From assembly GCF_003574395.1 (NCBI RefSeq), contig NZ_QMJY01000077.1, positions 1 through 64,000 on the forward strand: a DNA stretch of 64,000 bases, given 5' to 3'. The notes under the pieces were generated by a model that worked only from the letters and a program-made list of their open reading frames with translations, was not told the origin of the DNA and did not search any database. Positions within the stretch are counted from its first letter, which is position 1. Each line of letters begins with the position of its first letter. The translations under genes and the position numbers were made by a program. This document shows positions 1 to 64,000 of this stretch, piece after piece. Origin of the DNA: Tabrizicola thermarum (GTDB lineage: Bacteria; Pseudomonadota; Alphaproteobacteria; Rhodobacterales; Rhodobacteraceae).

Positions 1-130
1 AGGCCCTCGCCGAGGAATTCGAAAAAACAACAACAACCGTTGCACTTGGAACTTGAGTTAACCAATCGTGAACGCCCACGGCCAACCCCTTGAAATCCCT
101 CACCCCGAAACCCGCGCCACACGCGGCGCG

Positions 131-1228
131 TCAGGCATTGAACAGGAAGTGCAGCACGTCCCCGTCCTTGACCTCGTAGGTCTTGCCCTCGACCCGGAAC
201 TTGCCCGCTTCCTTCGCCCCCGCCTCGCCCTTCCCGGCGATGTAGTCCTCGTAGGCGATGGTTTCGGCCCGGATGAAGCCCTTCTCGAAATCCCCGTGGA
301 TCACCCCCGCCGCCTGCGGCGCCAGCGTCCCCTTGGGGATCGTCCAGGCCCGCGCCTCCTTCGGCCCCACGGTGAAATAGGTCTGCAACCCCAGAAGCGC
401 ATAGCCCGCCTTGATCAGGCGATCCAGCCCCGCCTCCTTCAGCCCCATCTCCTCCAGGAACAGCTTCGCTTCCTCCTCGGGCAGCTGCGCCAGTTCCTCC
501 TCGATCCGGGCCGAGATCACCACCGAGGCCGCGCCCTGCGCCGCCGCCATCTCGGCCACCCGCGCCGACTGCGCGTTGCCCGAGGCCGCCGAGGCCTCCT
601 CGACGTTGCAGACATACAGCACCGGCTTCGCTGTCAGCAGCTGCAACATCCGCCACTGCTTCCTGTCCTCGTCCGCGATCTTCAGCGTCCGCGCGGGCCT
701 GCCTTCGTTCAGGGCCGCCAGAGCCGCCCGCAGCAGACGGTCCTGGTCCAGCACCTCCTGATCCCCGCCGCGCAGCTTTTTCCCCAGCGCGACCAGCCGC
801 CGCTCGATCGACTCCATGTCGGCCAGCATCAGTTCCGTCTCGATCGTCTCGGCATCGGCAACCGGGTCGATCCGGCCCTCGACATGGGTGATGTCTCCGT
901 CCTCGAAGCAGCGCAGCACATGGGCGATGGCGTCGCATTCGCGGATGTTGGCCAGGAACTGGTTGCCCAGCCCCTCGCCCTTCGACGCCCCCCGCACCAG
1001 CCCCGCGATGTCGACAAAGGTCATCCGCGTCGGGATGATCTGCTTCGACCCGGCAATGGCCGCAAGCTTCTCAAGCCGGGCATCGGGGACCGACACCTCG
1101 CCCACGTTGGGTTCGATGGTGCAGAACGGGAAGTTCGCCGCCTGCGCCGCCGCCGTCCGGGTCAGCGCGTTGAAGAGCGTGGACTTGCCCACATTCGGCA
1201 GCCCGACGATGCCCATCCTGAAACCCAT
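131..1228 (-). CDS. ychF: Redox-regulated ATPase/GTPase YchF (Obg family)
   Basis: A 365-residue cytosolic P-loop NTPase of the Obg/YchF family, which binds ribosomes and in other bacteria prefers ATP over GTP. The P-loop GLPNVGKST is at residues 9-17. The G3 motif reads DIAGL (73-77), with the hydrophobic residue after DxxG in place of glutamine that is typical of this group. A TGS-like domain occupies the last 80 residues and ends in HFLFNA. Length and architecture match the family. The ATG is preceded by a strong AGGAGG-type ribosome site on the minus strand. It is transcribed away from trpA, with a 119-base divergent spacer. Confidence 0.97.
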
Positions 1229-1347
1229 GTGACCCTCCTGTGGCGACAGGGGGCCTTCTACGGGCGCGGGACCCGAGGATCAAGCGGCCCCCATTGATTT
1301 CCGCTCGCCCCCCGTGGCAGATGGAGCCGTTGACAAGGGGGACCGCC

Positions 1348-2139
1348 ATGACACGGATCGACGACACCTTCGCCCGGCTGCGTGCGCAGGGCAAAAAGGC
1401 CTTCGTCGCCTATATCATGGGCGGCGACCCGGATGAGGCGACCAGCCTTGCCATCATGCAGGGCCTGCCCGCCGCCGGGGTCGATGTGATCGAACTGGGG
1501 ATGCCCTTCACCGATCCGATGGCCGATGGTCCCACGATCCAGGCCGCAGGCCAGCGCGCGCTGGAAGGCGGCATGACGATGGACAAGGTGCTGGCCATGG
1601 TCCGCGCCTTCCGCAAGGGCGACCAGACCACGCCGATCGTCCTGATGGGCTATTACAACCCGATCTATTCTCGCGGGGTCGACCGCTTTCTGAAGGACGC
1701 GACCGAGGCCGGGATCGACGGCCTCATCGTCGTGGACCTGCCGCCCGAGGAAGATGACGAGCTTTGCCTGCCCGCCCAGAAAGCGGGCCAGAACTTCATC
1801 CGCCTTGCCACGCCGACGACCGACGACAGGCGCCTGCCGAAGGTGCTTCAGAACACCTCGGGCTTCGTCTATTACGTCTCGATCACCGGGATCACCGGGG
1901 CTGCTGCCGCTCAGGCCTCCGACGTCGGGCCCGAGGTCGCGCGGATCAAGCGGTCGACCGACCTGCCGGTGATCGTGGGCTTCGGCATCTCCACGCCCGA
2001 GCAGGCGAAGGCCATCGCCTCGGTGGCCGATGGCTGCGTCGTCGGCTCGGCCATCGTCAAGGACATCGGCGCAGGCGTGCCGGTTGCCGAGGTTCTGGCC
2101 CGCGTCAAGGCGCTGTCCGACGGGGCACATTCGGCCTGA
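1348..2139 (+). CDS. trpA: Tryptophan synthase alpha chain
   Basis: A 263-residue TIM-barrel enzyme that cleaves indole-3-glycerol phosphate to indole and glyceraldehyde-3-phosphate and works as a complex with TrpB. The catalytic pair falls exactly at E49 (ELGMPFTDP) and D60 (MADGP), the positions used in the E. coli enzyme. The phosphate-binding region [10 protein letters not shown] is intact. I chose the ATG at 1348 because an AGGGGG sequence lies just upstream; longer in-frame extensions run into the ychF promoter region. trpB is not adjacent in this window, so trpA is at the end of, or separated from, the trp operon. Confidence 0.97.
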
Positions 2140-2153
2140 CAGCGCGCGTCGCG

Positions 2154-2198
2154 CCGATCTCCTGCGGAAATCGGACCGGAACGCGTGCCGCGTTCCGG
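2154..2198. repeat. Twin-hairpin element A
   Basis: Two adjacent hairpins directly after trpA. The first (2154-2174) pairs CCGATCTCC with GGAAATCGG around a TGC loop, with one mismatch. The second (2176-2198) pairs CCGGAACGCG with CGCGTTCCGG perfectly around another TGC loop. No T-tract follows. The geometry matches four other twin or triple hairpins in this window, although here the loops are TGC instead of TTCGAA. It may act as a 3' end or transcript-stabilising structure for trpA. Confidence 0.6.
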
Positions 2199-2246
2199 CG
2201 CCCGGCCGGGCAAGGTCGCGGAAAGCGATGGACGGGACCGCGCCGC

Positions 2247-2269
2247 ATTGGTAACACGATCTTACCAAT
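2247..2269. promoter_or_regulatory. Inverted repeat before lldD, candidate GntR/LldR-type operator
   Basis: Perfect 8-base arms ATTGGTAA and TTACCAAT flank a 7-base spacer, and the site ends 20 bases before the lldD start codon. TTGGT/ACCAA half-sites are typical of FadR/LldR-type GntR regulators, although the classic LldR site has a much shorter spacer. Lactate-responsive control of lldD is an inference; no regulator gene lies next to it. Confidence 0.5.
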
Positions 2270-2289
2270 CTGCCGCAAGGGACCCGGCC

Positions 2290-3453
2290 ATGCCCGTCAT
2301 CACCTGCATCGAGGACCTCAAGCGCCTGCACCGCAAGCGCACCCCGAAGATGTTCTGGGACTATTGCGAAAGCGGCAGCTACACCGAACAGACCTTCCGC
2401 GAGAATACCTCGGACTTCGCGAAACTGCGCTTCCGCCAGCGCGTCGCCCGCGACCTGACCGGACGGGTGCTGGAGAGCACCATGGCCGGGCAGAAGGTCT
2501 CGATGCCGGTGGCGCTGGCGCCCGTCGGCTCGACCGGCATGCAGCACCCGGACGGCGAGATCCACGCCGCCCGCGCCGCCGCCAAGGCCGGGGTGCCCTT
2601 CACGCTGTCCACCATGTCGATCTGCTCCATCGAGGACGTGGCCGCCCACAGCCCCGAGCCGTTCTGGTTCCAGCTTTACGTGATGAGGGACGAGGATTTC
2701 GTCGATGCGATCATCGAACGCGCGCGGGCCGCGAAATGCTCGGCCCTCGTGCTGACGCTGGACCTTCAGATCCTGGGCCAGCGCCACAAGGACCTGAAGA
2801 ACGGCCTGACCTCGCCGCCAAGGCCCACGATCCCGAATCTGATCAACATCGCCAGCAAGCCGCGCTGGGCCTGGAACATGGCTCGGACCCCGCGGCGGCA
2901 GTTCCGCAACATCGTCGGCCATGTTAAGGGCGTGCAGAAACTGTCGGACCTGACTGCCTGGGCCAACGAACAGTTCGATCCCAAGCTCGACTGGTCCAAG
3001 GTCATCCGCATCCGCGACCAGTGGAAGGGCAAGTTCATCCTGAAGGGCGTGCTCGACCCCGAAGACGCGAAGATGGCCGCCGATGCGGGGGCCGATGCGG
3101 TGATCGTGTCGAACCACGGCGGGCGTCAGCTGGACGGGGCGCTGTCGTCGATCCGCATGCTGCCCTCCATCGTCCGCGCCATCGGCGACCGGACCGAGGT
3201 CTGGATGGATGGCGGCATCCGGTCGGGTCAGGACGTGCTGAAGGCGCTGTCCCTCGGCGCGAAAGGCACGATGATCGGCCGCGCCTATATCCATGGCCTT
3301 GGCGCAATGGGCGAGGCCGGGGTGAGCGCCGCGCTGGAGGTGATCCGCAAGGAGATGGACATCACCATGGCGCTGTGCGGCGAACGCGACGTGAAGAACA
3401 TGGGCCGCCACAACCTTCTGGTGCCCGAGGATTTCGAGGGCCGCTGGGCCTGA
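2290..3453 (+). CDS. lldD: FMN-dependent L-lactate dehydrogenase
   Basis: A 387-residue alpha-hydroxy-acid dehydrogenase that oxidises L-lactate to pyruvate and passes electrons to the membrane quinone pool. The active-site motif SNHGGRQLDG is at 274-283, with the catalytic base H276. The FMN-binding LAPVGSTGM region is near 77 and DGGIRSGQD lies toward the C-terminus. Full length for LldD. A membrane-associating loop is plausible around 170-210 (the NGLTSPPRPT region). It has a long inverted repeat immediately upstream and appears monocistronic. Other members of the family (glycolate or mandelate oxidases) are alternatives, but the overall sequence reads as LldD. Confidence 0.92.
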   Translation: MPVITCIEDLKRLHRKRTPKMFWDYCESGSYTEQTFRENTSDFAKLRFRQRVARDLTGRVLESTMAGQKVSMPVALAPVGSTGMQHPDGEIHAARAAAKAGVPFTLSTMSICSIEDVAAHSPEPFWFQLYVMRDEDFVDAIIERARAAKCSALVLTLDLQILGQRHKDLKNGLTSPPRPTIPNLINIASKPRWAWNMARTPRRQFRNIVGHVKGVQKLSDLTAWANEQFDPKLDWSKVIRIRDQWKGKFILKGVLDPEDAKMAADAGADAVIVSNHGGRQLDGALSSIRMLPSIVRAIGDRTEVWMDGGIRSGQDVLKALSLGAKGTMIGRAYIHGLGAMGEAGVSAALEVIRKEMDITMALCGERDVKNMGRHNLLVPEDFEGRWA

Positions 3454-3538
3454 AACCCCGCTCGTCCTCCGCCTTCGGCGTCTCCTCGCTGCCGTCCCGC
3501 GAAGAGACGGCGACCACTCAGGACGTGCTGCCGCTTGC

Positions 3539-3552
3539 AATTTGATCAAATT
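3539..3552. promoter_or_regulatory. Palindromic operator candidate shared with the gabT promoter
   Basis: AATTTGATCAAATT is a perfect 14-base palindrome located 39 bases before the aminotransferase start. A near copy, ATATGATCAAATAT, lies at 30846-30859 upstream of gabT. Both contain the core TGATCAAAT flanked by AT-rich bases in an otherwise GC-rich sequence. A common regulator of amine or GABA catabolism is an inference. Confidence 0.45.
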
Positions 3553-3590
3553 ACGGCATAAACGCAGCGACTGTTCCCGGGGCGCCCGCC

Positions 3591-4964
3591 ATGTCACTTG
3601 AAACCATCGCCGGAATTTCCACCGACCGTCTGGCCAGCTTTGCCCGGCGCGAGGCCGAGGTCTACGCCAGGGCCCGCCCCAAGGCCCTGAAAGCCTTGAA
3701 GGACGGTGCCGGCACCTTCCTTGGCGGCGTGCCGATGCACTGGATGGCCGACTGGCCGATGCCGCATCTGCCCGTGGTGGCGAAAGCCCGGGGCGCGCGG
3801 ATCGAGGATATCGACGGTCACACCCTCGACGACTTCTGCCTTGGCGACACCGGGTCGATGTTCGGCCACTCGCCGCCGCCCGTGGCGAAAGCCATCCGCG
3901 CCCAGGCCCGCCGCGGCCTGACCTACATGCTGCCCACCGAGGCCGCGCTTGAGGCTGGCCGCCTTCTGACCGACCGCTTCGGCCCCTTCCGCTGGCAGAT
4001 CGCCACCACCGCGACCGACGCCAACCGCTTTGCCCTGCGCGTCGCCCGCGCCATCACCGGCAAGCCCAAGGTCCTGGTCTTCAACGGCTGCTACCACGGC
4101 ACGGTGGACGATACCTTCGTCAGCCTGGAAAACGGCCGCACCGTGAACTCTCCCGGCCTTCTCGGCCAGGTGAACGACCTGACGCAGACCGCCGTCTGCG
4201 CCGAATTCAACGACCTCGCCTCGGTCGAGGCGGCGCTGGCCCAGGGCGATGTCGCCGCCATCCTGACCGAGCCGGTGATGACCAACTCCTGCATGGTGCT
4301 GCCAGAAGCCGGGTTCCACGACGGCCTGCGCCAGCTGTCGCGGAAATACGGCGCGCTGCTCATCATCGACGAGACGCATACCATCTCCTCCGGCCTTGGC
4401 GGCTATACCCGCGTCCACTCGCTGCGCCCCGACATCTTCGTCGTCGGGAAATGCGTGGCGGGCGGGATGCCCACCGCCGTCTGGGGCCTGACCGACGAGA
4501 CCGCAAGGCGCTATCACGAGGCGGACGCGAAACGCGAGCCCGGCCGCACCGGCATGGGCACCACGCTTTCCGCGAACCCGATGCAGTTCGCCTGCCTCGT
4601 CGCCACGCTGTCCGAGGTCATGACGCCCCAGAACTACGCCCATATGGAGAAGCTGGCCGAGCGTCTCTCGCACGGGCTGGCGAAGACCATCGACCGCCTC
4701 CGCGCCCCCTGGCATGTCGTCCGGGTCGGCGCGCGGGTGGAATTCATCTGCGCCCCCGGCCCGCTGCGCAATGGCACCGAGGCGGGCATGGCCCACCAGC
4801 CCCGGGTCGAGGCCGCGATCCACACCGGCCTCATCAACCGCGGCACGCTGATCGCGCCGTTCCACAACATGATGCTCATCAGCCCGGCGACGAGGAAGGC
4901 CCAGGTTGACAGGCTGATCGCAAACTTCGACACCATCCTGACCGACCTTTTCAAAGCAGCCTGA
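3591..4964 (+). CDS. Class III PLP-dependent aminotransferase
   Basis: A 457-residue fold-type I aminotransferase of the ornithine/GABA/glutamate-semialdehyde group. The PLP-contacting IIDETHT motif has D260, and the Schiff-base lysine is K287 in VVGKCVAGG. The NGCYHG stretch near 165 is the usual cofactor phosphate region. The gene ends two bases before the ATG of a glutamine-synthetase-family protein, so the two are almost certainly co-translated. Such pairs usually handle amines or amino acids through gamma-glutamylation and transamination. The exact substrate cannot be read from the sequence, and I would not call it glutamate-1-semialdehyde aminomutase despite the similarity. Confidence 0.85.
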   Translation: MSLETIAGISTDRLASFARREAEVYARARPKALKALKDGAGTFLGGVPMHWMADWPMPHLPVVAKARGARIEDIDGHTLDDFCLGDTGSMFGHSPPPVAKAIRAQARRGLTYMLPTEAALEAGRLLTDRFGPFRWQIATTATDANRFALRVARAITGKPKVLVFNGCYHGTVDDTFVSLENGRTVNSPGLLGQVNDLTQTAVCAEFNDLASVEAALAQGDVAAILTEPVMTNSCMVLPEAGFHDGLRQLSRKYGALLIIDETHTISSGLGGYTRVHSLRPDIFVVGKCVAGGMPTAVWGLTDETARRYHEADAKREPGRTGMGTTLSANPMQFACLVATLSEVMTPQNYAHMEKLAERLSHGLAKTIDRLRAPWHVVRVGARVEFICAPGPLRNGTEAGMAHQPRVEAAIHTGLINRGTLIAPFHNMMLISPATRKAQVDRLIANFDTILTDLFKAA

Positions 4965-4966
4965 AC

Positions 4967-6355
4967 ATGCCCCAGACCAGCCCCTCCGGGTCCACCCCAG
5001 CCGAGGCGGAAGCCTTTCTCGCGGCCCATCCCGAGATCGAGGCTTTTGACATTATCCTGCACGACGCCAACGGAATCGGCCGGGGAAAGATCATCCGGCG
5101 CCATGAGCTTTTGTCTTTTTACAACAACGGCCGTCATCTGCCGATTTCCATCCTCGGCCTCGACATCTGCGGCGAGGATGTGCATGAGACCGGCCTCATC
5201 TGGGATCAGGGCGACGGCGACCTGCGCGCCTGGCCGATCCCCGGCACGCTGAAGCCGCTGCACAACACGCAGCCCCCGCGCGGCGAGGTGTTCATGTCGA
5301 TGTACACCCTCGACGGCGCGCCGATGACCTCGGACCCCCGCCATGCCCTGCAACGGCAGGTGGACCTGCTGGCCGCCGAGGGCCTGCACCCCGCCGGGGC
5401 CTTTGAACTGGAATTCTTCCTTCTCGACCCCGAACGCGGCCCGGACGGCAAGATGCAGCCCGCCCGCGACGTGCTGGACCGCCGCTCAAGCCGCAAGACC
5501 GAGGTCTATTCGGTGGACCACCTGCACGGGATGCTGCCGCTCTTCTCCGACATCTATGCCGGGGCCGAGAAGGCCGGTATCAAGGCCGAGACGCTGATCT
5601 CCGAATACGCCCCCGGCCAGTATGAACTGACGTTGCATTACCGGACCGACGTGATGCAGGCCGCCGACGACCTGATGCGCCTGAAACGCATCGTCCGCGC
5701 CCAGGCCCGCGCCCATGGCGTCGTCGCCTGCTTCATGGCCAAGCCGAACGAGAACTACGCAGGCTCGGGCATGCATTTCCACGTCTCGCTGCTGGACGAC
5801 AGGGGCCAGAACGTCTTTGTCGAGGCCGAAGAGGGCAAGTGGAACCGCACGCTCCTGCACGCGCTCGGGGGCATGAAGCAGACCATGGGCGAATCGATGC
5901 TGGTCTTTGCGCCGCACGCCAACTCCTGGCGCCGCTTTGCCAACCAGTCCTACGCGCCGGTCAGCCCGACCTGGGGCGTCAACAACCGCTCGGTCGCGCT
6001 GCGGATTCCGGCGGGCGACATCAAGGCGCGGCGGATCGAGCACCGCCCCGCCGGAGTGGATGCGAACCCCTATCTCGTGGCGGCAACCGTGCTGGCCGGG
6101 ATCCGCAAGGGTCTGCGGGAAGGGATCGACCCCGGCCCGGAAACCACCGGCAACGGCTATGCCGACGAGGACAGCGCCGGCATCCCGACCGACTGGAAAT
6201 CCGCGATCGACGCCGCGAAACGCTCGGCCTTCCTGAAGGAGGCACTGGGCGAGGACATGCACCGCACCTTCACCGCGATCAAGGCGGCGGAATATGCCCG
6301 CGTGATGCGCACGGTCAGCGAGGTGGACTTCGACCTTTACCTGCACACGGTATGA
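4967..6355 (+). CDS. Glutamine synthetase family protein (PuuA-like ligase)
   Basis: A 462-residue member of the GlnA/PuuA superfamily, which makes gamma-glutamyl amides at the cost of ATP. Metal- and substrate-site motifs are visible: FELEFFLLD (the glutamate-rich strand), GSGMHFHVS (ATP/metal loop), NRSVALRIP and the RIEHRPAGVDANPY segment. The biosynthetic GlnA adenylylation loop is not evident, and the length and motifs resemble gamma-glutamylputrescine or gamma-glutamylanilide synthetases more than GlnA. Its ATG is two bases from the stop of the upstream aminotransferase, pointing to a shared amine-catabolic role. Confidence 0.85.
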   Translation: MPQTSPSGSTPAEAEAFLAAHPEIEAFDIILHDANGIGRGKIIRRHELLSFYNNGRHLPISILGLDICGEDVHETGLIWDQGDGDLRAWPIPGTLKPLHNTQPPRGEVFMSMYTLDGAPMTSDPRHALQRQVDLLAAEGLHPAGAFELEFFLLDPERGPDGKMQPARDVLDRRSSRKTEVYSVDHLHGMLPLFSDIYAGAEKAGIKAETLISEYAPGQYELTLHYRTDVMQAADDLMRLKRIVRAQARAHGVVACFMAKPNENYAGSGMHFHVSLLDDRGQNVFVEAEEGKWNRTLLHALGGMKQTMGESMLVFAPHANSWRRFANQSYAPVSPTWGVNNRSVALRIPAGDIKARRIEHRPAGVDANPYLVAATVLAGIRKGLREGIDPGPETTGNGYADEDSAGIPTDWKSAIDAAKRSAFLKEALGEDMHRTFTAIKAAEYARVMRTVSEVDFDLYLHTV

Positions 6356-6363
6356 TCGGCCGG

Positions 6364-6386
6364 GCAGGGCGCCCAGCGTGCCCTGC
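6364..6386 (+). terminator. Hairpin after the GS-family gene
   Basis: GCAGGGC and GCCCTGC form a perfect 7-bp stem around a 9-base loop, 9 bases after the stop codon. There is no clear T-run, so it may be a weak terminator or an RNA-stabilising 3' stem. Confidence 0.4.
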
Positions 6387-6456
6387 GATCATCCAGGCTT
6401 GAGCCCGGCCTCCCCCCGCGCTATCTGCACCGCGATCCCGACGCCCGGAGGCCTTG

Positions 6457-7758
6457 ATGCCCGTCTTCCTCACGACCGCCGATCCCGGCTTCGAGGCCGA
6501 CTTCCAGAGGCTTCTCGGACAGAAACGGGAAGAGGCCGAGGATGTCGATCAGGCCGTGGCCGCCATCATCGCCGATGTCCGCAACCGGGGCGACGCTGCG
6601 GTGATCGACCTTACCGCCCGCTTCGACCGGCTGACCCTGACGCCCGACAGGCTCGCGTTTTCGCCCGAGGAGATCGAGGCCGAGATCGCCAGGGTCTCGC
6701 CCGAGGACCGCGCGGCGCTGGAACTGGCGGCGGATCGCATCCGCTCATACCACGTCCGTCAGAAGCCGCAGGACGAAAGCTGGACCGACAGCACCGGGGC
6801 CACGCTCGGCTGGCGCTGGACGCCGGTGTCCGCTGCGGGGCTTTATGTGCCCGGGGGGCTGGCGTCCTATCCGTCGTCCGTCCTGATGAACGCGATCCCG
6901 GCCAAGGTGGCGGGGGTAGGGCGGCTGGTCATCGCCTGCCCGACGCCGGGCGGCGTGGTGAACCCGCTGGTCCTGCTGGCGGCCCGCATCGCCGGGGTGG
7001 ATCAGGTCTACCGGATCGGCGGGGCGCAGGCGATCGCGGCGCTGGCCTACGGGACCGAAACCATCGCCCCGGTGGACAAGATCACCGGCCCCGGCAACGC
7101 CTTCGTCGCCGCCGCCAAGCGCCGGGTCTTCGGGCGCGTCGGCATCGACATGATCGCCGGACCCTCGGAAATCCTGGTCATCGCCGATGCCGACAACGAC
7201 CCCGACTGGATCGCGCTTGACCTTCTGTCGCAGGCCGAACACGACGAAAGCGCGCAGTCGATCCTGGTCACGACCTCCGCCGCCTTCGGGCAGGCCGTGG
7301 CGGATGCCGTCGCCAGGCGCCTGGAAACGCTGGAGCGCCGCGCCATCGCCGGGGCCTCCTGGGCGCAGCACGGCGCGGTCATCGTCACGCGCGACCTGAC
7401 CGAGGCCGCCGAACTTTCCAACCGCGTCGCCCCCGAACACCTGGAGCTTTGCACCGCCGATCCCGAGGCGCTGGCGCGGCAGATCACCCACGCCGGCGCG
7501 ATCTTCCTGGGCCAGTACACGCCCGAGGCCATCGGCGACTATATCGGCGGTCCGAACCACGTCCTGCCCACCGCGCGGTCAGCCCGGTTCTCCAGCGGCC
7601 TCTCGGTGCTCGACTTCATGAAACGCACCACGCTGGCAAGGATGACGCCCGAGGCGCTGAAGGCCATCGGCCCGGCTGCCGAACGACTGGCCAGGTCGGA
7701 AAGCCTTGAGGCGCATGGGCTAAGCGTCCGCGCCCGGCTGGACCGGCTGAACGGCTGA
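6457..7758 (+). CDS. hisD: Histidinol dehydrogenase
   Basis: A 433-residue zinc enzyme catalysing the last two steps of histidine synthesis (histidinol to histidine). Zinc ligands appear at Q259 and H262 in SQAEHD, the numbering of the E. coli enzyme. The GGAQAIAALAYGT segment and the GPSEILV and PNHVLPT motifs are intact. I chose the ATG at 6457 over the TTG three bases earlier because GGAGG (6447-6451) is then 5 bases away. It starts a small conserved group with UPF0262 and a phosphatase, an arrangement common in alphaproteobacteria. Confidence 0.97.
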   Translation: MPVFLTTADPGFEADFQRLLGQKREEAEDVDQAVAAIIADVRNRGDAAVIDLTARFDRLTLTPDRLAFSPEEIEAEIARVSPEDRAALELAADRIRSYHVRQKPQDESWTDSTGATLGWRWTPVSAAGLYVPGGLASYPSSVLMNAIPAKVAGVGRLVIACPTPGGVVNPLVLLAARIAGVDQVYRIGGAQAIAALAYGTETIAPVDKITGPGNAFVAAAKRRVFGRVGIDMIAGPSEILVIADADNDPDWIALDLLSQAEHDESAQSILVTTSAAFGQAVADAVARRLETLERRAIAGASWAQHGAVIVTRDLTEAAELSNRVAPEHLELCTADPEALARQITHAGAIFLGQYTPEAIGDYIGGPNHVLPTARSARFSSGLSVLDFMKRTTLARMTPEALKAIGPAAERLARSESLEAHGLSVRARLDRLNG

Positions 7759-7911
7759 GCCTGCCGCTTGCCGGGGGCGGGGCAGACGGCGCAGCCCGCG
7801 CCCGTCGCGCCCCATCGGGCCGATTGCTTCCGCGGCCTGAACGCCCCCATCCCCGCTTGACCCACTGCCCCAAGGTCGGGCATCACGGGCGGACCCTTCG
7901 GAACACAGCCC

Positions 7912-8388
7912 ATGAACCGCATCTGCCAGATCGAGATCGACGAGAAAGGCCTCGCGCGCCCGACGCCCGAGATCGAACAGGAACGCCGCGTCGCGATCTA
8001 CGACCTGCTGGAGGAGAACAGCTTCACCCCCGCCGCCCGCCCCGACCGCGAGATGCCCGAAGGCCCCTACCGCGTGCTGCTGGCGATCCGCGACGGGCGG
8101 CTGGTCTTCGACATCGCCACCGAGGCAGGGGAAAAGGCGGCCGAGTTCCACCTCTCGCTTGGCCCCTTCCGCCAGGTGGTGAAGGACTACTTCCAGATCT
8201 GCGAGTCCTACTTCGACGCGGTGAAACGCCTGCCGCCCAGCCAGATCGAGGCGATCGACATGGCCCGTCGCGGCATCCACAACGAGGGCGCCTCGATCCT
8301 GCGCGAACGGCTCGAGGGCAAGGCCGAGGTCGATACCGACACCGCGCGGCGTCTGTTCACGCTGATCTGCGTGTTGCACTGGGGCTGA
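7912..8388 (+). CDS. UPF0262 family protein
   Basis: A 158-residue cytosolic protein of the alphaproteobacterial UPF0262 family, of unknown function. The sequence begins MNRICQIEIDE, and the DYFQICESYFDAVK and DMARRGIHNEGA stretches are family hallmarks. No transmembrane segment or signal peptide. It lies between hisD and a phosphatase gene whose start codon is only two bases downstream, so it is probably expressed with it. The 153-base gap after hisD contains no recognisable gene. Confidence 0.93.
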   Translation: MNRICQIEIDEKGLARPTPEIEQERRVAIYDLLEENSFTPAARPDREMPEGPYRVLLAIRDGRLVFDIATEAGEKAAEFHLSLGPFRQVVKDYFQICESYFDAVKRLPPSQIEAIDMARRGIHNEGASILRERLEGKAEVDTDTARRLFTLICVLHWG

Positions 8389-8390
8389 CG

Positions 8391-8855
8391 TTGGGCGACT
8401 TCCCCCAATCGGTGCTGTTCTGCTGCGACCACAACGCCGTGCGGTCCCCGATGGCCGAGGGGCTGATGAAGCAGATGTACGGCCAGCGCGCCTATGTCCA
8501 GTCGGCAGGCGTGAAGAACGACATGGAGATCGACGGCTTTTCTGTCGCGGTCTGCAAGGAACTGGGGATCGAGCTGTCCCGCCACCGCTCGCGGTCCTTC
8601 GAAGAGATGCAGGACTGGGGCGACGACCTGTCGCAGTTCGACCTCATCATCGCGCTGTCCCCGGCCAGCCAGCGCATGGCGCTGGAGCTGACCCGTTTCC
8701 ACCATCTCGAGATCGAATACTGGCCGATCCTGGACCCGACCGGCCTGGGCGAGACGCGCGAGGCGAAGCTGGCCGCCTACCGCCAGGCCCGCGACCAGAT
8801 CAGGGCGCGGATGCTGGAACGCTTCGGCCCGCCCACGGAAACCCCCGGGCGCTGA
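8391..8855 (+). CDS. Low-molecular-weight protein-tyrosine-phosphatase-like protein
   Basis: A 154-residue protein with the LMW-PTP fold. The phosphate loop is C12-D-H-N-A-V-R18 (C-x5-R, then SPMAEG), and the general-acid region ILDPTG is present near 112. Variants with CDHNAVRS are a distinct alphaproteobacterial branch often annotated as arsenate reductase-like, but nothing here points specifically to arsenate. The start is the TTG at 8391, two bases after the UPF0262 stop; an in-frame GTG at 8412 would cut close to the P-loop and is less likely. Confidence 0.85.
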   Translation: MGDFPQSVLFCCDHNAVRSPMAEGLMKQMYGQRAYVQSAGVKNDMEIDGFSVAVCKELGIELSRHRSRSFEEMQDWGDDLSQFDLIIALSPASQRMALELTRFHHLEIEYWPILDPTGLGETREAKLAAYRQARDQIRARMLERFGPPTETPGR

Positions 8856-8994
8856 CCCTTGGCGCAAGACGGGCCATGTCGCCCAGCCTGCTCGGCCGCG
8901 ATACCGACGATCCCGCCACGTTCCAGGGCAGGGCGCTCTCGATCCAGCCGGCCGCCGCAAGCACAGGCCCCGCGGCCTCGCGCCCCCCGACCCT

Positions 8995-9642
8995 CTAGAC
9001 CTTCGTCTTGCGCGCGAACAGCTTGCGGAACCGGGCCCGGTTGGTCTCGATGAACAGGTCGAACGGCGCCCCCAGCCGCCCGGCCCGGTCCAGCATGTAG
9101 ACCACACCCGCCAGGGATGCCAGCACCGCGCCCAGCGTGTTGACGATCAGATCGCCCATCGTGTCGGGCAGCCCCGACTTCATCATGTTGAAGCCGAACA
9201 GCGTGTCCATCGCATATTCGAAGATTTCCCACAGCACGCCCACGGTCATCGCCAGGCAGAAGGACAGCACCCCCAGCGCCCAAGGCGGGGCGGCATAGCG
9301 GTCGCCTTCGAACAGCATGAAGACCAGAAGGAACCCCAGGATCCCGAACCCCATGGCCGAGCCGAAATGCAGCACCAGGTCCCACCACCAGAACCGGTCG
9401 TAGAAGTCGTAGACCTCGCCCAGATACAGCGTCGCCAAGACGAAAAGCGCGATGGCGGCCAGGAAACTTGGCGGCAGGCGCAGGCCGACCCGGCTGGCCA
9501 GCTTGCCCGGCAGCACCGTCAGCACCAGCGCCGCGAGCGTGATGAAAACCGCCGGAAGCACGCCATTCCAGGCCGCCACGACCGCCTCGACCGCCAGCAG
9601 CAGCCGGATGCCGGTCAGGACGATGGTCGATGGCGCGGGCAC
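8995..9642 (-). CDS. Multi-pass membrane protein, DUF2238/YjdF-like
   Basis: A 215-residue integral membrane protein with about six hydrophobic segments. The motifs FYDRFWWWDLVLHFGSAMG and GVLWEIFEYAMD (charged residues inside membrane segments) resemble the DUF2238/YjdF family. Function unknown. It is divergent from the adjacent EEP-nuclease gene, with 41 bases between the two start codons. The 139 bases downstream, to the phosphatase gene, hold nothing recognisable. Confidence 0.75.
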   Translation of the reverse strand: MPAPSTIVLTGIRLLLAVEAVVAAWNGVLPAVFITLAALVLTVLPGKLASRVGLRLPPSFLAAIALFVLATLYLGEVYDFYDRFWWWDLVLHFGSAMGFGILGFLLVFMLFEGDRYAAPPWALGVLSFCLAMTVGVLWEIFEYAMDTLFGFNMMKSGLPDTMGDLIVNTLGAVLASLAGVVYMLDRAGRLGAPFDLFIETNRARFRKLFARKTKV

Positions 9643-9683
9643 TGCCTTCTCCTTCCGTGGCTCTCGTGGCCTATATTGGGGAC

Positions 9684-10388
9684 ATGACCGCCAAGTCCAA
9701 GCCCAGCCTGCGCCTCGCCTCCTGGAACATCCACAAGGCGGTGGGAACCGACCGTCGCCGCGATGCCGACCGGGTGCTGGCCGGCATCGCGGCGTTGCAG
9801 GCCGATGTCGTCGCGCTGCAAGAGGCCGACTTCCGGCTTGGCGACCGCCCCTCGGCCCTGCCGCGCGACCGCATCGCCGAGGTGACGGGCCTCGTCCCCC
9901 TGCCGATCGGTCGCAATGCCGTCAGCCTGGGCTGGCATGGCAATGCGCTTCTGGCGCGGCCGGGCATAAGGCTTTGCGGTCTTGACCATCTGGACCTGCC
10001 GGGGCACGAGCCGCGCGGCGCGGTGATCGTCGATCTCGACACGCCCCTGCCGCTGCGCGTGGTCGCGGTGCATCTGGGGCTGCTGCGTGCGGCGCGGCGG
10101 CGACAGCTCGATGCGATCAAGGCTGCGTTGCAACGCCATCCGGCGCGGCCCACGGTGATCCTGGGTGATTTCAACGAACATTCCCGCCGCGTCGGGCTGG
10201 GACGAATCGCGCAGCCCTTCGCGATCCTGCCCACCGGCCCGACCTTCCCCGCGCGCCGGCCCTTCCTGCCGCTGGACCGGATCGCGCATTCGCACGACCT
10301 GGACCTCACCCCGCTCGACCTGCCGTCGACCCCCGGCCCGCAGCCCTCGGACCACCTGCCGCTGCTGGCCGAGCTGCGCTGGCGCTGA
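9684..10388 (+). CDS. Endonuclease/exonuclease/phosphatase family protein
   Basis: A 234-residue EEP-fold metallohydrolase. The Mg-site motifs are SWNIHKAVG near the N-terminus, VALQEAD (catalytic Glu), GDFNEH and the C-terminal SDHLPLLAEL. Such proteins act on nucleic acids, phospholipids or phosphoesters, and the substrate cannot be assigned. I chose the ATG at 9684 because the longer in-frame start would overlap the divergent membrane-protein gene. A TATATT sequence at 9672-9677 is too close to the ATG to be the -10 of a normal leader, so expression may be leaderless or driven from further upstream. Confidence 0.85.
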   Translation: MTAKSKPSLRLASWNIHKAVGTDRRRDADRVLAGIAALQADVVALQEADFRLGDRPSALPRDRIAEVTGLVPLPIGRNAVSLGWHGNALLARPGIRLCGLDHLDLPGHEPRGAVIVDLDTPLPLRVVAVHLGLLRAARRRQLDAIKAALQRHPARPTVILGDFNEHSRRVGLGRIAQPFAILPTGPTFPARRPFLPLDRIAHSHDLDLTPLDLPSTPGPQPSDHLPLLAELRWR

Positions 10389-10574
10389 CGGGCACTCCCG
10401 GCCACGCGATGGCAGCGGCTGGCCCTTCCAGCAGGACGTCCCTGCGGCTTCGGGCGCGCGAAGCCCCCTTGCGGCAGCCGTCACGGGCCGCGATCAGAAG
10501 TTAAGAATTTCCGAAGGCCCGCAGCCAAAAGATTGATTTAAAAGGATCCGGAAGCCTGCCCACGCGTGGACCGA

Positions 10575-12275
10575 TCAGGGGATGATCTCGAAGCGGTCCA
10601 CATCGACCAGCCCCATGTCGGTGATCTTCAGATGCGGGATCACCGGCAGGGCGAGGAAGGCCAGTTGCAGGAACGGCTCCTCCAGCACCACCCCCAGCGA
10701 GGTCGCTGCGGCGCGCAGCCGGACGAGGTCCTCCCGCACCTCCTCGAAGGATTTCAGGCTCATCAACCCCGCGACGGGCAGGGCAAGTTCGGCCAGCACC
10801 CGCCCCCCCTCGACGACGACGAACCCGCCCTCGATCTCCACCAGCCGGTTCGCCGCGATCGCCATGTCCGCGTAGTCCGCCCCCACCACCGCGATGTTGT
10901 GATGGTCGTGGCAGACCGTCGATCCGATGGCCCCGCGGCGCAAGCCGAAGCCCTTGACGAACCCCGTCGCCCGGTTGCCGTTGACCCCGTGCCGCTCGAT
11001 CACCGCGATCTTCACCAGGTCGCGGGCAAGGTCCGGCCGCTTGTCCCCGTCCTGGGGCGCGATGTCGAAGGTCAGATGTTCGGTGATGATCTTGCCCGGC
11101 AGGATGCCGATCACCGGGGTCTCGACCCGGTTGCCCCCGGTGCGGAAGTGCCCCGCCTCGATCCGCGCCGATGTCACCGAGCCCCGCGCCACCGGCTCGG
11201 TTGCCCCCCGCGCCGCAAAGGCGGCATCATCCGCCACCACGCCCCCCGCCAGAACCAGGCTCGCATGGCAGCCCTCAAGACTGTCCACCACCACGATATC
11301 CGCCCGCTTGCCCGGCGCGATAAGACCGCGGTCCTTCAGCCCGAAGGCCTCGGCCGCCGAGAGGCTTGCGACCCGGTAGACCGCCAGCGGCGGCGCGCCG
11401 AGGCTGATCGCGGTGCGGATCATGTAGTCCAGATGCCCATGCTCGCCGATGTCCAGCGGGTTCCGGTCGTCGGTGCAGAAGGCAAGATAGGGCGCGAAGC
11501 GTTCGGTCAGCAGCCCGGCCAGCGCGTGCAGGTCCTTCGAGACCGACCCTTCCCGGATCAGCACCCGCATTCCCTTGCGCAGCTTTTCCAGCCCCTCGTC
11601 GTAGGAGGTCGCCTCATGTTCCGTCCGAATGCCCGCGCTGATATAGCCGTTCAGGTCATTGCCCCGCAAAAGCGGCGCGTGCCCGTCGATGTGGCGGCCC
11701 TGGAAGGCCTGGAGCTTCTCCATGCAGCCCGGGTCTTGCATCAGCACGCCGGGGTAGTTCATGAACTCGGCCAGACCGATCACCTTGGGGTGGTCCATCA
11801 ATGGCACGAGGTCCGCAGCCGAAAGCCGCGCGCCGGTCGTCTCCATATGGGTCGAGGGCACGCAGGACGACAGCTGCACCCGCAGGTCCATCACCAGCTG
11901 AGACGCCGCATCAAGGAAATACCGGATGCCCTTCACGCCGCAGACATTCGCGATCTCGTGCGGGTCGCAGATCGCCGTGGTCACGCCGCGGGGGGTGACG
12001 CAGCGGTCGAATTCGTGCGGGGTGACGAGCGAGCTTTCCACATGCAGGTGCGTATCGATGAACCCCGGCACCAGCACGCGGCCCGAGACGTCGATCTCGC
12101 GCCTGCCGGAATAGGCTCCGAAGACCCCCACGATGGTGTCGCCGCAGATCGCCACGTCGGTTTCCACCAGATCGCCGGTCATCAGGTCGAAGACCCGCCC
12201 GCCCTTGAGCACCAGATCGGCGGGCGCCAGACCCCGGCCCTGTTCAATTCTGTCTGACAGCGGTGCTTTCGGCAT
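10575..12275 (-). CDS. ade: Adenine deaminase
   Basis: A 566-residue amidohydrolase that converts adenine to hypoxanthine and ammonia for purine salvage. Metal ligands are seen in DTHLHVESS (HxH motif) and [11 protein letters not shown], with the C-terminal domain motif [11 protein letters not shown]. Length fits the Ade family (about 560-590). The ATG at 12275 (MPKAPLSD) is the first good start. It is divergent from an EamA exporter with 75 bases between start codons. The 186 bases downstream of the stop hold only a short AT-richer patch near 10500-10550. Confidence 0.95.
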
Positions 12276-12350
12276 GGCATTCTCCTTCCCGATCAGGGAA
12301 CCTGAAAGCGATTGCGGCGTAAAGAGGCCGCGACCCTGACGGAACGACCC

Positions 12351-13283
12351 ATGCGCCCCCCCATGCGCCCCCTGCGCGGCATTGCCCTGAAACTGGCCTC
12401 GGTGATGGTGTTCATCGTCATGGCCTCGCTCATCAAGTCCACCACAAGCCATGTGCCCGCCGGGCAGGCGGTGTTCTTCCGGTCGTTCTTTGCGATACCC
12501 GTCATCATGGCCTGGCTCGCCTGGCGGCACGAGTTGCGGACCGGCCTGAAGACCGTGCAGCCGCTGGGCCATGTCTGGCGCGGCGTGGTGGGCACACTGG
12601 CGATGGGCCTCGGCTTTGCGGGGCTGGGCTATCTGCCCCTGCCGGAGGTCACCGCCATCGGCTATGCCGCGCCGCTGCTGACCGTGATCTTCGCCGCGAT
12701 GTTCCTGGGCGAGGAAGTGCGGGCCTTCCGCATCTCGGCGGTGATCCTGGGGATGGTGGGCGTCCTGATCGTGCTGGCCCCGCGCCTGTCCATCGACCCG
12801 GGGTCTGCGGGCGTGGCCGAGGCGCTTGGCGCGATGCTGGTCCTGGGCGGGGCGGTCTTTGCGGCCCTGGCGCAGGTCTTCGTGCGCAAGCTGGTGATGA
12901 CCGAGCAGACCTCGGCCATCGTCTTCTGGTTCTCGGTCACTGCGGCGGTCCTGTCGCTGGTCACGCTGCCGTTCGGCTGGGTCTGGCCCACCCCGCGCGA
13001 GGCGGCGATCCTGGTCGGCGCGGGGCTTCTGGGGGGGCTGGGGCAGATCCTGCTCACCTCCAGCTACCGAGAGGCGGATGCGTCGCTGGTGGCGCCTTTC
13101 GACTATGCCTCGATGATCTTTGCGCTGGGGATCGGCTATTTCGTCTTTGCCGAGGTGCCGACCTGGCCGATGCTGGGCGGGGCCGTGCTGATCGTGACGG
13201 CGGGCATCCTCATCATCTGGCGCGAACGCAAGCTGGGTCTGGAGCGGGCGCGGCAGCGCAAGGCGATGACGCCGCAGGGCTAG
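12351..13283 (+). CDS. DMT-superfamily transporter (EamA)
   Basis: A 310-residue inner-membrane protein with about ten hydrophobic segments arranged as two EamA repeats, the usual drug/metabolite transporter layout. It begins [14 protein letters not shown]; the ATG at 12363 is an alternative. Substrate unknown. Divergence from adenine deaminase might hint at purine or nucleobase export, but that is speculation from position only. The C-terminus ends in a short basic cytoplasmic tail. Confidence 0.88.
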
Positions 13284-13305
13284 TCTCCTCGTTCGCCTTC
13301 GTCTC

Positions 13306-13351
13306 CTCGTCGGTGCTCCCCCGCGAGGAGGAGCCGAAGGAGCACGACGAG
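13306..13351. repeat. Intergenic imperfect inverted repeat (copy 1)
   Basis: CTCGTC-G-GTGCTCC (13306-13319) pairs with GGAGCAC-GACGAG (13339-13351), with a one-base bulge. The segment 13324-13351 matches 32171-32198 at 20 of 28 positions by eye, including both ends, so the two are probably members of one intergenic repeat family. It follows the EamA gene. Confidence 0.45.
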
Positions 13352-13564
13352 CCATCACAGGCACAACCGGTCCACCACACGGAGGCCCATCGCCTGCACC
13401 GTGACGTCGCGATCAAGGCCCATCGGTCAACCCTCGTTTCCCCTTGGGCACAGTCTGCGGCGGCAAGTCCGGGCTGGCGGGCCGGGCGGATTTGACCCGT
13501 GCAATCGGGGGGCGGGAGGCATAGAGTTGGACAGGGCCGCACCGGCCGAAAGGGAGAATGCGTC

Positions 13565-13690
13565 ATGGCCAAGGGCATGAACAAGCGCAAGGAAGTGAAG
13601 AAGCCGAAGAAAGAGGCAGCCAAGGCCCCGGTTCAAGTGTCGTCGACCAACGCGAAGGTCACGATCTCAGCGGGCAAGCCGAAGGATTAG
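13565..13690 (+). CDS. Small basic protein of unknown function
   Basis: A 41-residue lysine-rich protein starting MAKGMNKRKEVKKPKKEAAK. The AGGGAG ribosome site lies 8-10 bases upstream of the ATG. Similar tiny KxVKKPKKE proteins occur widely in proteobacteria without known function; nucleic-acid or ribosome association is only a guess from the charge. Its TAG stop overlaps the TAA stop of the convergent DoxX-like gene by 4 bases. The 281 bases before it hold an inverted repeat at 13306 and no other gene. Confidence 0.7.
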   Translation: MAKGMNKRKEVKKPKKEAAKAPVQVSSTNAKVTISAGKPKD

Positions 13691-14022
13691 GCGGGTCTGT
13701 GCGCGGCAGCCAGCACCAGAAGGCCGCCCGCAATTGCCCAGTTCTTGACGAAGATGGACATCTGCCAGCCGTCCTGTGGCTGGAAATGGAAGACGCTGGT
13801 CAGCGCGCAGTAGCCCGCAGCGACGATCGCCGCCTGTCGCACCGTCGGCGGCCACAGGAGACCGATGGCCAGGAGCGCGTTCAACCCGAGTGCGGGCCAG
13901 ACCAGCCAGACGGGCGCGCCGAGCCCTGCCAGCAGGCCCTGAGCGGCGCCCGGGTCCAGGGTCTTCTGCACGGCTCCGGCAGCGAACAGGGCTGCCAGCA
14001 GGATACGTCCGGTCAGGTCCAT
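13687..14022 (-). CDS. DoxX-like small membrane protein
   Basis: A 111-residue protein with about four hydrophobic segments (LLAALFAAGAVQK, VWPALGLNALLAIG, QAAIVAAGYCALTSVF, WAIAGGLLVLAA), matching DoxX-like membrane proteins. The FVKNWAIAGGLL end is characteristic. Function unknown. The ATG at 14022 leaves a normal-length protein; a longer frame to 14085 has no better start. Its stop codon overlaps that of the convergent 41-residue gene. Confidence 0.75.
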   Translation of the reverse strand: MDLTGRILLAALFAAGAVQKTLDPGAAQGLLAGLGAPVWLVWPALGLNALLAIGLLWPPTVRQAAIVAAGYCALTSVFHFQPQDGWQMSIFVKNWAIAGGLLVLAAAHRPA

Positions 14023-14109
14023 GTCTGCCTCCGTGATGCGGAAGCTACGCGGCAGCGGGGCGAAAGTTGCGGCGGCACCAGGCAAGGGGGGCGATCCGCC
14101 GAGGCGACC

Positions 14110-14571
14110 TCAGAACACCTCTTTCACCGCCTCCATGGCCACATAGGTCGAGGTCGAGGCGACATGCGGCAGGGCAGAGATCACCTCGCCCAGCACGCGG
14201 CGGTAGGACTGGATGTCGGCGGTGCGGACCTTGAGCAGGTAGTCGAAGCTTGAGGCCATCATGTGGCACTGTTCCACTTCGGGCACCGTCAGCACCGCCC
14301 GGTTGAAGGCGGTCAGCGCCGCCTCGCGCGTGTCCGACAGGCGCACTTCGACGAAGGCGACATGCGCCTGGCCCATCCTGATCGGGTCGAGGATCGCGCG
14401 GTATCCGGTTATGATCCCGATCTCCTCCAGCCGCTTCATCCGCGCCTGGGTGGGGGATTTCGACAGACCGATCCGGCGGGCAAGTTCCACGGCGGAGATG
14501 CGGCCTTCGGTTTGCAGGACCCGCAGGATGGCAAGGTCGAAACGGTCAAGGTCGCTGCGGTCGTTTGGCAT
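14110..14571 (-). CDS. putR: Lrp/AsnC-family regulator, likely PutR
   Basis: A 153-residue Lrp/AsnC regulator: an N-terminal winged helix-turn-helix (about 10-55, with ISAVELARRIGLSKSPTQARMK) followed by the RAM ligand-binding domain. It is transcribed divergently from putA, with 105 bases between the start codons. In R. capsulatus and Agrobacterium this arrangement belongs to PutR, the proline-dependent activator of putA, so the assignment rests on family plus position. Confidence 0.85.
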   Translation of the reverse strand: MPNDRSDLDRFDLAILRVLQTEGRISAVELARRIGLSKSPTQARMKRLEEIGIITGYRAILDPIRMGQAHVAFVEVRLSDTREAALTAFNRAVLTVPEVEQCHMMASSFDYLLKVRTADIQSYRRVLGEVISALPHVASTSTYVAMEAVKEVF

Positions 14572-14623
14572 GGGGTTTCTGCTGATTTCTCCGAGTCCGG
14601 CCCGCATATAGCATGATCTTCAG

Positions 14624-14643
14624 GAAAACAGCCTGCCGTTTTC
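14624..14643. promoter_or_regulatory. Inverted repeat in the putR-putA intergenic region
   Basis: GAAAAC and GTTTTC arms with an 8-base spacer lie 33 bases before the putA ATG, in the only shared regulatory space of putR and putA. It is a candidate PutR binding site by position and symmetry alone; AsnC-type sites are degenerate. Confidence 0.35.
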
Positions 14644-14676
14644 GCGTTATGCTGGGCGGAAAGAAGGGTGTCTGCG

Positions 14677-17600
14677 ATGAAAGATCAAACCGCTCCTGCT
14701 GCCTGGTCCGTCATCACGACGGGCGCACTGACCGACGAGACCGCGCTGGTCCAGCGCCTTGCGGCCGAGGCCGCGCTGGACGCGCCCGCCCGCGCCGCCA
14801 TCGTGGCGCAGGGGGCCGACCTGGTGCGGCGCATAAGGTCCAGCGCCCGGCCCGGGCTGATGGAGGTCTTCCTTGCCGAATACGGCCTGTCCACCGACGA
14901 AGGCATCGCGCTGATGTGTCTGGCCGAGGCGCTGTTGCGGGTGCCGGATGCCGAGACGATGGATGCGCTGATCGAGGACAAGATCGCCCCCAGCGACTGG
15001 GGCCGGCATCTGGGGAAATCGGCCTCCAGCCTGGTCAATGCCTCGACCTGGGCCTTGATGCTGACCGGCAAGGTGCTGGACGACCGCGAGGGCGGCATCG
15101 CGGGTGCCCTGCGCGGCGCGGTGCGGCGGCTGGGCGAGCCGGTGATCCGCACTGCCGTCTCCCGCGCGATGCGGGAGATGGGCCGCAACTTCGTGCTGGG
15201 CGAGACCATCGACACGGCCATGGACCGGGCCGAAGAGATGGAGGCGAAGGGCTATACCTACAGCTACGACATGCTGGGCGAGGCGGCCCGGACCGAGGCC
15301 GATGCGCGGCGGTATCACCTGTCGTATTCCCGCGCGATCACGGCGATTGCCCGGGCGGCCAAGGGCAACGACATCCGCACCAATCCCGGCATCTCGGTCA
15401 AGCTCTCGGCGCTGCATCCGCGCTATGAGGTCGCCAAACGCGCGCGGGTGATGGAGGAACTGGTCCCCCGCGTCCGCGCTCTGGCCTCGCTGGCGAAGGC
15501 GGCGGGGCTGGGCTTCAACATCGACGCCGAGGAGGCCGACCGGCTGGCCCTGTCGCTGGAGGTGATCGAGGCCACCCTTTCGGACCCTGCGCTGAAGGGC
15601 TGGGACGGGTTCGGCGTGGTGGTGCAGGCCTACGGGCGCCGCGCGGGGGCGGTGATCGACTGGCTGCACGCGCTGGCGGTGAAGCTGGACCGGCGGATCA
15701 TGGTCCGGCTGGTCAAGGGCGCCTATTGGGATGCCGAGGTGAAACGGGCGCAGGTCCTGGGGCTGGAGAGCTTCCCCGTCTTCACCCGCAAACAGTCGAC
15801 CGATGTGTCCTACATCGCCAATGCGCGGAAACTGCTGTCGCTGACCGATCGCATCTATCCGCAGTTCGCCACCCACAATGCCCATACCGTTGCTGCCGTC
15901 CTGCATATCGCGGACGAACTGGGCCTGACGCCGATGGACTACGAATTCCAGCGTCTGCACGGGATGGGCGAGCGGCTGCATGACATCGTGCTGACCGACC
16001 ACGGCACGCGCTGCCGCATCTATGCGCCGGTGGGCGCGCACCGGGACCTGCTGGCCTATCTCGTCCGGCGTCTGCTGGAGAACGGCGCGAATTCCAGCTT
16101 CGTCAACCAGATCGTCGATGAGGAGGTCCCGCCGGAAACCGTCGTCGCCTGCCCGCTGACGGCGGTGGAGGGTCTGGCGACCATTCCCAGCCCGGCGCTG
16201 AAGACCGGTCCGGCGCTGTTCGGGGCGCGGAAGAACTCGCGCGGTTGGGACCTGACCGATGCCGCCGATCTTGAAGCGATCGAGAAGGCCCGCGCTCCCT
16301 TTGCCGAGGCCCGCATCGACGCCGCCCCGCGTCTGGCCGGTCGGGTCGTGGGCGGCGCGCAGCTTGCGGTGCTGAACCCCGCAACCGGCGCGCTGGTCGG
16401 CCATGTCACCACCGCAGGCCTGCCGGATGTGGACACGGCCCTGCGCCTTGCCGAGCCCTGGGCCGCCGCCGCGCCGGAACGCGGCACTGTCCTCAACCGC
16501 GCCGCCGACCGTATGGAGGCCGATTTCGGCCGTATCTTCGCGCTTCTGGCGCGGGAGGCGGGCAAGACGCTGGCCGATGCGGTATCCGAACTGCGCGAGG
16601 CGGTGGATTTCCTGCGCTACTATGCCATCCAGACCGCCCAGCCGCACCCCGCCCGAGGCGTCTTTGCCTGCATCAGCCCCTGGAACTTCCCGCTGGCCAT
16701 CTTCTGCGGCCAGATCGGCGCGGCGCTGGCCGCCGGGAATGCCGTCATTGCCAAACCCGCCGAACAGACCCCGCTGATCGCCGCCGTGGCCGTCGACCAC
16801 CTGCTAGCCGCCGGAGTGCCTCCGACCGCGCTGCAACTTCTTCCCGGCGACGGCGCCATCGGAGCGGCGCTGACCCGCGATCCGCGGGTGAACGGGGTTG
16901 CCTTCACCGGCTCGACCGAAACCGCGCAGGCGATCCGCCGCGCCATGGCCGACCATCTTGACCCCACCGCCCCGCTGATCGCCGAAACCGGGGGCCTGAA
17001 CGCGATGCTGGTCGATTCCACGGCGCTGCCCGAACAGGCGGTGCGGGACATCATCGCCTCTGCCTTCCAGTCGGCCGGGCAGCGGTGTTCGGCGCTGCGC
17101 TGTCTTTATGTGCAAGAGGACGTGGCCGAAACCGTGTCCGAAATGCTCTTCGGCGCTATGGAGGAGCTGTCGCTGGGCGATCCCTGGGCCCTGTCCACCG
17201 ACATCGGTCCGGTGATCGACGCCGAGGCGCAGGCGGGCATCCGCGCCTATGTGGAAGCCGCCCGCGCCGAGGGTCGGGTGCTGAAAGAGCTGAAGGCACC
17301 GGGGCAGGGGACCTTCGTTGCCCCCACCGTCCTGTCCGTCACAGGGATCCAGGACATGCCGAGGGAAATCTTCGGCCCGGTCCTGCACATCGCCACCTTC
17401 AAGGCCCATGACATCGACCGGGTCATCGCCGCGATCAATGCCACCGGCTACGGCCTGACCTTCGGCCTGCACTCCCGCATCGACGACCGGGTGCAGCACA
17501 TCGTGGACGGGCTGCATGTCGGCAACACCTACGTCAACCGCAACCAGATCGGCGCGGTGGTGGGCTCGCAGCCCTTCGGGGGAGAGGGGCTGTCGGGAAC

Positions 17601-18126
17601 CGGCCCCAAGGCGGGCGGGCCGCATTATCTGGCGCGGTTCACGGTCGCGCCAGTGCCCGAGGCCTTGCCGGATCCGGCGGAGACAGCGCCCGACGAGGTC
17701 GCCCGGACCCTGGCAACCCCCCGGCCCGCGATGGCGCCGATCACCGAGGACATGCCCGGTCCGACGGGAGAGTCGAACCGCCTGACGCTGATCCCGCGTG
17801 CACCGCTTCTGTGCCTTGGCCCCGGCCGCGCGACCGCCCTGCAACAGGCCGAAGCGATCCGCAGGCTGGGCGGCCATGCGGTCGAAGCGCCGGGCCTGCC
17901 TTGCGAGGCGCTGGTCACGCTGCAAGGCTTTTCCGGCGCGCTGTGGTGGGGTGGGCCCGACACCGGACGGCCCTATGCCCAGGCGCTTGCCCGGCGCAAG
18001 GGGCCGATCCTGCCGCTGATCGCGATGCCGGACGCAGGCCATGTCCACCTGGAGCGCCACCTCTGCATCGACACCACGGCCTCGGGCGGCAATGCCCAGC
18101 TTCTGGCCGCCGTCGCCGATGCTTGA
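14677..18126 (+). CDS. putA: Bifunctional proline dehydrogenase / P5C dehydrogenase
   Basis: A 1149-residue enzyme that oxidises proline to glutamate in two steps. The N-terminal half carries the FAD-dependent proline dehydrogenase barrel (TYSYDMLGEAARTEADA near 190-210, VKGAYWD near 350). The C-terminal half is an aldehyde dehydrogenase with CISPWNFPLAIF, GSTETA, and the catalytic C804 in SAGQRCSALR. A short C-terminal domain follows. It lacks an obvious N-terminal ribbon-helix-helix DNA-binding domain, so transcription is likely controlled by the divergent putR. The ATG at 14677 has AAGAAGGG upstream; an in-frame GTG nine bases earlier is less well placed. Confidence 0.96.
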   Translation: MKDQTAPAAWSVITTGALTDETALVQRLAAEAALDAPARAAIVAQGADLVRRIRSSARPGLMEVFLAEYGLSTDEGIALMCLAEALLRVPDAETMDALIEDKIAPSDWGRHLGKSASSLVNASTWALMLTGKVLDDREGGIAGALRGAVRRLGEPVIRTAVSRAMREMGRNFVLGETIDTAMDRAEEMEAKGYTYSYDMLGEAARTEADARRYHLSYSRAITAIARAAKGNDIRTNPGISVKLSALHPRYEVAKRARVMEELVPRVRALASLAKAAGLGFNIDAEEADRLALSLEVIEATLSDPALKGWDGFGVVVQAYGRRAGAVIDWLHALAVKLDRRIMVRLVKGAYWDAEVKRAQVLGLESFPVFTRKQSTDVSYIANARKLLSLTDRIYPQFATHNAHTVAAVLHIADELGLTPMDYEFQRLHGMGERLHDIVLTDHGTRCRIYAPVGAHRDLLAYLVRRLLENGANSSFVNQIVDEEVPPETVVACPLTAVEGLATIPSPALKTGPALFGARKNSRGWDLTDAADLEAIEKARAPFAEARIDAAPRLAGRVVGGAQLAVLNPATGALVGHVTTAGLPDVDTALRLAEPWAAAAPERGTVLNRAADRMEADFGRIFALLAREAGKTLADAVSELREAVDFLRYYAIQTAQPHPARGVFACISPWNFPLAIFCGQIGAALAAGNAVIAKPAEQTPLIAAVAVDHLLAAGVPPTALQLLPGDGAIGAALTRDPRVNGVAFTGSTETAQAIRRAMADHLDPTAPLIAETGGLNAMLVDSTALPEQAVRDIIASAFQSAGQRCSALRCLYVQEDVAETVSEMLFGAMEELSLGDPWALSTDIGPVIDAEAQAGIRAYVEAARAEGRVLKELKAPGQGTFVAPTVLSVTGIQDMPREIFGPVLHIATFKAHDIDRVIAAINATGYGLTFGLHSRIDDRVQHIVDGLHVGNTYVNRNQIGAVVGSQPFGGEGLSGTGPKAGGPHYLARFTVAPVPEALPDPAETAPDEVARTLATPRPAMAPITEDMPGPTGESNRLTLIPRAPLLCLGPGRATALQQAEAIRRLGGHAVEAPGLPCEALVTLQGFSGALWWGGPDTGRPYAQALARRKGPILPLIAMPDAGHVHLERHLCIDTTASGGNAQLLAAVADA

Positions 18127-18158
18127 CGCTTCCTTGCGGATCGGAAAGGCTGCGCCGC

Positions 18159-18902
18159 ATGTTTCCGATCCGCGACCATAACCCCTCGGGGCGCACGCCC
18201 TTTGTGACCTTCGCGCTGATCGCGAGCAACATTCTGATTTTCCTGGCATATTTCACCTCGCGGTCGGAATGGCAGCTGCAGGAATTCTTCATGACCTGGG
18301 GCCTGGTCCCGGCCCGCGTCCTGTCGGGCGAGGGGCTGGAGACCATCGTCACCTCGATGTTCCTGCATGGCAGCTGGATGCACCTGGCCGGGAACATGCT
18401 GTTTCTCTGGATCTACGGCGACAACCTGGAGGAAGAGATGGGCCATTTCGGCTTTCTGATCTTCTATCTGGCTTGCGGAGTGGTGGCGGGGCTGGCGCAG
18501 GCCTTGCCGGACCCGGGATCCCCGGTGCCGATGGTGGGCGCCTCGGGCGCGATCGCGGGGGTGATGGGTGGCTATCTCCTGCTGTTTCCCAGGGCGAAGG
18601 TCGATGTCCTGTTCATCTTCATCATCTTCTTCCGCATCGTCGCCATTCCTGCCTGGATCGTTCTGGGCCTGTGGCTGGTGATCCAGATCGGCTCGGGCGT
18701 CTCGGTGCCGGGGGATGAGGGCGGGGTCGCCTACTGGGCCCATGTCGGAGGCTTTGTCGCGGGTCTTGTCCTGACGCTGCCCGCCTGGATGCGGCGCGGG
18801 GCACGCCGGTACTGGCAGGCGACCGAAGGCCACCCGCCGCATCCCGAAACCCGGTTTCAGGCATCGCGGTCGAACGTGCCCCTGGTGCGCCGTCGCCGCT
18901 GA
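18159..18902 (+). CDS. Rhomboid-family intramembrane serine protease
   Basis: A 247-residue polytopic membrane protein with about six segments. The catalytic serine is S129 in GASGAIAG and the catalytic histidine H195 in YWAHVGG; the HxxxN motif (H75, N79) that shapes the oxyanion site is also present. It would cleave transmembrane substrates within the membrane; substrate unknown. It starts 32 bases after putA and ends in a basic tail (VRRRR). Confidence 0.92.
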   Translation: MFPIRDHNPSGRTPFVTFALIASNILIFLAYFTSRSEWQLQEFFMTWGLVPARVLSGEGLETIVTSMFLHGSWMHLAGNMLFLWIYGDNLEEEMGHFGFLIFYLACGVVAGLAQALPDPGSPVPMVGASGAIAGVMGGYLLLFPRAKVDVLFIFIIFFRIVAIPAWIVLGLWLVIQIGSGVSVPGDEGGVAYWAHVGGFVAGLVLTLPAWMRRGARRYWQATEGHPPHPETRFQASRSNVPLVRRRR

Positions 18903-18958
18903 GCCCGTTTGACGGCAGGGGCGGTCCGGCGCAGGATTGCGCAGGGAAGGGGGATGCC

Positions 18959-19672
18959 ATGCCGCCGCTTGCCGACCTTCTGCGCCGTGCTGCCCTGGGC
19001 CTCGGGGCCGGACTTGCCACCCCGGTCCTGGCCGATTGCCGCCTGGCCCTGGCGCTTGCCGTCGACATCTCGCGCTCCATCGATTCGCAGGACTACATCA
19101 TCCAGACCGAAGGCCTGGCCCTGGCGCTGGAGGATCGCGAGATCCGGCGGGCGATCCTTGCGGCCGACGGAGAGGTCGTCCTGGCCGTCTACTACTGGTC
19201 GGGACGTGGCTATCAGGACCTGGTGCAGCCCTGGGTCCGGCTCGACAGCCCCGAGGCGCTGGACCGGGTGATCTGGACCGTGCGCCGCACGCCCCGGCCT
19301 CCGGCCCGGCTGGCCACCGCGCTTGGCGATGCGCTGCGCTATGGCCGGGCGCTGATGGACGATGCGCCCGATTGCGACCGCCGGGTGATCGACGTGGCGG
19401 GCGACGGACAGAACAACGAGGGCATCTCGGTCGCCCGGACCTATGAGCGCGAGGATTTCACCGGCATCACCGTGAACGGACTGGCGGTCGGCGAGCACGA
19501 GGCCGGCATCCTGGACTACTACCGGACCGAAGTGATCCGCGGCCCCGGAGCCTTTGTCGAAAGCGCGCCGATGCAGACCGATTATCCCGCCGCGATCCGC
19601 CGCAAACTTCTGCGCGAGCTGCAAGGCCCGGTGATCGGCGCGCTGATTGCGCCCGGGCCAGACGACGGTTGA
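18959..19672 (+). CDS. DUF1194 protein with von Willebrand A-like domain
   Basis: A 237-residue exported protein. A Sec signal peptide covers roughly residues 1-25 (hydrophobic AALGLGAGLATPVLA, then DC). The mature part is a vWA-like domain with the MIDAS motif D36-x-S38-x-S40 and a conserved IDVAGDGQNN strand. DUF1194 is common in Rhodobacteraceae; its role is unknown, and a periplasmic protein-binding function is inferred from the fold. A good hairpin terminator follows. Confidence 0.88.
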   Translation: MPPLADLLRRAALGLGAGLATPVLADCRLALALAVDISRSIDSQDYIIQTEGLALALEDREIRRAILAADGEVVLAVYYWSGRGYQDLVQPWVRLDSPEALDRVIWTVRRTPRPPARLATALGDALRYGRALMDDAPDCDRRVIDVAGDGQNNEGISVARTYEREDFTGITVNGLAVGEHEAGILDYYRTEVIRGPGAFVESAPMQTDYPAAIRRKLLRELQGPVIGALIAPGPDDG

Positions 19673-19686
19673 CCGAAACCCGCCAC

Positions 19687-19713
19687 AAATCCGGGATTCC
19701 TGACCGGATTTTT
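19687..19713 (+). terminator. Rho-independent terminator after the DUF1194 gene
   Basis: AAATCCGG and CCGGATTT form a perfect 8-bp stem around GATTCCTGA, with the right arm running into TTTTT. It begins 15 bases after the stop codon. Confidence 0.8.
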
Positions 19714-19725
19714 GCCGCCTTTTCA

Positions 19726-19753
19726 TTGACTACTGCGGCAGGGCGGGAATTCT
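19726..19753 (+). promoter_or_regulatory. Possible sigma-70 promoter of the L,D-transpeptidase gene
   Basis: TTGACT (19726-19731) is a good -35 box. AATTCT (19748-19753), 16 bases downstream, is a weak -10. It sits between the upstream terminator and the transpeptidase gene, whose GGAGG ribosome site follows. Confidence 0.4.
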
Positions 19754-19787
19754 GCCCCTGAATTGATGCAGACATTCGGAGGTTTCC

Positions 19788-20210
19788 ATGCGCCGCCATT
19801 TTGCCGCGCTTGCTCTGGTCCTGGCATTCCTGCCCGGGCAGGCCCTTGCCGACCGGGTTCTGGCCCGTGTCTCGATTTCGACGCAGACCATGAAGGTCTA
19901 CCACGAGGGACGTCTGCTTTACACCTGGCCGGTCTCGACAGCGAAGGCGGGCAAGATCACCCCGGCCGGAACCTTCGAGCCCGAGTTCCTGTCGAAGAAC
20001 CACCGTTCGCGCCGCTACAACAACGCGCCGATGCCCTATGCGATCTTCTACGACGGGAATTATGCGATCCACGGCACCGACCAGATCAAGCGTCTGGGCA
20101 AGCCCGCCAGCCACGGCTGTGTCCGGCTGCATCCCGACAACGCGAAGATCCTGTTCCAGATGGTCAAGGCCGAGGGGATGGAGAATACGCGCGTGGTGAT
20201 CGTCCAGTAG
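19788..20210 (+). CDS. Periplasmic L,D-transpeptidase (YkuD domain)
   Basis: A 140-residue exported enzyme. Residues 1-21 form a signal peptide (FAALALVLAFLPGQALA). The YkuD catalytic signature is complete: HGT with H95, then S108-H-G-C111-V-R-L, C111 being the nucleophile. It would form 3-3 crosslinks or attach proteins to peptidoglycan. It is a minimal single-domain form without a LysM or peptidoglycan-binding module. GGAGG lies 7 bases before the ATG. Confidence 0.93.
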   Translation: MRRHFAALALVLAFLPGQALADRVLARVSISTQTMKVYHEGRLLYTWPVSTAKAGKITPAGTFEPEFLSKNHRSRRYNNAPMPYAIFYDGNYAIHGTDQIKRLGKPASHGCVRLHPDNAKILFQMVKAEGMENTRVVIVQ

Positions 20211-20279
20211 GCCCGCGGCCCCCTTCCTTTCCGGCCCCCGACCCGCTATAGCGCCGGGCTTGAAAAGCTGCGGGAGCGG

Positions 20280-21068
20280 ATGATGCAAGGCTCGGCCAAC
20301 CTCAACCTGATGATCAAGGCCGCGCGCAAGGCGGGCCGCAGCCTGGTCAAGGACTTCCGCGAGGTCGAGAACCTTCAGGTTTCCACCAAAGGACCGGGGG
20401 ACTTCGTCTCGAAGGCGGATCGCGAGGCCGAGCGGCTTATCAAGGAGGAACTCCTCGGCGGCCGCCCGACCTATGGCTGGATCGGCGAGGAAACCGGTGT
20501 GACCGCAGGGGCCGACCCGACCCGGCGCTGGATCGTCGATCCGCTGGATGGGACCACCAATTTCCTGCACGGGATGCCGCATTGGGCCGTCAGCATCGCG
20601 CTGGAGCACAAGGGCGAGATCGTCAGTGCCGTGGTCTATGATCCGGCCAAGGATGAGATGTTCTGGGCCGAAAAGGGCGCGGGCTGCTGGCTGAACGACA
20701 ACCGGCGGCTGCGCGTGTCTGGGCGGCGGGCGATGCATGAGGCGGTGTTTGCCACGGGCGTGCCCTTCGGTGCCAAGTCGACGCTGCCCGCGATGCTGAA
20801 GGACCTCGGCCGCCTGATGCCCGCCTGCGCCGGTGTCCGACGCTGGGGGGCGGCGGCGCTGGACCTCGCCTATGTCGCGGCGGGCCGGTTCGACGGCTAT
20901 TGGGAGCGCGAGCTTTCCGCCTGGGATGTGGCGGCAGGCATCCTTCTGGTCAAGGAAGCCGGTGGTCTGGTGGAAGGACTGCGCGAAGGCACCGATCCCC
21001 TGGACGGGGCGCTGATCGCCGCGAACGATTCGCTTTTCAAGGCCCTGGCCGACACGATCCGCGCCTGA
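20280..21068 (+). CDS. suhB: Inositol monophosphatase family protein (SuhB-like)
   Basis: A 262-residue Mg-dependent phosphatase. The metal-binding motifs are GEE (69-71), DPLDGTTNF (87-95) and WDVAAG near the C-terminus. Members dephosphorylate inositol phosphates or related sugar phosphates, and SuhB also binds RNA polymerase/NusA in enterobacteria, so either role is possible. Tandem ATG codons begin the gene and translation may start at either. It converges on metR, with twin-hairpin element B between them. Confidence 0.88.
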   Translation: MMQGSANLNLMIKAARKAGRSLVKDFREVENLQVSTKGPGDFVSKADREAERLIKEELLGGRPTYGWIGEETGVTAGADPTRRWIVDPLDGTTNFLHGMPHWAVSIALEHKGEIVSAVVYDPAKDEMFWAEKGAGCWLNDNRRLRVSGRRAMHEAVFATGVPFGAKSTLPAMLKDLGRLMPACAGVRRWGAAALDLAYVAAGRFDGYWERELSAWDVAAGILLVKEAGGLVEGLREGTDPLDGALIAANDSLFKALADTIRA

Positions 21069-21077
21069 CGCCAAGCG

Positions 21078-21122
21078 CCGATTTCTTCCAAGAAATCGGT
21101 CCGGAACTTTCGAAAATTCCGG
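21078..21122. repeat. Twin-hairpin element B
   Basis: It lies between the convergent suhB and metR genes. The first hairpin (21078-21099) pairs CCGATTTCTT with AAGAAATCGG. The second (21101-21122) pairs CCGGAA with TTCCGG and TTT with AAA across one mismatch, around a central TTCGAA. The first stem resembles the first stem of elements A and D. Confidence 0.65.
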
Positions 21123-21133
21123 TGCCCGGCCGA

Positions 21134-22039
21134 TCACCCGCGCTGGAGTTTCACCGGCTCGGACCGTGCCAGCCGCAGGAAATGCGCGATGTAGGGCTTG
21201 GCCGCATCCTCTTCCCGCGTGGCCGCATACATCCGCTTTGTCACCACCCCTGGCCCCAAGGGCCGCGTGATGTAATCCGCGTTCGTCTTCACCTCGCGCA
21301 TCACCCAGTCCGGCAGCACGGCCACGCCACGGTTCGAGCCCACGAGCATCAGGATCACCGCCGTCAGCTCTGCTGTCCGCTGGGCGCGAGGCTCGACCTT
21401 GGCGGGCGTCAGGATTTCGCTGAACACGTCCAGCTTGTCGCGGCTGACCGGGTAGGTGATCAGCACCTGATCGCGGAAATCCTCGGCCGTGATGAAATCC
21501 TTTGCGGCAAGGGGGTTCTGCGCCGATGCGACAAAGGTCGGGTGGTAGTCGAAAAGGGGGTTGAACACGATCCCCGGCGGCGGTTCGCGGTCCGACGAGA
21601 TCACCAGATCCACATCCTCGCGGTTCAGCGCGGGCAGGGCCTCGAAGGCCAACCCCGCCCGGATGTCCACGTCGATTTCGGGCCAGGCGTGGCGGAACAT
21701 CTCCAGCACCGGGAACAGCCAGTCGAAACAGGCGTGGCACTCGATCGCGATATGCAAGCGGCCCGTCCGCCCGGCGCGCAGGGCGCGGAACTCCTCTTCC
21801 ATCGCGTCGATCTCGGGCAGGATGCGTTCCGCTGCCCGCAGCATCCGCACCCCCGCTGCCGACAGCCGCATGGGTTTCGAGCGGCGCACGAACAGCTCCA
21901 TCCCCGCCTGATCTTCCAGCCCCTTCACCTGATGGCTCAGCGCGGATTGCGTCATGTTCAGCATCTCTGCCGCGCGGGCAAGCCCCCCCGCCTGCTGGAT
22001 CGCGCGGATGGTCCGCAAGTGGCGCAGCTCGATGTACAT
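21134..22039 (-). CDS. metR: LysR-family regulator, MetR type
   Basis: A 301-residue LysR-type regulator: an N-terminal helix-turn-helix (about 18-38, containing ARAAEMLNMTQSALSHQVKGLE) and a substrate-binding domain. It is divergent from metF, with the start codons 85 bases apart, which is the classical MetR-metF arrangement. The sequence reads as MetR, the homocysteine-responsive activator of methionine genes. Confidence 0.88.
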   Translation of the reverse strand: MYIELRHLRTIRAIQQAGGLARAAEMLNMTQSALSHQVKGLEDQAGMELFVRRSKPMRLSAAGVRMLRAAERILPEIDAMEEEFRALRAGRTGRLHIAIECHACFDWLFPVLEMFRHAWPEIDVDIRAGLAFEALPALNREDVDLVISSDREPPPGIVFNPLFDYHPTFVASAQNPLAAKDFITAEDFRDQVLITYPVSRDKLDVFSEILTPAKVEPRAQRTAELTAVILMLVGSNRGVAVLPDWVMREVKTNADYITRPLGPGVVTKRMYAATREEDAAKPYIAHFLRLARSEPVKLQRG

Positions 22040-22059
22040 GAATGAACCTCATGAAGATC

Positions 22060-22083
22060 GTGAGAATTATGAATTGGTCTCAC
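22060..22083. promoter_or_regulatory. Inverted repeat between metR and metF
   Basis: Arms GTGAGA and TCTCAC are separated by 12 AT-rich bases, in the 85-base divergent promoter. This is a plausible MetR or promoter-associated site, but it does not match the TGAA-N5-TTCA pattern known from enterobacterial MetR. Confidence 0.4.
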
Positions 22084-22124
22084 AAGCGCCGATTTGCGAC
22101 AAGGGGGCAATGAAGGAGACGACA

Positions 22125-22991
22125 ATGGCCACGCCCCGTATCAGTTTCGAATTCTTCCCGCCGCAGTCGCTGGACGCCTCGTTCCGGCTGTGGGAGACGG
22201 TTCAGGCCCTGGCCCCGATGCAGCCGTCGTTCGTGTCCGTCACCTATGGCGCGGGCGGCACCACGCGGACGCTGACGCATGAGGCGGTCTCGACCATCCA
22301 CCGCAACTACGGCCTGCCCGTTGCCGCGCATTTGACCTGCGTCGATGCCACGCAGACCGAGACGCTGGCCATCGCCGAGGCCTATGCCGCTGCCGGCGTG
22401 ACCGAGATCGTCGCCCTGCGCGGCGATGCCCCGAAAGGCGCGCAACGCTTTGTTCCGCATCCCCTGGGCTTTGCCAACTCTGTCGAACTGGTGGAAAAAC
22501 TGGCCCGAACGGGCAAGTTCAACATCCGCGTCGGCGCCTACCCCGAGCCGCACCCCGATGCCGCCGACGCGACCTCCGACGTGACCTGGCTGAAACGCAA
22601 GATCGACGCGGGCGCCTCATCGGCGATCACCCAGTTCTTCTTCGAGGCCGACACCTTCTTCCGCTTCCGCGATGCCTGCGCCAAGGCCGGGATCACCGCG
22701 CCGATCATCCCCGGCATCCTGCCGATCACCTCGTGGGAGGGCGCCAGGAAATTCGCCCGCCGCTGCGGAGCCACCGTGCCGAAGAAACTGGACGAAGCCT
22801 TCGCCACCGCCGCCCGCGACGGCCGTGAAGAACTGCTTGCGCTCGCCCAATGCACCCAGCTTTGCGACAGGCTGCTCCAGGGCGGGGTGGAGGACCTGCA
22901 TTTCTACACCCTGAACCGCCCGCACCTGACCCGCGAAGTCGTCCGGGCCCTCGGCATCCTGCCCGAACTCGTCCTCGAGAAAGTCGCCTGA
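22125..22991 (+). CDS. metF: Methylenetetrahydrofolate reductase
   Basis: A 288-residue flavoenzyme that reduces 5,10-methylene-THF to 5-methyl-THF for methionine synthesis. The catalytic glutamate is E9 in SFEFFPP; the [18 protein letters not shown] and FFFEADTFF segments are family hallmarks. I chose the ATG at 22125 because AAGGAG is 6 bases upstream. An in-frame ATG at 22110 would add five residues but has its purine-rich sequence too close. Confidence 0.96.
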
Positions 22992-23139
22992 CCGCGTCCC
23001 CGGTCAGGGCCAACGGCGTCTCCCTGGGCGGCTTTCCGACCTGTCCCCAGCAGGCCCCCGGAAAGCCGCCGATTTTTTGCCCGTTGTCCCCGCAAGCATA
23101 TCGGCTACTCTCGCGCGACCCCAAAGTGCGGACCCCGAA

Positions 23140-23580
23140 ATGCCGAAGCTCGTCACCCTTCTGAACGGCCCGAACCTGAACCTTCTCGGCCTGCGCCAGC
23201 CCGAGATCTACGGGCGCGAGACGCTGGACGACGTGTCGGCCAGGGTCTCGGATCTGGCCGAGGAACTGGGCCTTGCGGTCCGCGCCCTGCAATCGAACCA
23301 CGAAGGCCAGCTTGTCGACTGGATCCACGAGGCGCGCGGCACATCGGCGGCGATCATCATCAACCCCGGTGCCTATTCGCATACCTCGGTCGCGATCCTC
23401 GATGCGCTGAACGCCTATGACGGCCCGGTGATCGAGGTCCACATCTCCAATATCCACAAGCGCGAGGCGTTCCGGCATCACTCCTACGTCTCGTCCCGCG
23501 CCGACGGGGTGATCGCAGGCTGCGGGACGGATGGCTACCTTCTGGCGCTGCGCCGGATCGCCTCGCTTCTCATGGCATGA
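23140..23580 (+). CDS. aroQ: Type II 3-dehydroquinate dehydratase
   Basis: A 146-residue shikimate-pathway enzyme that forms dodecamers. The active-site pattern is complete: [10 protein letters not shown]24 in [30 protein letters not shown] and HISNIHKRE. Its final ATGA overlaps the start of the acyl-CoA ligase gene, so the two are translationally coupled. The 148 bases after metF contain no gene. Confidence 0.97.
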
Positions 23581-24839
23581 CCGACCGCTTCCGCTGGCAC
23601 CCCGAGGCCCGGCTTTTCGACAGCTCGGGGGCTGACGTGCCACCCGTCCCAGCCGCCTCCGGGCCGGTCCTGCCTGACAGCGCCTCGGGCCTCGCTGCGG
23701 CGTTCGACCTCCCGGCCTTCCGCATCGGGGCACCCGACCAACCCCCGCCCGAACCCCATGACCAGCCGATCCTTGAGACCCTGACCTCCGGCTCCACCGG
23801 CCAACCCCGGCGCATCCGCCGCACCCAGGGGTCCTGGACCGCCAGCTTCGCCGTCAACGCGCGGCTCGGCATCGGCCCCGGCGCGCGCGTCGCCACGCTT
23901 GGCCGCCTTGTCCATTCCCTCGCGCTCTACGGCGCGATCGAGGGCCTGCACCTCGGCGCCCATGTCCACCTCCTCGCCGACCTCCGCCCCGACCGCCAGC
24001 GCGCCGCGCTGGCCGACAGGCAGATCACCCACCTCTATGCCACCCCGGCCCAGCTTCGCCTTCTCATCGGCCCTGAAACCCTCCCCGACCTCCGCCTCAT
24101 CCTTGTCGGCGGCTCCAAGCTTGACGCCACCCTCCGCGCCCGCCTTGCGACCCTCGCCCCGAACGCCTGCATCCGCGAATTCTACGGCGCCGCCGAGACC
24201 AGCTTCATCACCCTTGCTGACGAGACCACCCCTGACCCTTCCGTCGGCCGCCCCTATCCCGGTGTCGATCTCCACCTCGATCCGACCGGCGAAGTCTGGG
24301 TCAAAAGCCCCTACCTTTTCCTGGGCTATGCCTCGCCTTTCCCTGCACAAAATATCCCCGCCGGAGGCATGTCCGAGCCGGTTGCGCGCCCTTCGCGCGC
24401 AGAGGCGAGACAAGAGGCTTGCGCGTCAGCGCTCAATCCGAAAACCGCCCCCACCCGCTGGCGCGACGGTTGGCTGTCCGTGGGCGAGATCGGCGACCTC
24501 AGGGGCGGTTTTCTCTATCTGAAAGGCCGCGCCGGACGCATGGTCACCGTCGCCGACCAGAACGTCTTTCCCGAAGAGATCGAGCTTTTCCTGGAAACGA
24601 TGCCCGGTGTCACCCGGGCGGCCGTGGTGCCAAGGCCTGACCCGATCCGCGGCCAGGTGCTGGTGGCGATCCTGCAGGGCGACGCTGGGCAGGAGGCGGC
24701 CATCCTGACCGCGCTCCGCCAAACCCTCGGCCCGACGCGCGCGCCGAAGGCGGTGATCTGGCGGCAGGACTGGCCGGTTCTCGCTTCGGGCAAGACCGAT
24801 TTCAACGCGCTGGGGGCAAGCCTGCCATGGCCCGCCTGA
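23577..24839 (+). CDS. AMP-forming acyl-CoA ligase-like protein with an internal insertion
   Basis: A 420-residue ANL-superfamily enzyme that would activate a carboxylic acid as an acyl-adenylate. The P-loop [13 protein letters not shown] is near residue 70, the A5 motif [11 protein letters not shown] near 202, the hinge region GRAGRM near 318, and the catalytic lysine is in LASGKTDFN near the end. It is short for the superfamily because the N-terminal part is reduced. Residues of about 253-291 look foreign: low-complexity, Ala/Arg-rich, and coded by DNA that resembles an intergenic repeat (see 24350-24369). It overlaps aroQ by 4 bases and the thiolase-like gene by 13. Substrate unknown. Confidence 0.82.
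24350..24369 (-). repeat. Intergenic-type repeat motif inside a coding gene
   Basis: Read on the minus strand this is TGCCTCCGGCGGGGATATTT, matching 52335-52354 at 18 of 20 bases. It lies inside the acyl-CoA ligase gene, at the start of a stretch of about 115 bases that encodes residues absent from the usual ANL core. Confidence 0.6.
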
Positions 24840-25900
24840 TCGCCGCGCGCCGGACCGCCGTCGTGCCGCGCGGGGGGGCCTTTGCGCGGCTGTCGCTGGA
24901 GGACCTCGCGGCCCCGGTCCTGACCGCCTGTCTGGCCGATGCCGGAATCGCCCCCGGTCAGGTGGACGAGCTGATCCTGTCGAACGCCCTTGGAGCGGGA
25001 GGCAACCCGGCGCGGCGGGTCGCGCTGGCCGCCGGGCTGCCCGAATCGGTTGCCGGGCTGACCATCGACCGGCAATGCGCCGGGGGGCTGGATGCCATTC
25101 TTCTGGCTCGGGCGCTGGTCGACTCCGGCGCGGCTGAGGTCGTCCTTGCCGGGGGCGTCGAAAGCTATTCCCGCCGCCCCCTGCGCTTGCGCACCGATCC
25201 CGATGGCGGTCCGCCGGTCGCCTATGACGAGGCCCCGTTCACCCCCTGGCCGGATCGAAATCCGGGGATGGCCGAAGCCGCCGAGGCGCTGGCAAGGCGG
25301 TTGGGCATCGGGCGCGACCGGCAAGAGGCCTGGGCGGTGGCCAGCCACGACAAGGCGCTGCGGGCCGACCTGTCGCCGGAAATCGTGCCGCTTCAGGGGG
25401 TGACAGCCGACGCCTTCCCCCGACCGCTCACCCCCCGACTTCTCTCCCGCGCCCCGGTGGTGCAGGGCAGCATCACCGCCGCCACCGCCGCCGTCGCCGC
25501 CGATGCCGCTGCGGTCTGTCTGGTGGTCAGCGACCGGATTGCGCGGGGGCGGGGCCTCGCTCTGCTTGCGGGCCGGACCGTCGGGGGCGACCCGACCGAA
25601 CCCGGGCTGGCCCCGGTCGCCGCGATCCGGGCGATCTGGCGCCGAGAGCCGCTGGCCATGGCCGAAGTGATGGAAGCCTATGCCGTCCAGGCCATCGCGG
25701 TGGTCGAGGCAGCGGGACTTGACCCCGCCATCGTCAACCCTGCGGGCGGGGGGCTTGCCCGGGGCCATCCGGTCGGGGCCTCTGGGGCGATCCTTGCGGT
25801 CCGGTTGTTCCACGGGCTGCGGCAGGGCCGGGGCCTTGCCGCCATTGCCGCGGCGGGCGGGATCGGGACCGCGCTTCTGGTCGAAGCCTCAGGCGCGTGA
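24827..25900 (+). CDS. Thiolase-family protein lacking one catalytic cysteine
   Basis: A 357-residue thiolase-fold protein. The acylated cysteine is present in DRQCAGGLDA and the histidine in GGGLARGHPVGASGA. The second catalytic cysteine, normally in the GLATxC-x-GGG segment near the C-terminus, is replaced: the sequence is GLAAIAAAGGIG, with alanine at that position. The protein is also shorter than a typical thiolase (about 390), so the reaction may differ from normal thiolysis. It overlaps the acyl-CoA ligase gene by 13 bases, and its last 12 bases overlap the convergent bioY. Confidence 0.85.
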   Translation: MARLIAARRTAVVPRGGAFARLSLEDLAAPVLTACLADAGIAPGQVDELILSNALGAGGNPARRVALAAGLPESVAGLTIDRQCAGGLDAILLARALVDSGAAEVVLAGGVESYSRRPLRLRTDPDGGPPVAYDEAPFTPWPDRNPGMAEAAEALARRLGIGRDRQEAWAVASHDKALRADLSPEIVPLQGVTADAFPRPLTPRLLSRAPVVQGSITAATAAVAADAAAVCLVVSDRIARGRGLALLAGRTVGGDPTEPGLAPVAAIRAIWRREPLAMAEVMEAYAVQAIAVVEAAGLDPAIVNPAGGGLARGHPVGASGAILAVRLFHGLRQGRGLAAIAAAGGIGTALLVEASGA

Positions 25901-26434
25901 CTGGACCACGCCGGGCCGCATCCGGGCCAGTTGCCCGGTGACAAGCCCCGTGGCGATCGCCTTGATCATGTCGCCCGGCAGAAAGGCCACCGCGCCGGCC
26001 GCAGTTTCCGCCAGCGTCAGGTCGTTCATGTAGGCGGCCACAGGGATGCCGATCGTGTAAAGCACGATCATCCCGCCCCCCACCGCCGCCACGCCGGCGG
26101 CAAAGGTCAGCGGCAACGCGGTCAGGCGCTGGGTCAGCCAGCCGGTGACGTAGGCCGCCACCGGGAAGCCGAGCACATAGCCGATACGCGGGGTGTAGAG
26201 CACCGACCACAGGTTTGCGCCCCCGGACAGCAGCGGCAGGCCCAGGGCGAGCAGCCCGATGAACACCAGCACCGCCAGCGCGCCCTTCCTCGCGCCCAGC
26301 ACGGCTCCGGCCAGCATGACGCCGAAGGACTGGAAGGTGATCGGCACGCCTGCGACCATGTCGATCCGGGGCAGGAAGCCCAGGACCGAGATCAGCGCGG
26401 CAAACAGGGCGATATGGGCAAGGCTGCGTTCCAA
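25889..26434 (-). CDS. bioY: Biotin ECF transporter substrate-binding component BioY
   Basis: A 181-residue integral membrane S-component with about six hydrophobic segments. The GVPITFQSFGVMLAGAVLG stretch near 28-48 and the PRIGYVLGFPVAAYVTGWL region are BioY hallmarks. It captures biotin for the BioM-BioN energising module. The start codon is TTG, preceded by AAGGAG. It is third in the minus-strand order bioM-bioN-bioY and overlaps the convergent thiolase-like gene at its 3' end. Confidence 0.93.
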   Translation of the reverse strand: MERSLAHIALFAALISVLGFLPRIDMVAGVPITFQSFGVMLAGAVLGARKGALAVLVFIGLLALGLPLLSGGANLWSVLYTPRIGYVLGFPVAAYVTGWLTQRLTALPLTFAAGVAAVGGGMIVLYTIGIPVAAYMNDLTLAETAAGAVAFLPGDMIKAIATGLVTGQLARMRPGVVQSRA

Positions 26435-26464
26435 TGCGGGTCTCCTTCTCTGGGTCTGCGGGTG

Positions 26465-27064
26465 TTATACCAAAGCACTTCGGGCGCGCAAGGCTTCGGC
26501 GGCATGGTCGGCCTCGTCCAGCGCCGCAATGGCAAGGGGAACCAGCAGGCGGTGACGAGCCTTGCGGGCGGACCGGGCCCGCCAGGCCTCGGCCAGGTCG
26601 CTGGCCCGCTGCGTCAGGACCGGGATGAACCGGACCGCCATGGCCAGCGCCAGCGCGATGCGGTTGACCGGCAGGCCAAGGCGCTCCAGCGGGCGCAGAA
26701 GGGACGAGAACGCCGCCAGAAGCGCGTCGAACCGCGTGGTCAGCAGCATGAGCGTCGCCGCGCCGAACATGGTCAGCATCCGCAGGATGACCACCAGCCC
26801 GGCCTCGGGTGTGCCTCGGACCAGATGCCAGCCGCCGATCACCAGAACGAAGGGCCAGAGCAGCCACAGGCGGCGCGGCAGGCGGGCGGCCTCGACCGGA
26901 CCCAGCGGCAGGTAGGCCAGCCACAGGCCCGCGAAGACCGCGGCCAGCAGGACAGGATCAGCGGTCAGCCCCAGAATCACGCCAAGCCCGGCGATGCCCG
27001 CCAGCTTGGCCGCCGCCGAAACCCGGTGCAGCGCGGTCTCAACCGGCAAGGTCAGCGTCAGCAT
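26465..27064 (-). CDS. bioN: Biotin ECF transporter transmembrane component BioN
   Basis: A 199-residue EcfT/CbiQ-type membrane protein. Several hydrophobic segments are followed by cytoplasmic helices bearing the coupling motifs ARSARKARH and ALRARSA near the C-terminus, which contact the ATPase. The gene overlaps bioM by 26 bases, and bioY starts 30 bases after its stop. Confidence 0.9.
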   Translation of the reverse strand: MLTLTLPVETALHRVSAAAKLAGIAGLGVILGLTADPVLLAAVFAGLWLAYLPLGPVEAARLPRRLWLLWPFVLVIGGWHLVRGTPEAGLVVILRMLTMFGAATLMLLTTRFDALLAAFSSLLRPLERLGLPVNRIALALAMAVRFIPVLTQRASDLAEAWRARSARKARHRLLVPLAIAALDEADHAAEALRARSALV

Positions 27065-27770
27065 CCGTCGCTCCGATCCGGGCCATTTCGGCGGTGTAAA
27101 GGGGGATCACCCTGGACGGAGGACCATCCGCCGCGATCCGCCCCGCGTCGAGCCAGATCACGCGGTCGCAGTCGCCCACGCTTGCCGGGTCATGGGTGAT
27201 CGTCACCAACCGCTGCGGCAGGGCGGCAAAGCGGCGGGCAAGACGCGCCTGCGTCGGCAGGTCCAGCCCGGCAAGCGGCTCGTCCAGCAGGATCGTGCGC
27301 GGGGCCATCAGCAGGACCGCCATCAGGCACAGGTAATGGCGCTGGCCCTGGCTCAGACTGGTGACAGGGGCCTTGGCCCAATGCGCCCGGGCCTCGGACG
27401 CCAGGGCGGCATTGGCGCGGGCCAGGGCCTCGGACTGCGAGAGGCCCTGCTGCGCCAGACCGAAGGCGAGTTCCTCCTCGACGGTCGGGAACAGGATCTG
27501 GTGGTCGGGGTTCTGGAACAGGATGCCGATTCCTGCCAGCGCCGCGCGCCGATCGGCGAAGGGATCGAACCCGTCCACGCGAACCGTGCCGGTCTGCGGC
27601 GCGATCAGGCCCGCGATCAGCCGCAACAGCGTGGTCTTGCCCGAGCCGTTCCGGCCCAGGATGCCGATCCGCCGTTCGGTCAGACGCAGGCTCAGCCCGG
27701 TCAGGACCGGCCGGTCGCCAAGCACGACGCTGGCAGCGGCAATCTCGATCCCGGACGATGGATCAGCCAT
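27039..27770 (-). CDS. bioM: Biotin ECF transporter ATPase BioM
   Basis: A 243-residue ABC ATPase. Walker A is GRNGSGKTT (39-47), the Q-loop is FQNPDHQ, the signature LSQGQ, and Walker B TILLDEPLAG, with a switch histidine in ITHD. With BioN and BioY it forms the tripartite biotin importer characterised in R. capsulatus. It is first in the operon; the 166-base gap to the next gene holds that gene's terminator. Confidence 0.93.
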   Translation of the reverse strand: MADPSSGIEIAAASVVLGDRPVLTGLSLRLTERRIGILGRNGSGKTTLLRLIAGLIAPQTGTVRVDGFDPFADRRAALAGIGILFQNPDHQILFPTVEEELAFGLAQQGLSQSEALARANAALASEARAHWAKAPVTSLSQGQRHYLCLMAVLLMAPRTILLDEPLAGLDLPTQARLARRFAALPQRLVTITHDPASVGDCDRVIWLDAGRIAADGPPSRVIPLYTAEMARIGATDADADLAG

Positions 27771-27875
27771 ATCGGCCCCTGTGCTGGACTGGCCGCGCTT
27801 CTAGCCGCTCTGCCTGTCCTGCGAAAGGGCGCAAGGCTTTGCAGGTGCGCAGGGGGGCGCTGGGGGGATTGCATG

Positions 27876-27906
27876 AAAAAACCCCGGCCGCGGACGGCCA
27901 GGGTTT
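27876..27906 (-). terminator. Rho-independent terminator of the small lipoprotein gene
   Basis: On the minus strand, AAACCCTGGCCG pairs with CGGCCGGGGTTT (one G-T wobble) around TCCG and runs into TTTTTT. It begins 30 bases after the lipoprotein stop codon. Confidence 0.85.
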
Positions 27907-27936
27907 CCGAAAAAGTCGCTTGCAATGGTGCCGGGC

Positions 27937-28203
27937 TTACGCGCAGTCGGCGATGAAGCGGTTGCCGTACTGGTCGCGGTAGTAGCACTTGCCTCTCTGC
28001 GGCGCAGGCCCAAGCAGCTGCGAGGCGGCAACGCCGACCACGGCGCCGACCATCGCCCCTTTGGTGCGGTCCTTGTCCGACGACACCGCCGCCCCGACAG
28101 CAGCACCGCCCAAAGCGCCCAGCGTCGCGTTCTGTTCGGCCGGGGTGCAGGCTGCCACCAAGGCCAGAATCAGGGGAAGAGTAAGAAGAGAACGCTTCAT
28201 CAT
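27937..28203 (-). CDS. Small glycine-zipper lipoprotein
   Basis: An 88-residue protein. The signal peptide ends in the lipobox LVAAC (Cys at about 19), so the product is a predicted outer-membrane lipoprotein. A glycine-zipper segment (GALGGAAVGAAVSS, GAMVGAVVGVAAS) is followed by a short tail with CYYRDQYGNRF and a terminal Cys. Tandem ATG codons begin it, with GGAG upstream. Similar proteins are associated with envelope integrity, but its function is unknown. It has its own promoter-like region and a strong terminator, so it is probably monocistronic. Confidence 0.8.
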   Translation of the reverse strand: MMKRSLLTLPLILALVAACTPAEQNATLGALGGAAVGAAVSSDKDRTKGAMVGAVVGVAASQLLGPAPQRGKCYYRDQYGNRFIADCA

Positions 28204-28233
28204 GTGTGCTCCAATTGATGACTCATCTGCTGC

Positions 28234-28263
28234 ATTCTAACGCCGTGCGGCGCAAAAGGTTCC
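28234..28263 (-). promoter_or_regulatory. Promoter candidate of the small lipoprotein gene
   Basis: On the minus strand GGAACC is followed after 15 bases by CGTT, and TAGAAT overlaps that end. The first pair fits the GGAAC-N16-CGTT pattern of alphaproteobacterial EcfG (general stress) promoters; TAGAAT is also a good sigma-70 -10 box. Which sigma factor uses it cannot be decided from the sequence. Confidence 0.35.
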
Positions 28264-28344
28264 ACAACCTTCGGTTTGGCGGCGCTCTGGGCGGATTTCA
28301 ACCGATTCGGTGCAGCAGGAGCAAATCCCTTGCCGTGCCGGCCA

Positions 28345-29496
28345 TCAAAAGGCGGGGTTGCCGCCGCCGTGCTGGCGCGCGAAGGCCCGGGCGCGCTCGT
28401 AGGCCGGGCGCAGGTCGGGGTTCAGCAACGGTCGCTGTGCGGCGACCTGGTAGACGTGGCCGGGGCTGGCATTGGCCTCGTTCAGGATCGGCCCCGCATC
28501 GGTCAGGAACACATCCCAGCCGATGATCCCATGGCCCGGAAAGCTGGTGTGAGCCTCCTGGCAAATCTCGATCGCGCGTGCCCAGTCGGGCATCCTGAAC
28601 CCAAGGAAGGGCAGATCAGGGTCATTCCCATGGCGCTGGTCTTCGGCCAGCGGGTCACGAAGGATGCGCAGCTTCACCACCTCGCCCGTGCCGATGTCGA
28701 TCAGCCCCCAGATCCTCTGATCCTTCGCATCGCCGTCATGCATCGCCGTCTTCGCAGGCAGCCGGATCACCGCATACCAGGGCTCGATCCCCCGGTCGGT
28801 CCAAAGCGTCACGATGCGGACCGAAGCCATCGCCGCCCCGACATGCCGCCGCAGGCTGGCCTCGCACTGGTAGAAGGGCTGGAAGACATAGCCCTGCCTC
28901 CAGTCCCGGACGATCTCGGCGGCAAGCCCGTCCACCGGCACGATCTCTCCGGTCAGGAACCTGAGCCTGCCCGGCTCGGAGAGGCCCGAGATCGCCGCCG
29001 CCCCGCGGGCGAAACTGTCCGCCCGCGGCTTGCCGAAGACGGGAAGGTTTGCCGGATCGCCAAGGAACGCTTCCAGATCCTGCGCCGACCGCAAGGCGCG
29101 CAGATGGGGCAGGTCCGGCAGCGCCTCGCCCTCGGGCGCATAGGCGGCCAGCGTCCGGCTGACGGGCAGGCCCCGGGCAAACAGAAGCGCTTCGGTGCCG
29201 ACCTTGTCGTTCACCAGATCATGCGCCAGCCCCCGGTCGGGCATGTTCAGCGAGCTGTTGAACTCATTGACCCGCCAGTTCGAGATGAAGTCGCGCAGGA
29301 AGGCCCTTCCACGGTCCTTTCTCCACAAGGCATAGGTGAAATATTCCTCGGGCCGAACCTTGTAGCGCCCAAGCTGCAACCGGACCATGGCAAGCCCCTG
29401 CCGCAAGGGGCCGGGCCCGCCCTTGGCGACCAGCTCCTCGACCGCCCGCTGCACATTGTATTTCCCTGCCTCGGACGTCGTCGACAGATAGCCCAC
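28345..29496 (-). CDS. Sugar-transfer-associated ATP-grasp protein
   Basis: A 383-residue protein resembling the ATP-grasp_ST group. Recognisable parts are VFGKPRADSFARG (nucleotide-binding lysine), the YVFQPFYQCEASLRRHVG central region and the C-terminal metal site HGIIGWDVFLTDAGPILNEANASPG. Such enzymes ligate an acid to an amine; the substrate is unknown. The start codon is GTG at 29496, 5 bases after the gabT stop, so the two genes form a unit. Confidence 0.8.
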   Translation of the reverse strand: MGYLSTTSEAGKYNVQRAVEELVAKGGPGPLRQGLAMVRLQLGRYKVRPEEYFTYALWRKDRGRAFLRDFISNWRVNEFNSSLNMPDRGLAHDLVNDKVGTEALLFARGLPVSRTLAAYAPEGEALPDLPHLRALRSAQDLEAFLGDPANLPVFGKPRADSFARGAAAISGLSEPGRLRFLTGEIVPVDGLAAEIVRDWRQGYVFQPFYQCEASLRRHVGAAMASVRIVTLWTDRGIEPWYAVIRLPAKTAMHDGDAKDQRIWGLIDIGTGEVVKLRILRDPLAEDQRHGNDPDLPFLGFRMPDWARAIEICQEAHTSFPGHGIIGWDVFLTDAGPILNEANASPGHVYQVAAQRPLLNPDLRPAYERARAFARQHGGGNPAF

Positions 29497-29501
29497 CGAG
29501 G

Positions 29502-30779
29502 TCAGCCCTGGCGCGCCGCCGCGACCGAAGCCTCCAGGATGTCCATCGCTTCCGCGAAATGGGCATCCGGAATGGTGATCGGCGCCAGAAAGCGAATGAC
29601 GTTGCCGTAGACACCGCAGGTCAGCAGGATCAGCCCGCGCTTCTGCGCCTCCAGCCGGACCCGTCCGGTAAAGCCCGCGTCGGGCTCATGGGTGCCCGGC
29701 TTGCCGAATTCGACCGCGACCATGAAGCCGGGGCCGCGGATGTCGATGATCTCGGGCGTGGTGGCGCGCAGGGCCTCGAGCCGCTGCTTCAACCGGCTGC
29801 CAAGCTCATTGGCACGGGCGCAGAGGTCTTCCTCCTCGATCACGTCCAGAACTGCATTGGCCGCCGCGATCCCAAGGGGGTTCCCGGCATAGGTGCCACC
29901 GAGGCCCCCCGGATTGGCCGCATCCATCAGCTCTGCGCGCCCCGTGACGGCCGCCAGCGGCAGCCCGCCCGCAAGGCCCTTGGCCATGGTGGTCAGATCG
30001 GCGGCGACCCCGTGCATCTCCATCGCGAAGAGGTGGCCGGTCCGGGCAAAGCCCGTCTGCACCTCGTCCGCGATCATCACGATGCCATGCTGGTCGCACA
30101 GTGCGCGGATCGCCTTCACAAGGTCGGTGGGCGCGGGGTAGAAGCCGCCTTCGCCTTGCACCGGTTCGAAGATGATCGCGGCCACCCGGGCCGGGTCGAG
30201 GTCGGCCTTGAAGAGCTTTTCGATCCCCGCCATCGCGTCCTTCGTCGAAATCCCGTGCGGCTCCATCGGGAAGGGGACATGGAAGACGTCCGGCATCATC
30301 GCGCCGAAGCCCTTCTTGTAGGGTTCGACCTTCCCGGTCAGCGACATGCCCATGAAGGTCCGGCCGTGGAAGCCGCCACCGAAGGCGATCACGGCGTTCC
30401 GGCCGGTGGCGATGCGGGCGATCTTGATCGCGTTCTCGCAGGCTTCCGCCCCGGTGGTCACGAAGATCGTCTTCTTCCTGAAATCGCCCGGCACCTTCTC
30501 GTTCAGCCGCTCGGCCAGACGGATGTAATTCTCATAGGGCATCACCTGGTGGCAGGTGTGGGTGAATTTCGTCATCTGGTTGGCCACCGCTGCCATGACC
30601 TTCGGATGGCAATGCCCGGTGTTCACCACCGCGATCCCGGCGGCAAAGTCGATGTAGCGGTTGCCCTCGATGTCCCAGACTTCCGCGTTCAGCGCCCGAT
30701 CCGCATAGATCTGCGTCATCATCCCCACCCCGCGCGAGATGGCTTCGTCGCGGCGCTTGGCAACTTCGGCGTTCAACAT
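29502..30779 (-). CDS. gabT: 4-aminobutyrate aminotransferase
   Basis: A 425-residue class III aminotransferase that converts GABA to succinate semialdehyde. PLP-site motifs are VTTGAEACENAIKIAR (about 107-122), D238 in IADEVQTG, and the Schiff-base lysine K267 in MAKGLAGG. Length and motifs match GabT closely; 5-aminovalerate aminotransferase (DavT) is the main alternative. No succinate-semialdehyde dehydrogenase gene is adjacent. The promoter side carries the TGATCAAAT motif at 30846. Confidence 0.9.
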   Translation of the reverse strand: MLNAEVAKRRDEAISRGVGMMTQIYADRALNAEVWDIEGNRYIDFAAGIAVVNTGHCHPKVMAAVANQMTKFTHTCHQVMPYENYIRLAERLNEKVPGDFRKKTIFVTTGAEACENAIKIARIATGRNAVIAFGGGFHGRTFMGMSLTGKVEPYKKGFGAMMPDVFHVPFPMEPHGISTKDAMAGIEKLFKADLDPARVAAIIFEPVQGEGGFYPAPTDLVKAIRALCDQHGIVMIADEVQTGFARTGHLFAMEMHGVAADLTTMAKGLAGGLPLAAVTGRAELMDAANPGGLGGTYAGNPLGIAAANAVLDVIEEEDLCARANELGSRLKQRLEALRATTPEIIDIRGPGFMVAVEFGKPGTHEPDAGFTGRVRLEAQKRGLILLTCGVYGNVIRFLAPITIPDAHFAEAMDILEASVAAARQG

Positions 30780-30845
30780 GGTCTTTGCTCCCCAGAAGGC
30801 ATGTCACCCGCAAAGACCGGACTCGGACCTCGGGGCCTTGACGCC

Positions 30846-30859
30846 ATATGATCAAATAT
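30846..30859. promoter_or_regulatory. Operator candidate before gabT
   Basis: ATATGATCAAATAT shares ATWTGATCAAATW with 3539-3552. It lies 67 bases upstream of the gabT start and 92 bases upstream of dprA, in the divergent spacer. Confidence 0.4.
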
Positions 30860-30950
30860 CCGCGCCGACTGCAATGCTTGTGACTGAAGGCCCGGATCAC
30901 GTTCAGCATTCGTTAACCTTCCCCGGCGCAGACTGGCCGGAGCGAATGTG

Positions 30951-32108
30951 ATGGGGCTTCCGATGGCGGATGGTCAGCTTGCGAACCACTCTTGCGCCCT
31001 GACGGTCGAGGATCGGCGCGACCGGCTGCGGCTGGCGCGGTCGCGGCGCGTGGGGGCGGTGACCTGGCACCGGCTGATGGCCGAACACGGCTCGGCCCGG
31101 GCGGCGCTGGCGGCCTTGCCGGGCATCGCCGCTGCGGCCGGGGTCGAGGATTACGAGGTCTGCCCGATGGGCGTGGTGCTGGCCGAGGAACGCCAGGGGC
31201 TTGCTGCGGGCGCCCGGCTCGTGGTCCATGGCGAGGCCGACTATCCCCGCGCCCTTTCCGACATCCCCGATGCGCCGCCGGTCCTGTGGGTGAAGGGCGA
31301 CGCTGCGCTGCTTCATCGCCCGGCCACCGGCATGGTCGGCGCGCGCAACGCCTCGTCGCTGGGGATGCGCATGGCGCGCAGGCTGGGGCAGGGCCTGTCC
31401 GAGGCCGGGTTCACGGTGGTCTCGGGCCTCGCCCGCGGCATCGACACCGCCGCGCATGAGGCGGCGCTGGAGGGCGAAGGGCGAACGGTCGCGGTGATGG
31501 CCGGCGGGATCGACGTGATCTACCCGGCGGAAAACGACGGCCTTGCCCGCCTGATCGACGAAAGGGGCTGCCGGATCAGCGAACACCCGCCGGGGCTGGA
31601 GCCTCAGGCCCGCCACTTCCCCCTGCGCAACCGCATCGTCGCGGGCCTGTCGCGTGCCGTTGTCGTGGTCGAGGCGGCATCGAAATCCGGCAGTCTCATC
31701 ACCGCGAAGGCGGCGCTCGACTATGGCCGCGAGGTGATGGCAGTGCCCGGCCACCCGTTCGATGCCCACGCCTCGGGCTGCAACGGGCTCATCCGCGACG
31801 GGGCGCTTCTGGTGCGCGGTCCGCAGGACGTGCTCGAGGCGCTGGGCGCCCCGACCGATGCGCGGCCCGAACCGGTCATGCAGCTTACGCCCCTGCCCGG
31901 GCCGGAAGCGCCGCAGCGCCCGCTGAAGGATGTGGCGCTGCTGCATTCCATGATCCTGAACCGGCTTGGCCCCAGCCCCCTGGCCGAGGATCAGCTGATG
32001 CGCGATCTGAAGGTCACCTCGGCCCAGCTTGCGCCCGAACTGCTGAGCCTGGAACTCGAAGGCCGCATTGCCCGTCAGCCGGGCGGGCTGCTGGCGCGGG
32101 TGGACTGA
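30951..32108 (+). CDS. dprA: DNA-processing protein A
   Basis: A 385-residue DprA/Smf protein, which loads RecA onto incoming single-stranded DNA during transformation. The Rossmann-fold motifs VGARNAS, SGLARGIDTAAH, VMAGGIDVIYPAEN and the FPLRNRIVAGLS loop are intact. The C-terminal winged-helix-like region is present. The ATG at 30951 has GGAG 8 bases upstream; a GTG lies immediately before it. No other competence gene is in the window. Confidence 0.92.
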   Translation: MGLPMADGQLANHSCALTVEDRRDRLRLARSRRVGAVTWHRLMAEHGSARAALAALPGIAAAAGVEDYEVCPMGVVLAEERQGLAAGARLVVHGEADYPRALSDIPDAPPVLWVKGDAALLHRPATGMVGARNASSLGMRMARRLGQGLSEAGFTVVSGLARGIDTAAHEAALEGEGRTVAVMAGGIDVIYPAENDGLARLIDERGCRISEHPPGLEPQARHFPLRNRIVAGLSRAVVVVEAASKSGSLITAKAALDYGREVMAVPGHPFDAHASGCNGLIRDGALLVRGPQDVLEALGAPTDARPEPVMQLTPLPGPEAPQRPLKDVALLHSMILNRLGPSPLAEDQLMRDLKVTSAQLAPELLSLELEGRIARQPGGLLARVD

Positions 32109-32142
32109 CCGCACCGCCAGGCGCCGCTCATCCCTCCCCTGC

Positions 32143-32200
32143 GGTCGGTCTTCGCTCTGGCATCCGCCGGCGAGGAGCGACCGAACGGAAGCGACGAGCG
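32143..32200. repeat. Intergenic imperfect inverted repeat (copy 2)
   Basis: CGGTC-TTC-GCTC (32146-32157) pairs with GAGCGACCG (32175-32183) with a three-base bulge. The segment 32171-32198 resembles 13324-13351 (20 of 28 positions by eye). It lies between dprA and topA and may give a 3' structure for dprA. Confidence 0.4.
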
Positions 32201-32285
32201 TCCGTTTGCCCCCCGGTTGACAAGTCTGCCGCGACACCCACATGGTGCCGCGCCGTCCGTGGGGCCTTGGAGCGTTGGGAAACAC

Positions 32286-34892
32286 ATGCCAGTCGTCGTC
32301 GTCGAATCCCCCGCCAAGGCCAAGACAATCAACAAGTATCTTGGCCCCGACTTCACGGTTCTCGCCTCTTACGGCCATGTCCGGGACCTGCCGGCGAAGG
32401 ATGGCTCGGTCGATCCCGAACATGGATTCGACATGCTGTGGGAAGTCGCCCCCGAATCGAAGAAACACGTCCGCGCCATCGCCGAGGCGCTGAAGTCCGA
32501 CGACACCCTGATCCTTGCGACCGACCCCGACCGCGAGGGCGAGGCGATCAGCTGGCACCTGAAGGAGGCCCTGCAAGGCAGCCTGAAGAAAGGCAAGAAA
32601 GTCGCCCGCGTCACCTTCAACGCCATCACCAAGGACGCCGTGACCAAGGCGATGAAGGAACCGCGCGACATCGACACACCGCTGGTCGAGGCCTATCTCG
32701 CCCGTCGTGCGCTGGACTATCTGGTGGGCTTCACCCTGTCGCCGGTCCTGTGGCGCAAGCTGCCGGGCGCGAAATCGGCGGGCCGGGTGCAATCGGTCTG
32801 CCTGCGGCTCATCGTCGAGCGCGAGATGGAGATCGAGGCCTTCAAGGCCCAGGAATACTGGACGGTGAAGGCCGTGTTCCGCACCCCGCGCGGGCAGGAG
32901 TTCGAGGCCGGGATGGTCACTCTGGGCGGCAAGAAGCTGACCAAGTTCGACATCCCGACCGCCACCGCTGCCGAACTGGCCGTCCAAGCGGCGAAATCGC
33001 GCGATTTCAAGGTGATGGCGGTGGAATCGAAACCTGCCACCCGCAATCCCTGGCCGCCCTTCATGACCTCGACCCTGCAACAGGAGGCAAGCCGCAAATA
33101 CGGCATGGGCGCCAAGCAGTGCATGAACGCGGCACAGCGGCTCTATGAGGCGGGCTACATCACCTACATGCGGACCGACGGGATCGACATGGCGCCCGAG
33201 GCGGTGATGGCCGCCCGCGACGAGATCAGGCGGCGGTTCGGCGAGGCCTACGTCCCGGATTCTCCCAGGATGTACAAGAACAAGGCCAAGAATGCTCAGG
33301 AAGCACATGAATGCATCCGGCCGACGGACATGGGTCTTGGTCCCGAGAAGATCCGGGTCGAGGAGGACCAGCGCAAGCTCTATGACCTGATCTGGAAGCG
33401 GACGATTGCCAGCCAGATGGCCGCCGCGCGGCTGGAGCGGACGGCGGTGGACGTGGCCTCGCCCGATGGTCAGGTGGGGTTCCGGGCCAATGGTCAGGTG
33501 GTGCTGTTCGACGGCTATCTCAAGGTCTACGACCAGGGCCGCGACGACCGGCAGGAGGGTGAGGAGGACGAAGAGGGCCGCCTGCCGCAGGTGATGCAGG
33601 GCGAGGCGCTGGACAAGGGCGCGGTGACGCCAGAGCAGCATTTCACCCAGCCCCCGCCGCGCTATACCGAGGCGACGCTGGTCAAGCGGATGGAAGAGTT
33701 GGGGATCGGGCGGCCCTCTACCTATGCCTCGATCCTGACCACGATCGTTGACCGGGAATATGTGCGGAAGGAGAAGAACCGTCTGATCCCCGAGGACAAG
33801 GGGCGGCTGGTGACGGCGTTCCTGGCGAACTTCTTCAAGCGCTATGTCGAGTATGATTTCACCGCCGATCTTGAGGCGGAGCTGGACGATGTCTCGGCCG
33901 GAGAGCGCGACTACAAGGACGTGCTGGCCCGCTTCTGGCGCGACTTTTCGGCTGCGGTGGCCGAGACGGCGGACCTGCGCATCGGCGAGGTGCTGGAGAA
34001 GCTGGACGATTTCCTGGCCCCGCATCTCTACCCGCCGCGGGCGGATGGCGGCGATCCCCGGATCTGCCCGACCTGCGGGACGGGGCGGCTGCATCTGAAG
34101 ACGGCGCGCTCGGGCGGGGCCTTCATCGGCTGCGGCAACTATCCGGAATGCCGCTACACGCGGCCGTTGGCGGGGGATGCCGAGAGTGTGGCCTCGGACG
34201 GGCGGGTGCTGGGGCTGGATGAGGCGGGCAACGAGATCAGCCTGCGGGCGGGGCGGTTCGGGCCCTACGTCCAGCGGGGCGAGGCCAGCGAGGCCAATCC
34301 GAAGCCCGACCGGGCGAGCCTGCCGAAGGGGTGGACTCCCGATGGGCTGACTTTGGAGCGGGCGCTTGCCCTGCTTTCCCTGCCGCGCGAAGTTGGCAGG
34401 CATCCCGAGGATGGCGTGCCGGTCGAGGCGGGGATCGGGCGGTTCGGGCCCTATGTGAAGCATGGCTCGGTCTATGCGAACCTGCCGGAGGTCGAGGAGG
34501 TCTTCACCATCGGGATGAACCGGGCGGTGGAAGTGCTGGCCCAGAAGGCGAGCCGGGGCCGGGGCAGGGCCGCCCCTGCGGGGCCGCTGAAGGTGCTGGG
34601 GGCGCATCCGGACGGCGGCGAGGTCCAAGTGATGCCAGGCAGATACGGGCCCTATGTGAAGTGGGAAAAAGTGAACGCGACGCTGCCGAAGGGGGTGGAG
34701 CCGGAGGCGGTCACTCTGGAGGAGGCGCTGGCCCTGATCGCCGAGAAGGCGGGGAAGTCGGGGGGGAAGAAGAAGGCGGCTTCCAAGGCTCCGGCGAAGA
34801 AGGCGGCGGCCAAGCCTGCGGCGAAGAAGGCCCCAGCGAAGGCGGGGGTGAAGAAGGCGGCTCCGAAGAAGCAGGCGGCCAAGGCAGAGTAA
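32286..34892 (+). CDS. topA: DNA topoisomerase I
   Basis: An 868-residue type IA topoisomerase that relaxes negatively supercoiled DNA. The TOPRIM domain has E7 in VVVVESPAK and the D80-x-D82-x-E84 triad in TDPDREGEA. The catalytic tyrosine is Y294 in YMRTDG. A four-cysteine zinc-ribbon motif (CPTCG ... GCGNYPEC) follows, then TopA C-terminal GPYV repeats. The last 60 or so residues are an Ala/Lys-rich disordered tail (AAAKPAAKKAPAKAG), which probably adds nonspecific DNA binding. The ATG at 32286 begins MPVVVVESP. Confidence 0.97.
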   Translation: MPVVVVESPAKAKTINKYLGPDFTVLASYGHVRDLPAKDGSVDPEHGFDMLWEVAPESKKHVRAIAEALKSDDTLILATDPDREGEAISWHLKEALQGSLKKGKKVARVTFNAITKDAVTKAMKEPRDIDTPLVEAYLARRALDYLVGFTLSPVLWRKLPGAKSAGRVQSVCLRLIVEREMEIEAFKAQEYWTVKAVFRTPRGQEFEAGMVTLGGKKLTKFDIPTATAAELAVQAAKSRDFKVMAVESKPATRNPWPPFMTSTLQQEASRKYGMGAKQCMNAAQRLYEAGYITYMRTDGIDMAPEAVMAARDEIRRRFGEAYVPDSPRMYKNKAKNAQEAHECIRPTDMGLGPEKIRVEEDQRKLYDLIWKRTIASQMAAARLERTAVDVASPDGQVGFRANGQVVLFDGYLKVYDQGRDDRQEGEEDEEGRLPQVMQGEALDKGAVTPEQHFTQPPPRYTEATLVKRMEELGIGRPSTYASILTTIVDREYVRKEKNRLIPEDKGRLVTAFLANFFKRYVEYDFTADLEAELDDVSAGERDYKDVLARFWRDFSAAVAETADLRIGEVLEKLDDFLAPHLYPPRADGGDPRICPTCGTGRLHLKTARSGGAFIGCGNYPECRYTRPLAGDAESVASDGRVLGLDEAGNEISLRAGRFGPYVQRGEASEANPKPDRASLPKGWTPDGLTLERALALLSLPREVGRHPEDGVPVEAGIGRFGPYVKHGSVYANLPEVEEVFTIGMNRAVEVLAQKASRGRGRAAPAGPLKVLGAHPDGGEVQVMPGRYGPYVKWEKVNATLPKGVEPEAVTLEEALALIAEKAGKSGGKKKAASKAPAKKAAAKPAAKKAPAKAGVKKAAPKKQAAKAE

Positions 34893-34976
34893 GCGCCGCG
34901 CGCGGCGCCATTTTCCAGCCCAATGAAATCAAGAGGTTGGTTGCGGGCCTTTACCCGGGCTTAACTTTTTGGCGTG
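34893..34976 (+). repeat. Post-stop repeat element (copy 1)
   Basis: The sequence right after the topA stop matches that after the methylmalonyl-CoA mutase stop. The best block, 34926-34954, is identical to 52228-52256 at 25 of 29 bases and includes AAATCAAG-R-GGTTGG and TTTAC. It starts 33 bases after the stop codon, against 35 in the other copy. Confidence 0.6.
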
Positions 34977-35066
34977 GCACTTCGGGGCGGCTCGTCGCGC
35001 AGTTCGCGCTCTCCTCTCTGGGGTGTCGTACCGATGAGGACGCAGGGGTCCCTCCCGTTCGGCGGG

Positions 35067-35112
35067 CCAAGACTTTTCGAAAAGTCTTGGCAAAAGTTTT
35101 CGAAAACTTTTG
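35067..35112. repeat. Twin-hairpin element C
   Basis: Two abutting perfect palindromes lie between the convergent topA and choV. The first (35067-35090) has 12-base arms CCAAGACTTTTC and GAAAAGTCTTGG. The second (35091-35112) has 11-base arms CAAAAGTTTTC and GAAAACTTTTG. Both centre on TTCGAA. Their perfection in unrelated sequences suggests selection for structure, perhaps bidirectional termination. Confidence 0.8.
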
Positions 35113-35125
35113 CCCCCGGTGTCCG

Positions 35126-36154
35126 TCAGCCGCGCGGGTTGATGAGCTTGGCGATCAGCCCCGCCGTCCGAACCATCCCGAGGTTGCGGCCGTTTTCCGT
35201 CACCACCAGTTCGGCCACGCCCTGCGCCATCAGGTCCATGATGTCCTTCACAGGCGTTTCGGCATCCAGCGCGCGGGCATGGGCCGAGGCTTCACCGGCC
35301 TCCATCACGTCGCGGGCGGTGAGCACCCCGAGCGGGTTCATGTGCGCGACGAAATCGGCCACATAGTCCGAAACCGGGTTCGCGATGATCTCGCGCGCGG
35401 TGCCGCATTGGACGATCCGCCCGCCCTCCATCAGCGCGATGCGGTTGCCGATCTTGAAGGCCTCGTCGAGGTCATGGCTGACGAAGACGATGGTGCGCTT
35501 CAGCTTCTGTTGCAGGTCCAGAAGCTCGTCCTGCAACTTCGACCGGATCAGCGGGTCAAGCGCGCTGAACGGTTCGTCCATCAGCAGGATCGGCGCTTCG
35601 GTCACGAAGGCGCGAGCCAGGCCCACGCGCTGCTGCATCCCGCCCGAGAGGTCGCCCACCTTGCGGTCGACCCATTGCGACAGGTTCACCAGCTCCAGCT
35701 GCGCATCGACGCGCGGGCGGCGCTGGGCGGGGGGGATGCCGGCAAGCTCCAGCCCCAGGCCCACGTTTTCGCGCACCGTGCGCCAGGGCAGCAGGCCGAA
35801 CTGCTGGAACACCATGGCGACGCGGGTCGCGCGCAGGCGGCGGAGCGTCGCCGGGTCGGCCTTCGTCACCGAGACCATGTGGTCGCCGTCCAGCACCCGC
35901 ACCTCGCCCCTGACCACGGGGTTCAGCGCATTGACCCCGCGCAGAAGCGTGGACTTGCCGCTGCCCGACAGACCCATCAGCACCAGGATCTCGCCCTCGG
36001 CTACGGACAAGGTGCAGTCGTGCACGCCCAGCACCTGGCCGGTGGCCTGCTGCACCTCGGCACGCGACTTGCCCTGATCCATCAGCGGCAGGGCGGTTTC
36101 CGGCCGGTCGCCGAAGACGATGGAAACGCGGTCGAATTCGACGGCATTGGTCAT
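35126..36154 (-). CDS. choV: Choline/betaine ABC transporter ATP-binding protein
   Basis: A 342-residue ABC ATPase of the ProV/ChoV group. Walker A is GLSGSGKST (61-69), the signature LSGGMQQRVGLARAF, and Walker B ILLMDEPFSALD. It has the N-terminal extension usual in ProV-type proteins and one CBS-like C-terminal region (PVKDIMDLMAQGVAELVVTENG). It overlaps choW by 4 bases, in an operon with choX and choW that lies divergent from betI. Confidence 0.9.
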   Translation of the reverse strand: MTNAVEFDRVSIVFGDRPETALPLMDQGKSRAEVQQATGQVLGVHDCTLSVAEGEILVLMGLSGSGKSTLLRGVNALNPVVRGEVRVLDGDHMVSVTKADPATLRRLRATRVAMVFQQFGLLPWRTVRENVGLGLELAGIPPAQRRPRVDAQLELVNLSQWVDRKVGDLSGGMQQRVGLARAFVTEAPILLMDEPFSALDPLIRSKLQDELLDLQQKLKRTIVFVSHDLDEAFKIGNRIALMEGGRIVQCGTAREIIANPVSDYVADFVAHMNPLGVLTARDVMEAGEASAHARALDAETPVKDIMDLMAQGVAELVVTENGRNLGMVRTAGLIAKLINPRG

Positions 36155-37002
36155 TTGCGCGTCACCCTAAGCATGCGGTCCAGCATGATCGCCACCACGA
36201 CGATAACCATCCCCGATTCGAACCCGAGCGCGGAGTTGTTCTGCCCCAGCGCCCGCACCACGGGGATGCCAAGGCCGTTGGCGCCCACCATGGCGGCGAT
36301 GACCACCATCGACAGCGACAGCATGATGGTCTGCGTCAGCCCCGCCATGATCTGCGGCAGGGCATAGGGCAGTTCCACCTTCCACAGCTTCTGTCGGGGC
36401 GTGGCGCCAAAGGCGGTTGCGGCCTCGATCAGCGCCGTGGGCGTGGCCGAGATGCCAAGGTAGGTGAGCCGGATCGGCGCGGGGACGACGAAGATCACCG
36501 TGGCCAGAAGGCCCGGCACCATGCCGAGGCCGAAGAAGACCACGGCGGGGATCAGATAGACGAAGGTCGGCAGGGTCTGCATCAGGTCGAGGATCGGCGA
36601 CATGGCGGCGTAAAGCCGGGGCCGGTGCGCGGCGGCGATGCCGATGGGCACCCCGATCGCCATGCAGATCAGGCAGGAGTAGAACAGCAGGACGAGGCTT
36701 TCGGTCGTGGCCTTCCAGTAGCCCTGGTTCAGAATGAAGAGAAAGCCCAGCAGCACCAGAAGGCAGGTTTTCCAGGACCTTTGCAGCACCCAGGTCAGCG
36801 CGACGAACAGCGCCACGACGATCAGGGGATGCGGCCACTGGATCAGCGACAGCGTGGCGTTGATGAGCCAGCCGCAGGCATCGCTGATCCCGTCGAACAG
36901 CGGGCGCGCATTGGCCTTCAGCCAGTCCACGCCCTGTTTGGCCGCCCAGCCCACCGGAATCTTCTCGAATAGCCACGGAAAGGTGGTTTGCAGCCAGTCC
37001 AC
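36151..37002 (-). CDS. choW: Choline/betaine ABC transporter permease
   Basis: A 283-residue inner-membrane permease of the ProW/ChoW type with about six hydrophobic segments after an amphipathic N-terminus. The EAA loop contacting the ATPase is visible as EAATAFGATPRQKLWKVELP. The start codon is GTG at 37002 (read as MDWLQTT). It lies 64 bases after choX and overlaps choV. Confidence 0.9.
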   Translation of the reverse strand: MDWLQTTFPWLFEKIPVGWAAKQGVDWLKANARPLFDGISDACGWLINATLSLIQWPHPLIVVALFVALTWVLQRSWKTCLLVLLGFLFILNQGYWKATTESLVLLFYSCLICMAIGVPIGIAAAHRPRLYAAMSPILDLMQTLPTFVYLIPAVVFFGLGMVPGLLATVIFVVPAPIRLTYLGISATPTALIEAATAFGATPRQKLWKVELPYALPQIMAGLTQTIMLSLSMVVIAAMVGANGLGIPVVRALGQNNSALGFESGMVIVVVAIMLDRMLRVTRK

Positions 37003-37066
37003 GTCGGTCCCCCCCGTTCAGCCGGGTCGAAAGCGGCGGCCGGGTTGAGCCCCGGCCTGCCGAAGC

Positions 37067-37996
37067 CTATTGCAGCGCCGCCGCGACGGCCGCCTTGGCG
37101 TCGCCGCCGTCCTTCGTGGTCACGCCGTCCAGCCAGGCCTCCCAGGTCGCCGGATTGGCGGCAAGCCAGGCCTTGGCGGCCTCACGCGGGTCGGTGCCGT
37201 CGTTCAGGATCGCGCCCATGATCTCGTTTTCCATCTGGAGCGAGAAGCTGAGGTTCTGCAGGAACTTGCCGGTATTGGGGCATTCCTGGACATAGCCCTT
37301 GCGGGTGTTCGTCGCCACGATGGCGCCGCCGAAATTCGGGCCGAAGACATCGTCGCCGCCCGAAAGATAGGTCAGCTTGAAGTTCGCGTTCATCGGGTGC
37401 GGTTCCCAGCCGAGGAAGACGATGGGCTTGCCCGCGCTGGTCTTGCGGTCCACCTCGGCCAGCATGCCCTGTTCGCTGCTTTCGACCAGTTCAAAGCCGC
37501 CGAGGCCGAACTTGTCGGCGGCGATCATGTCGAGGATCAGCCGGTTGCCGTCATTGCCGGCCTCGATGCCGTAGATGCGGTTTTCCAGTTCTTCGGCATG
37601 GTCCTTGATGTTGGAGAAATCGCTGATCCCCAGCGCCGCGCCGTATTCGTTGGTGGCCAGCGTGTATTTCGCGCCTTCCAGGTTGGTGCGGACGGTCTCG
37701 ACCGTGCCGGCCTCGCGGTAGGAGGCGATGTCGCCCTCCATCGTCGGCATCCAGTTGCCGAGGAACACGTCGATGTCGCCCTCGGCCAGGCCCGCGTAGG
37801 TCACGGGGACGGAGAGGATGTTGGTCTCGGTCTGGTAGCCGAGCGCCTCGAGCACCAGCGTCGTCGCGGCGGTGGTGGCGGTGATGTCGGTCCAGCCGAC
37901 GTCCGAGAAGACGATCTTGTCGCAGCCCTCGGCGAAGGCGGACCCGGCCAGCGCGAAGGTGACGGCGGTGGTCATGAGAGTGGAACGGATGAACAT
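37067..37996 (-). CDS. choX: Choline ABC transporter substrate-binding protein
   Basis: A 309-residue periplasmic binding protein. The signal peptide is about residues 1-22 ([14 protein letters not shown], then EG). The mature protein has the OpuAC fold with the FSDVGWTDI start, the [18 protein letters not shown] segment and W/Y residues typical of an aromatic cage for quaternary amines. Choline is more likely than betaine because betI and betA are adjacent. GGAG lies upstream of the ATG. Confidence 0.9.
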
Positions 37997-38018
37997 GGAA
38001 ACTCCCCGCAGTTTTTTG

Positions 38019-38038
38019 TTGATTGACGAGTCAATAAA
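38019..38038. promoter_or_regulatory. BetI-type operator between choX and betI
   Basis: The core ATTGACGAGTCAAT (38022-38035) is a perfect interrupted palindrome, extended by TTG and AAA flanks. It sits in the 89-base divergent spacer and overlaps a possible -35 (TTGACG, 38023-38028) with CTTATT 17 bases downstream for betI. BetI operators are ATTGA/TCAAT palindromes, so autoregulation plus choline-dependent control of choXWV is likely. Confidence 0.65.
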
Positions 38039-38085
38039 CTTCGCCCTTATTCGGTTTGGCAAGAGATTTCTGGGGCCGCACCGAC

Positions 38086-38670
38086 ATGCCGAAGCTTGGA
38101 ATGGAGCCTATCCGCAAGGAAGCCTTGGTGAAAGCCACGATTGTCGAGATCGGCAGGGTGGGGTCGCTGGATGTGACGGTCAGCCAGATCGCCAAGCGGG
38201 CGGGGATGTCGAGCGCGCTGGCGCATCATTACTTCGGGTCGAAGGAAGAGATGTTCCTAGCCGCGATGCGGCACATCATGACGCTCTATGGCGCCGAGGT
38301 GCGCGGTGCGCTGTCGGTGGCCGAGGGGCCGGAGGGGCGGATCAGGGCGATTCTTCGGGCCAGTTTCAGCCCCGGCAACTTCCGGCGCGAGGCGGTGGGG
38401 GCCTGGCTGAACTTCTGGGTCCTGGCGCAGACGGTGCCGGCAGCCAGGCGGCTTCTGGCGATCTATCAGGGGCGGCTGCGGTCGAATCTGGTCTCGGCGC
38501 TGCGGCCCTTGGCTGGGGATCGGGCCGAGGGGATCGCCGAATCGCTGGGGGCGCTGATCGACGGGCTTTACCTGCGCGAGGTGCTGAAATCGGGCGCGCC
38601 GGACGGGGCGGCGGCGGTGGAGCTGGCGCTGCGGCACCTGGAAGCGGAACTCAAGCGGGGGGCGGTCTGA
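38086..38670 (+). CDS. betI: TetR-family choline-responsive repressor BetI
   Basis: A 194-residue TetR-type repressor. It begins [18 protein letters not shown], as BetI proteins do, with the helix-turn-helix at about 25-50 ([20 protein letters not shown]). The choline-binding C-terminal domain includes the WLNFW segment. Its stop codon shares one base with the betA start. It is divergent from choX. Confidence 0.93.
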
Positions 38671-40319
38671 TGCAGGCGGATTATGTGATCGTGGGGGCCG
38701 GGTCGGCGGGCTGTGCGATGGCCTATCGGCTGGCCGAGGCGGGCAAGCGGGTGGTGGTGATCGAGCATGGCGGGTCTGACGCGGGGCCCTTCATCCAGAT
38801 GCCGGGCGCGCTGAGCTATCCGATGAACATGGGGATCTACGACTGGGGCTTTGCCACGGAACCCGAGCCGCATCTGGGCGGGCGGGTGCTGGCGACGCCG
38901 CGCGGCAAGGTGATCGGGGGGTCCTCGTCGATCAACGGGATGGTCTATGTCCGGGGCCACGCGCGCGACTTCGACACCTGGGCCGAGATGGGGGCGGACG
39001 GCTGGTCCTATGCCGACGTGCTGCCCTATTTCAAACGGATGGAAACTTCGCACGGCGGGTCGGGCCCGGAGTTCCGCGGCACGGACGGGCCGCTGCACGT
39101 CACCCGCGGCAAGCGGGAAAACCCGCTGTTCGACGCCTTCATCGAGGCCGGGCGGCAGGCGGGATACCCCGTGACGGCGGACTACAACGGCCAGCAGCAG
39201 GAGGGCTTCGGCCCCTTCGAGGCGACGATCCACAAGGGGCGGCGCTGGTCGGCGGCGAATGCCTATCTGAAGCCTGCGCTGAAGGGGGGGAACGTGCAGG
39301 TGGTGCGGGGGTTCGCCCGCCGCGTGGTGCTGGAGGGCAGGCGTGCGGTGGGGGTCGAGGTCGATACCCGCGCCGGGCGGCAGGTGATCCGGGCGGGGCG
39401 CGAGGTGATCATTGCGGCGTCCTCGATCAACTCGCCGAAGCTTCTGATGCTGTCGGGGATCGGCCCTGCGGCGCATCTGAAGGAGCACGGGATCGAGGTG
39501 GTCGCGGATCGGCCCGGCGTGGGGGCGAACTTGCAGGACCATCTGGAAATCTACATGCAGTTCGCGGCCAGCCAGCCGATAACCCTTTACAAATACTGGA
39601 ATCTCTGGGGCAAGGCCTGGGTGGGCGCGCAATGGCTTCTCAGCCGGTCGGGGCCGGGTGCCTCGAACCAGTTCGAGGCCTGCGCCTTCATCCGGTCGAA
39701 GGCCGGGGTGGAATACCCCGACATCCAGTATCACTTCCTGCCCATCGCCGTGCGCTATGACGGCAAGGCGGTGGCGGAAGGTCACGGCTTTCAGGCCCAT
39801 GTCGGGCCTATGCGGTCGAAGTCGCGCGGCTCGGTCACGCTGCGGTCTGGCAATCCCACGGACGCGCCGGTGATCCGGTTCAACTACATGTCGCACCCCG
39901 AGGACTGGGAGGATTTCCGCACCTGCATCCGCCTGACGCGCGAGATCTTCGGGCAGGAGGCGTTCAAACCTTACCTCAAGGCCGAACTGCAACCGGGGCC
40001 GGGTGTCCAGACCGACGCCCAACTGGACGACTTCCTGCGCGAGCATGTCGAAAGCGCCTATCACCCCTGCGGCACCTGCCGGATGGGGCGGGCGTCCGAC
40101 CCGATGGCGGTGGTCGATCCCGAATGCCGGGTCATCGGGGTCGAAGGGCTGCGGGTGGCCGATTCGTCGATCTTCCCGCAGGTGACGAACGGCAACCTGA
40201 ACGCCCCCTCGATCATGACCGGCGAGAAGGCGGCAGATCATATCCTGGGGCGGACGCCCTTGCCGGCCTCGAACCTGGAGCCCTGGATCAACCCGAACTG
40301 GCGGGTGTCGCAGCGCTAG
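38670..40319 (+). CDS. betA: Choline dehydrogenase
   Basis: A 549-residue GMC-family flavoprotein that oxidises choline to betaine aldehyde. The FAD dinucleotide motif is GAGSAG (9-14), the GMC signature [18 protein letters not shown] is near 74-91, and the catalytic histidine region is [11 protein letters not shown]. Length is typical for BetA. betB (betaine aldehyde dehydrogenase) is not in the expected place between betI and betA, nor elsewhere in this window. Confidence 0.95.
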
Positions 40320-40320
40320 C

Positions 40321-40334
40321 TTGATCCCGGTCAA
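40321..40334 (+). promoter_or_regulatory. FNR/FnrL-type box before the YdcH-like gene
   Basis: TTGATCCCGGTCAA matches the FNR palindrome TTGAT-N4-ATCAA at 9 of 10 defined positions. If it is centred at -41.5, transcription would start near 40369 with a 22-base leader, and CAGACT at 40357-40362 would be a fair -10 box. This fits a class II FNR-activated promoter for the next gene. Confidence 0.55.
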
Positions 40335-40390
40335 GGCGGCGGGGTGCGGGGTGTTCCAGACTGGCTGGGACAGTCAAGAAGGAGAAACCG

Positions 40391-40627
40391 ATGTCGAACA
40401 CCCCGCACACGCTGCACGAGGAATTTCCGGGCGATGCGCAGAAGATCAGTGCGTTGAAATCAACGGACGCGCATTTCGCCAAGCTGTTGATCGAATATGA
40501 CGTGGTCAACGACAAGGTGCATCGGGCGGAAACGCGGCTGGACCTGCTGACCGAGGAGGAGGAAGAGACCCTGCGCAAGCTGCGCGCTCGGCTGAAGGAC
40601 CAGATCGCGGCGGCGTTGCGGAAGTAG
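40391..40627 (+). CDS. YdcH-like DUF465 protein
   Basis: A 78-residue highly charged helical protein of the YdcH/DUF465 family. It has the typical pattern DAHFAKLLIEYDVVNDKVHRAE followed by a Glu/Lys/Arg-rich helix, likely coiled-coil. Function unknown. AAGGAG precedes the ATG. It lies 71 bases after betA, and an FNR-type box in the gap suggests its own oxygen-controlled promoter. Confidence 0.85.
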   Translation: MSNTPHTLHEEFPGDAQKISALKSTDAHFAKLLIEYDVVNDKVHRAETRLDLLTEEEEETLRKLRARLKDQIAAALRK

Positions 40628-40648
40628 CGCACCTTCGGATGGTGCGCT
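40626..40648. terminator. Hairpin between the convergent YdcH-like and pccR genes
   Basis: AGCGCACC and GGTGCGCT form an 8-bp stem around TTCGGAT, beginning in the stop codon of the YdcH-like gene. AGCGCACC is repeated just downstream, at 40651. There is no T-run; it may act in either direction. Confidence 0.45.
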
Positions 40649-40681
40649 GTAGCGCACCCTGCGCCGGGACGCCGGCGGCGG

Positions 40682-42076
40682 TCAGCCGATCTCGTAGGGA
40701 AGGACGTCGCGGGCGTTGGGGTTGATCTTCAACCGGCCTTCCAGTGGCGGAACGCTGCGCTGGTGGCAGTTGATGCGCTCGCAGATGCGGCAGGAAATCC
40801 CGATGGGCTCGAACCTGCCTTTCAGGTCGAGCCCGTCGGAATAGACAAGCTGCGGCGCGTGCTGCACTTCGCAGCCGAGGCCGATGGCATAGCGGCGCAC
40901 GGGTGCGAGGAAGGCGCCGGCGGGTTTCGACACATCGCGGGCAAGGCAGAGATAGCGCACGCCGTCCGGTGTTTCCGCCAGTTGCCGCAGGAATTGTCCC
41001 GGGGTTTCAAAGGCCTGGTGGACGTTCCACAGGGGGCAGGCCCCGCCGAAGCGGGCGAATTGCAGCCGGGTCGAGGAGTGGCGCTTGGTGATCGTGCCGG
41101 CCTGATCGACGCGGACGAAGAAGAAGGGGATGCCCTTGGCGCCGGGGCGTTGCATCGTGGACAGCCGGTGGCCGACCTGTTCGATCGAGGCGCCGAAGAT
41201 GTCGGCGAGCCGTTCGAGGTCGTGGCGCACCTCTTGCGCGGCGGTCAGGAAGGCGCGGTAGGGCAGGAGCGCCGCCCCGGCGAAGTAGTTCGCCAGGCCG
41301 ATCTTGGCGATGTCGCGTGCCTCGGGCGTGGAAAACCTTGCGAGGTCGAGGGTTGCCTCGAGAAGCTCGTTCTGCGTCAGAAGCGCGACCTGATGCAGGA
41401 GCTGGAAGCGCTGCGAGGGGCCTGAAGCGCGGGCGGAGATGTCGAGGCGTTTCGCCTGCGGGTCATAGTGGCGCAGGGGCGCGGTGTTCGAATAGTGCAG
41501 GCTGATCCCGGCGCGCCTCAGCAGGTCCTGCGCCAGGGTTTCGATGGATTTTCCGTTGCTTGCCGAAGTCGCGAAATGTTCCGCAGCGCGGTCGATGGCA
41601 TCGAGGTAATTGTCGCAATAGTGAAAGAAATCGCGGACCTCCTCCCAGGCGGAGGGGCGGAGGTCGGCGTCCTCGCGGCCCAGGGCTTCGTCGAGGGAGG
41701 CGAGGCGTTCGTGGGTCTGGCGGTAGGCGCGGTGGAGGTCGAGGAAGGCGCGGGCCAGCGCCGGGGCGTTGGAGGCGGCGAGGCGGAGGTCGGCCAAGGG
41801 CGGGGTGGCGGTGGTGAAGACGGGGTCGGCCAGCGCCTCGCGCATGTCGGTGACGAGGCGCTCGGATTCGCCCACCGTCAGTTCGGTCACGTCAAGGCCG
41901 AATTCCTGCGCGAGCGCCAGCACCACGGCGGCCGAGACGGGCCGGTGGTTGTTCTCCATCTGGTTCAGATAGGGCAGCGAGACCTTCAGCTTGTCGGCGA
42001 AGGCCTTCTGGGTCAGGCCGAGACGGGCGCGGATCTCGCGCAGCTTGACGCCGGCATAGAGTTTCTGGGTGGCCAT
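40682..42076 (-). CDS. pccR: Short-chain acyl-CoA-responsive regulator PccR
   Basis: A 464-residue ScfR-family regulator: an N-terminal XRE helix-turn-helix (LREIRARLGLTQKAFADKLK, then SLPYLNQMENN, about 12-43), a large middle ligand-binding domain, and a C-terminal cysteine-containing region (CRICERINCHQR). PccR of R. sphaeroides controls propionyl-CoA carboxylase by binding TTTGCAAA. Two such sites lie directly upstream of this gene and one upstream of pccB, which supports the assignment. Confidence 0.92.
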   Translation of the reverse strand: MATQKLYAGVKLREIRARLGLTQKAFADKLKVSLPYLNQMENNHRPVSAAVVLALAQEFGLDVTELTVGESERLVTDMREALADPVFTTATPPLADLRLAASNAPALARAFLDLHRAYRQTHERLASLDEALGREDADLRPSAWEEVRDFFHYCDNYLDAIDRAAEHFATSASNGKSIETLAQDLLRRAGISLHYSNTAPLRHYDPQAKRLDISARASGPSQRFQLLHQVALLTQNELLEATLDLARFSTPEARDIAKIGLANYFAGAALLPYRAFLTAAQEVRHDLERLADIFGASIEQVGHRLSTMQRPGAKGIPFFFVRVDQAGTITKRHSSTRLQFARFGGACPLWNVHQAFETPGQFLRQLAETPDGVRYLCLARDVSKPAGAFLAPVRRYAIGLGCEVQHAPQLVYSDGLDLKGRFEPIGISCRICERINCHQRSVPPLEGRLKINPNARDVLPYEIG

Positions 42077-42085
42077 CGGAACCTC

Positions 42086-42093
42086 TTTGCAAA
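42086..42093. promoter_or_regulatory. PccR-type site 1 before pccR
   Basis: TTTGCAAA, embedded in CTTTGCAAAG, lies 10 bases upstream of the pccR start codon and 20 bp from site 2, so both sit on the same face of the helix. This position suggests negative autoregulation. Confidence 0.75.
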
Positions 42094-42105
42094 GCTATGC
42101 GGCGC

Positions 42106-42113
42106 TTTGCAAA
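42106..42113. promoter_or_regulatory. PccR-type site 2 before pccR
   Basis: A second CTTTGCAAAG palindrome, exactly 20 bases from site 1. Tandem TTTGCAAA copies are expected for ScfR-family autoregulation. It also lies 7 bases from the end of the convergently oriented upstream MFS gene. Confidence 0.75.
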
Positions 42114-42126
42114 GCTGCGTCAAGGG

Positions 42127-43335
42127 TCAGGCGAGGCCGATCTGCCGGGCGCGGCGGATCACGAAGAGGATGGCCAGGACCGAGGCTGCGGAAGAAGCCA
42201 GCATCAGAAGGATGAGCGGCATTTCCGAAGAGCCGGGGCCGAGGAGGACGCCGGCAAAGGCGGCAAGGGCGGCGCCGCCGCCGATCAGGATGGCTCCACC
42301 GAGGCCCGAGGCGGTTCCGGCGAGGTCGGGGCGGACCGACAGCATCCCGGCATTGGCATTGGGCAGGCAGATGCCGTTGCCGAGGCCCATGAAGACAGTG
42401 AGGCCGAAGAACATGGTGGGGCCGGAGAGGCCCGCGAGGGTGAGAAGGGCGAGGATCGCCATGCCGGCAGTGGTCACGAGGCAGCCGAGAAGGATCATCC
42501 GGTTCATGCCGATCCGCACCGAGTAGCGCCCGGCGAAGAAGTTGCCTGCCGCGTAACCGATGGCGGTCAGGGCGAAAAGCGCGCCGACATGGGTGGAGGA
42601 GAGGCCATAGATCTTGTCGCCGACATAGGGCGCCCCGCCGAGGTAGGCGAAGAAGCAGCCCGAGGCGAAGGCGGCGGAAAGGGTGTAGCCCCAGAACCTT
42701 TGCGAAGCGAAAAGCGCGGGGTAGCTGCGGATCTGGTCCATCAGGCTGACGCGGCGCAGAGTGGCGGTCTCGCCCAGGTCGGCCCAGACGAGGGCGAGGG
42801 TGCCGAGGCCGAGGATCAGGAGCAGCGCGAAGTTCGCCTGCCAGCCGTAGAGGTCGTCGAGGGCTCCGCCGATCACCGGGCCGATCATGGGGACAAGGCT
42901 CATGCCCATGGTGACATAGCCGATCATGCTGGCGGCGCGTTCGTCGGCCACCATGTCGCGGACGACGGCGCGGGAGAGGACCATGCCCGAGGCGATGACG
43001 GCCTGGGCCATGCGGAAGATCAGGAACCAGGTCGCGGTGGGGGCAAGCAGCGTCCCGACGGTGGCGAGGAGGAACAGGACCAGCGACCAGATCAGCACGG
43101 CGCGGCGGCCATAGCGGTCGGAGATCGGGCCGATCACGATCTGGAGAAGGGCGGAGAGCAGGAGGTAGAGCGCCACGGACTGCTGCATCACGCCGTAGGG
43201 GACGCCGAACCAGGTCGCCATTCCGGGCAGCGAGGGCAAAAAGATGTTCATCGTCAGGGCCGACAGCCCGGCCATCAGGATCAGGGTGACGATCTTCGGC
43301 GGGGTCGTCCGGTCAAGGAATACGGGCTCTTGCAT
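42127..43335 (-). CDS. MFS multidrug efflux transporter (Bcr/CflA type)
   Basis: A 402-residue inner-membrane protein with twelve hydrophobic segments. MFS motif A appears as GPISDRYGRRAVL near 68-80. The TMNIFLPSLPGMA segment in helix 1 and the SRAVVRDMV segment in helix 4 are typical of drug:H+ antiporters of the Bcr/CflA group. Substrate unknown. It lies upstream of pccR in the same direction, with its stop 51 bases before the pccR start. Confidence 0.88.
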   Translation of the reverse strand: MQEPVFLDRTTPPKIVTLILMAGLSALTMNIFLPSLPGMATWFGVPYGVMQQSVALYLLLSALLQIVIGPISDRYGRRAVLIWSLVLFLLATVGTLLAPTATWFLIFRMAQAVIASGMVLSRAVVRDMVADERAASMIGYVTMGMSLVPMIGPVIGGALDDLYGWQANFALLLILGLGTLALVWADLGETATLRRVSLMDQIRSYPALFASQRFWGYTLSAAFASGCFFAYLGGAPYVGDKIYGLSSTHVGALFALTAIGYAAGNFFAGRYSVRIGMNRMILLGCLVTTAGMAILALLTLAGLSGPTMFFGLTVFMGLGNGICLPNANAGMLSVRPDLAGTASGLGGAILIGGGAALAAFAGVLLGPGSSEMPLILLMLASSAASVLAILFVIRRARQIGLA

Positions 43336-43398
43336 AGGTGATGGGCTACGCCTGCGGGTCCGGATTGTCCACAGGCGGCCGGGTGGGGAAACCCGGCG

Positions 43399-43752
43399 TC
43401 ACGCCCATTTGTGAAAGATGAAGAAGGCCCCCGCCGCGATGAACGCGAAACCGACGAGGTGGTTCCAGGACAGCGGCTCTTTCAGGTAGAGGACCGAGAA
43501 CACGGCGAAAACCGACAGGGTGATGACCTCCTGGATCGTCTTCAGCTCGGCGGCGGAGAAATGGCCGTGCCCGATGCGGTTTGCGGGGACCTGCAACACA
43601 TATTCGAAAAACGCGATCCCCCAGGAGACCAGGATCACGGTGACAAGCGCGCTTTCCTTGAACTTCAGGTGGCCATACCAGGCGAAGGTCATGAAGATGT
43701 TCGAGGCGAGAAGCAGGCCGATGGTCACGACGGGGATGGGCAGGTTGGGCAT
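43399..43752 (-). CDS. DUF486 membrane protein
   Basis: A 117-residue protein with four hydrophobic segments of the DUF486 family ([22 protein letters not shown]-like, [30 protein letters not shown]). The layout resembles small multidrug-resistance or EamA half-transporters; function unknown. GAGGA lies upstream of the ATG at 43752. It is divergent from pccB. Confidence 0.85.
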
Positions 43753-43812
43753 GATGTCCTCGGGATGGCGATCCGGGAGGGCATAGCGCGGCAACCGGCA
43801 AGGTCCAAGGCT

Positions 43813-43826
43813 TTGCGATTTCGCAA
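43813..43826. promoter_or_regulatory. Palindrome TTGCGATTTCGCAA before pccB
   Basis: Perfect TTGCGA/TCGCAA arms with a TT spacer, 26 bases upstream of a TTTGCAAA site. Its outer bases (TTTGC ... GCAA) look like a spaced version of the PccR motif. Confidence 0.5.
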
Positions 43827-43851
43827 TTTGAAGCAGAGCATTTCAAAGTGG

Positions 43852-43859
43852 TTTGCAAA
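43852..43859. promoter_or_regulatory. PccR-type site before pccB
   Basis: TTTGCAAA lies 73 bases upstream of the pccB start codon, within an AT-rich stretch. It matches the motif bound by PccR in R. sphaeroides. Confidence 0.7.
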
Positions 43860-43932
43860 TTTTCTCATTGCCGCTTCTCGCACCCGCAGCGTTCCCGTAA
43901 GGTGCAGCGGACATCAGCCGGGGGAGGGCGCG

Positions 43933-45465
43933 ATGAAGGACATTCTGGCAGAGCTTGAGGCCCGTCGCGCGGCTGCGCGTGCCGGGGGGGGCGAGCGTCG
44001 GGTGGCCGCACAGCACGCCAAGGGCAAGCTGACCGCGCGGGAGAGGATCGAGCTGCTGCTGGACGAGGGCAGCTTCGAGGAATTCGACATGTTCGTCGCG
44101 CACCGCTGCACCGATTTCGGCATGGAGAAGGACCGCCCCGCAGGCGATGGCGTCGTCACCGGCTGGGGCACGATCAACGGGCGGCAGGTCTATGTGTTCA
44201 GCCAGGACTTCACGGTCATGGGTGGGTCGGTGTCGGAAACGCATGGCGCCAAGATCTGCAAGATCATGGACATGGCGATGCAGAACGGCGCGCCGGTGAT
44301 CGGGATCAACGATTCCGGCGGGGCGCGGATCCAGGAAGGGGTCGCCAGCCTTGCGGCCTATGGCGAGGTTTTCCAGCGCAACATCGAAGCCAGTGGCGTC
44401 GTCCCCCAGATCAGCCTCATCATGGGCCCTTGCGCGGGCGGGGCGGTCTATTCCCCGGCGATGACCGACTTCATCTTCATGGTGAAGGACTCGTCCTACA
44501 TGTTCGTCACCGGCCCCGATGTGGTCAAGACCGTGACGAACGAGGTGGTGACGGCGGAAGAACTCGGCGGGGCCTCGACCCATACCCGCAAGTCCAGCGT
44601 TGCCGACGGGGCGTTTGAAAACGATGTCGAGGCGCTGGCGGAAATCCGCAGGCTGTTCGACTTCCTGCCCCTGAACAACCGGCAGAAGGCGCCGGTGCGG
44701 CCGTTCTTCGACGATCCGTCGCGGATCGAGCCAAGCCTCGACACGCTGGTGCCCGACAACCCGAACCAGCCCTACGACATGAAGGAACTGATCACGAAGG
44801 TCGCGGACGAGGGCGATTTCTTCGAGATTCAGAAGGACTTCGCCGCCAACATCATCATCGGCTTCATCCGGCTGGAGGGGCAGACCGTGGGCGTGGTGGC
44901 GAACCAGCCGATGGTGCTGGCCGGGTGCCTGGACATCGACGCATCCCGCAAGGCCGCGCGCTTCGTGCGGTTCTGCGATGCCTTCGAGATTCCGATCCTG
45001 ACCTTCGTCGATGTGCCGGGCTTTCTGCCGGGGACGGGGCAGGAATACGGCGGTGTCATCAAGCACGGGGCGAAGCTTCTGTTCGCCTATGGCGAGGCGA
45101 CGGTGCCGAAGGTCACGGTCCTGACCCGCAAGACCTATGGCGGGGCCTATGTGGTGATGGCCTCCAAGCACCTGAAGGCCGATTTCAACTATGCCTGGCC
45201 CACGGCGGAGGTTGCGGTGATGGGGGCGAAGGGCGCGGTCGAGATCCTGTATCGGTCAGAGCTTGGCGAGCCGGAAAAGATCGCGGCCCGGGTCAAGGAC
45301 TACGAGGACCGCTTTGCCAACCCCTTCGTGGCGGCGGAAAAGGGCTTCATCGACGAGGTCATCATGCCGCATTCGACGCGGCGGCGCGTGGCGCGGGCCT
45401 TTGCGGCGCTGCGCGGCAAGAAGGCCGCGATGCCGTGGAAGAAACACGACAACATCCCGCTGTGA
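43933..45465 (+). CDS. pccB: Propionyl-CoA carboxylase beta chain
   Basis: A 510-residue carboxyltransferase subunit. With PccA it carboxylates propionyl-CoA to methylmalonyl-CoA. The N-terminal half holds the acyl-CoA site ([20 protein letters not shown]) and the C-terminal half the biotin-carboxyl site ([16 protein letters not shown] and the [12 protein letters not shown] segment). The ATG at 43933 begins MKDILAELE. PccR-type sites lie upstream, and the next gene starts two bases after the stop. Confidence 0.96.
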
Positions 45466-45467
45466 CG

Positions 45468-45881
45468 ATGCGTCGCCTTGCACCCCTGCGCCGTTCCGCC
45501 CTGCTGGCCATGGTCCTTGCGGCCTCGGCCTGCCAGGACGACTCACCGGCGGGCGAGGCGGTCGAGGTGCCCTCGGGGCGGCCGCTGACGCTGATCGATG
45601 TCATCACCGACGTGCGCGGCCCGCAAGGCGCCACCGCGCGGTTCCGCTTTCTGGCGCCGGGGCTTGCGCAGGATGAGGTCGAAGCGGCGGCCGAGGACAT
45701 GCAGGCGGTCTGCGACACGTTCGCCATCAAGCGGATCGACGGGATGGTGCCCGCCCCGCAGCAGATCGTGATCTCGTTCTCCAGCGAAGTGGTTCCCTTC
45801 GGCCAGGCGGCGCCCGACGTGGTGCAGTTCTTCGAATCCTACCGCCCGGAAAACGGTGCCTGCGTCTGGGAGGTCTTCTGA
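45468..45881 (+). CDS. Predicted lipoprotein of unknown function
   Basis: A 137-residue protein starting two bases after the pccB stop and therefore likely translated with it. The signal peptide carries a lipobox-like LAASAC ending (Cys at about 22), followed by a 115-residue acidic domain with two further cysteines (AVCDTF and ENGACVWEVF at the very end), which may form a disulfide. It looks like the DUF6497-type family seen in Rhodobacteraceae, but that assignment is tentative. Nothing links it directly to propionyl-CoA metabolism beyond position. Confidence 0.75.
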   Translation: MRRLAPLRRSALLAMVLAASACQDDSPAGEAVEVPSGRPLTLIDVITDVRGPQGATARFRFLAPGLAQDEVEAAAEDMQAVCDTFAIKRIDGMVPAPQQIVISFSSEVVPFGQAAPDVVQFFESYRPENGACVWEVF

Positions 45882-45975
45882 TGCAGACGCGAGATGTTGT
45901 TTTTCCGACTGGCCATGCACTATCGGCTGATGTAGGAACGCCACAGGTCGAGAACTTGGTCCGGCGCTCATACCA

Positions 45976-45994
45976 ATCCGAAATTCTTTCGGAT
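45976..45994. repeat. Perfect short hairpin between the lipoprotein genes
   Basis: ATCCGAAA and TTTCGGAT form an 8-bp stem around TTC. It lies between the two lipoprotein genes downstream of pccB and may be a terminator or processing structure. No T-run follows. Confidence 0.45.
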
Positions 45995-46092
45995 AAAGTG
46001 GCGACGGGCCGGGCCAAATCGGCCTTAAACAGCGAACAGGTGCCGGAATGCCGAATGGCTTCCGAAGCGCCCCTAGAAGGATGGAGTAGAGG

Positions 46093-46221
46093 ATGTCGAA
46101 GAGCGCACGTCTCGTTCTGGTTCTGGCTGCGGTTGCAGCTCTGGCTGCTTGCGCCAAGAAGGAAGAGCCGATGCCCGAGCCGGTCACCCCGGAAGTCGTG
46201 GACACCGGCAAGTACAAGTAA
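46093..46221 (+). CDS. Very small lipoprotein
   Basis: A 42-residue protein: signal peptide MSKSARLVLVLAAVAALAAC with a lipobox (AAC, Cys20), then KKEEPMPEPVTPE and a GKYK end. GGAG lies 6 bases before the ATG. The mature lipoprotein is only about 23 residues. Similar tiny lipoproteins with a Lys/Glu/Pro tail occur in Rhodobacteraceae; function unknown. It is shorter than usual gene-calling cut-offs, so it is easily missed. Confidence 0.75.
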   Translation: MSKSARLVLVLAAVAALAACAKKEEPMPEPVTPEVVDTGKYK

Positions 46222-46407
46222 TCTACCGGAGCGGGCCTGCCGGCCTTGGCAGGGCAGGCCCGCGCCCATCGACGGCCTCCTGCGCAAGGGCGCGGTTTGC
46301 AGGCCGGATTTCCCTGACATGGCAAGTGCTTCGCGGTATGGCCTCTGGGCTGTCCCGGCGCTTTCGCCTATCCCTGCCGTCGATTGCCACGACAGGAGAC
46401 AGGCGAG

Positions 46408-46809
46408 ATGCTGAAGCACCGCGGATTTCCGGGCCGGATGCCCGGAACCGATTTCCAGTTCACGATTCGCCGCGCCAATGTGAAGGACGGCGCGACCAAG
46501 CTGATCCGACGCGAGCGGTTCAAGGACCGCAAGCATGTCGACCGGCTGGCCGATCAGGCTTTCATGGCGGCGCTCTGGCAGTATTTCGGGGAAGAGCCGT
46601 TCGAGCGTGGCAACCTCGATGCAGGGCGGCTGTCCTGGCTTTTCGGGCGCGAGGTCGTCCCGGCGGAAGACCCGTTCGATCCCTGTTCCTATGAGGCGCT
46701 GCTGCGTATCGACGTGAAGCGCGCGCAAGCGGCCTTTCCCGAGGTCTTTGCGCCCGACGCGCCCGACGCGCTGGCTGACGACTGGGACGAGGACGAGGAA
46801 CAGGCATGA
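46408..46809 (+). CDS. Uncharacterised protein between pccB and pccA
   Basis: A 133-residue soluble protein with basic N-terminal third (FTIRRANVKDGATKLIRRERFKDRK) and acidic C-terminus (ADDWDEDEEQA). No family recognised and no membrane segment. GGAG is 9 bases upstream of the ATG. It sits in the pcc cluster and may be co-conserved with pccB and pccA, which would suggest an accessory role, but there is no direct evidence. Confidence 0.65.
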   Translation: MLKHRGFPGRMPGTDFQFTIRRANVKDGATKLIRRERFKDRKHVDRLADQAFMAALWQYFGEEPFERGNLDAGRLSWLFGREVVPAEDPFDPCSYEALLRIDVKRAQAAFPEVFAPDAPDALADDWDEDEEQA

Positions 46810-47119
46810 ATTCGCCGACCCATCAGGCTTTTTGGCGCAGTTTTGCTCAGGCCCGGGCGGCTGTTTTCTATGGGTTTGCAATGGCTGGATCGTCGCGCCA
46901 TTGTTTCGGTGCGGGTCTGCGGCAGTCCAGCCATGACTTGCACAGTCTACGTTGTTACCCTTCCCCTTCCTCTCGGTCCGGCCCGTCCCAGGCCGGACCG
47001 ATCCTTGCCGGGCGGCGGGCTGCTGCCGATCGCGCGCGTGGTGACAGATATTGCTTCCAAATCCTCGATCTTGCGGTAGAATCAGCCGCAATAACAACAA
47101 TCCTACGAGGCAGTACACA
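46810..47119. other. 310-base non-coding region with a strong hairpin
   Basis: No convincing gene. An 11-bp perfect stem TCGGTCCGGCC/GGCCGGACCGA around CGTCCCA lies at 46973-47001. TTTGCAAT at 46875-46882 differs by one base from the PccR motif. TAGAAT (47077-47082), with TTCCAA 17 bases upstream, is a fair promoter for the lipoprotein gene at 47120. Confidence 0.5.
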
Positions 47120-47338
47120 ATGCAGAAGTCGCTTATCGTCTTCGCTCTTCTTGTCCTACCCCTGGCAGGCTGCATGCAGGACCCCGCGTCCCGCGGTCTG
47201 GCCGGTGCGGCCGCAGGCGCTGTTGTCGCCGACGCGACCGAGAATGACGTGCTTACCGGTGCGCTTATCGGCGGCCTTGCCGGTGTCGCGACCTGCGGTA
47301 TCGAGCTGGGCCTGCCGCCCTGTCGCTCGGGCTACTGA
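47120..47338 (+). CDS. Small glycine-zipper lipoprotein
   Basis: A 72-residue protein. The signal peptide ends in the lipobox LAGC (Cys18). A glycine-zipper-like segment follows (GLAGAAAGAVVADA ... GALIGGLAGVATCG), and the end is LPPCRSGY. It is the same design as the 88-residue protein at 27937, though not a close copy. GAGG lies 9 bases before the ATG, and a strong terminator follows. Confidence 0.75.
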   Translation: MQKSLIVFALLVLPLAGCMQDPASRGLAGAAAGAVVADATENDVLTGALIGGLAGVATCGIELGLPPCRSGY

Positions 47339-47371
47339 CGTAACCGCCTTCGGGCGGGTCCACACGACCAG

Positions 47372-47408
47372 AAAGGACCATCCGGGCCGTGCGCCCGGGT
47401 GGTCCTTT
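47372..47408 (+). terminator. Strong hairpin terminator before pccA
   Basis: AAAGGACCATCCGGGC pairs with GCCCGGGTGGTCCTTT (16 bp, one G-T wobble) around CGTGC. It lies 34 bases after the lipoprotein stop, and a CCGCC/GGCGG hairpin precedes it. It separates the lipoprotein from pccA, implying that pccA has its own promoter or depends on readthrough. Confidence 0.8.
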
Positions 47409-47431
47409 GCATTTTCCGATGGGGGGAGCCG

Positions 47432-49435
47432 ATGTTTGACAAGATCCTGATCGCCAACCGGGGCGAAATCGCCTGCCGGGTCATCAAGACCGCGCGCAGG
47501 ATGGGGATCAGGACGGTGGCGGTCTATTCCGACGCCGACCGCAATGCACTGCATGTGCAGATGGCCGACGAGGCGGTGCATATCGGGCCCCCTCCTGCCG
47601 CGCAGAGCTATATCGTGATCGACAGGATCATGCAGGCCATTCGCCAGACCGGCGCGCAAGCCGTGCATCCGGGCTATGGCTTCCTGTCCGAGAACCGCAA
47701 CTTCGCCGCCGCGCTGGAGGCGGAAGGGGTGGTGTTCATCGGGCCGCCTTCGCCCGCGATTGAAGCCATGGGGGACAAGATCACCTCGAAGAAGATCGCG
47801 CAGGAGGCGGGGGTTTCGACGGTTCCGGGCTACATGGGCCTGATCGCCGACGCGGACGAGGCGGTGAAGATCAGCCGCGAGATCGGCTATCCGGTGATGA
47901 TCAAGGCCAGCGCGGGCGGCGGCGGCAAGGGGATGCGGATCGCCTGGAACGATGCCGAGGCGGCAGAGGGCTTCCAGTCGTCGAAGAACGAGGCGGCGTC
48001 GTCCTTCGGCGACGATCGGATCTTCATCGAGAAATTCGTCACGCAACCGCGCCACATCGAAATTCAGGTACTGGCCGACAAGCACGGCAACTGCGTCTAT
48101 CTGCACGAGCGGGAGTGCAGCATCCAGCGGCGGAACCAGAAGGTCATCGAGGAGGCGCCCTCGCCTTTCCTGGACGAGGCGACGCGGAAGGCGATGGGCG
48201 AACAGGCCTGCGCGCTGGCGAAGGCGGTCGGCTATACCTCGGCGGGGACGGTGGAGTTCATCGTCGATGGCAACCGCAACTTCTATTTCCTTGAAATGAA
48301 CACCCGTTTGCAGGTCGAACATCCGGTGACGGAGCTGATCACCGGGGTCGATCTGGTCGAACAGATGATCCGCGTGGCCGACGGCCAGCCGCTGCCGTTC
48401 CGGCAGGCGGACCTGAAGATCCACGGCTGGGCGATGGAAAGCCGGCTTTATGCCGAGGACCCTTACCGGAACTTCCTGCCCTCCATCGGGCGGCTGACGC
48501 GCTACCGGCCCCCCATGGAAGGCCGCACCGAGCGCGGGGGCGTCGTGCGCAATGATACCGGCGTCCAGGAGGGCGGCGAGATCAGCATGTTCTACGACCC
48601 GATGATCGCCAAGCTCTGCACCTGGGGCCCGACGCGGGCCGATGCCATCGAGGAGATGCGGCTGGCGCTGGATACCTTCGAGGTGGAGGGCATCGGGCAC
48701 AACCTGCCGTTCTGTTCCGCCGTGATGGACCATCCGCGCTTTGCCTCTGGCAACATCACCACGGCCTTCATCGCCGAGGAATACGAGGGCGGGTTCACCG
48801 GGGCGGTGCTGGATGCAAGCCTCTTGCGGCGCGTGGCGGCGGCGGCGGCGGCGATGAACCGGGTGGCGGAGATCCGGCGGACGCGGATTTCCGGCACGAT
48901 GGACAACCACACGCGGCGGGTGGGCGATGACTGGGTGGTCACGCTGCAGGGCGAAAGCTGGCCGGTGACGGTGAAGGCCGACCATGAAGGCGCGACCGTG
49001 GCCTTCGAGGATGGGACCGACCTGCGGGTGGAAAGCGACTGGACACCGGGCCAGCCTCTGGCGCGGCTGACGGTGGGCGGCGAGCCTCTGGTCATCAAGA
49101 CCGCGAAGATTCCGATGGGCTTCCGGATGCGGCTGCGCGGCGCGGACCTGAAGGTCCATGTGCAATCGCCCCGCCAGAAGGCGCTGGCAGGGTTGATGCT
49201 GGAGAAGGCGCCGCCGGATACGTCGAAATACCTGCTTTGCCCGATGCCGGGGCTGGTGGTGAAGATCGCCGTGTCCGAAGGCGAGGAGGTGCAGGAGGGG
49301 CAGGCGCTGGCGACCGTCGAGGCGATGAAGATGGAGAACATCCTGAAGGCGGAACGCAAGGGCGTCGTGAAGAAGATCAAGGCCAGCCCGGGGGCGAGCC
49401 TGAAGGTCGATGACGTGATCATGGAGTTCGAGTGA
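47432..49435 (+). CDS. pccA: Propionyl-CoA carboxylase alpha chain (biotin carboxylase)
   Basis: A 667-residue biotin-dependent subunit. An N-terminal biotin carboxylase with ATP-grasp motifs (ANRGEIACRV, KASAGGGGKGMR, EMNTRLQVEHPVTE) is followed by a linker domain and a C-terminal biotinyl domain with the biotinylated lysine K633 in EAMKMEN. Full length. The ATG at 47432 begins MFDKILIANRG; GGGGGGAG lies upstream. It depends on biotin, which the bioMNY transporter in this window could supply. Confidence 0.96.
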   Translation: MFDKILIANRGEIACRVIKTARRMGIRTVAVYSDADRNALHVQMADEAVHIGPPPAAQSYIVIDRIMQAIRQTGAQAVHPGYGFLSENRNFAAALEAEGVVFIGPPSPAIEAMGDKITSKKIAQEAGVSTVPGYMGLIADADEAVKISREIGYPVMIKASAGGGGKGMRIAWNDAEAAEGFQSSKNEAASSFGDDRIFIEKFVTQPRHIEIQVLADKHGNCVYLHERECSIQRRNQKVIEEAPSPFLDEATRKAMGEQACALAKAVGYTSAGTVEFIVDGNRNFYFLEMNTRLQVEHPVTELITGVDLVEQMIRVADGQPLPFRQADLKIHGWAMESRLYAEDPYRNFLPSIGRLTRYRPPMEGRTERGGVVRNDTGVQEGGEISMFYDPMIAKLCTWGPTRADAIEEMRLALDTFEVEGIGHNLPFCSAVMDHPRFASGNITTAFIAEEYEGGFTGAVLDASLLRRVAAAAAAMNRVAEIRRTRISGTMDNHTRRVGDDWVVTLQGESWPVTVKADHEGATVAFEDGTDLRVESDWTPGQPLARLTVGGEPLVIKTAKIPMGFRMRLRGADLKVHVQSPRQKALAGLMLEKAPPDTSKYLLCPMPGLVVKIAVSEGEEVQEGQALATVEAMKMENILKAERKGVVKKIKASPGASLKVDDVIMEFE

Positions 49436-49458
49436 TGGAATGCCGGTCGGGCCGGGGA

Positions 49459-49526
49459 CGATCTCTTCGAAGAAATCGTATCGGAGCCTTTGAAGGCTCC
49501 GGCCCGGAATTTTCAAAAATTCCGGG
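49459..49526. repeat. Triple-hairpin element D
   Basis: Three hairpins between the convergent pccA and the DUF4174 gene. First (49459-49478), CGAT-x-TCTTC pairs with GAAGA-x-ATCG with one mismatch. Second (49482-49501), CGGAGCCTT/AAGGCTCCG. Third (49503-49526), CCCGGAATTTT pairs with its complement. Similar in style to elements A, B, C and E. Confidence 0.75.
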
Positions 49527-49529
49527 GGC

Positions 49530-50000
49530 CTACCGACCGGCGGGGTTCTTCTCCAGCGCCTCGCTGCGGGCGATGGGCATCTTGTCGATGGAGTTGATGA
49601 TCTCGCGCCCCTCCCAGGGCAGGGGCTTGCGGATCGAGGGTTTCCAGTCCTTGTCCATCAGCACCAGCGAAAAGCCCCGGGGACGCAGCTTCCGGCGCAG
49701 ATCGGAGGGGTTCGCGGGGTCGGTGTCGGTGATGAGGATGACGTCGCGGGCCTCGAACTGGGGGTAGTAGCGGGTCAGCAGCTCCATCTGCCGCAGGAAG
49801 GCGGGGTCGGCGGGGCTGTCGGCGAAGACGATGACCGGGCGGCGCTTGAAGAGGAGGTCGGCCTCGACAACCTCGGAGGCCGGAACCGGCGCGAAAGCGG
49901 GAGGGTCGGCGGGGGCCTCATCGGCCCCGGCGGCAAAGGCAAGCGCCGGAATGGCCAGGGCCAGGACGGCAAGGAACGGACGACGGGCGACTGCTTTCAT
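49530..50000 (-). CDS. DUF4174 protein
   Basis: A 156-residue exported protein. The signal peptide is about residues 1-24 (FLAVLALAIPALAFA, then AG). The mature part fits DUF4174, a thioredoxin-fold-like domain without the CxxC motif; RPVIVFADSPADPAF and LVLMDKDW are conserved parts. Function unknown. It sits between pccA and the methylmalonyl-CoA mutase gene, on the opposite strand. Confidence 0.85.
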   Translation of the reverse strand: MKAVARRPFLAVLALAIPALAFAAGADEAPADPPAFAPVPASEVVEADLLFKRRPVIVFADSPADPAFLRQMELLTRYYPQFEARDVILITDTDPANPSDLRRKLRPRGFSLVLMDKDWKPSIRKPLPWEGREIINSIDKMPIARSEALEKNPAGR

Positions 50001-50065
50001 GCCCCTGATATAGGCGGCATTCGGCAAAAGCCCAAGCGCGCGCGTGGCGCGGAACGGAGAGAGAG

Positions 50066-52192
<2,127 letters not shown>

Positions 52193-52270
52193 GTGCGCCG
52201 CGCGTGGTCAGTTTTTCTGCGCGAGGAAAATCAAGGGGTTGGCTGTGGGCGTTTACGGTCTGGTCATCTT
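52193..52270 (+). repeat. Post-stop repeat element (copy 2)
   Basis: Begins directly after the mutase stop codon. The block 52228-52256 matches 34926-34954 at 25 of 29 bases, and the preceding GCGCCGCGCG-rich stretch is also similar between the copies. Shared position relative to the stop codon suggests a 3'-UTR role. Confidence 0.6.
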
Positions 52271-52334
52271 TGCCCCGGGCCGGGTTCGGGCTTGTCGATG
52301 ACTTCGTCGCTCTGCGCCGGGCGGGCGGCGAGGG

Positions 52335-52354
52335 TGCCTCCGGCGGGAGTATTT
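52335..52354 (+). repeat. TGCCTCCGGCGGG repeat motif
   Basis: TGCCTCCGGCGGGAGTATTT, 18 of 20 identical to the reverse complement of 24350-24369. It lies in the non-coding stretch between the mutase gene and the convergent exported-protein gene. Confidence 0.55.
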
Positions 52355-52378
52355 GGGAAAAGAGCAAGACCCTGGGGC

Positions 52379-52768
52379 CTAAAGCTCGATCTCGCCGTTC
52401 GGGCCGGGTTCGGGGGCGGCTTGCGGGCCCATTTTCGGCGGCAGGGGCGCATTGCGGCGGATCAGGATGTCGCCGTTGGGCAGCATGATGGGCGCGTCGT
52501 AGTTCCTGATGTCGTCGATCATCGTGATGAGCTGGCGCAGCCTGGGGCCGATCTCTTCGCCAAGCCCCTTGAGGGCGGGACCCGCCTCTTCCAGCGCCTT
52601 GCCCATCTCGTCCAGCGCGGGCTGCATTTCCTGCATCATGCCGCGCATCACGAGTTTCATCCCCTCTTCCATCAGGCTGACGCCTTCGCCCTGGGCCCTT
52701 GGCGTGGCGGGGGGCTCTTCGGCCAGGGCCGGAGCAGCAAGGAAGCAGAGGAGCAGCGCAACTCTCAT
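52379..52768 (-). CDS. Small exported protein of unknown function
   Basis: A 129-residue protein with a signal peptide of about 16 residues (LLLCFLAAPALA, then EE). The mature half is helical and methionine/glutamate-rich (MEEGMKLVMRGMMQEMQPALDEMG), followed by a short beta-rich segment and a Pro-rich end. Probably periplasmic. Homologues of this kind appear common in Rhodobacteraceae. No function can be assigned. Confidence 0.7.
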   Translation of the reverse strand: MRVALLLCFLAAPALAEEPPATPRAQGEGVSLMEEGMKLVMRGMMQEMQPALDEMGKALEEAGPALKGLGEEIGPRLRQLITMIDDIRNYDAPIMLPNGDILIRRNAPLPPKMGPQAAPEPGPNGEIEL

Positions 52769-52799
52769 TCATTCAATATGGGGATGGCGACCCCGGTTT

Positions 52800-53855
52800 T
52801 CAAATCACATCTGGAATGTCGATGGTGACAGGGAAATGGTCGGAGGCCTGCAGGAGCGCTTCGCGCAGGTCGGGGATGTCCATGATCTGCGGATCGTCGA
52901 ACGGGTGCCAGATGCGCCAGACGGGCGCGCGGGCGGCCAGGTCGGGCGAGACCATGATGAAATCGAGGAGCGCCTCGAAATAGCGCTTCTGCGGGGCAAG
53001 GTAGAAGCGCGCCGTGGTCGGGGTCGCCCCGCTGATCCGGCCATGGATTGCCATCGCGGCGTGAGGATCGAACAGATGGCGGGCGGGGTCGGGGCCGGTG
53101 CCCAGCACGATCTCGACCCCGGAATGGCCGAAGAGCCTTTCGAATTCGTCAAGGCCGGGGCCGTCGTTGAAATCACCCATCACCAGAAGGCTGTCGCCCC
53201 GGTCGAGATGTCCCTCGATCCGCTGTCGCAGCCAGAGGCATTGCGCCAGCTGCTTGCGGCGGTTCTCGATGGACAGCCGGATCTGCGCCTCGCGTCCGAT
53301 GGCGCCGTGGGAGTTCTTCGACTTGGCGTGGACGCCGATCAGCCGCAGCGGGGTGCCGCTGCGGGTGGTGATGGCCAGTTCGAGCGGTGGTTTCGAAAAG
53401 CGGATGGTTTCCGAGATGCTGTCGGCATCCAGATCGTAGCGGAAGGTGGTGTCGAAGCGCGGGGCCTCGGATGAGCCCAGGCTCGTGGCAGGCTCGCCGA
53501 TCGGATCGTGACGCGCGGTCAGGATGTCGGGATCGTAGAGGAAGGCGATTTCCTGTTCCGTGTCAGAGGGATAGCCGATCAGAGCCTTGCGGGCGCGCAG
53601 GCCTGCGGCGCGGGCGAAGGTCTCCAGCGCCTTGACGGTCGAGCGTTTGCCGTTGGTATCGGGCGCCTCGATGATGGTGATGCCGTCGGCGTCCATCGCG
53701 GTGAAGACGATGGCGAGCGCGGCCAGCTGTTCGCCGCGGCTGACCTTGTAGCGGGTCGAGGGCTCGCCATCGTCCAGCATCCGGCCATGGTCGTCGAACA
53801 GCGCGTTGAACCATTCGACATTGTAGGTCGCAAGGCGCAGGGGGCGGGCGGTCAT
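52800..53855 (-). CDS. Endonuclease/exonuclease/phosphatase family protein
   Basis: A 351-residue EEP-fold protein with no signal peptide. Motifs: ATYNVEWFN near the N-terminus, the catalytic glutamate in ITIIEAPDTN (the usual Q-E is I-E here), GDFNDGPG, and SDHFPVTIDI near the end. It may be a DNase or phosphodiesterase. Its ATG overlaps the stop of the J-domain gene by 4 bases, so they are co-translated. Confidence 0.85.
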   Translation of the reverse strand: MTARPLRLATYNVEWFNALFDDHGRMLDDGEPSTRYKVSRGEQLAALAIVFTAMDADGITIIEAPDTNGKRSTVKALETFARAAGLRARKALIGYPSDTEQEIAFLYDPDILTARHDPIGEPATSLGSSEAPRFDTTFRYDLDADSISETIRFSKPPLELAITTRSGTPLRLIGVHAKSKNSHGAIGREAQIRLSIENRRKQLAQCLWLRQRIEGHLDRGDSLLVMGDFNDGPGLDEFERLFGHSGVEIVLGTGPDPARHLFDPHAAMAIHGRISGATPTTARFYLAPQKRYFEALLDFIMVSPDLAARAPVWRIWHPFDDPQIMDIPDLREALLQASDHFPVTIDIPDVI

Positions 53856-54565
53856 GCCGCCTCTTTGGCCGAGATCGCGCGCCAGGCTTCGTTGATGAGT
53901 TGCAGGCGGCGTTCGGCGAGTTTCATCGCCTCGGGCGGGACGCCGCGGGACTGGAGCACATCGGGGTGGGTGTCGCGGACGAGGTCCTTCCAGGCCTTGC
54001 GGGCCTGATCCTTCGAGGCGTCGCGGGGCAGGCCGAGGACGTCATAGGGGTCGCGCGGGGCGCCTTCGACAAGGCGGGAGCGGACGATGGTGAAGCAGCG
54101 TTCGTCAAGGCCGAATTCCTGCGCGACATGGGCGAGGAAGGCATCTTCGCCTTCGTGGTAGGTGCCATCGGCCAGGGCGATCTGGAACAGCGCCTCGAGG
54201 ATGTCGACAAGGACGTGGTGGTCGTCGGCGCAGATGCGCTTGCCCTCGGGGTTGAAGAGCCGCGCGATCTTGCGGGCATAGGCGTCGAAGCCTGCGACGT
54301 CCTGCCGGGCGAGGTTGTAGACGCGGGCGGCGTGTTCCTCTTCGCCGGGCGGAAAGGTGAAGATGCGGCGGAAGGCGGTCACTTCGTCGCGGGTCACGGT
54401 GCCGTCGGCCTTGGCCATCTTGGCGCCGAGGGCGAGGACGGCGATGGTGAAGCCGATGGAATTTTCCGGCGCGGGGGCGGCGCGCAGGCGGTCGAAGACG
54501 ACCGACAGAGGTTCGCCCCGGGCAACGGCGGCGATGGCGTCGGCGATGCGGGTCCAGATCGACAT
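53852..54565 (-). CDS. TerB-J-domain co-chaperone (DjlA-like)
   Basis: A 237-residue protein with an N-terminal TerB-like alpha-helical domain (TIAVLALGAKMAKADGTVTRDEV) and a C-terminal J domain containing the HPD motif (RDTHPDVL) and the YDVLGLPRDASKD start. It would stimulate DnaK ATPase. There is no transmembrane helix as in E. coli DjlA. Coupled to the EEP-fold gene. Confidence 0.88.
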   Translation of the reverse strand: MSIWTRIADAIAAVARGEPLSVVFDRLRAAPAPENSIGFTIAVLALGAKMAKADGTVTRDEVTAFRRIFTFPPGEEEHAARVYNLARQDVAGFDAYARKIARLFNPEGKRICADDHHVLVDILEALFQIALADGTYHEGEDAFLAHVAQEFGLDERCFTIVRSRLVEGAPRDPYDVLGLPRDASKDQARKAWKDLVRDTHPDVLQSRGVPPEAMKLAERRLQLINEAWRAISAKEAA

Positions 54566-54596
54566 GGCCCGACCATAACCGCGCCGCGCGGCGTTG

Positions 54597-55082
54597 TCAG
54601 AGGATTTTCTGCATCAGCACAAGGTCGATGTAGCGGCCGAACTTGAACCCGGCCTCGGGGATCGTGGCGATGTGGTGGTAGCCCAGGCGTTCGTGAAAGG
54701 CGCGGCCATCGGGGTTTTCGCCCGAGACGCCGGCGATCATCTGATGGGCCCCGGCGGCGCGGGCGTGATCCTCGATCGCGGTCAGAAGCATTCGGCCGAG
54801 GCCCCTGCGGGCGGTGCCGGGAAGGAGGGAGATCGAATGCTCCATGCAGGTCCGGTAGCCCTGACCGCCGCGGAACTGGCCGTAGCTGGCCTGACCGACG
54901 ATCCGGCCGGCGTCCTCGGCCACGAGGAAGGCATGCCCGGCGGTGGCCTTGCTGGCGATCATGTCGAGGATGTCGGCACTGGTCCTGGGCACCGGGTTGA
55001 ACGTGACGGCGGTGTTCAGGATCCAGTGGTTCAGAAGCGCGGCAAGCGCGGGGGCGTCGGCAGCGCGGGCGGGGCGGATCAT
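54597..55082 (-). CDS. GNAT acetyltransferase (Pat-like)
   Basis: A 161-residue GNAT enzyme of the phosphinothricin acetyltransferase group. The acetyl-CoA loop is TARRGLGRMLL, and the LGYHHIATIPEAGFKFGRYIDLVLMQK end is typical. The natural substrate is probably an amino acid or related amine. Its ATG overlaps the upstream VOC gene stop by 4 bases. Confidence 0.87.
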   Translation of the reverse strand: MIRPARAADAPALAALLNHWILNTAVTFNPVPRTSADILDMIASKATAGHAFLVAEDAGRIVGQASYGQFRGGQGYRTCMEHSISLLPGTARRGLGRMLLTAIEDHARAAGAHQMIAGVSGENPDGRAFHERLGYHHIATIPEAGFKFGRYIDLVLMQKIL

Positions 55083-55693
55083 GTCAGGACGCGGGTGCCG
55101 TTCGGAGTGTCGAATGTGGCGCGCAAGGCGCGGCAGGGGCCGGTCTCGACCCGGACGCGGGGGTCGACAAGGCCGGTGAGGGCGGCGCGCAGGGCGGGAG
55201 CCCGGGGGTGGGTGATCTCCAGCCGGGTGAGGCGGATGCCGTGATCGCGGAGCGAGCGGGCGGGGTGCAGCGCGCCCTGCCACTGGATGAGGGCGGGGTG
55301 GCAGTCGTCGAAGGGGAGCCTTCCGCTGGCCGGGACGGCAAAGCGCCAGCGATAGTCGCCGCGTTGCAGGTCGGTGGCGGTGCCGGTGCCGGGGGGGGCC
55401 TCGCGCAGGGCGGCGTCGAGGTCGTCGGTGCGGCAGATCCAGTTCGTGAGGCGCGGGGGGCCCTGGAACTGGTCGAGGTCGAACCAGCGCGGATGGGCGG
55501 GTTTCGGGGCGGCGGGGTCGATGGCGATGACTTCGAGGTAGAGGTCGCCCAGCGAGAGGAGCCGGTTGTGCGTGCCCATGTGCGGGTGCTTGCCGCCGCC
55601 TGCCAGCGGGGCGCCAAGCGCCATTTCCACCCAGGCGGCACCCTCTTCCAGCGTGGCGGCCGAGACGGCGAGGTGGTCGAGCGACAGGCTCAT
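55079..55693 (-). CDS. VOC-superfamily (glyoxalase-like) protein
   Basis: A 204-residue protein with a glyoxalase-like N-terminus: SLDHLAVSAATLEEGAAWVE and HNRLLSLGDLYLEVIAIDP, the latter with the E of the metal-site pattern. This matches the glyoxalase_3 layout common downstream of ppx-type genes. Function unknown. It overlaps ppx and the GNAT gene by 4 bases on either side, a tightly coupled three-gene unit. Confidence 0.83.
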   Translation of the reverse strand: MSLSLDHLAVSAATLEEGAAWVEMALGAPLAGGGKHPHMGTHNRLLSLGDLYLEVIAIDPAAPKPAHPRWFDLDQFQGPPRLTNWICRTDDLDAALREAPPGTGTATDLQRGDYRWRFAVPASGRLPFDDCHPALIQWQGALHPARSLRDHGIRLTRLEITHPRAPALRAALTGLVDPRVRVETGPCRALRATFDTPNGTRVLT

Positions 55694-57261
55694 TCGGTGG
55701 CTTTCAGCACGACCTTGGTCGTGGCCTTGAGGGACAGGGCAAGGGCGGCGAAGCGGGCCTGGGCGACCTCGCCAAAGAGGCCGAGGCCGTCTTCGGTGAG
55801 CGCAAGGGTCAGCTGGCGCTTCTTCGGGTTCCAGCGGAGTTCCCCGGCCCTGGACGGGTCGCCGATCGAGAACATGGCGCCGAAGCGCATGGCCTTGCCC
55901 AGCGATTCGGCCGCCTGGATGTCGGTTTCGGACAGAAGGCGGAACAGGGGCTCCATCCGGCTGCCCGCGCGGCTGTTCTTGTAGCGGTGAAGAAGGGCGA
56001 GGCCCAGGAAGACGCGGCCGGGATGGTCGAGCCCGCCGAGGTTGGCGCGGGTGGCGTTGTCGAAGCAGGCCTCGGCCCGGTAGTCGGGGTGGGCGCGCCA
56101 GGTGGTGTCGTGCAGCAGGCAGGCGGCCTTGACGAGGCGGAGGCGGTCGGGGGAGGCACCCTTGAACAGGGGTTCGAGGAAGGCGAAGAGCTTTTTCCCG
56201 AAGCCGGGGATGCGGGCCTGGGTCAGTTCGGTCATCCGCGCGGCCTCGATCAGCGGATCGCGGGCGCGGAGTTTTTCCGGCATCTGTTCGTAGAGGAGAC
56301 CTTCGCGGATGCCGTAGGCGGAGACGTCGATTTCCGAGGGTTTCAACACGCGGATGATCTCGCGCAGCACTTCGCAGGCGAGGGGGACAAGCTCCATCCG
56401 TTCGGCGCTGGTGCCGGTGCGGCCCCGCAGGGCGGGCAGGTCGGTCGTGGCCAGCCAGTCGAGCGTGGCCAGCAGGTTGTCGGGCGTCATGCGGTATTCG
56501 TGCAGGACGGTCAGCGGGTAGTTCCGCCGTTCCATGTCCAGACGCGCGATGACCCGCCAGGAGCCGCCGACGAGATAGATGCGGTCGTTGTCGGGCTTGA
56601 TGTCCTTGACGGCGGCCTCGAGGATCGCGTCGATGTGGGCCTTGCGCTTCCTGGGCTCCGCGGAGATCTGTTGCAGCCGGAAGGGGCCGAGCGGGGTGGA
56701 GACGCGCTTGCCCACGCGGCCGTTGCCGATGCGGGCAAGCTCCATCGAGTTGCCGCCGATGTCGCAGACGATGCCGGTCGCCTCGGGCCAGCCAAGCAGC
56801 ACGCCCTGGGCGGACAGCCGCGCCTCTTCGTCGCCGTCGATGACATGCAGTCTGAGGCCGGTTTCGCGCAGGACCTGGGCCTGAAACTCGGGGCCGTCCT
56901 CGGCCTCGCGGGTGGCGGCAGTGGCGACGACGGTGAAGGGGTTGATGTCCATCCCGCGCGCGAGAATCGAGAACCGCTTGAGCGCGGCCAGCGCGCGCTC
57001 CTTGCCTTCGGGGTTGAGCCGGCCGGTCTGGGCAAGCCCCTTGCCAAGGCCGCACATGATCTTTTCGTTGTAGAAATAGGCGGGCGAGCGGGCAGCCCCG
57101 TCGAAGACCACCATGCGGACCGAGTTCGAGCCGACATCCACCACGCCGACGCGGGACAGCGCGCGGACCGAGGGGTCGTCGAACAGGGGTTTGCCGAAAG
57201 GACCCCAATCGCCCGCGTCGTCGTCATCATCGGGCAGGGGGGCAGGTCCGTCTGCGGCCAT
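55690..57261 (-). CDS. ppx: Exopolyphosphatase / Ppx-GppA phosphatase
   Basis: A 523-residue ASKHA-fold enzyme that degrades polyphosphate or pppGpp. The phosphate loop GVVDVGSNSVRMVVFD is near 39-54, ATAATREA and DIGGNSMEL are further phosphate/metal motifs, and the C-terminal HD-like helical domain has HDTTWRAHPDYRAE. An acidic stretch (DDDDDAGD) opens the protein. It heads the ppx-VOC-GNAT unit; rlmE, often beside ppx in alphaproteobacteria, is absent. Confidence 0.93.
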   Translation of the reverse strand: MAADGPAPLPDDDDDAGDWGPFGKPLFDDPSVRALSRVGVVDVGSNSVRMVVFDGAARSPAYFYNEKIMCGLGKGLAQTGRLNPEGKERALAALKRFSILARGMDINPFTVVATAATREAEDGPEFQAQVLRETGLRLHVIDGDEEARLSAQGVLLGWPEATGIVCDIGGNSMELARIGNGRVGKRVSTPLGPFRLQQISAEPRKRKAHIDAILEAAVKDIKPDNDRIYLVGGSWRVIARLDMERRNYPLTVLHEYRMTPDNLLATLDWLATTDLPALRGRTGTSAERMELVPLACEVLREIIRVLKPSEIDVSAYGIREGLLYEQMPEKLRARDPLIEAARMTELTQARIPGFGKKLFAFLEPLFKGASPDRLRLVKAACLLHDTTWRAHPDYRAEACFDNATRANLGGLDHPGRVFLGLALLHRYKNSRAGSRMEPLFRLLSETDIQAAESLGKAMRFGAMFSIGDPSRAGELRWNPKKRQLTLALTEDGLGLFGEVAQARFAALALSLKATTKVVLKATE

Positions 57262-57333
57262 GGAAGACTCCTCCGGGGTCGTGCGGCGGTATGGTGACGG
57301 GGCGAGGGGGTTCGGTCAACCGTAAGGGCGGGC

Positions 57334-57377
57334 CAAAACTCTTCGAAGAGTTTTGCAAATTCCTTCGAAGGAATTTG
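57334..57377. repeat. Twin-hairpin element E
   Basis: Two abutting perfect 11-bp palindromes: CAAAACTCTTC/GAAGAGTTTTG (57334-57355) and CAAATTCCTTC/GAAGGAATTTG (57356-57377). Both centre on TTCGAA, and GGCC flanks the pair on both sides. It lies between the small DUF6324-like gene and ppx, both on the minus strand. Confidence 0.8.
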
Positions 57378-57386
57378 GCCCCGCGT

Positions 57387-57602
57387 CTAGCGTTTCTTCG
57401 GCTTGCCGCCACCGGCGCCCAGGGCGCGCGCGGCCTCGGCGGCGGCGCGCAGTTCCTCGGCGATTTCCTCGGCTTCCTCGGGGTCGAAGTCCAGCGGCAG
57501 GTCGATCCCGCCCTCGGCCTCGATGAAGATGCGCACCATGCCGGCGTCGGTGGGGCCGATCTGGAGGTTGGCGGCGATGTCACTGGGGGAGTTGATGCCC
57601 AT
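57387..57602 (-). CDS. Small acidic protein (DUF6324-like)
   Basis: A 71-residue protein starting MGINSPSDIAANLQIGPT, with a central IDLPLDFDPEEAEEIAEEL helix and a basic GGGKPKKR tail. Tentatively DUF6324, a Rhodobacteraceae family of unknown function. Twin-hairpin element E begins ten bases beyond its stop, on the downstream side. Confidence 0.75.
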   Translation of the reverse strand: MGINSPSDIAANLQIGPTDAGMVRIFIEAEGGIDLPLDFDPEEAEEIAEELRAAAEAARALGAGGGKPKKR

Positions 57603-57711
57603 GGGAATGCTCCGGCTTTGCCGTTCGGGTAACGGGCGGCGCGGCGCGGCGCAAGGAAAAACGTCGCGCCAGAGCGTGAGGCGCCGCCCTTTCGGCCGCT
57701 TGTATTGGCGC

Positions 57712-57739
57712 TTGCATTCGGTGGGGAGCGGGGCTAAAT
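57712..57739 (+). promoter_or_regulatory. Promoter candidate of the tRNA-His gene
   Basis: TTGCAT (57712-57717) and CTAAAT (57734-57739) with a 16-base spacer lie just upstream of the tRNA, giving a likely start about 6 bases before its first base. Confidence 0.45.
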
Positions 57740-57751
57740 CGCGCCCCAAGT

Positions 57752-57828
57752 GCCGCCTTAGCTCAGTTGGTTAGAGCACCAGATTGTGGATCTGGGGGTC
57801 CCCCGTTCGAGCCGGGGAGGCGGTACCA
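57752..57828 (+). tRNA. tRNA-His (GTG anticodon), CCA encoded
   Basis: A full cloverleaf can be drawn: acceptor GCCGCCT/AGGCGGT (with a terminal G-T pair), D arm GCTC/GAGC, anticodon arm CCAGA/TCTGG with anticodon GTG at 57786-57788, T arm CCCCG/CGGGG with loop TTCGAGC, discriminator A73, and an encoded CCA. The base before position 1 is T, so there is no encoded G-1, and the discriminator is A instead of C. This matches the unusual tRNA-His known from most alphaproteobacteria. Confidence 0.97.
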
Positions 57829-57838
57829 CCGAATCCAG

Positions 57839-57869
57839 AGGGCCCGGGCATGGCTGTCCCGGGCCCTTT
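57839..57869 (+). terminator. Terminator after tRNA-His
   Basis: AGGGCCCGGG and CCCGGGCCCT form a perfect 10-bp stem around CATGGCTGT, followed by TTTG. It begins 11 bases after the tRNA 3' end. Confidence 0.75.
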
Positions 57870-57955
57870 GCATTGTGGCGTCCCGCGCCGGACATCCGGT
57901 CGGGCAAGGACAGGGGTGCGGGCCGCACCGGTCGGGCGCGGCCCGGGCAGGGCCC

Positions 57956-59041
57956 TCAGCGGTAGGGATAGCCCGCCTTCTCCATCGTGTCGGCGTATTT
58001 CTTGAACGCCGCGACCACCTTGGCCGAGCGCGGCGAGGAGGCCGCGATCTCGTCCCAGAAGCCGTTCGCGTCGGACACGACCTGCGCCCATTCCTCCTCG
58101 GGCAGCGCGGTCAGTTCCATCTTCTCGCCTTCGACGCGCAGCTTCGCCTCGCCGCCCCAGTACCAGACGTTGCGGTAGTAATGCGACTGGTCGATGGTAA
58201 TCTTGAACAGTTCCTGCAAGTGCGGCGGGACCTTCTGCCAGCTGGCGGTGTTGGCGAAGTAGCTGCCGAACCAGGCGCCGGTGACCGAGTTCGTCAGCGC
58301 ATATTTGCAGACATCGGCCCAGCCGACCTCGTAGGCTTCGGTGAAGCCGCACCAGGCCACGCCGTCGAGTTCGCCCGTCTGCATCGCGACTTCCACGTTG
58401 TCCCACGGGATCGTCACCGGGATGAGGCCATAGCGCGACAGGAAGCGCCCCGCGGTCGGCACACCGAAGACGCGCAGGCCGTTCATGTCGGCAAGACTGC
58501 GGATCGGCTTGTTTACGGTGAAGATGTGCAACGGGTCCCAGGCGCCGCAGGACAGCCAGGTGACGCCCTCGACCTCGGAATAGGCCTCCTCCCAGATCTC
58601 CTGCAGCCCGTAGTAGCGGAACAGCGCCGGCACATCGAGGCTGAAGCGGGTGGCGAAGGGGAAGTAGCCGCCGAAGACCGAGATATCGACCGGCGAGGCC
58701 ATCGTCGCCTCGTCCGACTGCACCGCGTCCAGCGTGCCGTTCTGAAGCGCGCGGAACAGGTCGGCGGTGGGGACCAGCTGGTCGGCGTAGTAAAGCTCGA
58801 TCTCCATCTCGCCGTTGGCGGCGGTGTTGAAGGCCTCGATCTGCGGCTTGATGACATGGGCGCCGAGGGGTGCGCCGGAATAGGTTTGCAGGCGCCACTT
58901 GATCGGGCCGGTCTGGGCGATCACGGCCGGTGCGGCCAGAGTGGCACCGGCCACGGCGCCGGCGCCCATCACGGACTTGCGCAGGAAGTTCCGGCGCGAG
59001 GCGAGGATCGCCTCGGACGGGCTGGGTTTCTTCTCGGTCAT
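57956..59041 (-). CDS. TRAP transporter substrate-binding protein (DctP family)
   Basis: A 361-residue periplasmic binding protein. A Tat-type signal peptide is seen: S15-R-R-N-F-L-R-K followed by a hydrophobic AVAGATLAAPAVIA. The mature protein has the DctP fold with IKWRLQTYSGAPLGAHVI and GLRVFGVPTAGRFLSRYG. It is divergent from the GlpA-like/FAD/kinase operon, suggesting a polyol or glycerol-derived substrate rather than a dicarboxylate, but specificity is not readable. Confidence 0.9.
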   Translation of the reverse strand: MTEKKPSPSEAILASRRNFLRKSVMGAGAVAGATLAAPAVIAQTGPIKWRLQTYSGAPLGAHVIKPQIEAFNTAANGEMEIELYYADQLVPTADLFRALQNGTLDAVQSDEATMASPVDISVFGGYFPFATRFSLDVPALFRYYGLQEIWEEAYSEVEGVTWLSCGAWDPLHIFTVNKPIRSLADMNGLRVFGVPTAGRFLSRYGLIPVTIPWDNVEVAMQTGELDGVAWCGFTEAYEVGWADVCKYALTNSVTGAWFGSYFANTASWQKVPPHLQELFKITIDQSHYYRNVWYWGGEAKLRVEGEKMELTALPEEEWAQVVSDANGFWDEIAASSPRSAKVVAAFKKYADTMEKAGYPYR

Positions 59042-59093
59042 CGTCGTCTCCTTGTTGTTTGCGGGCTTCTTCGGCCCTTGGGTGGTGGTCTTG

Positions 59094-60431
59094 TCAGCCC
59101 CGCACGTTCAGCTGCTGCGGCAGCCAGAGCGCGATCTGCGGGAAAATCATCAACAGCACGATGGTCAGCACCATCATCGCCGCGAAGGGCCAGATGGAGC
59201 GGTAGATGTCGGGCAGGGTGATCTCGCGCGGGGCGAGCGAGCGCATGAGGAACAGGTTGTAGCCGAAGGGCGGCGTGATATAGGCGATCTGGCAGGTGAT
59301 GGTGTAAAGCACCCCATACCAGATCAGCTGGTTGTCGAAGCCGAGATCGAGGCTGGCCACCAGCGGGATGTAGAGCGGGGCCACGATCACCAGCATCGCG
59401 GTGTCGTCGAGGAACATCCCCAGGAGCAGGAAGCTGAGCTGCATCATGATGATGATGGCCCAGGGGCTCAGGTGCCACTGGCCGATGAACAGGTTCTCGA
59501 TCGCCTTCACCGCGCCCAGCCCGTCGAAGACCGCGCCGAAGGCCAGGGCGGCCAGGATCAGCCAGAGGAACATGCAGGACACCGCCAGCGTCTTCATCGA
59601 GGTCTCGCGGATCAGCCGCCAGGAGAAGCGCCCCTTCGCCAGCGCGGCGAGCGTCGCACAGGTCGCCCCCACGGCCGAGCTTTCCACAAGGCTGGTGTAG
59701 CCGGACACGAACAGCCCGGTCATGAAGAAGAAGATCAGGAAGGGGATGATCCCGGCGCGGGCGAGGGCCAGCTTCTGGCCGAAGGGCATGTTCAGTTCCT
59801 CGGGCGGGACGGGCGGGGCGAGTTTCGGGTTCAGTTTCGCGCGGATCATGATGTAGGCGATGAACATCGCGGCCATCAGAAGGCCCGGCATCAGCCCGGC
59901 GAACCACAGTTTCGACACCGGCTGCCGTGCGATCATCCCGTAGAGGACCAGCACCACCGAGGGCGGGATCAGGATGCCCAGCGACGAGCCGCCCTGCACC
60001 ACGCCGGAGATCAGCACCTTGTCATAGCCCCGCCGCAGCATTTCCGGCAGGGCGATGGTTGCGCCGATGGCCATGCCCGCGACCGACAGCCCGTTCATCG
60101 CCGAGATGATGACCATGACGAGGATCGTGCCGACGGCCAGGCCCCCGGGCAGTCGGCCGAACCAGACATGCATCATCTTGTAGAGATCTTCGGCGATCCC
60201 GCTCTCGGCCAGGATGTAGCCCATGTAGATGAACATGGGCAGCGTCAGCATGGCATACCAGTTGAACAGCTTGAACACCTGGTTGTAGGGCAGTTCGATC
60301 GCCCCGTTGCCATACAGCAGCAGCGAGGCCCCCGCCGCGACAAAGCCGATGGCGGCAAAGACGCGCTGGCCGGTGACCAGCAGAAGCGCCATCGAGGCGA
60401 ACATCAGCAGAGCGATCAGTTCGTAGGACAT
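59094..60431 (-). CDS. TRAP transporter large permease (DctM family)
   Basis: A 445-residue integral membrane protein with about twelve hydrophobic segments. Characteristic pieces are LSVAGMAIGATIALPEMLRRG-like and GSSLGILIPPSVVLVLYG, and the LGMFLDDTAM segment. It carries the Na-coupled transport. Its stop lies 52 bases before dctP and its start one base from the stop of the small permease gene. Confidence 0.92.
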   Translation of the reverse strand: MSYELIALLMFASMALLLVTGQRVFAAIGFVAAGASLLLYGNGAIELPYNQVFKLFNWYAMLTLPMFIYMGYILAESGIAEDLYKMMHVWFGRLPGGLAVGTILVMVIISAMNGLSVAGMAIGATIALPEMLRRGYDKVLISGVVQGGSSLGILIPPSVVLVLYGMIARQPVSKLWFAGLMPGLLMAAMFIAYIMIRAKLNPKLAPPVPPEELNMPFGQKLALARAGIIPFLIFFFMTGLFVSGYTSLVESSAVGATCATLAALAKGRFSWRLIRETSMKTLAVSCMFLWLILAALAFGAVFDGLGAVKAIENLFIGQWHLSPWAIIIMMQLSFLLLGMFLDDTAMLVIVAPLYIPLVASLDLGFDNQLIWYGVLYTITCQIAYITPPFGYNLFLMRSLAPREITLPDIYRSIWPFAAMMVLTIVLLMIFPQIALWLPQQLNVRG

Positions 60432-60941
60432 CTAGAGGCGCTCTCCACGGATGGTCGCGATGTGCTTGAACACCAGCGCGAAGGCCTGGAGCAGCATGAG
60501 GACGAGACAGACGGTCAGAAGCGCCTTGATCGGGATGACCGAGGGGTTCCACATCGAAAATCGCTTTTCATTGGTCTGGATGGCGTATTGCAGCGACGAG
60601 ATCGAGCCCACCAGCATCACGCCCAGGTAGAAGATCATGCACCAGACGGTGACCAGATCCAGCTTCGCCTTCCCCCGGTCCGACAGGTTCGCGTACCACA
60701 GGTCCATCCGCACATGTTCGTTGTTCTTCATCGTGATCGGGCCGCCCATGAAGTAATAGGCCGCCAGGGTGAACTGGGTGAACTCGATGGCCCAGTGGAC
60801 CGGGATGTTGAGGACGTTGCGGGTCACCGCATCCAGGAGAAGCGTCGCGCCCATGACGAAGATCAGCGCGGCGGCCAGGTAACCCACATAGTCGGACACC
60901 TTGTCGACGACCCTTACATAGGCGCGGATCACCCCCAGCAC
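60432..60941 (-). CDS. TRAP transporter small permease (DctQ family)
   Basis: A 169-residue membrane protein with four hydrophobic segments (ALIFVMGATLLLDAVTRN, FTQFTLAAYYFMGG, CMIFYLGVMLVG, LTVCLVLMLLQAFALVF), as expected for DctQ. The WAIEFTQ motif and the KNNEHVRMDLWY segment match. The start is GTG at 60941 with GCGAGG upstream, as no ATG lies in frame nearby; the GTG at 60932 is an alternative. It is first in the TRAP operon. Confidence 0.85.
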   Translation of the reverse strand: MLGVIRAYVRVVDKVSDYVGYLAAALIFVMGATLLLDAVTRNVLNIPVHWAIEFTQFTLAAYYFMGGPITMKNNEHVRMDLWYANLSDRGKAKLDLVTVWCMIFYLGVMLVGSISSLQYAIQTNEKRFSMWNPSVIPIKALLTVCLVLMLLQAFALVFKHIATIRGERL

Positions 60942-61301
60942 GATAGCCTCGCCGAAAGACCCCGGTTCCTGTTCATTGTTTCCGTCCTGTTTCCATCCCT
61001 GCCGTGATCCGGGTCGGGGCCGTTCGGCCAGGCGCACGGGCGACCGTCCGATGCAAGGTGACACCGCGCTGCACGCATCCGGATCAACACTTCCCCACTC
61101 TGCCAGCGACCCGTCCTGTCCCCAGACAGACGAGGGGCCGCCGATCCTTCCCTCCATAGCCGACCGCGCAAGTCGCCCGAGGTCAATCTTTTTTTGACCG
61201 CGCGGTGAAAATTCTTGCATCTCACGGCATGGCTGCGCTTGACGGAGGGGCAGGCCGTCCCTTTCATGGCGGTCAGATCCCGATGAGCCCGAGGAAGCGT
61301 C
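60942..61301. other. 360-base divergent promoter region
   Basis: No gene seen. An inverted repeat GGTCAA-N7-TTGACC (61181-61199) lies about 100 bases before the GlpA-like start and is the best operator or -35 candidate. The remainder is GC-rich with no further clear motif. Confidence 0.4.
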
Positions 61302-62684
61302 TTGCCCGAACCCCTGCCCGGTTTCGATGTGGCGGTGATCGGCGCCGGCGTGGTCGGCTGCGCCCTCGCGCGGGCCTTCACGCTGGCCGGTGCCCGGGTG
61401 GTGGTGCTGGAAAAGGCGGCAGATGTGCTGGACGGCGCCTCCAAGGGCAATTCGGCGATCCTGCACACCGGATTCGATGCGCCCGAAGGCTCGCTGGAAC
61501 TGGCCTGCGTCCGCGAGGGCTATCGGCTGTATCACGAGATTCACGACCGTCTCGGCCTGCCGGTGATTCGATCCGGGGCCATGGTGCTGGCCTGGACCGA
61601 GGAGGAAGAGGCCAGCCTGCCCGCGCTGATGGCGCAGGCGGTGGCCAACGGCGTCACCGATGTCGCCCCGCTGACCGGAGCCGAAGCCCGCGCGCTGGAG
61701 CCGCAGCTTTCGCCCAGGGTGCGGGCGGGGTTCCGGGTTCCGGGCGAGCATCTGATCGACCCCTGGTCTGCCGCGCATGGCTATCTGTTGCAGGCCCTGG
61801 CCAATGGCGCGGTGCTGATGCGGCAGGCCGAGGTCGTGTCGGGCCATCGTGCGGGCGGTGCCTGGCGGCTGGCGACGACGGCGGGGACGGTCTCGGCGTC
61901 CCTGGTCATCAACGCCGCGGGGCTTTGGGGCGACGAGGTCGACCGGCGCGTGACGGGGGAAAGCTGGTTCACGATCAGGCCGCGCAAGGGCCAGTTCGTG
62001 GTCTATGACAAAAGCGCGGCAGCCTTGGCGGGACATATCCTGCTGCCGGTGCCGACGAAGATCACCAAGGGAATCGTCGTCTGCCGAACGGCCTTTGGCA
62101 ACCTTCTGGTCGGCCCGACGGCCGAGGAGCAGGAGGACCGCATCCACGCCTCGGTCGAGCGCGAGACCTTGCAGGCGCTGATGCGGCGGGGCTGCGAGAT
62201 CCTGCCCGCCCTGGCCGGGCACGAGGTGACGGCGGTCTATGCCGGTCTGCGGCCTGCGACCGAGGAAAAGGAATACCGCATCCGCACCGATCTGGCCGAG
62301 GGCTATATCTGCGTCGGCGGCATCCGGTCGACGGGGCTGTCGGCTGCGCTGGGCATCGCGGCCCATGTCCTGCGGCTGGCGGGGCGGGACGACGTGCCCT
62401 TGGCCGATCCGAAATGGCCGAAGATGCCCAACCTCTCGGTCGAAGGCGCGCGGGACTGGCAATCTGCGGGGCATGGCGGGGTGGTCTGCCACTGCGAGCT
62501 TGTCACCCGGCGCGAGATCGAGGCTGCGCTGACCGGCCCTCTGGCCGCGGGCAGTCTGGCGGGGCTGAAGCGGCGGACCCGGGTGACGATGGGGCGCTGT
62601 CAGGGCTTCTACTGTTCGGCCGAACTGGCGCGGCTGACCGAGGGTCGGCTGGCGCAGCCCATGCTGGGGGCGGCGCATGACTGA
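61302..62684 (+). CDS. GlpA-like FAD-dependent dehydrogenase with [2Fe-2S] tail
   Basis: A 460-residue protein: a DAO-fold FAD domain (VIGAGVVGC, G14-x-G16-x-x-G19) followed by a C-terminal BFD-like domain with CHCELVTRREIEAAL and CQGFYC, four cysteines for a [2Fe-2S] cluster. This is the arrangement of anaerobic glycerol-3-phosphate dehydrogenase GlpA and related polyol oxidases. The start is TTG at 61302 with GAGGA 6 bases before it. It heads an operon with another FAD oxidoreductase and an FGGY kinase. Confidence 0.87.
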   Translation: MPEPLPGFDVAVIGAGVVGCALARAFTLAGARVVVLEKAADVLDGASKGNSAILHTGFDAPEGSLELACVREGYRLYHEIHDRLGLPVIRSGAMVLAWTEEEEASLPALMAQAVANGVTDVAPLTGAEARALEPQLSPRVRAGFRVPGEHLIDPWSAAHGYLLQALANGAVLMRQAEVVSGHRAGGAWRLATTAGTVSASLVINAAGLWGDEVDRRVTGESWFTIRPRKGQFVVYDKSAAALAGHILLPVPTKITKGIVVCRTAFGNLLVGPTAEEQEDRIHASVERETLQALMRRGCEILPALAGHEVTAVYAGLRPATEEKEYRIRTDLAEGYICVGGIRSTGLSAALGIAAHVLRLAGRDDVPLADPKWPKMPNLSVEGARDWQSAGHGGVVCHCELVTRREIEAALTGPLAAGSLAGLKRRTRVTMGRCQGFYCSAELARLTEGRLAQPMLGAAHD

Positions 62685-63885
62685 GGTGATCGTCATCGGC
62701 AGCGGTCCCGCCGGTCTTGCAGCGGCGACCGAACTGGCCAGGGCGGGGCGACAGGTGACGGTGCTGGAGCGTGAGGCGGAGGCGGGCGGGATTCCGCGCC
62801 ATTGCGGCCACTATCCCTATGGTCTGCGCGAGTTTCACCGCCTGCTGCGCGGCCCCGACTATGCGGCCCGGCTGCGCGAGGCGGCGCTGAAGGCGGGCGT
62901 GGTGATCCGGACCCGGACCACGGTCACAGCCCTGCGGCCGGGTGGCGAGGTCGAGATCACCGACGACAGCGGCGTGGCAACGCTGGCCGCACGGGCGGTG
63001 CTGCTGGCGACGGGCGTGCGCGAGACCAGCCGCGCGGCCCGGCTGATCGGGGGCGACAAACCCGGTGGGGTCCTGTCCACGGGCGCGTTGCAGGGGATCG
63101 TCTACCTGAACCATCAGTCCCCGTTCCGCCGCCCGGTCATCCTTGGCACCGAGCTTGTGGCCTTCTCGGCCCTGCTGACCTGCCGCCATGCCGGGATCAG
63201 GCCCCTGGCGATGGTCGAACCGAACGCCCGGATCACCGCACGCTCTCCCGCCATCTGGCTGGCCCGGCTGATGGGCGTGCCGGTGCATCTGCAGTCCGAC
63301 ATCACCCATATCCATGGCCGCGCGCAGGTCGAAGGCGTCACTCTGGCGACACCGGCGGGCAGGCGCGAGCTGGCGACGGATGGCGTGATCGTCACCGGCG
63401 GGTTCCGCCCCGATGCGATGCTGCTGCGCGCCAGCCATCTGGAGGTCGATGCGGGCTCGGGCGGGCCGGTGATCGACCCCTGGGGCCGGCTCTCCGATCC
63501 CGCCTATTTCGCGGCGGGCAACCTTTTGCGCGGGGTCGAGACGGCAGACTGGTGCTGGGACGAGGGGCGCCGCACCGCAGGTGCCATCCTTGCCGCGCTG
63601 GAGGGCCGTCTGCCGCAGCCGGAGGGAAGCAGGATCAGCCTGGACCATCCCGCCCTGCGGCTGGCGGTGCCTCAGGTCGTTGTCGCGGGCGGGGCAGAGG
63701 TGGTGCATCGGCGGTTGCAGATAAGGCTGGACCGGCCGGTGAGGGGGCAGCTGCGCCTGATGCAGGCGGGGCGCGTGGTCAGCGCCGCGCGCGTGGACAG
63801 CCTGCCGGAGCGGCGCCTGTCGCTGGCCTTGCCGCAAGCGCCGGGGTCCGGCCCGCTGACCCTGTCGATCCGGGAGAAACCGTGA
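62677..63885 (+). CDS. FAD/NAD(P)-dependent oxidoreductase
   Basis: A 402-residue flavoprotein. It begins MTEVIVIGSGPAGLAAATEL (FAD-binding GxGxxG) and has a second nucleotide-site region (RAVLLATGVRE, then VTGGFRPD). The C-terminal 80 residues are a separate domain. It overlaps the GlpA-like gene by 8 bases and the kinase gene by 4. It probably works with the GlpA-like protein as an electron-transfer partner. Confidence 0.85.
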   Translation: MTEVIVIGSGPAGLAAATELARAGRQVTVLEREAEAGGIPRHCGHYPYGLREFHRLLRGPDYAARLREAALKAGVVIRTRTTVTALRPGGEVEITDDSGVATLAARAVLLATGVRETSRAARLIGGDKPGGVLSTGALQGIVYLNHQSPFRRPVILGTELVAFSALLTCRHAGIRPLAMVEPNARITARSPAIWLARLMGVPVHLQSDITHIHGRAQVEGVTLATPAGRRELATDGVIVTGGFRPDAMLLRASHLEVDAGSGGPVIDPWGRLSDPAYFAAGNLLRGVETADWCWDEGRRTAGAILAALEGRLPQPEGSRISLDHPALRLAVPQVVVAGGAEVVHRRLQIRLDRPVRGQLRLMQAGRVVSAARVDSLPERRLSLALPQAPGSGPLTLSIREKP

Positions 63886-64000
63886 AGGTCGCCGCCATCG
63901 ACCAGGGCACGACCAGCACCCGCGTCCTGCGGCTGGACGCGGGCGGAGCGTTGCACCCGGTCCTGTCCCTGTCCCATGCCCAGACCTACCCCGCCCCCGG
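63882..64000 (+). CDS. FGGY-family carbohydrate kinase, N-terminal part (glycerol kinase-like)
   Basis: The first 39 residues are visible before the window ends. They begin with a GTG start overlapping the upstream stop (GTGA) and read VKVAAIDQGTTSTRVLRLDA. IDQGTTSTR is the phosphate-loop motif of glycerol kinase and related FGGY kinases. The gene is truncated by the window edge, so substrate and length are open. Confidence 0.8.
   Translation, partial: MKVAAIDQGTTSTRVLRLDAGGALHPVLSLSHAQTYPAP

Follow-up and report, generated by a model that had tools for sequence, protein, structure and literature searches.

A probable REP-like family of paired, non-identical hairpins at gene 3' ends in Tabrizicola and other Rhodobacteraceae

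Twin palindromes between topA and a choV-like gene

The stretch of DNA that we analysed (64,000 nt in full, the window) comes from a genome of 3.65 Mb whose closest named topA matches are Tabrizicola. Element C of the window, at 35067-35112, is formed by two perfect 22-bp palindromes with TTCGAA centres and a single G between them; CCAAGACTTTTCGAAAAGTCTTGG (35067-35090) and CAAAAGTTTTCGAAAACTTTTG (35091-35112) are both perfect palindromes. These centres are AT-rich by contrast with the window, which has 67% GC. A preliminary description had placed the twin palindromes between the convergent genes topA and choV, and both their perfection and, from the gene coordinates, their location are confirmed (Table 1). 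The choV name comes from that description; the Pfam match of the product is ABC_tran. At gathering score, Rfam gave nothing in the window except one tRNA. The tRNA gene lies near the element at 57334-57377.

Four further sites with tandem hairpins had been listed. All of them exist, but 49458-49526 holds three hairpins, one of those at 2154-2198 is poor, and the pair at 21078-21122 is only near-perfect. Convergent junctions are found only at 21078, 35067 and 49459; the contexts of 2154 and 57334 are co-directional. The TTCGAA centre described for most stems is exact in 6 of the 11 hairpins at the five sites.

Table 1. Elements, neighbouring genes and other features of the window
Feature	Position	Strand	Context
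topA	32286..34892	+	stop 175 nt from element C
Element C, palindrome 1	35068..35089 (22 nt)	.	arms reach 35066-35091
Element C, palindrome 2	35091..35112 (22 nt)	.	
choV-like ABC transporter ATPase gene	35126..36154	-	stop 13 nt from element C
Class I element, two abutting perfect 22-mers	57334..57377	.	9 nt past stop of DUF6324 gene (- strand)
Class II near-perfect pair	21078..21122	.	inositol-monophosphatase-like gene (+) / lysR (-), 9 and 11 nt from their stops
Class II triple hairpin	49458..49526	.	biotin-carboxylase-type gene (+) / DUF4174 gene (-)
Degenerate class II pair (one poor, one good hairpin)	2154..2198	.	14 nt past trpA stop
Second 3'-end repeat	34893-34990	+	
Second 3'-end repeat	52193-52270	+	
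Second 3'-end repeat	10480-10574	-	
tRNA gene	57752-57825	+	Rfam match

The five sites comprise two class I and three class II elements, the one at 2154 being degenerate. Class I consists of two CAAAWNYYTTC-GAARRNWTTTG palindromes, which abut in most elements (gap 0 in 106 of 128), and class II of two or three hairpins such as CCGATTTCTTCGAAGAAATCGG, CGGAGCCTTYRAAGGCTCCG and CCGGAATTTTCGAAAATTCCGG. In relatives there is also a class III, with class I-like arms and a 4-base loop that replaces TCGA or TTCGAA. Class IV is formed by long imperfect hairpins on CTCGTCG...GACTTCGTC...CTCCTCG, which occupy the same junctions in other species (L302, L315, L325, L336, L337, L339, L341 and L348) and are found at G000:C8:10396 and C8:194323. 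The stems had been described as different in sequence; they do vary, but a small set of spellings recurs, with CAAAATCC, CAAATTCC, CAAAAGTT and CAAATCTT accounting for 46, 41, 35 and 30 of 256 hairpins, respectively. CTTTTCGAAAAG occurs 23 times in the genome, and its reversed control 0 times.

Tandem palindrome pairs are far beyond chance: 860 kb (24% of the genome) contain 20, whereas three order-3 Markov copies averaged 0. A GTAG-tagged REP next to a further hairpin makes up one of these 20 and falls outside the paired-hairpin family. The excess of isolated perfect hairpins, counted in the window alone, is mild (6 against 0-4 in 10 order-3 Markov sequences). For searching other genomes, class I was defined as CA-N6-TTCGAA-N6-TG occurring twice with a gap of 0-2, so that six stem positions per arm are free and pairing in N is not required. 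This pattern gives 36 matches in the window genome and is present in all 32 genus genomes, with 1-37 copies in each and 0 for the reversed control in each. Of 119 other genera in the family, 13 have it too; it is absent from one further family member and from 141 sampled genomes of other families of the class. The elements are thus extragenic and dispersed in multiple copies, 69 of 71 examined being outside predicted genes or at a contig edge. A strict class II pair pattern matches only 1 of 120 genomes across the family, which is the own genome; class II is nevertheless plain in genus genomes. Looser copies are carried by plasmids of Leisingera (3 records) and Jannaschia (1), and one Leisingera plasmid copy combines both window spellings in reversed order.

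The window also contains a second 3'-end repeat, in which a GC palindrome just past the stop is usually followed by a short T-run and then by AATCAAnnnnTTGGnnGnGGGC. In the 860 kb, all 8 of 8 copies have the latter at a distance of 33-42 nt from the stop, and most have a GTTnA-N7-TTAAC-like tail reminiscent of CtrA-type boxes. There are 28 copies of this repeat in the genome and 0 of the reversed control.

Stem pairing and non-identical sister hairpins

Pairing was studied in 128 elements, 126 of them among the 462 pattern matches counted (genus and other genera) and 2 from the window; the set includes one non-palindromic, probably chance, match in genome G151. Of the 1536 pairs between free stem positions, 1516 are Watson-Crick, whereas reshuffled arms give 878 on average and at most 939. 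Among the imperfect pairs, G-U (6 of 1536) and A-C (5) are about equally rare and, therefore, wobble pairing gives no RNA signature.

The two sister hairpins of an element are never identical (0 of 128), when re-pairing within genomes gives 15.1 expected cases and a minimum of 5 in 2000. Only one element has sisters at distance 1 (19.7 expected), and the other 127 differ at two or more positions. As orthologous copies recur in the pooled set, the per-genome tests are safer, and sisters at distance 0-1 amount to 0 of 37 in G001 (11.4 expected), 0 of 18 in G016 (5.1), 0 of 12 in G158 (3.9) and 0 of 34 in the other genera including G158 (7.7); if only strict identity is counted, G016 does not reach significance (P 0.11). 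RNA energies for every ordered pair of the 32 perfect spellings give a mean predicted two-hairpin probability of 0.00, 0.04, 0.72 and 0.94 at distances 0, 1, 2 and 3, respectively. The predicted folding switch from one long hairpin to two short ones falls between distances 1 and 2, which on these energies explains the non-identity threshold and suggests that the fold is under selection. In homotypic controls a single long hairpin forms, with a mean of -28.2 kcal/mol, against -15.4 kcal/mol for 58 distinct natural elements, 6 of which have a two-hairpin probability below 0.5.

Since single-stranded DNA should fold like RNA, the energies alone can't separate selection on RNA from selection on DNA. 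Identical sisters would make a long unstable palindrome as DNA, and DNA instability could underlie the non-identity rule instead; the rule might also result from deletion of near-identical tandem copies by slippage. A DNA-level element, such as a cruciform, a protein-binding palindrome or a site that relieves supercoiling between convergent genes, is suggested by the two-strand symmetry, the AT-rich centre in a GC-rich window, the equal rarity of G-U and A-C imperfections and an enrichment in convergent gaps that is given below. We consider it very improbable, since the stems vary pairwise, which binding to duplex DNA would not require, single uncompensated changes occur (2 between genomes G000 and G001), and neither the tight stop-codon spacing nor the operon-internal copies would be predicted. 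The flanks of the 71 class I copies studied for gene context are G-rich on the left side and C-rich on the right. An outer GGGC/GCCC stem, as in a three-way junction, was rejected as covarying, since its pairing (-10.31 kcal/mol) does not improve on that with shuffled partners (-10.23 kcal/mol).

Position at gene ends, turnover and possible role

Gene context was established with a home-made gene caller for 71 class I copies: 19 from G000, 20 from G001, 12 from G158 and 20 from 12 other genera. Of these, 66 lie at 3' ends, 43 in co-directional and 23 in convergent contexts; the exceptions are 2 divergent copies and 2 inside predicted genes, and 1 copy is at a contig edge. The nearest upstream stop is at a median of 7 nt and at 15 nt or less in 48 of the 66, taking for convergent pairs the smaller of the two distances. 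Within the co-directional group, 27 of 43 are at most 15 nt from the upstream stop, whereas uniform placement would put 14.5 (sd 2.7) there. In E. coli, a translational effect has been reported for REPs at this same distance of up to 15 nt (PMC12306157, PMC5082802), and a comparable control, in which the hairpin stalls the terminating ribosome and lowers the output of the upstream protein, would agree with the spacing. Such a stall needs neither two hairpins nor a non-identity rule, and the hairpins are weak and AT-rich, so we find this explanation rather improbable.

The next start codon is also close, at 35 nt or less in 22 of the 43 co-directional copies. G000 and G001 have 13 such tight pairs, and 8 of the 10 examined look like operons: proB-proA, bchY-bchZ, bhcA-bhcB (G000) and the G001 counterpart, IGPD-GATase (hisB-hisH by inference), Complex1_51K-molybdopterin oxidoreductase, two amino-acid-type ABC permeases (under curated cut-offs), and an ABC permease with its ATPase. 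SDR-aminotransferase and AhpC-DUF455 are not evidently operons.

These contexts bear on the earlier suggestion of bidirectional terminators, which would here be intrinsic or hairpin-assisted and common to convergent genes. The elements share with such terminators the 3'-end position and a symmetry by which palindromes work on both strands, and they are enriched in convergent gaps: among own-genome gaps of at least 50 bp, 59 convergent ones hold 9 of the 20 pairs of both classes, while 248 co-directional and 107 divergent ones hold 10 and 1, respectively. Of 15 gene ends with a class I element, 0 also have a canonical hairpin-plus-T site, but this says little, as about 1 would be expected by chance. 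However, the stems are AT-rich and no T-rich tract is found beside the element on either strand, as T does not exceed 0.18 at any of 15 right positions, nor A 0.21 on the left (71 copies). For canonical hairpin-plus-T sites in an own-genome sample, the median distance from the stop to the start of the site is 23 nt in co-directional and 24 nt in convergent contexts, and among 19 co-directional sites just 3 end 35 nt or less before the next start, against the 22 of 43 elements. Moreover, copies lie within the gene pairs named above from proB-proA to Complex1_51K-molybdopterin oxidoreductase. With operon-internal copies and no U-tracts, the elements are poor candidates for full terminators, and complete termination between the subunits of a single enzyme is implausible, even if partial termination may occur. 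Bidirectional termination as a general role is therefore not sustained, and we judge it improbable.

Comparison of orthologous junctions shows both retention and change. Across six orthologous elements of G000 and G001, 2 of 264 positions have changed, each singly and without compensation, and the flanks of the five elements measured show 92-97% identity; the comparison is somewhat biased, as the G001 copies of five were found by pattern. Another 15 G001 regions fell outside the own-genome sequence compared, which has no bearing on absence. Across species, one site can hold different hairpin classes (class III and degenerate cases were scored by eye). The conserved TldD-Tex junction is below 500 bp in 14 cases, and all 12 below 130 bp carry class I (3), class II (5) or class III (4, one imperfect), the class II triples being at L280, L282, L293 and L294; no element was recognised in the two longer cases, L274 and L275. 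Xth-TlpA (14 cases) has class I in 3 plus one degenerate, class III in 1, class IV in 3 and another structure or none in 6, one of them a 2-bp gap. IMP-LysR (12 cases) has class II in 5 and class IV in 7, and class II is found 3' of IMP in both orientations. At TopA-ChoV (23 cases) there are 3 class I, 3 class III (two imperfect) and 17 with another structure or none. Convergent pairs with 0-3 bp between stops and no hairpin element were seen at L076, L111 and L112 (topA-choV) and at L312 (Xth-TlpA).

From these tallies, a hairpin element is often retained at a junction even though it changes in class and spelling, and some junctions do without; the element is missing from so many (17 of 23 topA-choV, 6 of 14 Xth-TlpA) that it is not essential. 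Compensatory changes do occur between orthologous junctions, two paired positions of hairpin 1 differing at topA-choV between the window and L060, and one compensated position at TldD between the window genome and G016. The proposal of selection for structure is strongly supported, as free positions co-vary, sisters are kept different and several orthologous junctions keep paired hairpins despite respelling.

Such turnover, together with recurrent spellings, 1-37 copies across the genus and class II in both orientations, would also suit selfish or neutral palindromes that insert or survive just past stops, with a symmetry due to recent copying or to template-switch correction of quasi-palindromes. 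Yet tolerance alone can't account for a 7-nt median from the stop, the six G000-G001 orthologues are all kept nearly unchanged (partly biased by how the G001 copies were found), and the coincidence of the non-identity threshold with the folding switch argues for selection on the fold. Y1 (RAYT) transposase, the type searched, gave no Y1_Tnp match above cut-off in 32 of 32 genus genomes and 2 weak matches below it, so RAYT-driven spread is unsupported. We regard this origin as unlikely.

The reading that we favour is that of a dispersed REP-like paired-hairpin family working mainly in RNA, as an mRNA exonuclease barrier and intercistronic stabiliser on both strands, to which we give a little under an even chance. 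An RNA-end or processing role, one of those suggested at the outset, fits best. The class I element would provide two non-identical self-complementary 22-nt units a few bases past the stop codon, and the mRNA of the upstream gene would end in, or run through, two short hairpins. These might block 3'-to-5' exonucleases and stabilise the upstream cistron, and inside operons the level of this cistron might be uncoupled from that of the next one. Because the units are palindromic, one element can act on both strands and serve both genes of a convergent pair. The sisters would have to differ because identical ones should form one 20-bp hairpin, a likely RNase III substrate. Among the points against this reading, the hairpins are AT-rich and modest, the mean of -15.4 kcal/mol being for both, and copy number varies from 1 to 37 within the genus. 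A more specific proposal, tentative and on balance not likely, is a two-sided mRNA-end element with a pair of hairpins, each spanning roughly one helical turn and taken from a small codebook, in which selection forbids sisters with fewer than two stem differences (fusion would give one two-turn hairpin), one element serves both convergent mRNAs and hairpin classes replace one another per site.

Relation to known repeats and significance

Klug, in 1987, is said to have tied the intercistronic hairpins of the Rhodobacter puf operon to segmental mRNA stability. They are alike as a hairpin region between cistrons of one operon, but are a single-operon feature and not a dispersed repeat. The RIME of rhizobia are alphaproteobacterial intergenic elements with palindromes, probably longer than the present ones and of other sequence. 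A search of the Rhodobacterales literature, thin on subscription journals, gave no recognised description of a paired-hairpin element.

The statement that no named family fits this description has to be corrected, as REP/BIME elements and, above all, Br-REP1 of Bradyrhizobium are named relatives. E. coli REPs are described as dispersed extragenic palindromes, often a few nt past stop codons (PMC12306157), and the roles named for REPs include 3' exonuclease protection, termination and ribosome stalling (PMC5082802). Class I is like E. coli REP/BIME in dispersal, several palindromes per site and closeness to stop codons, and differs in that there is no GTAG-type tetranucleotide tag beside its palindromes (flank composition, 71 copies) and no RAYT above cut-off in the genus. 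As the RAYT-linked REP tag and the transposase both fail, we call the elements a new REP-like family. GTAG-tagged REP-like palindromes, GTAGGGTGGGC..GCCCACC, do exist as 7 copies in 860 kb despite the lack of Y1_Tnp above cut-off in the genus (G000:C8:60315, 274630, 447404 and 494433; C5:15819, 151185 and 171489).

Br-REP1, an alphaproteobacterial repeat, combines three palindromes and lies where the 3'-UTRs of convergent genes overlap; it has some 200 intergenic copies and is described for Bradyrhizobium and Rhodopseudomonas (PMC5082802). Class II closely resembles this description: its triples also place three tandem palindromes at gene 3' ends, whereas class I has two, and the outer arms of the hairpin CCGGAATTTTCGAAAATTCCGG are the same as in the Br-REP1 central stem CCGGAATCTCGAGATTCCGG as given there (PMC5082802). 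The third stem of class II has, however, another centre and is thus not the Br-REP1 central stem. Class I, with its CAA...TTG palindromes, two hairpins and sisters never alike, has no counterpart in the portion of the Br-REP1 description used here (PMC5082802), a comparison by description only. It is probable that the elements form a new REP-like family, near Br-REP1, that strictly follows a rule of two hairpins with non-identical sisters.

If this is true, the Rhodobacteraceae would gain a REP-like family with a clear design rule, in which sequence evolution tracks a folding switch quantitatively. The element would also offer a compact strand-symmetric part for tuning expression within operons. 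Terminator predictors would be warned that many 3'-end hairpins in these GC-rich genomes may lie inside operons.
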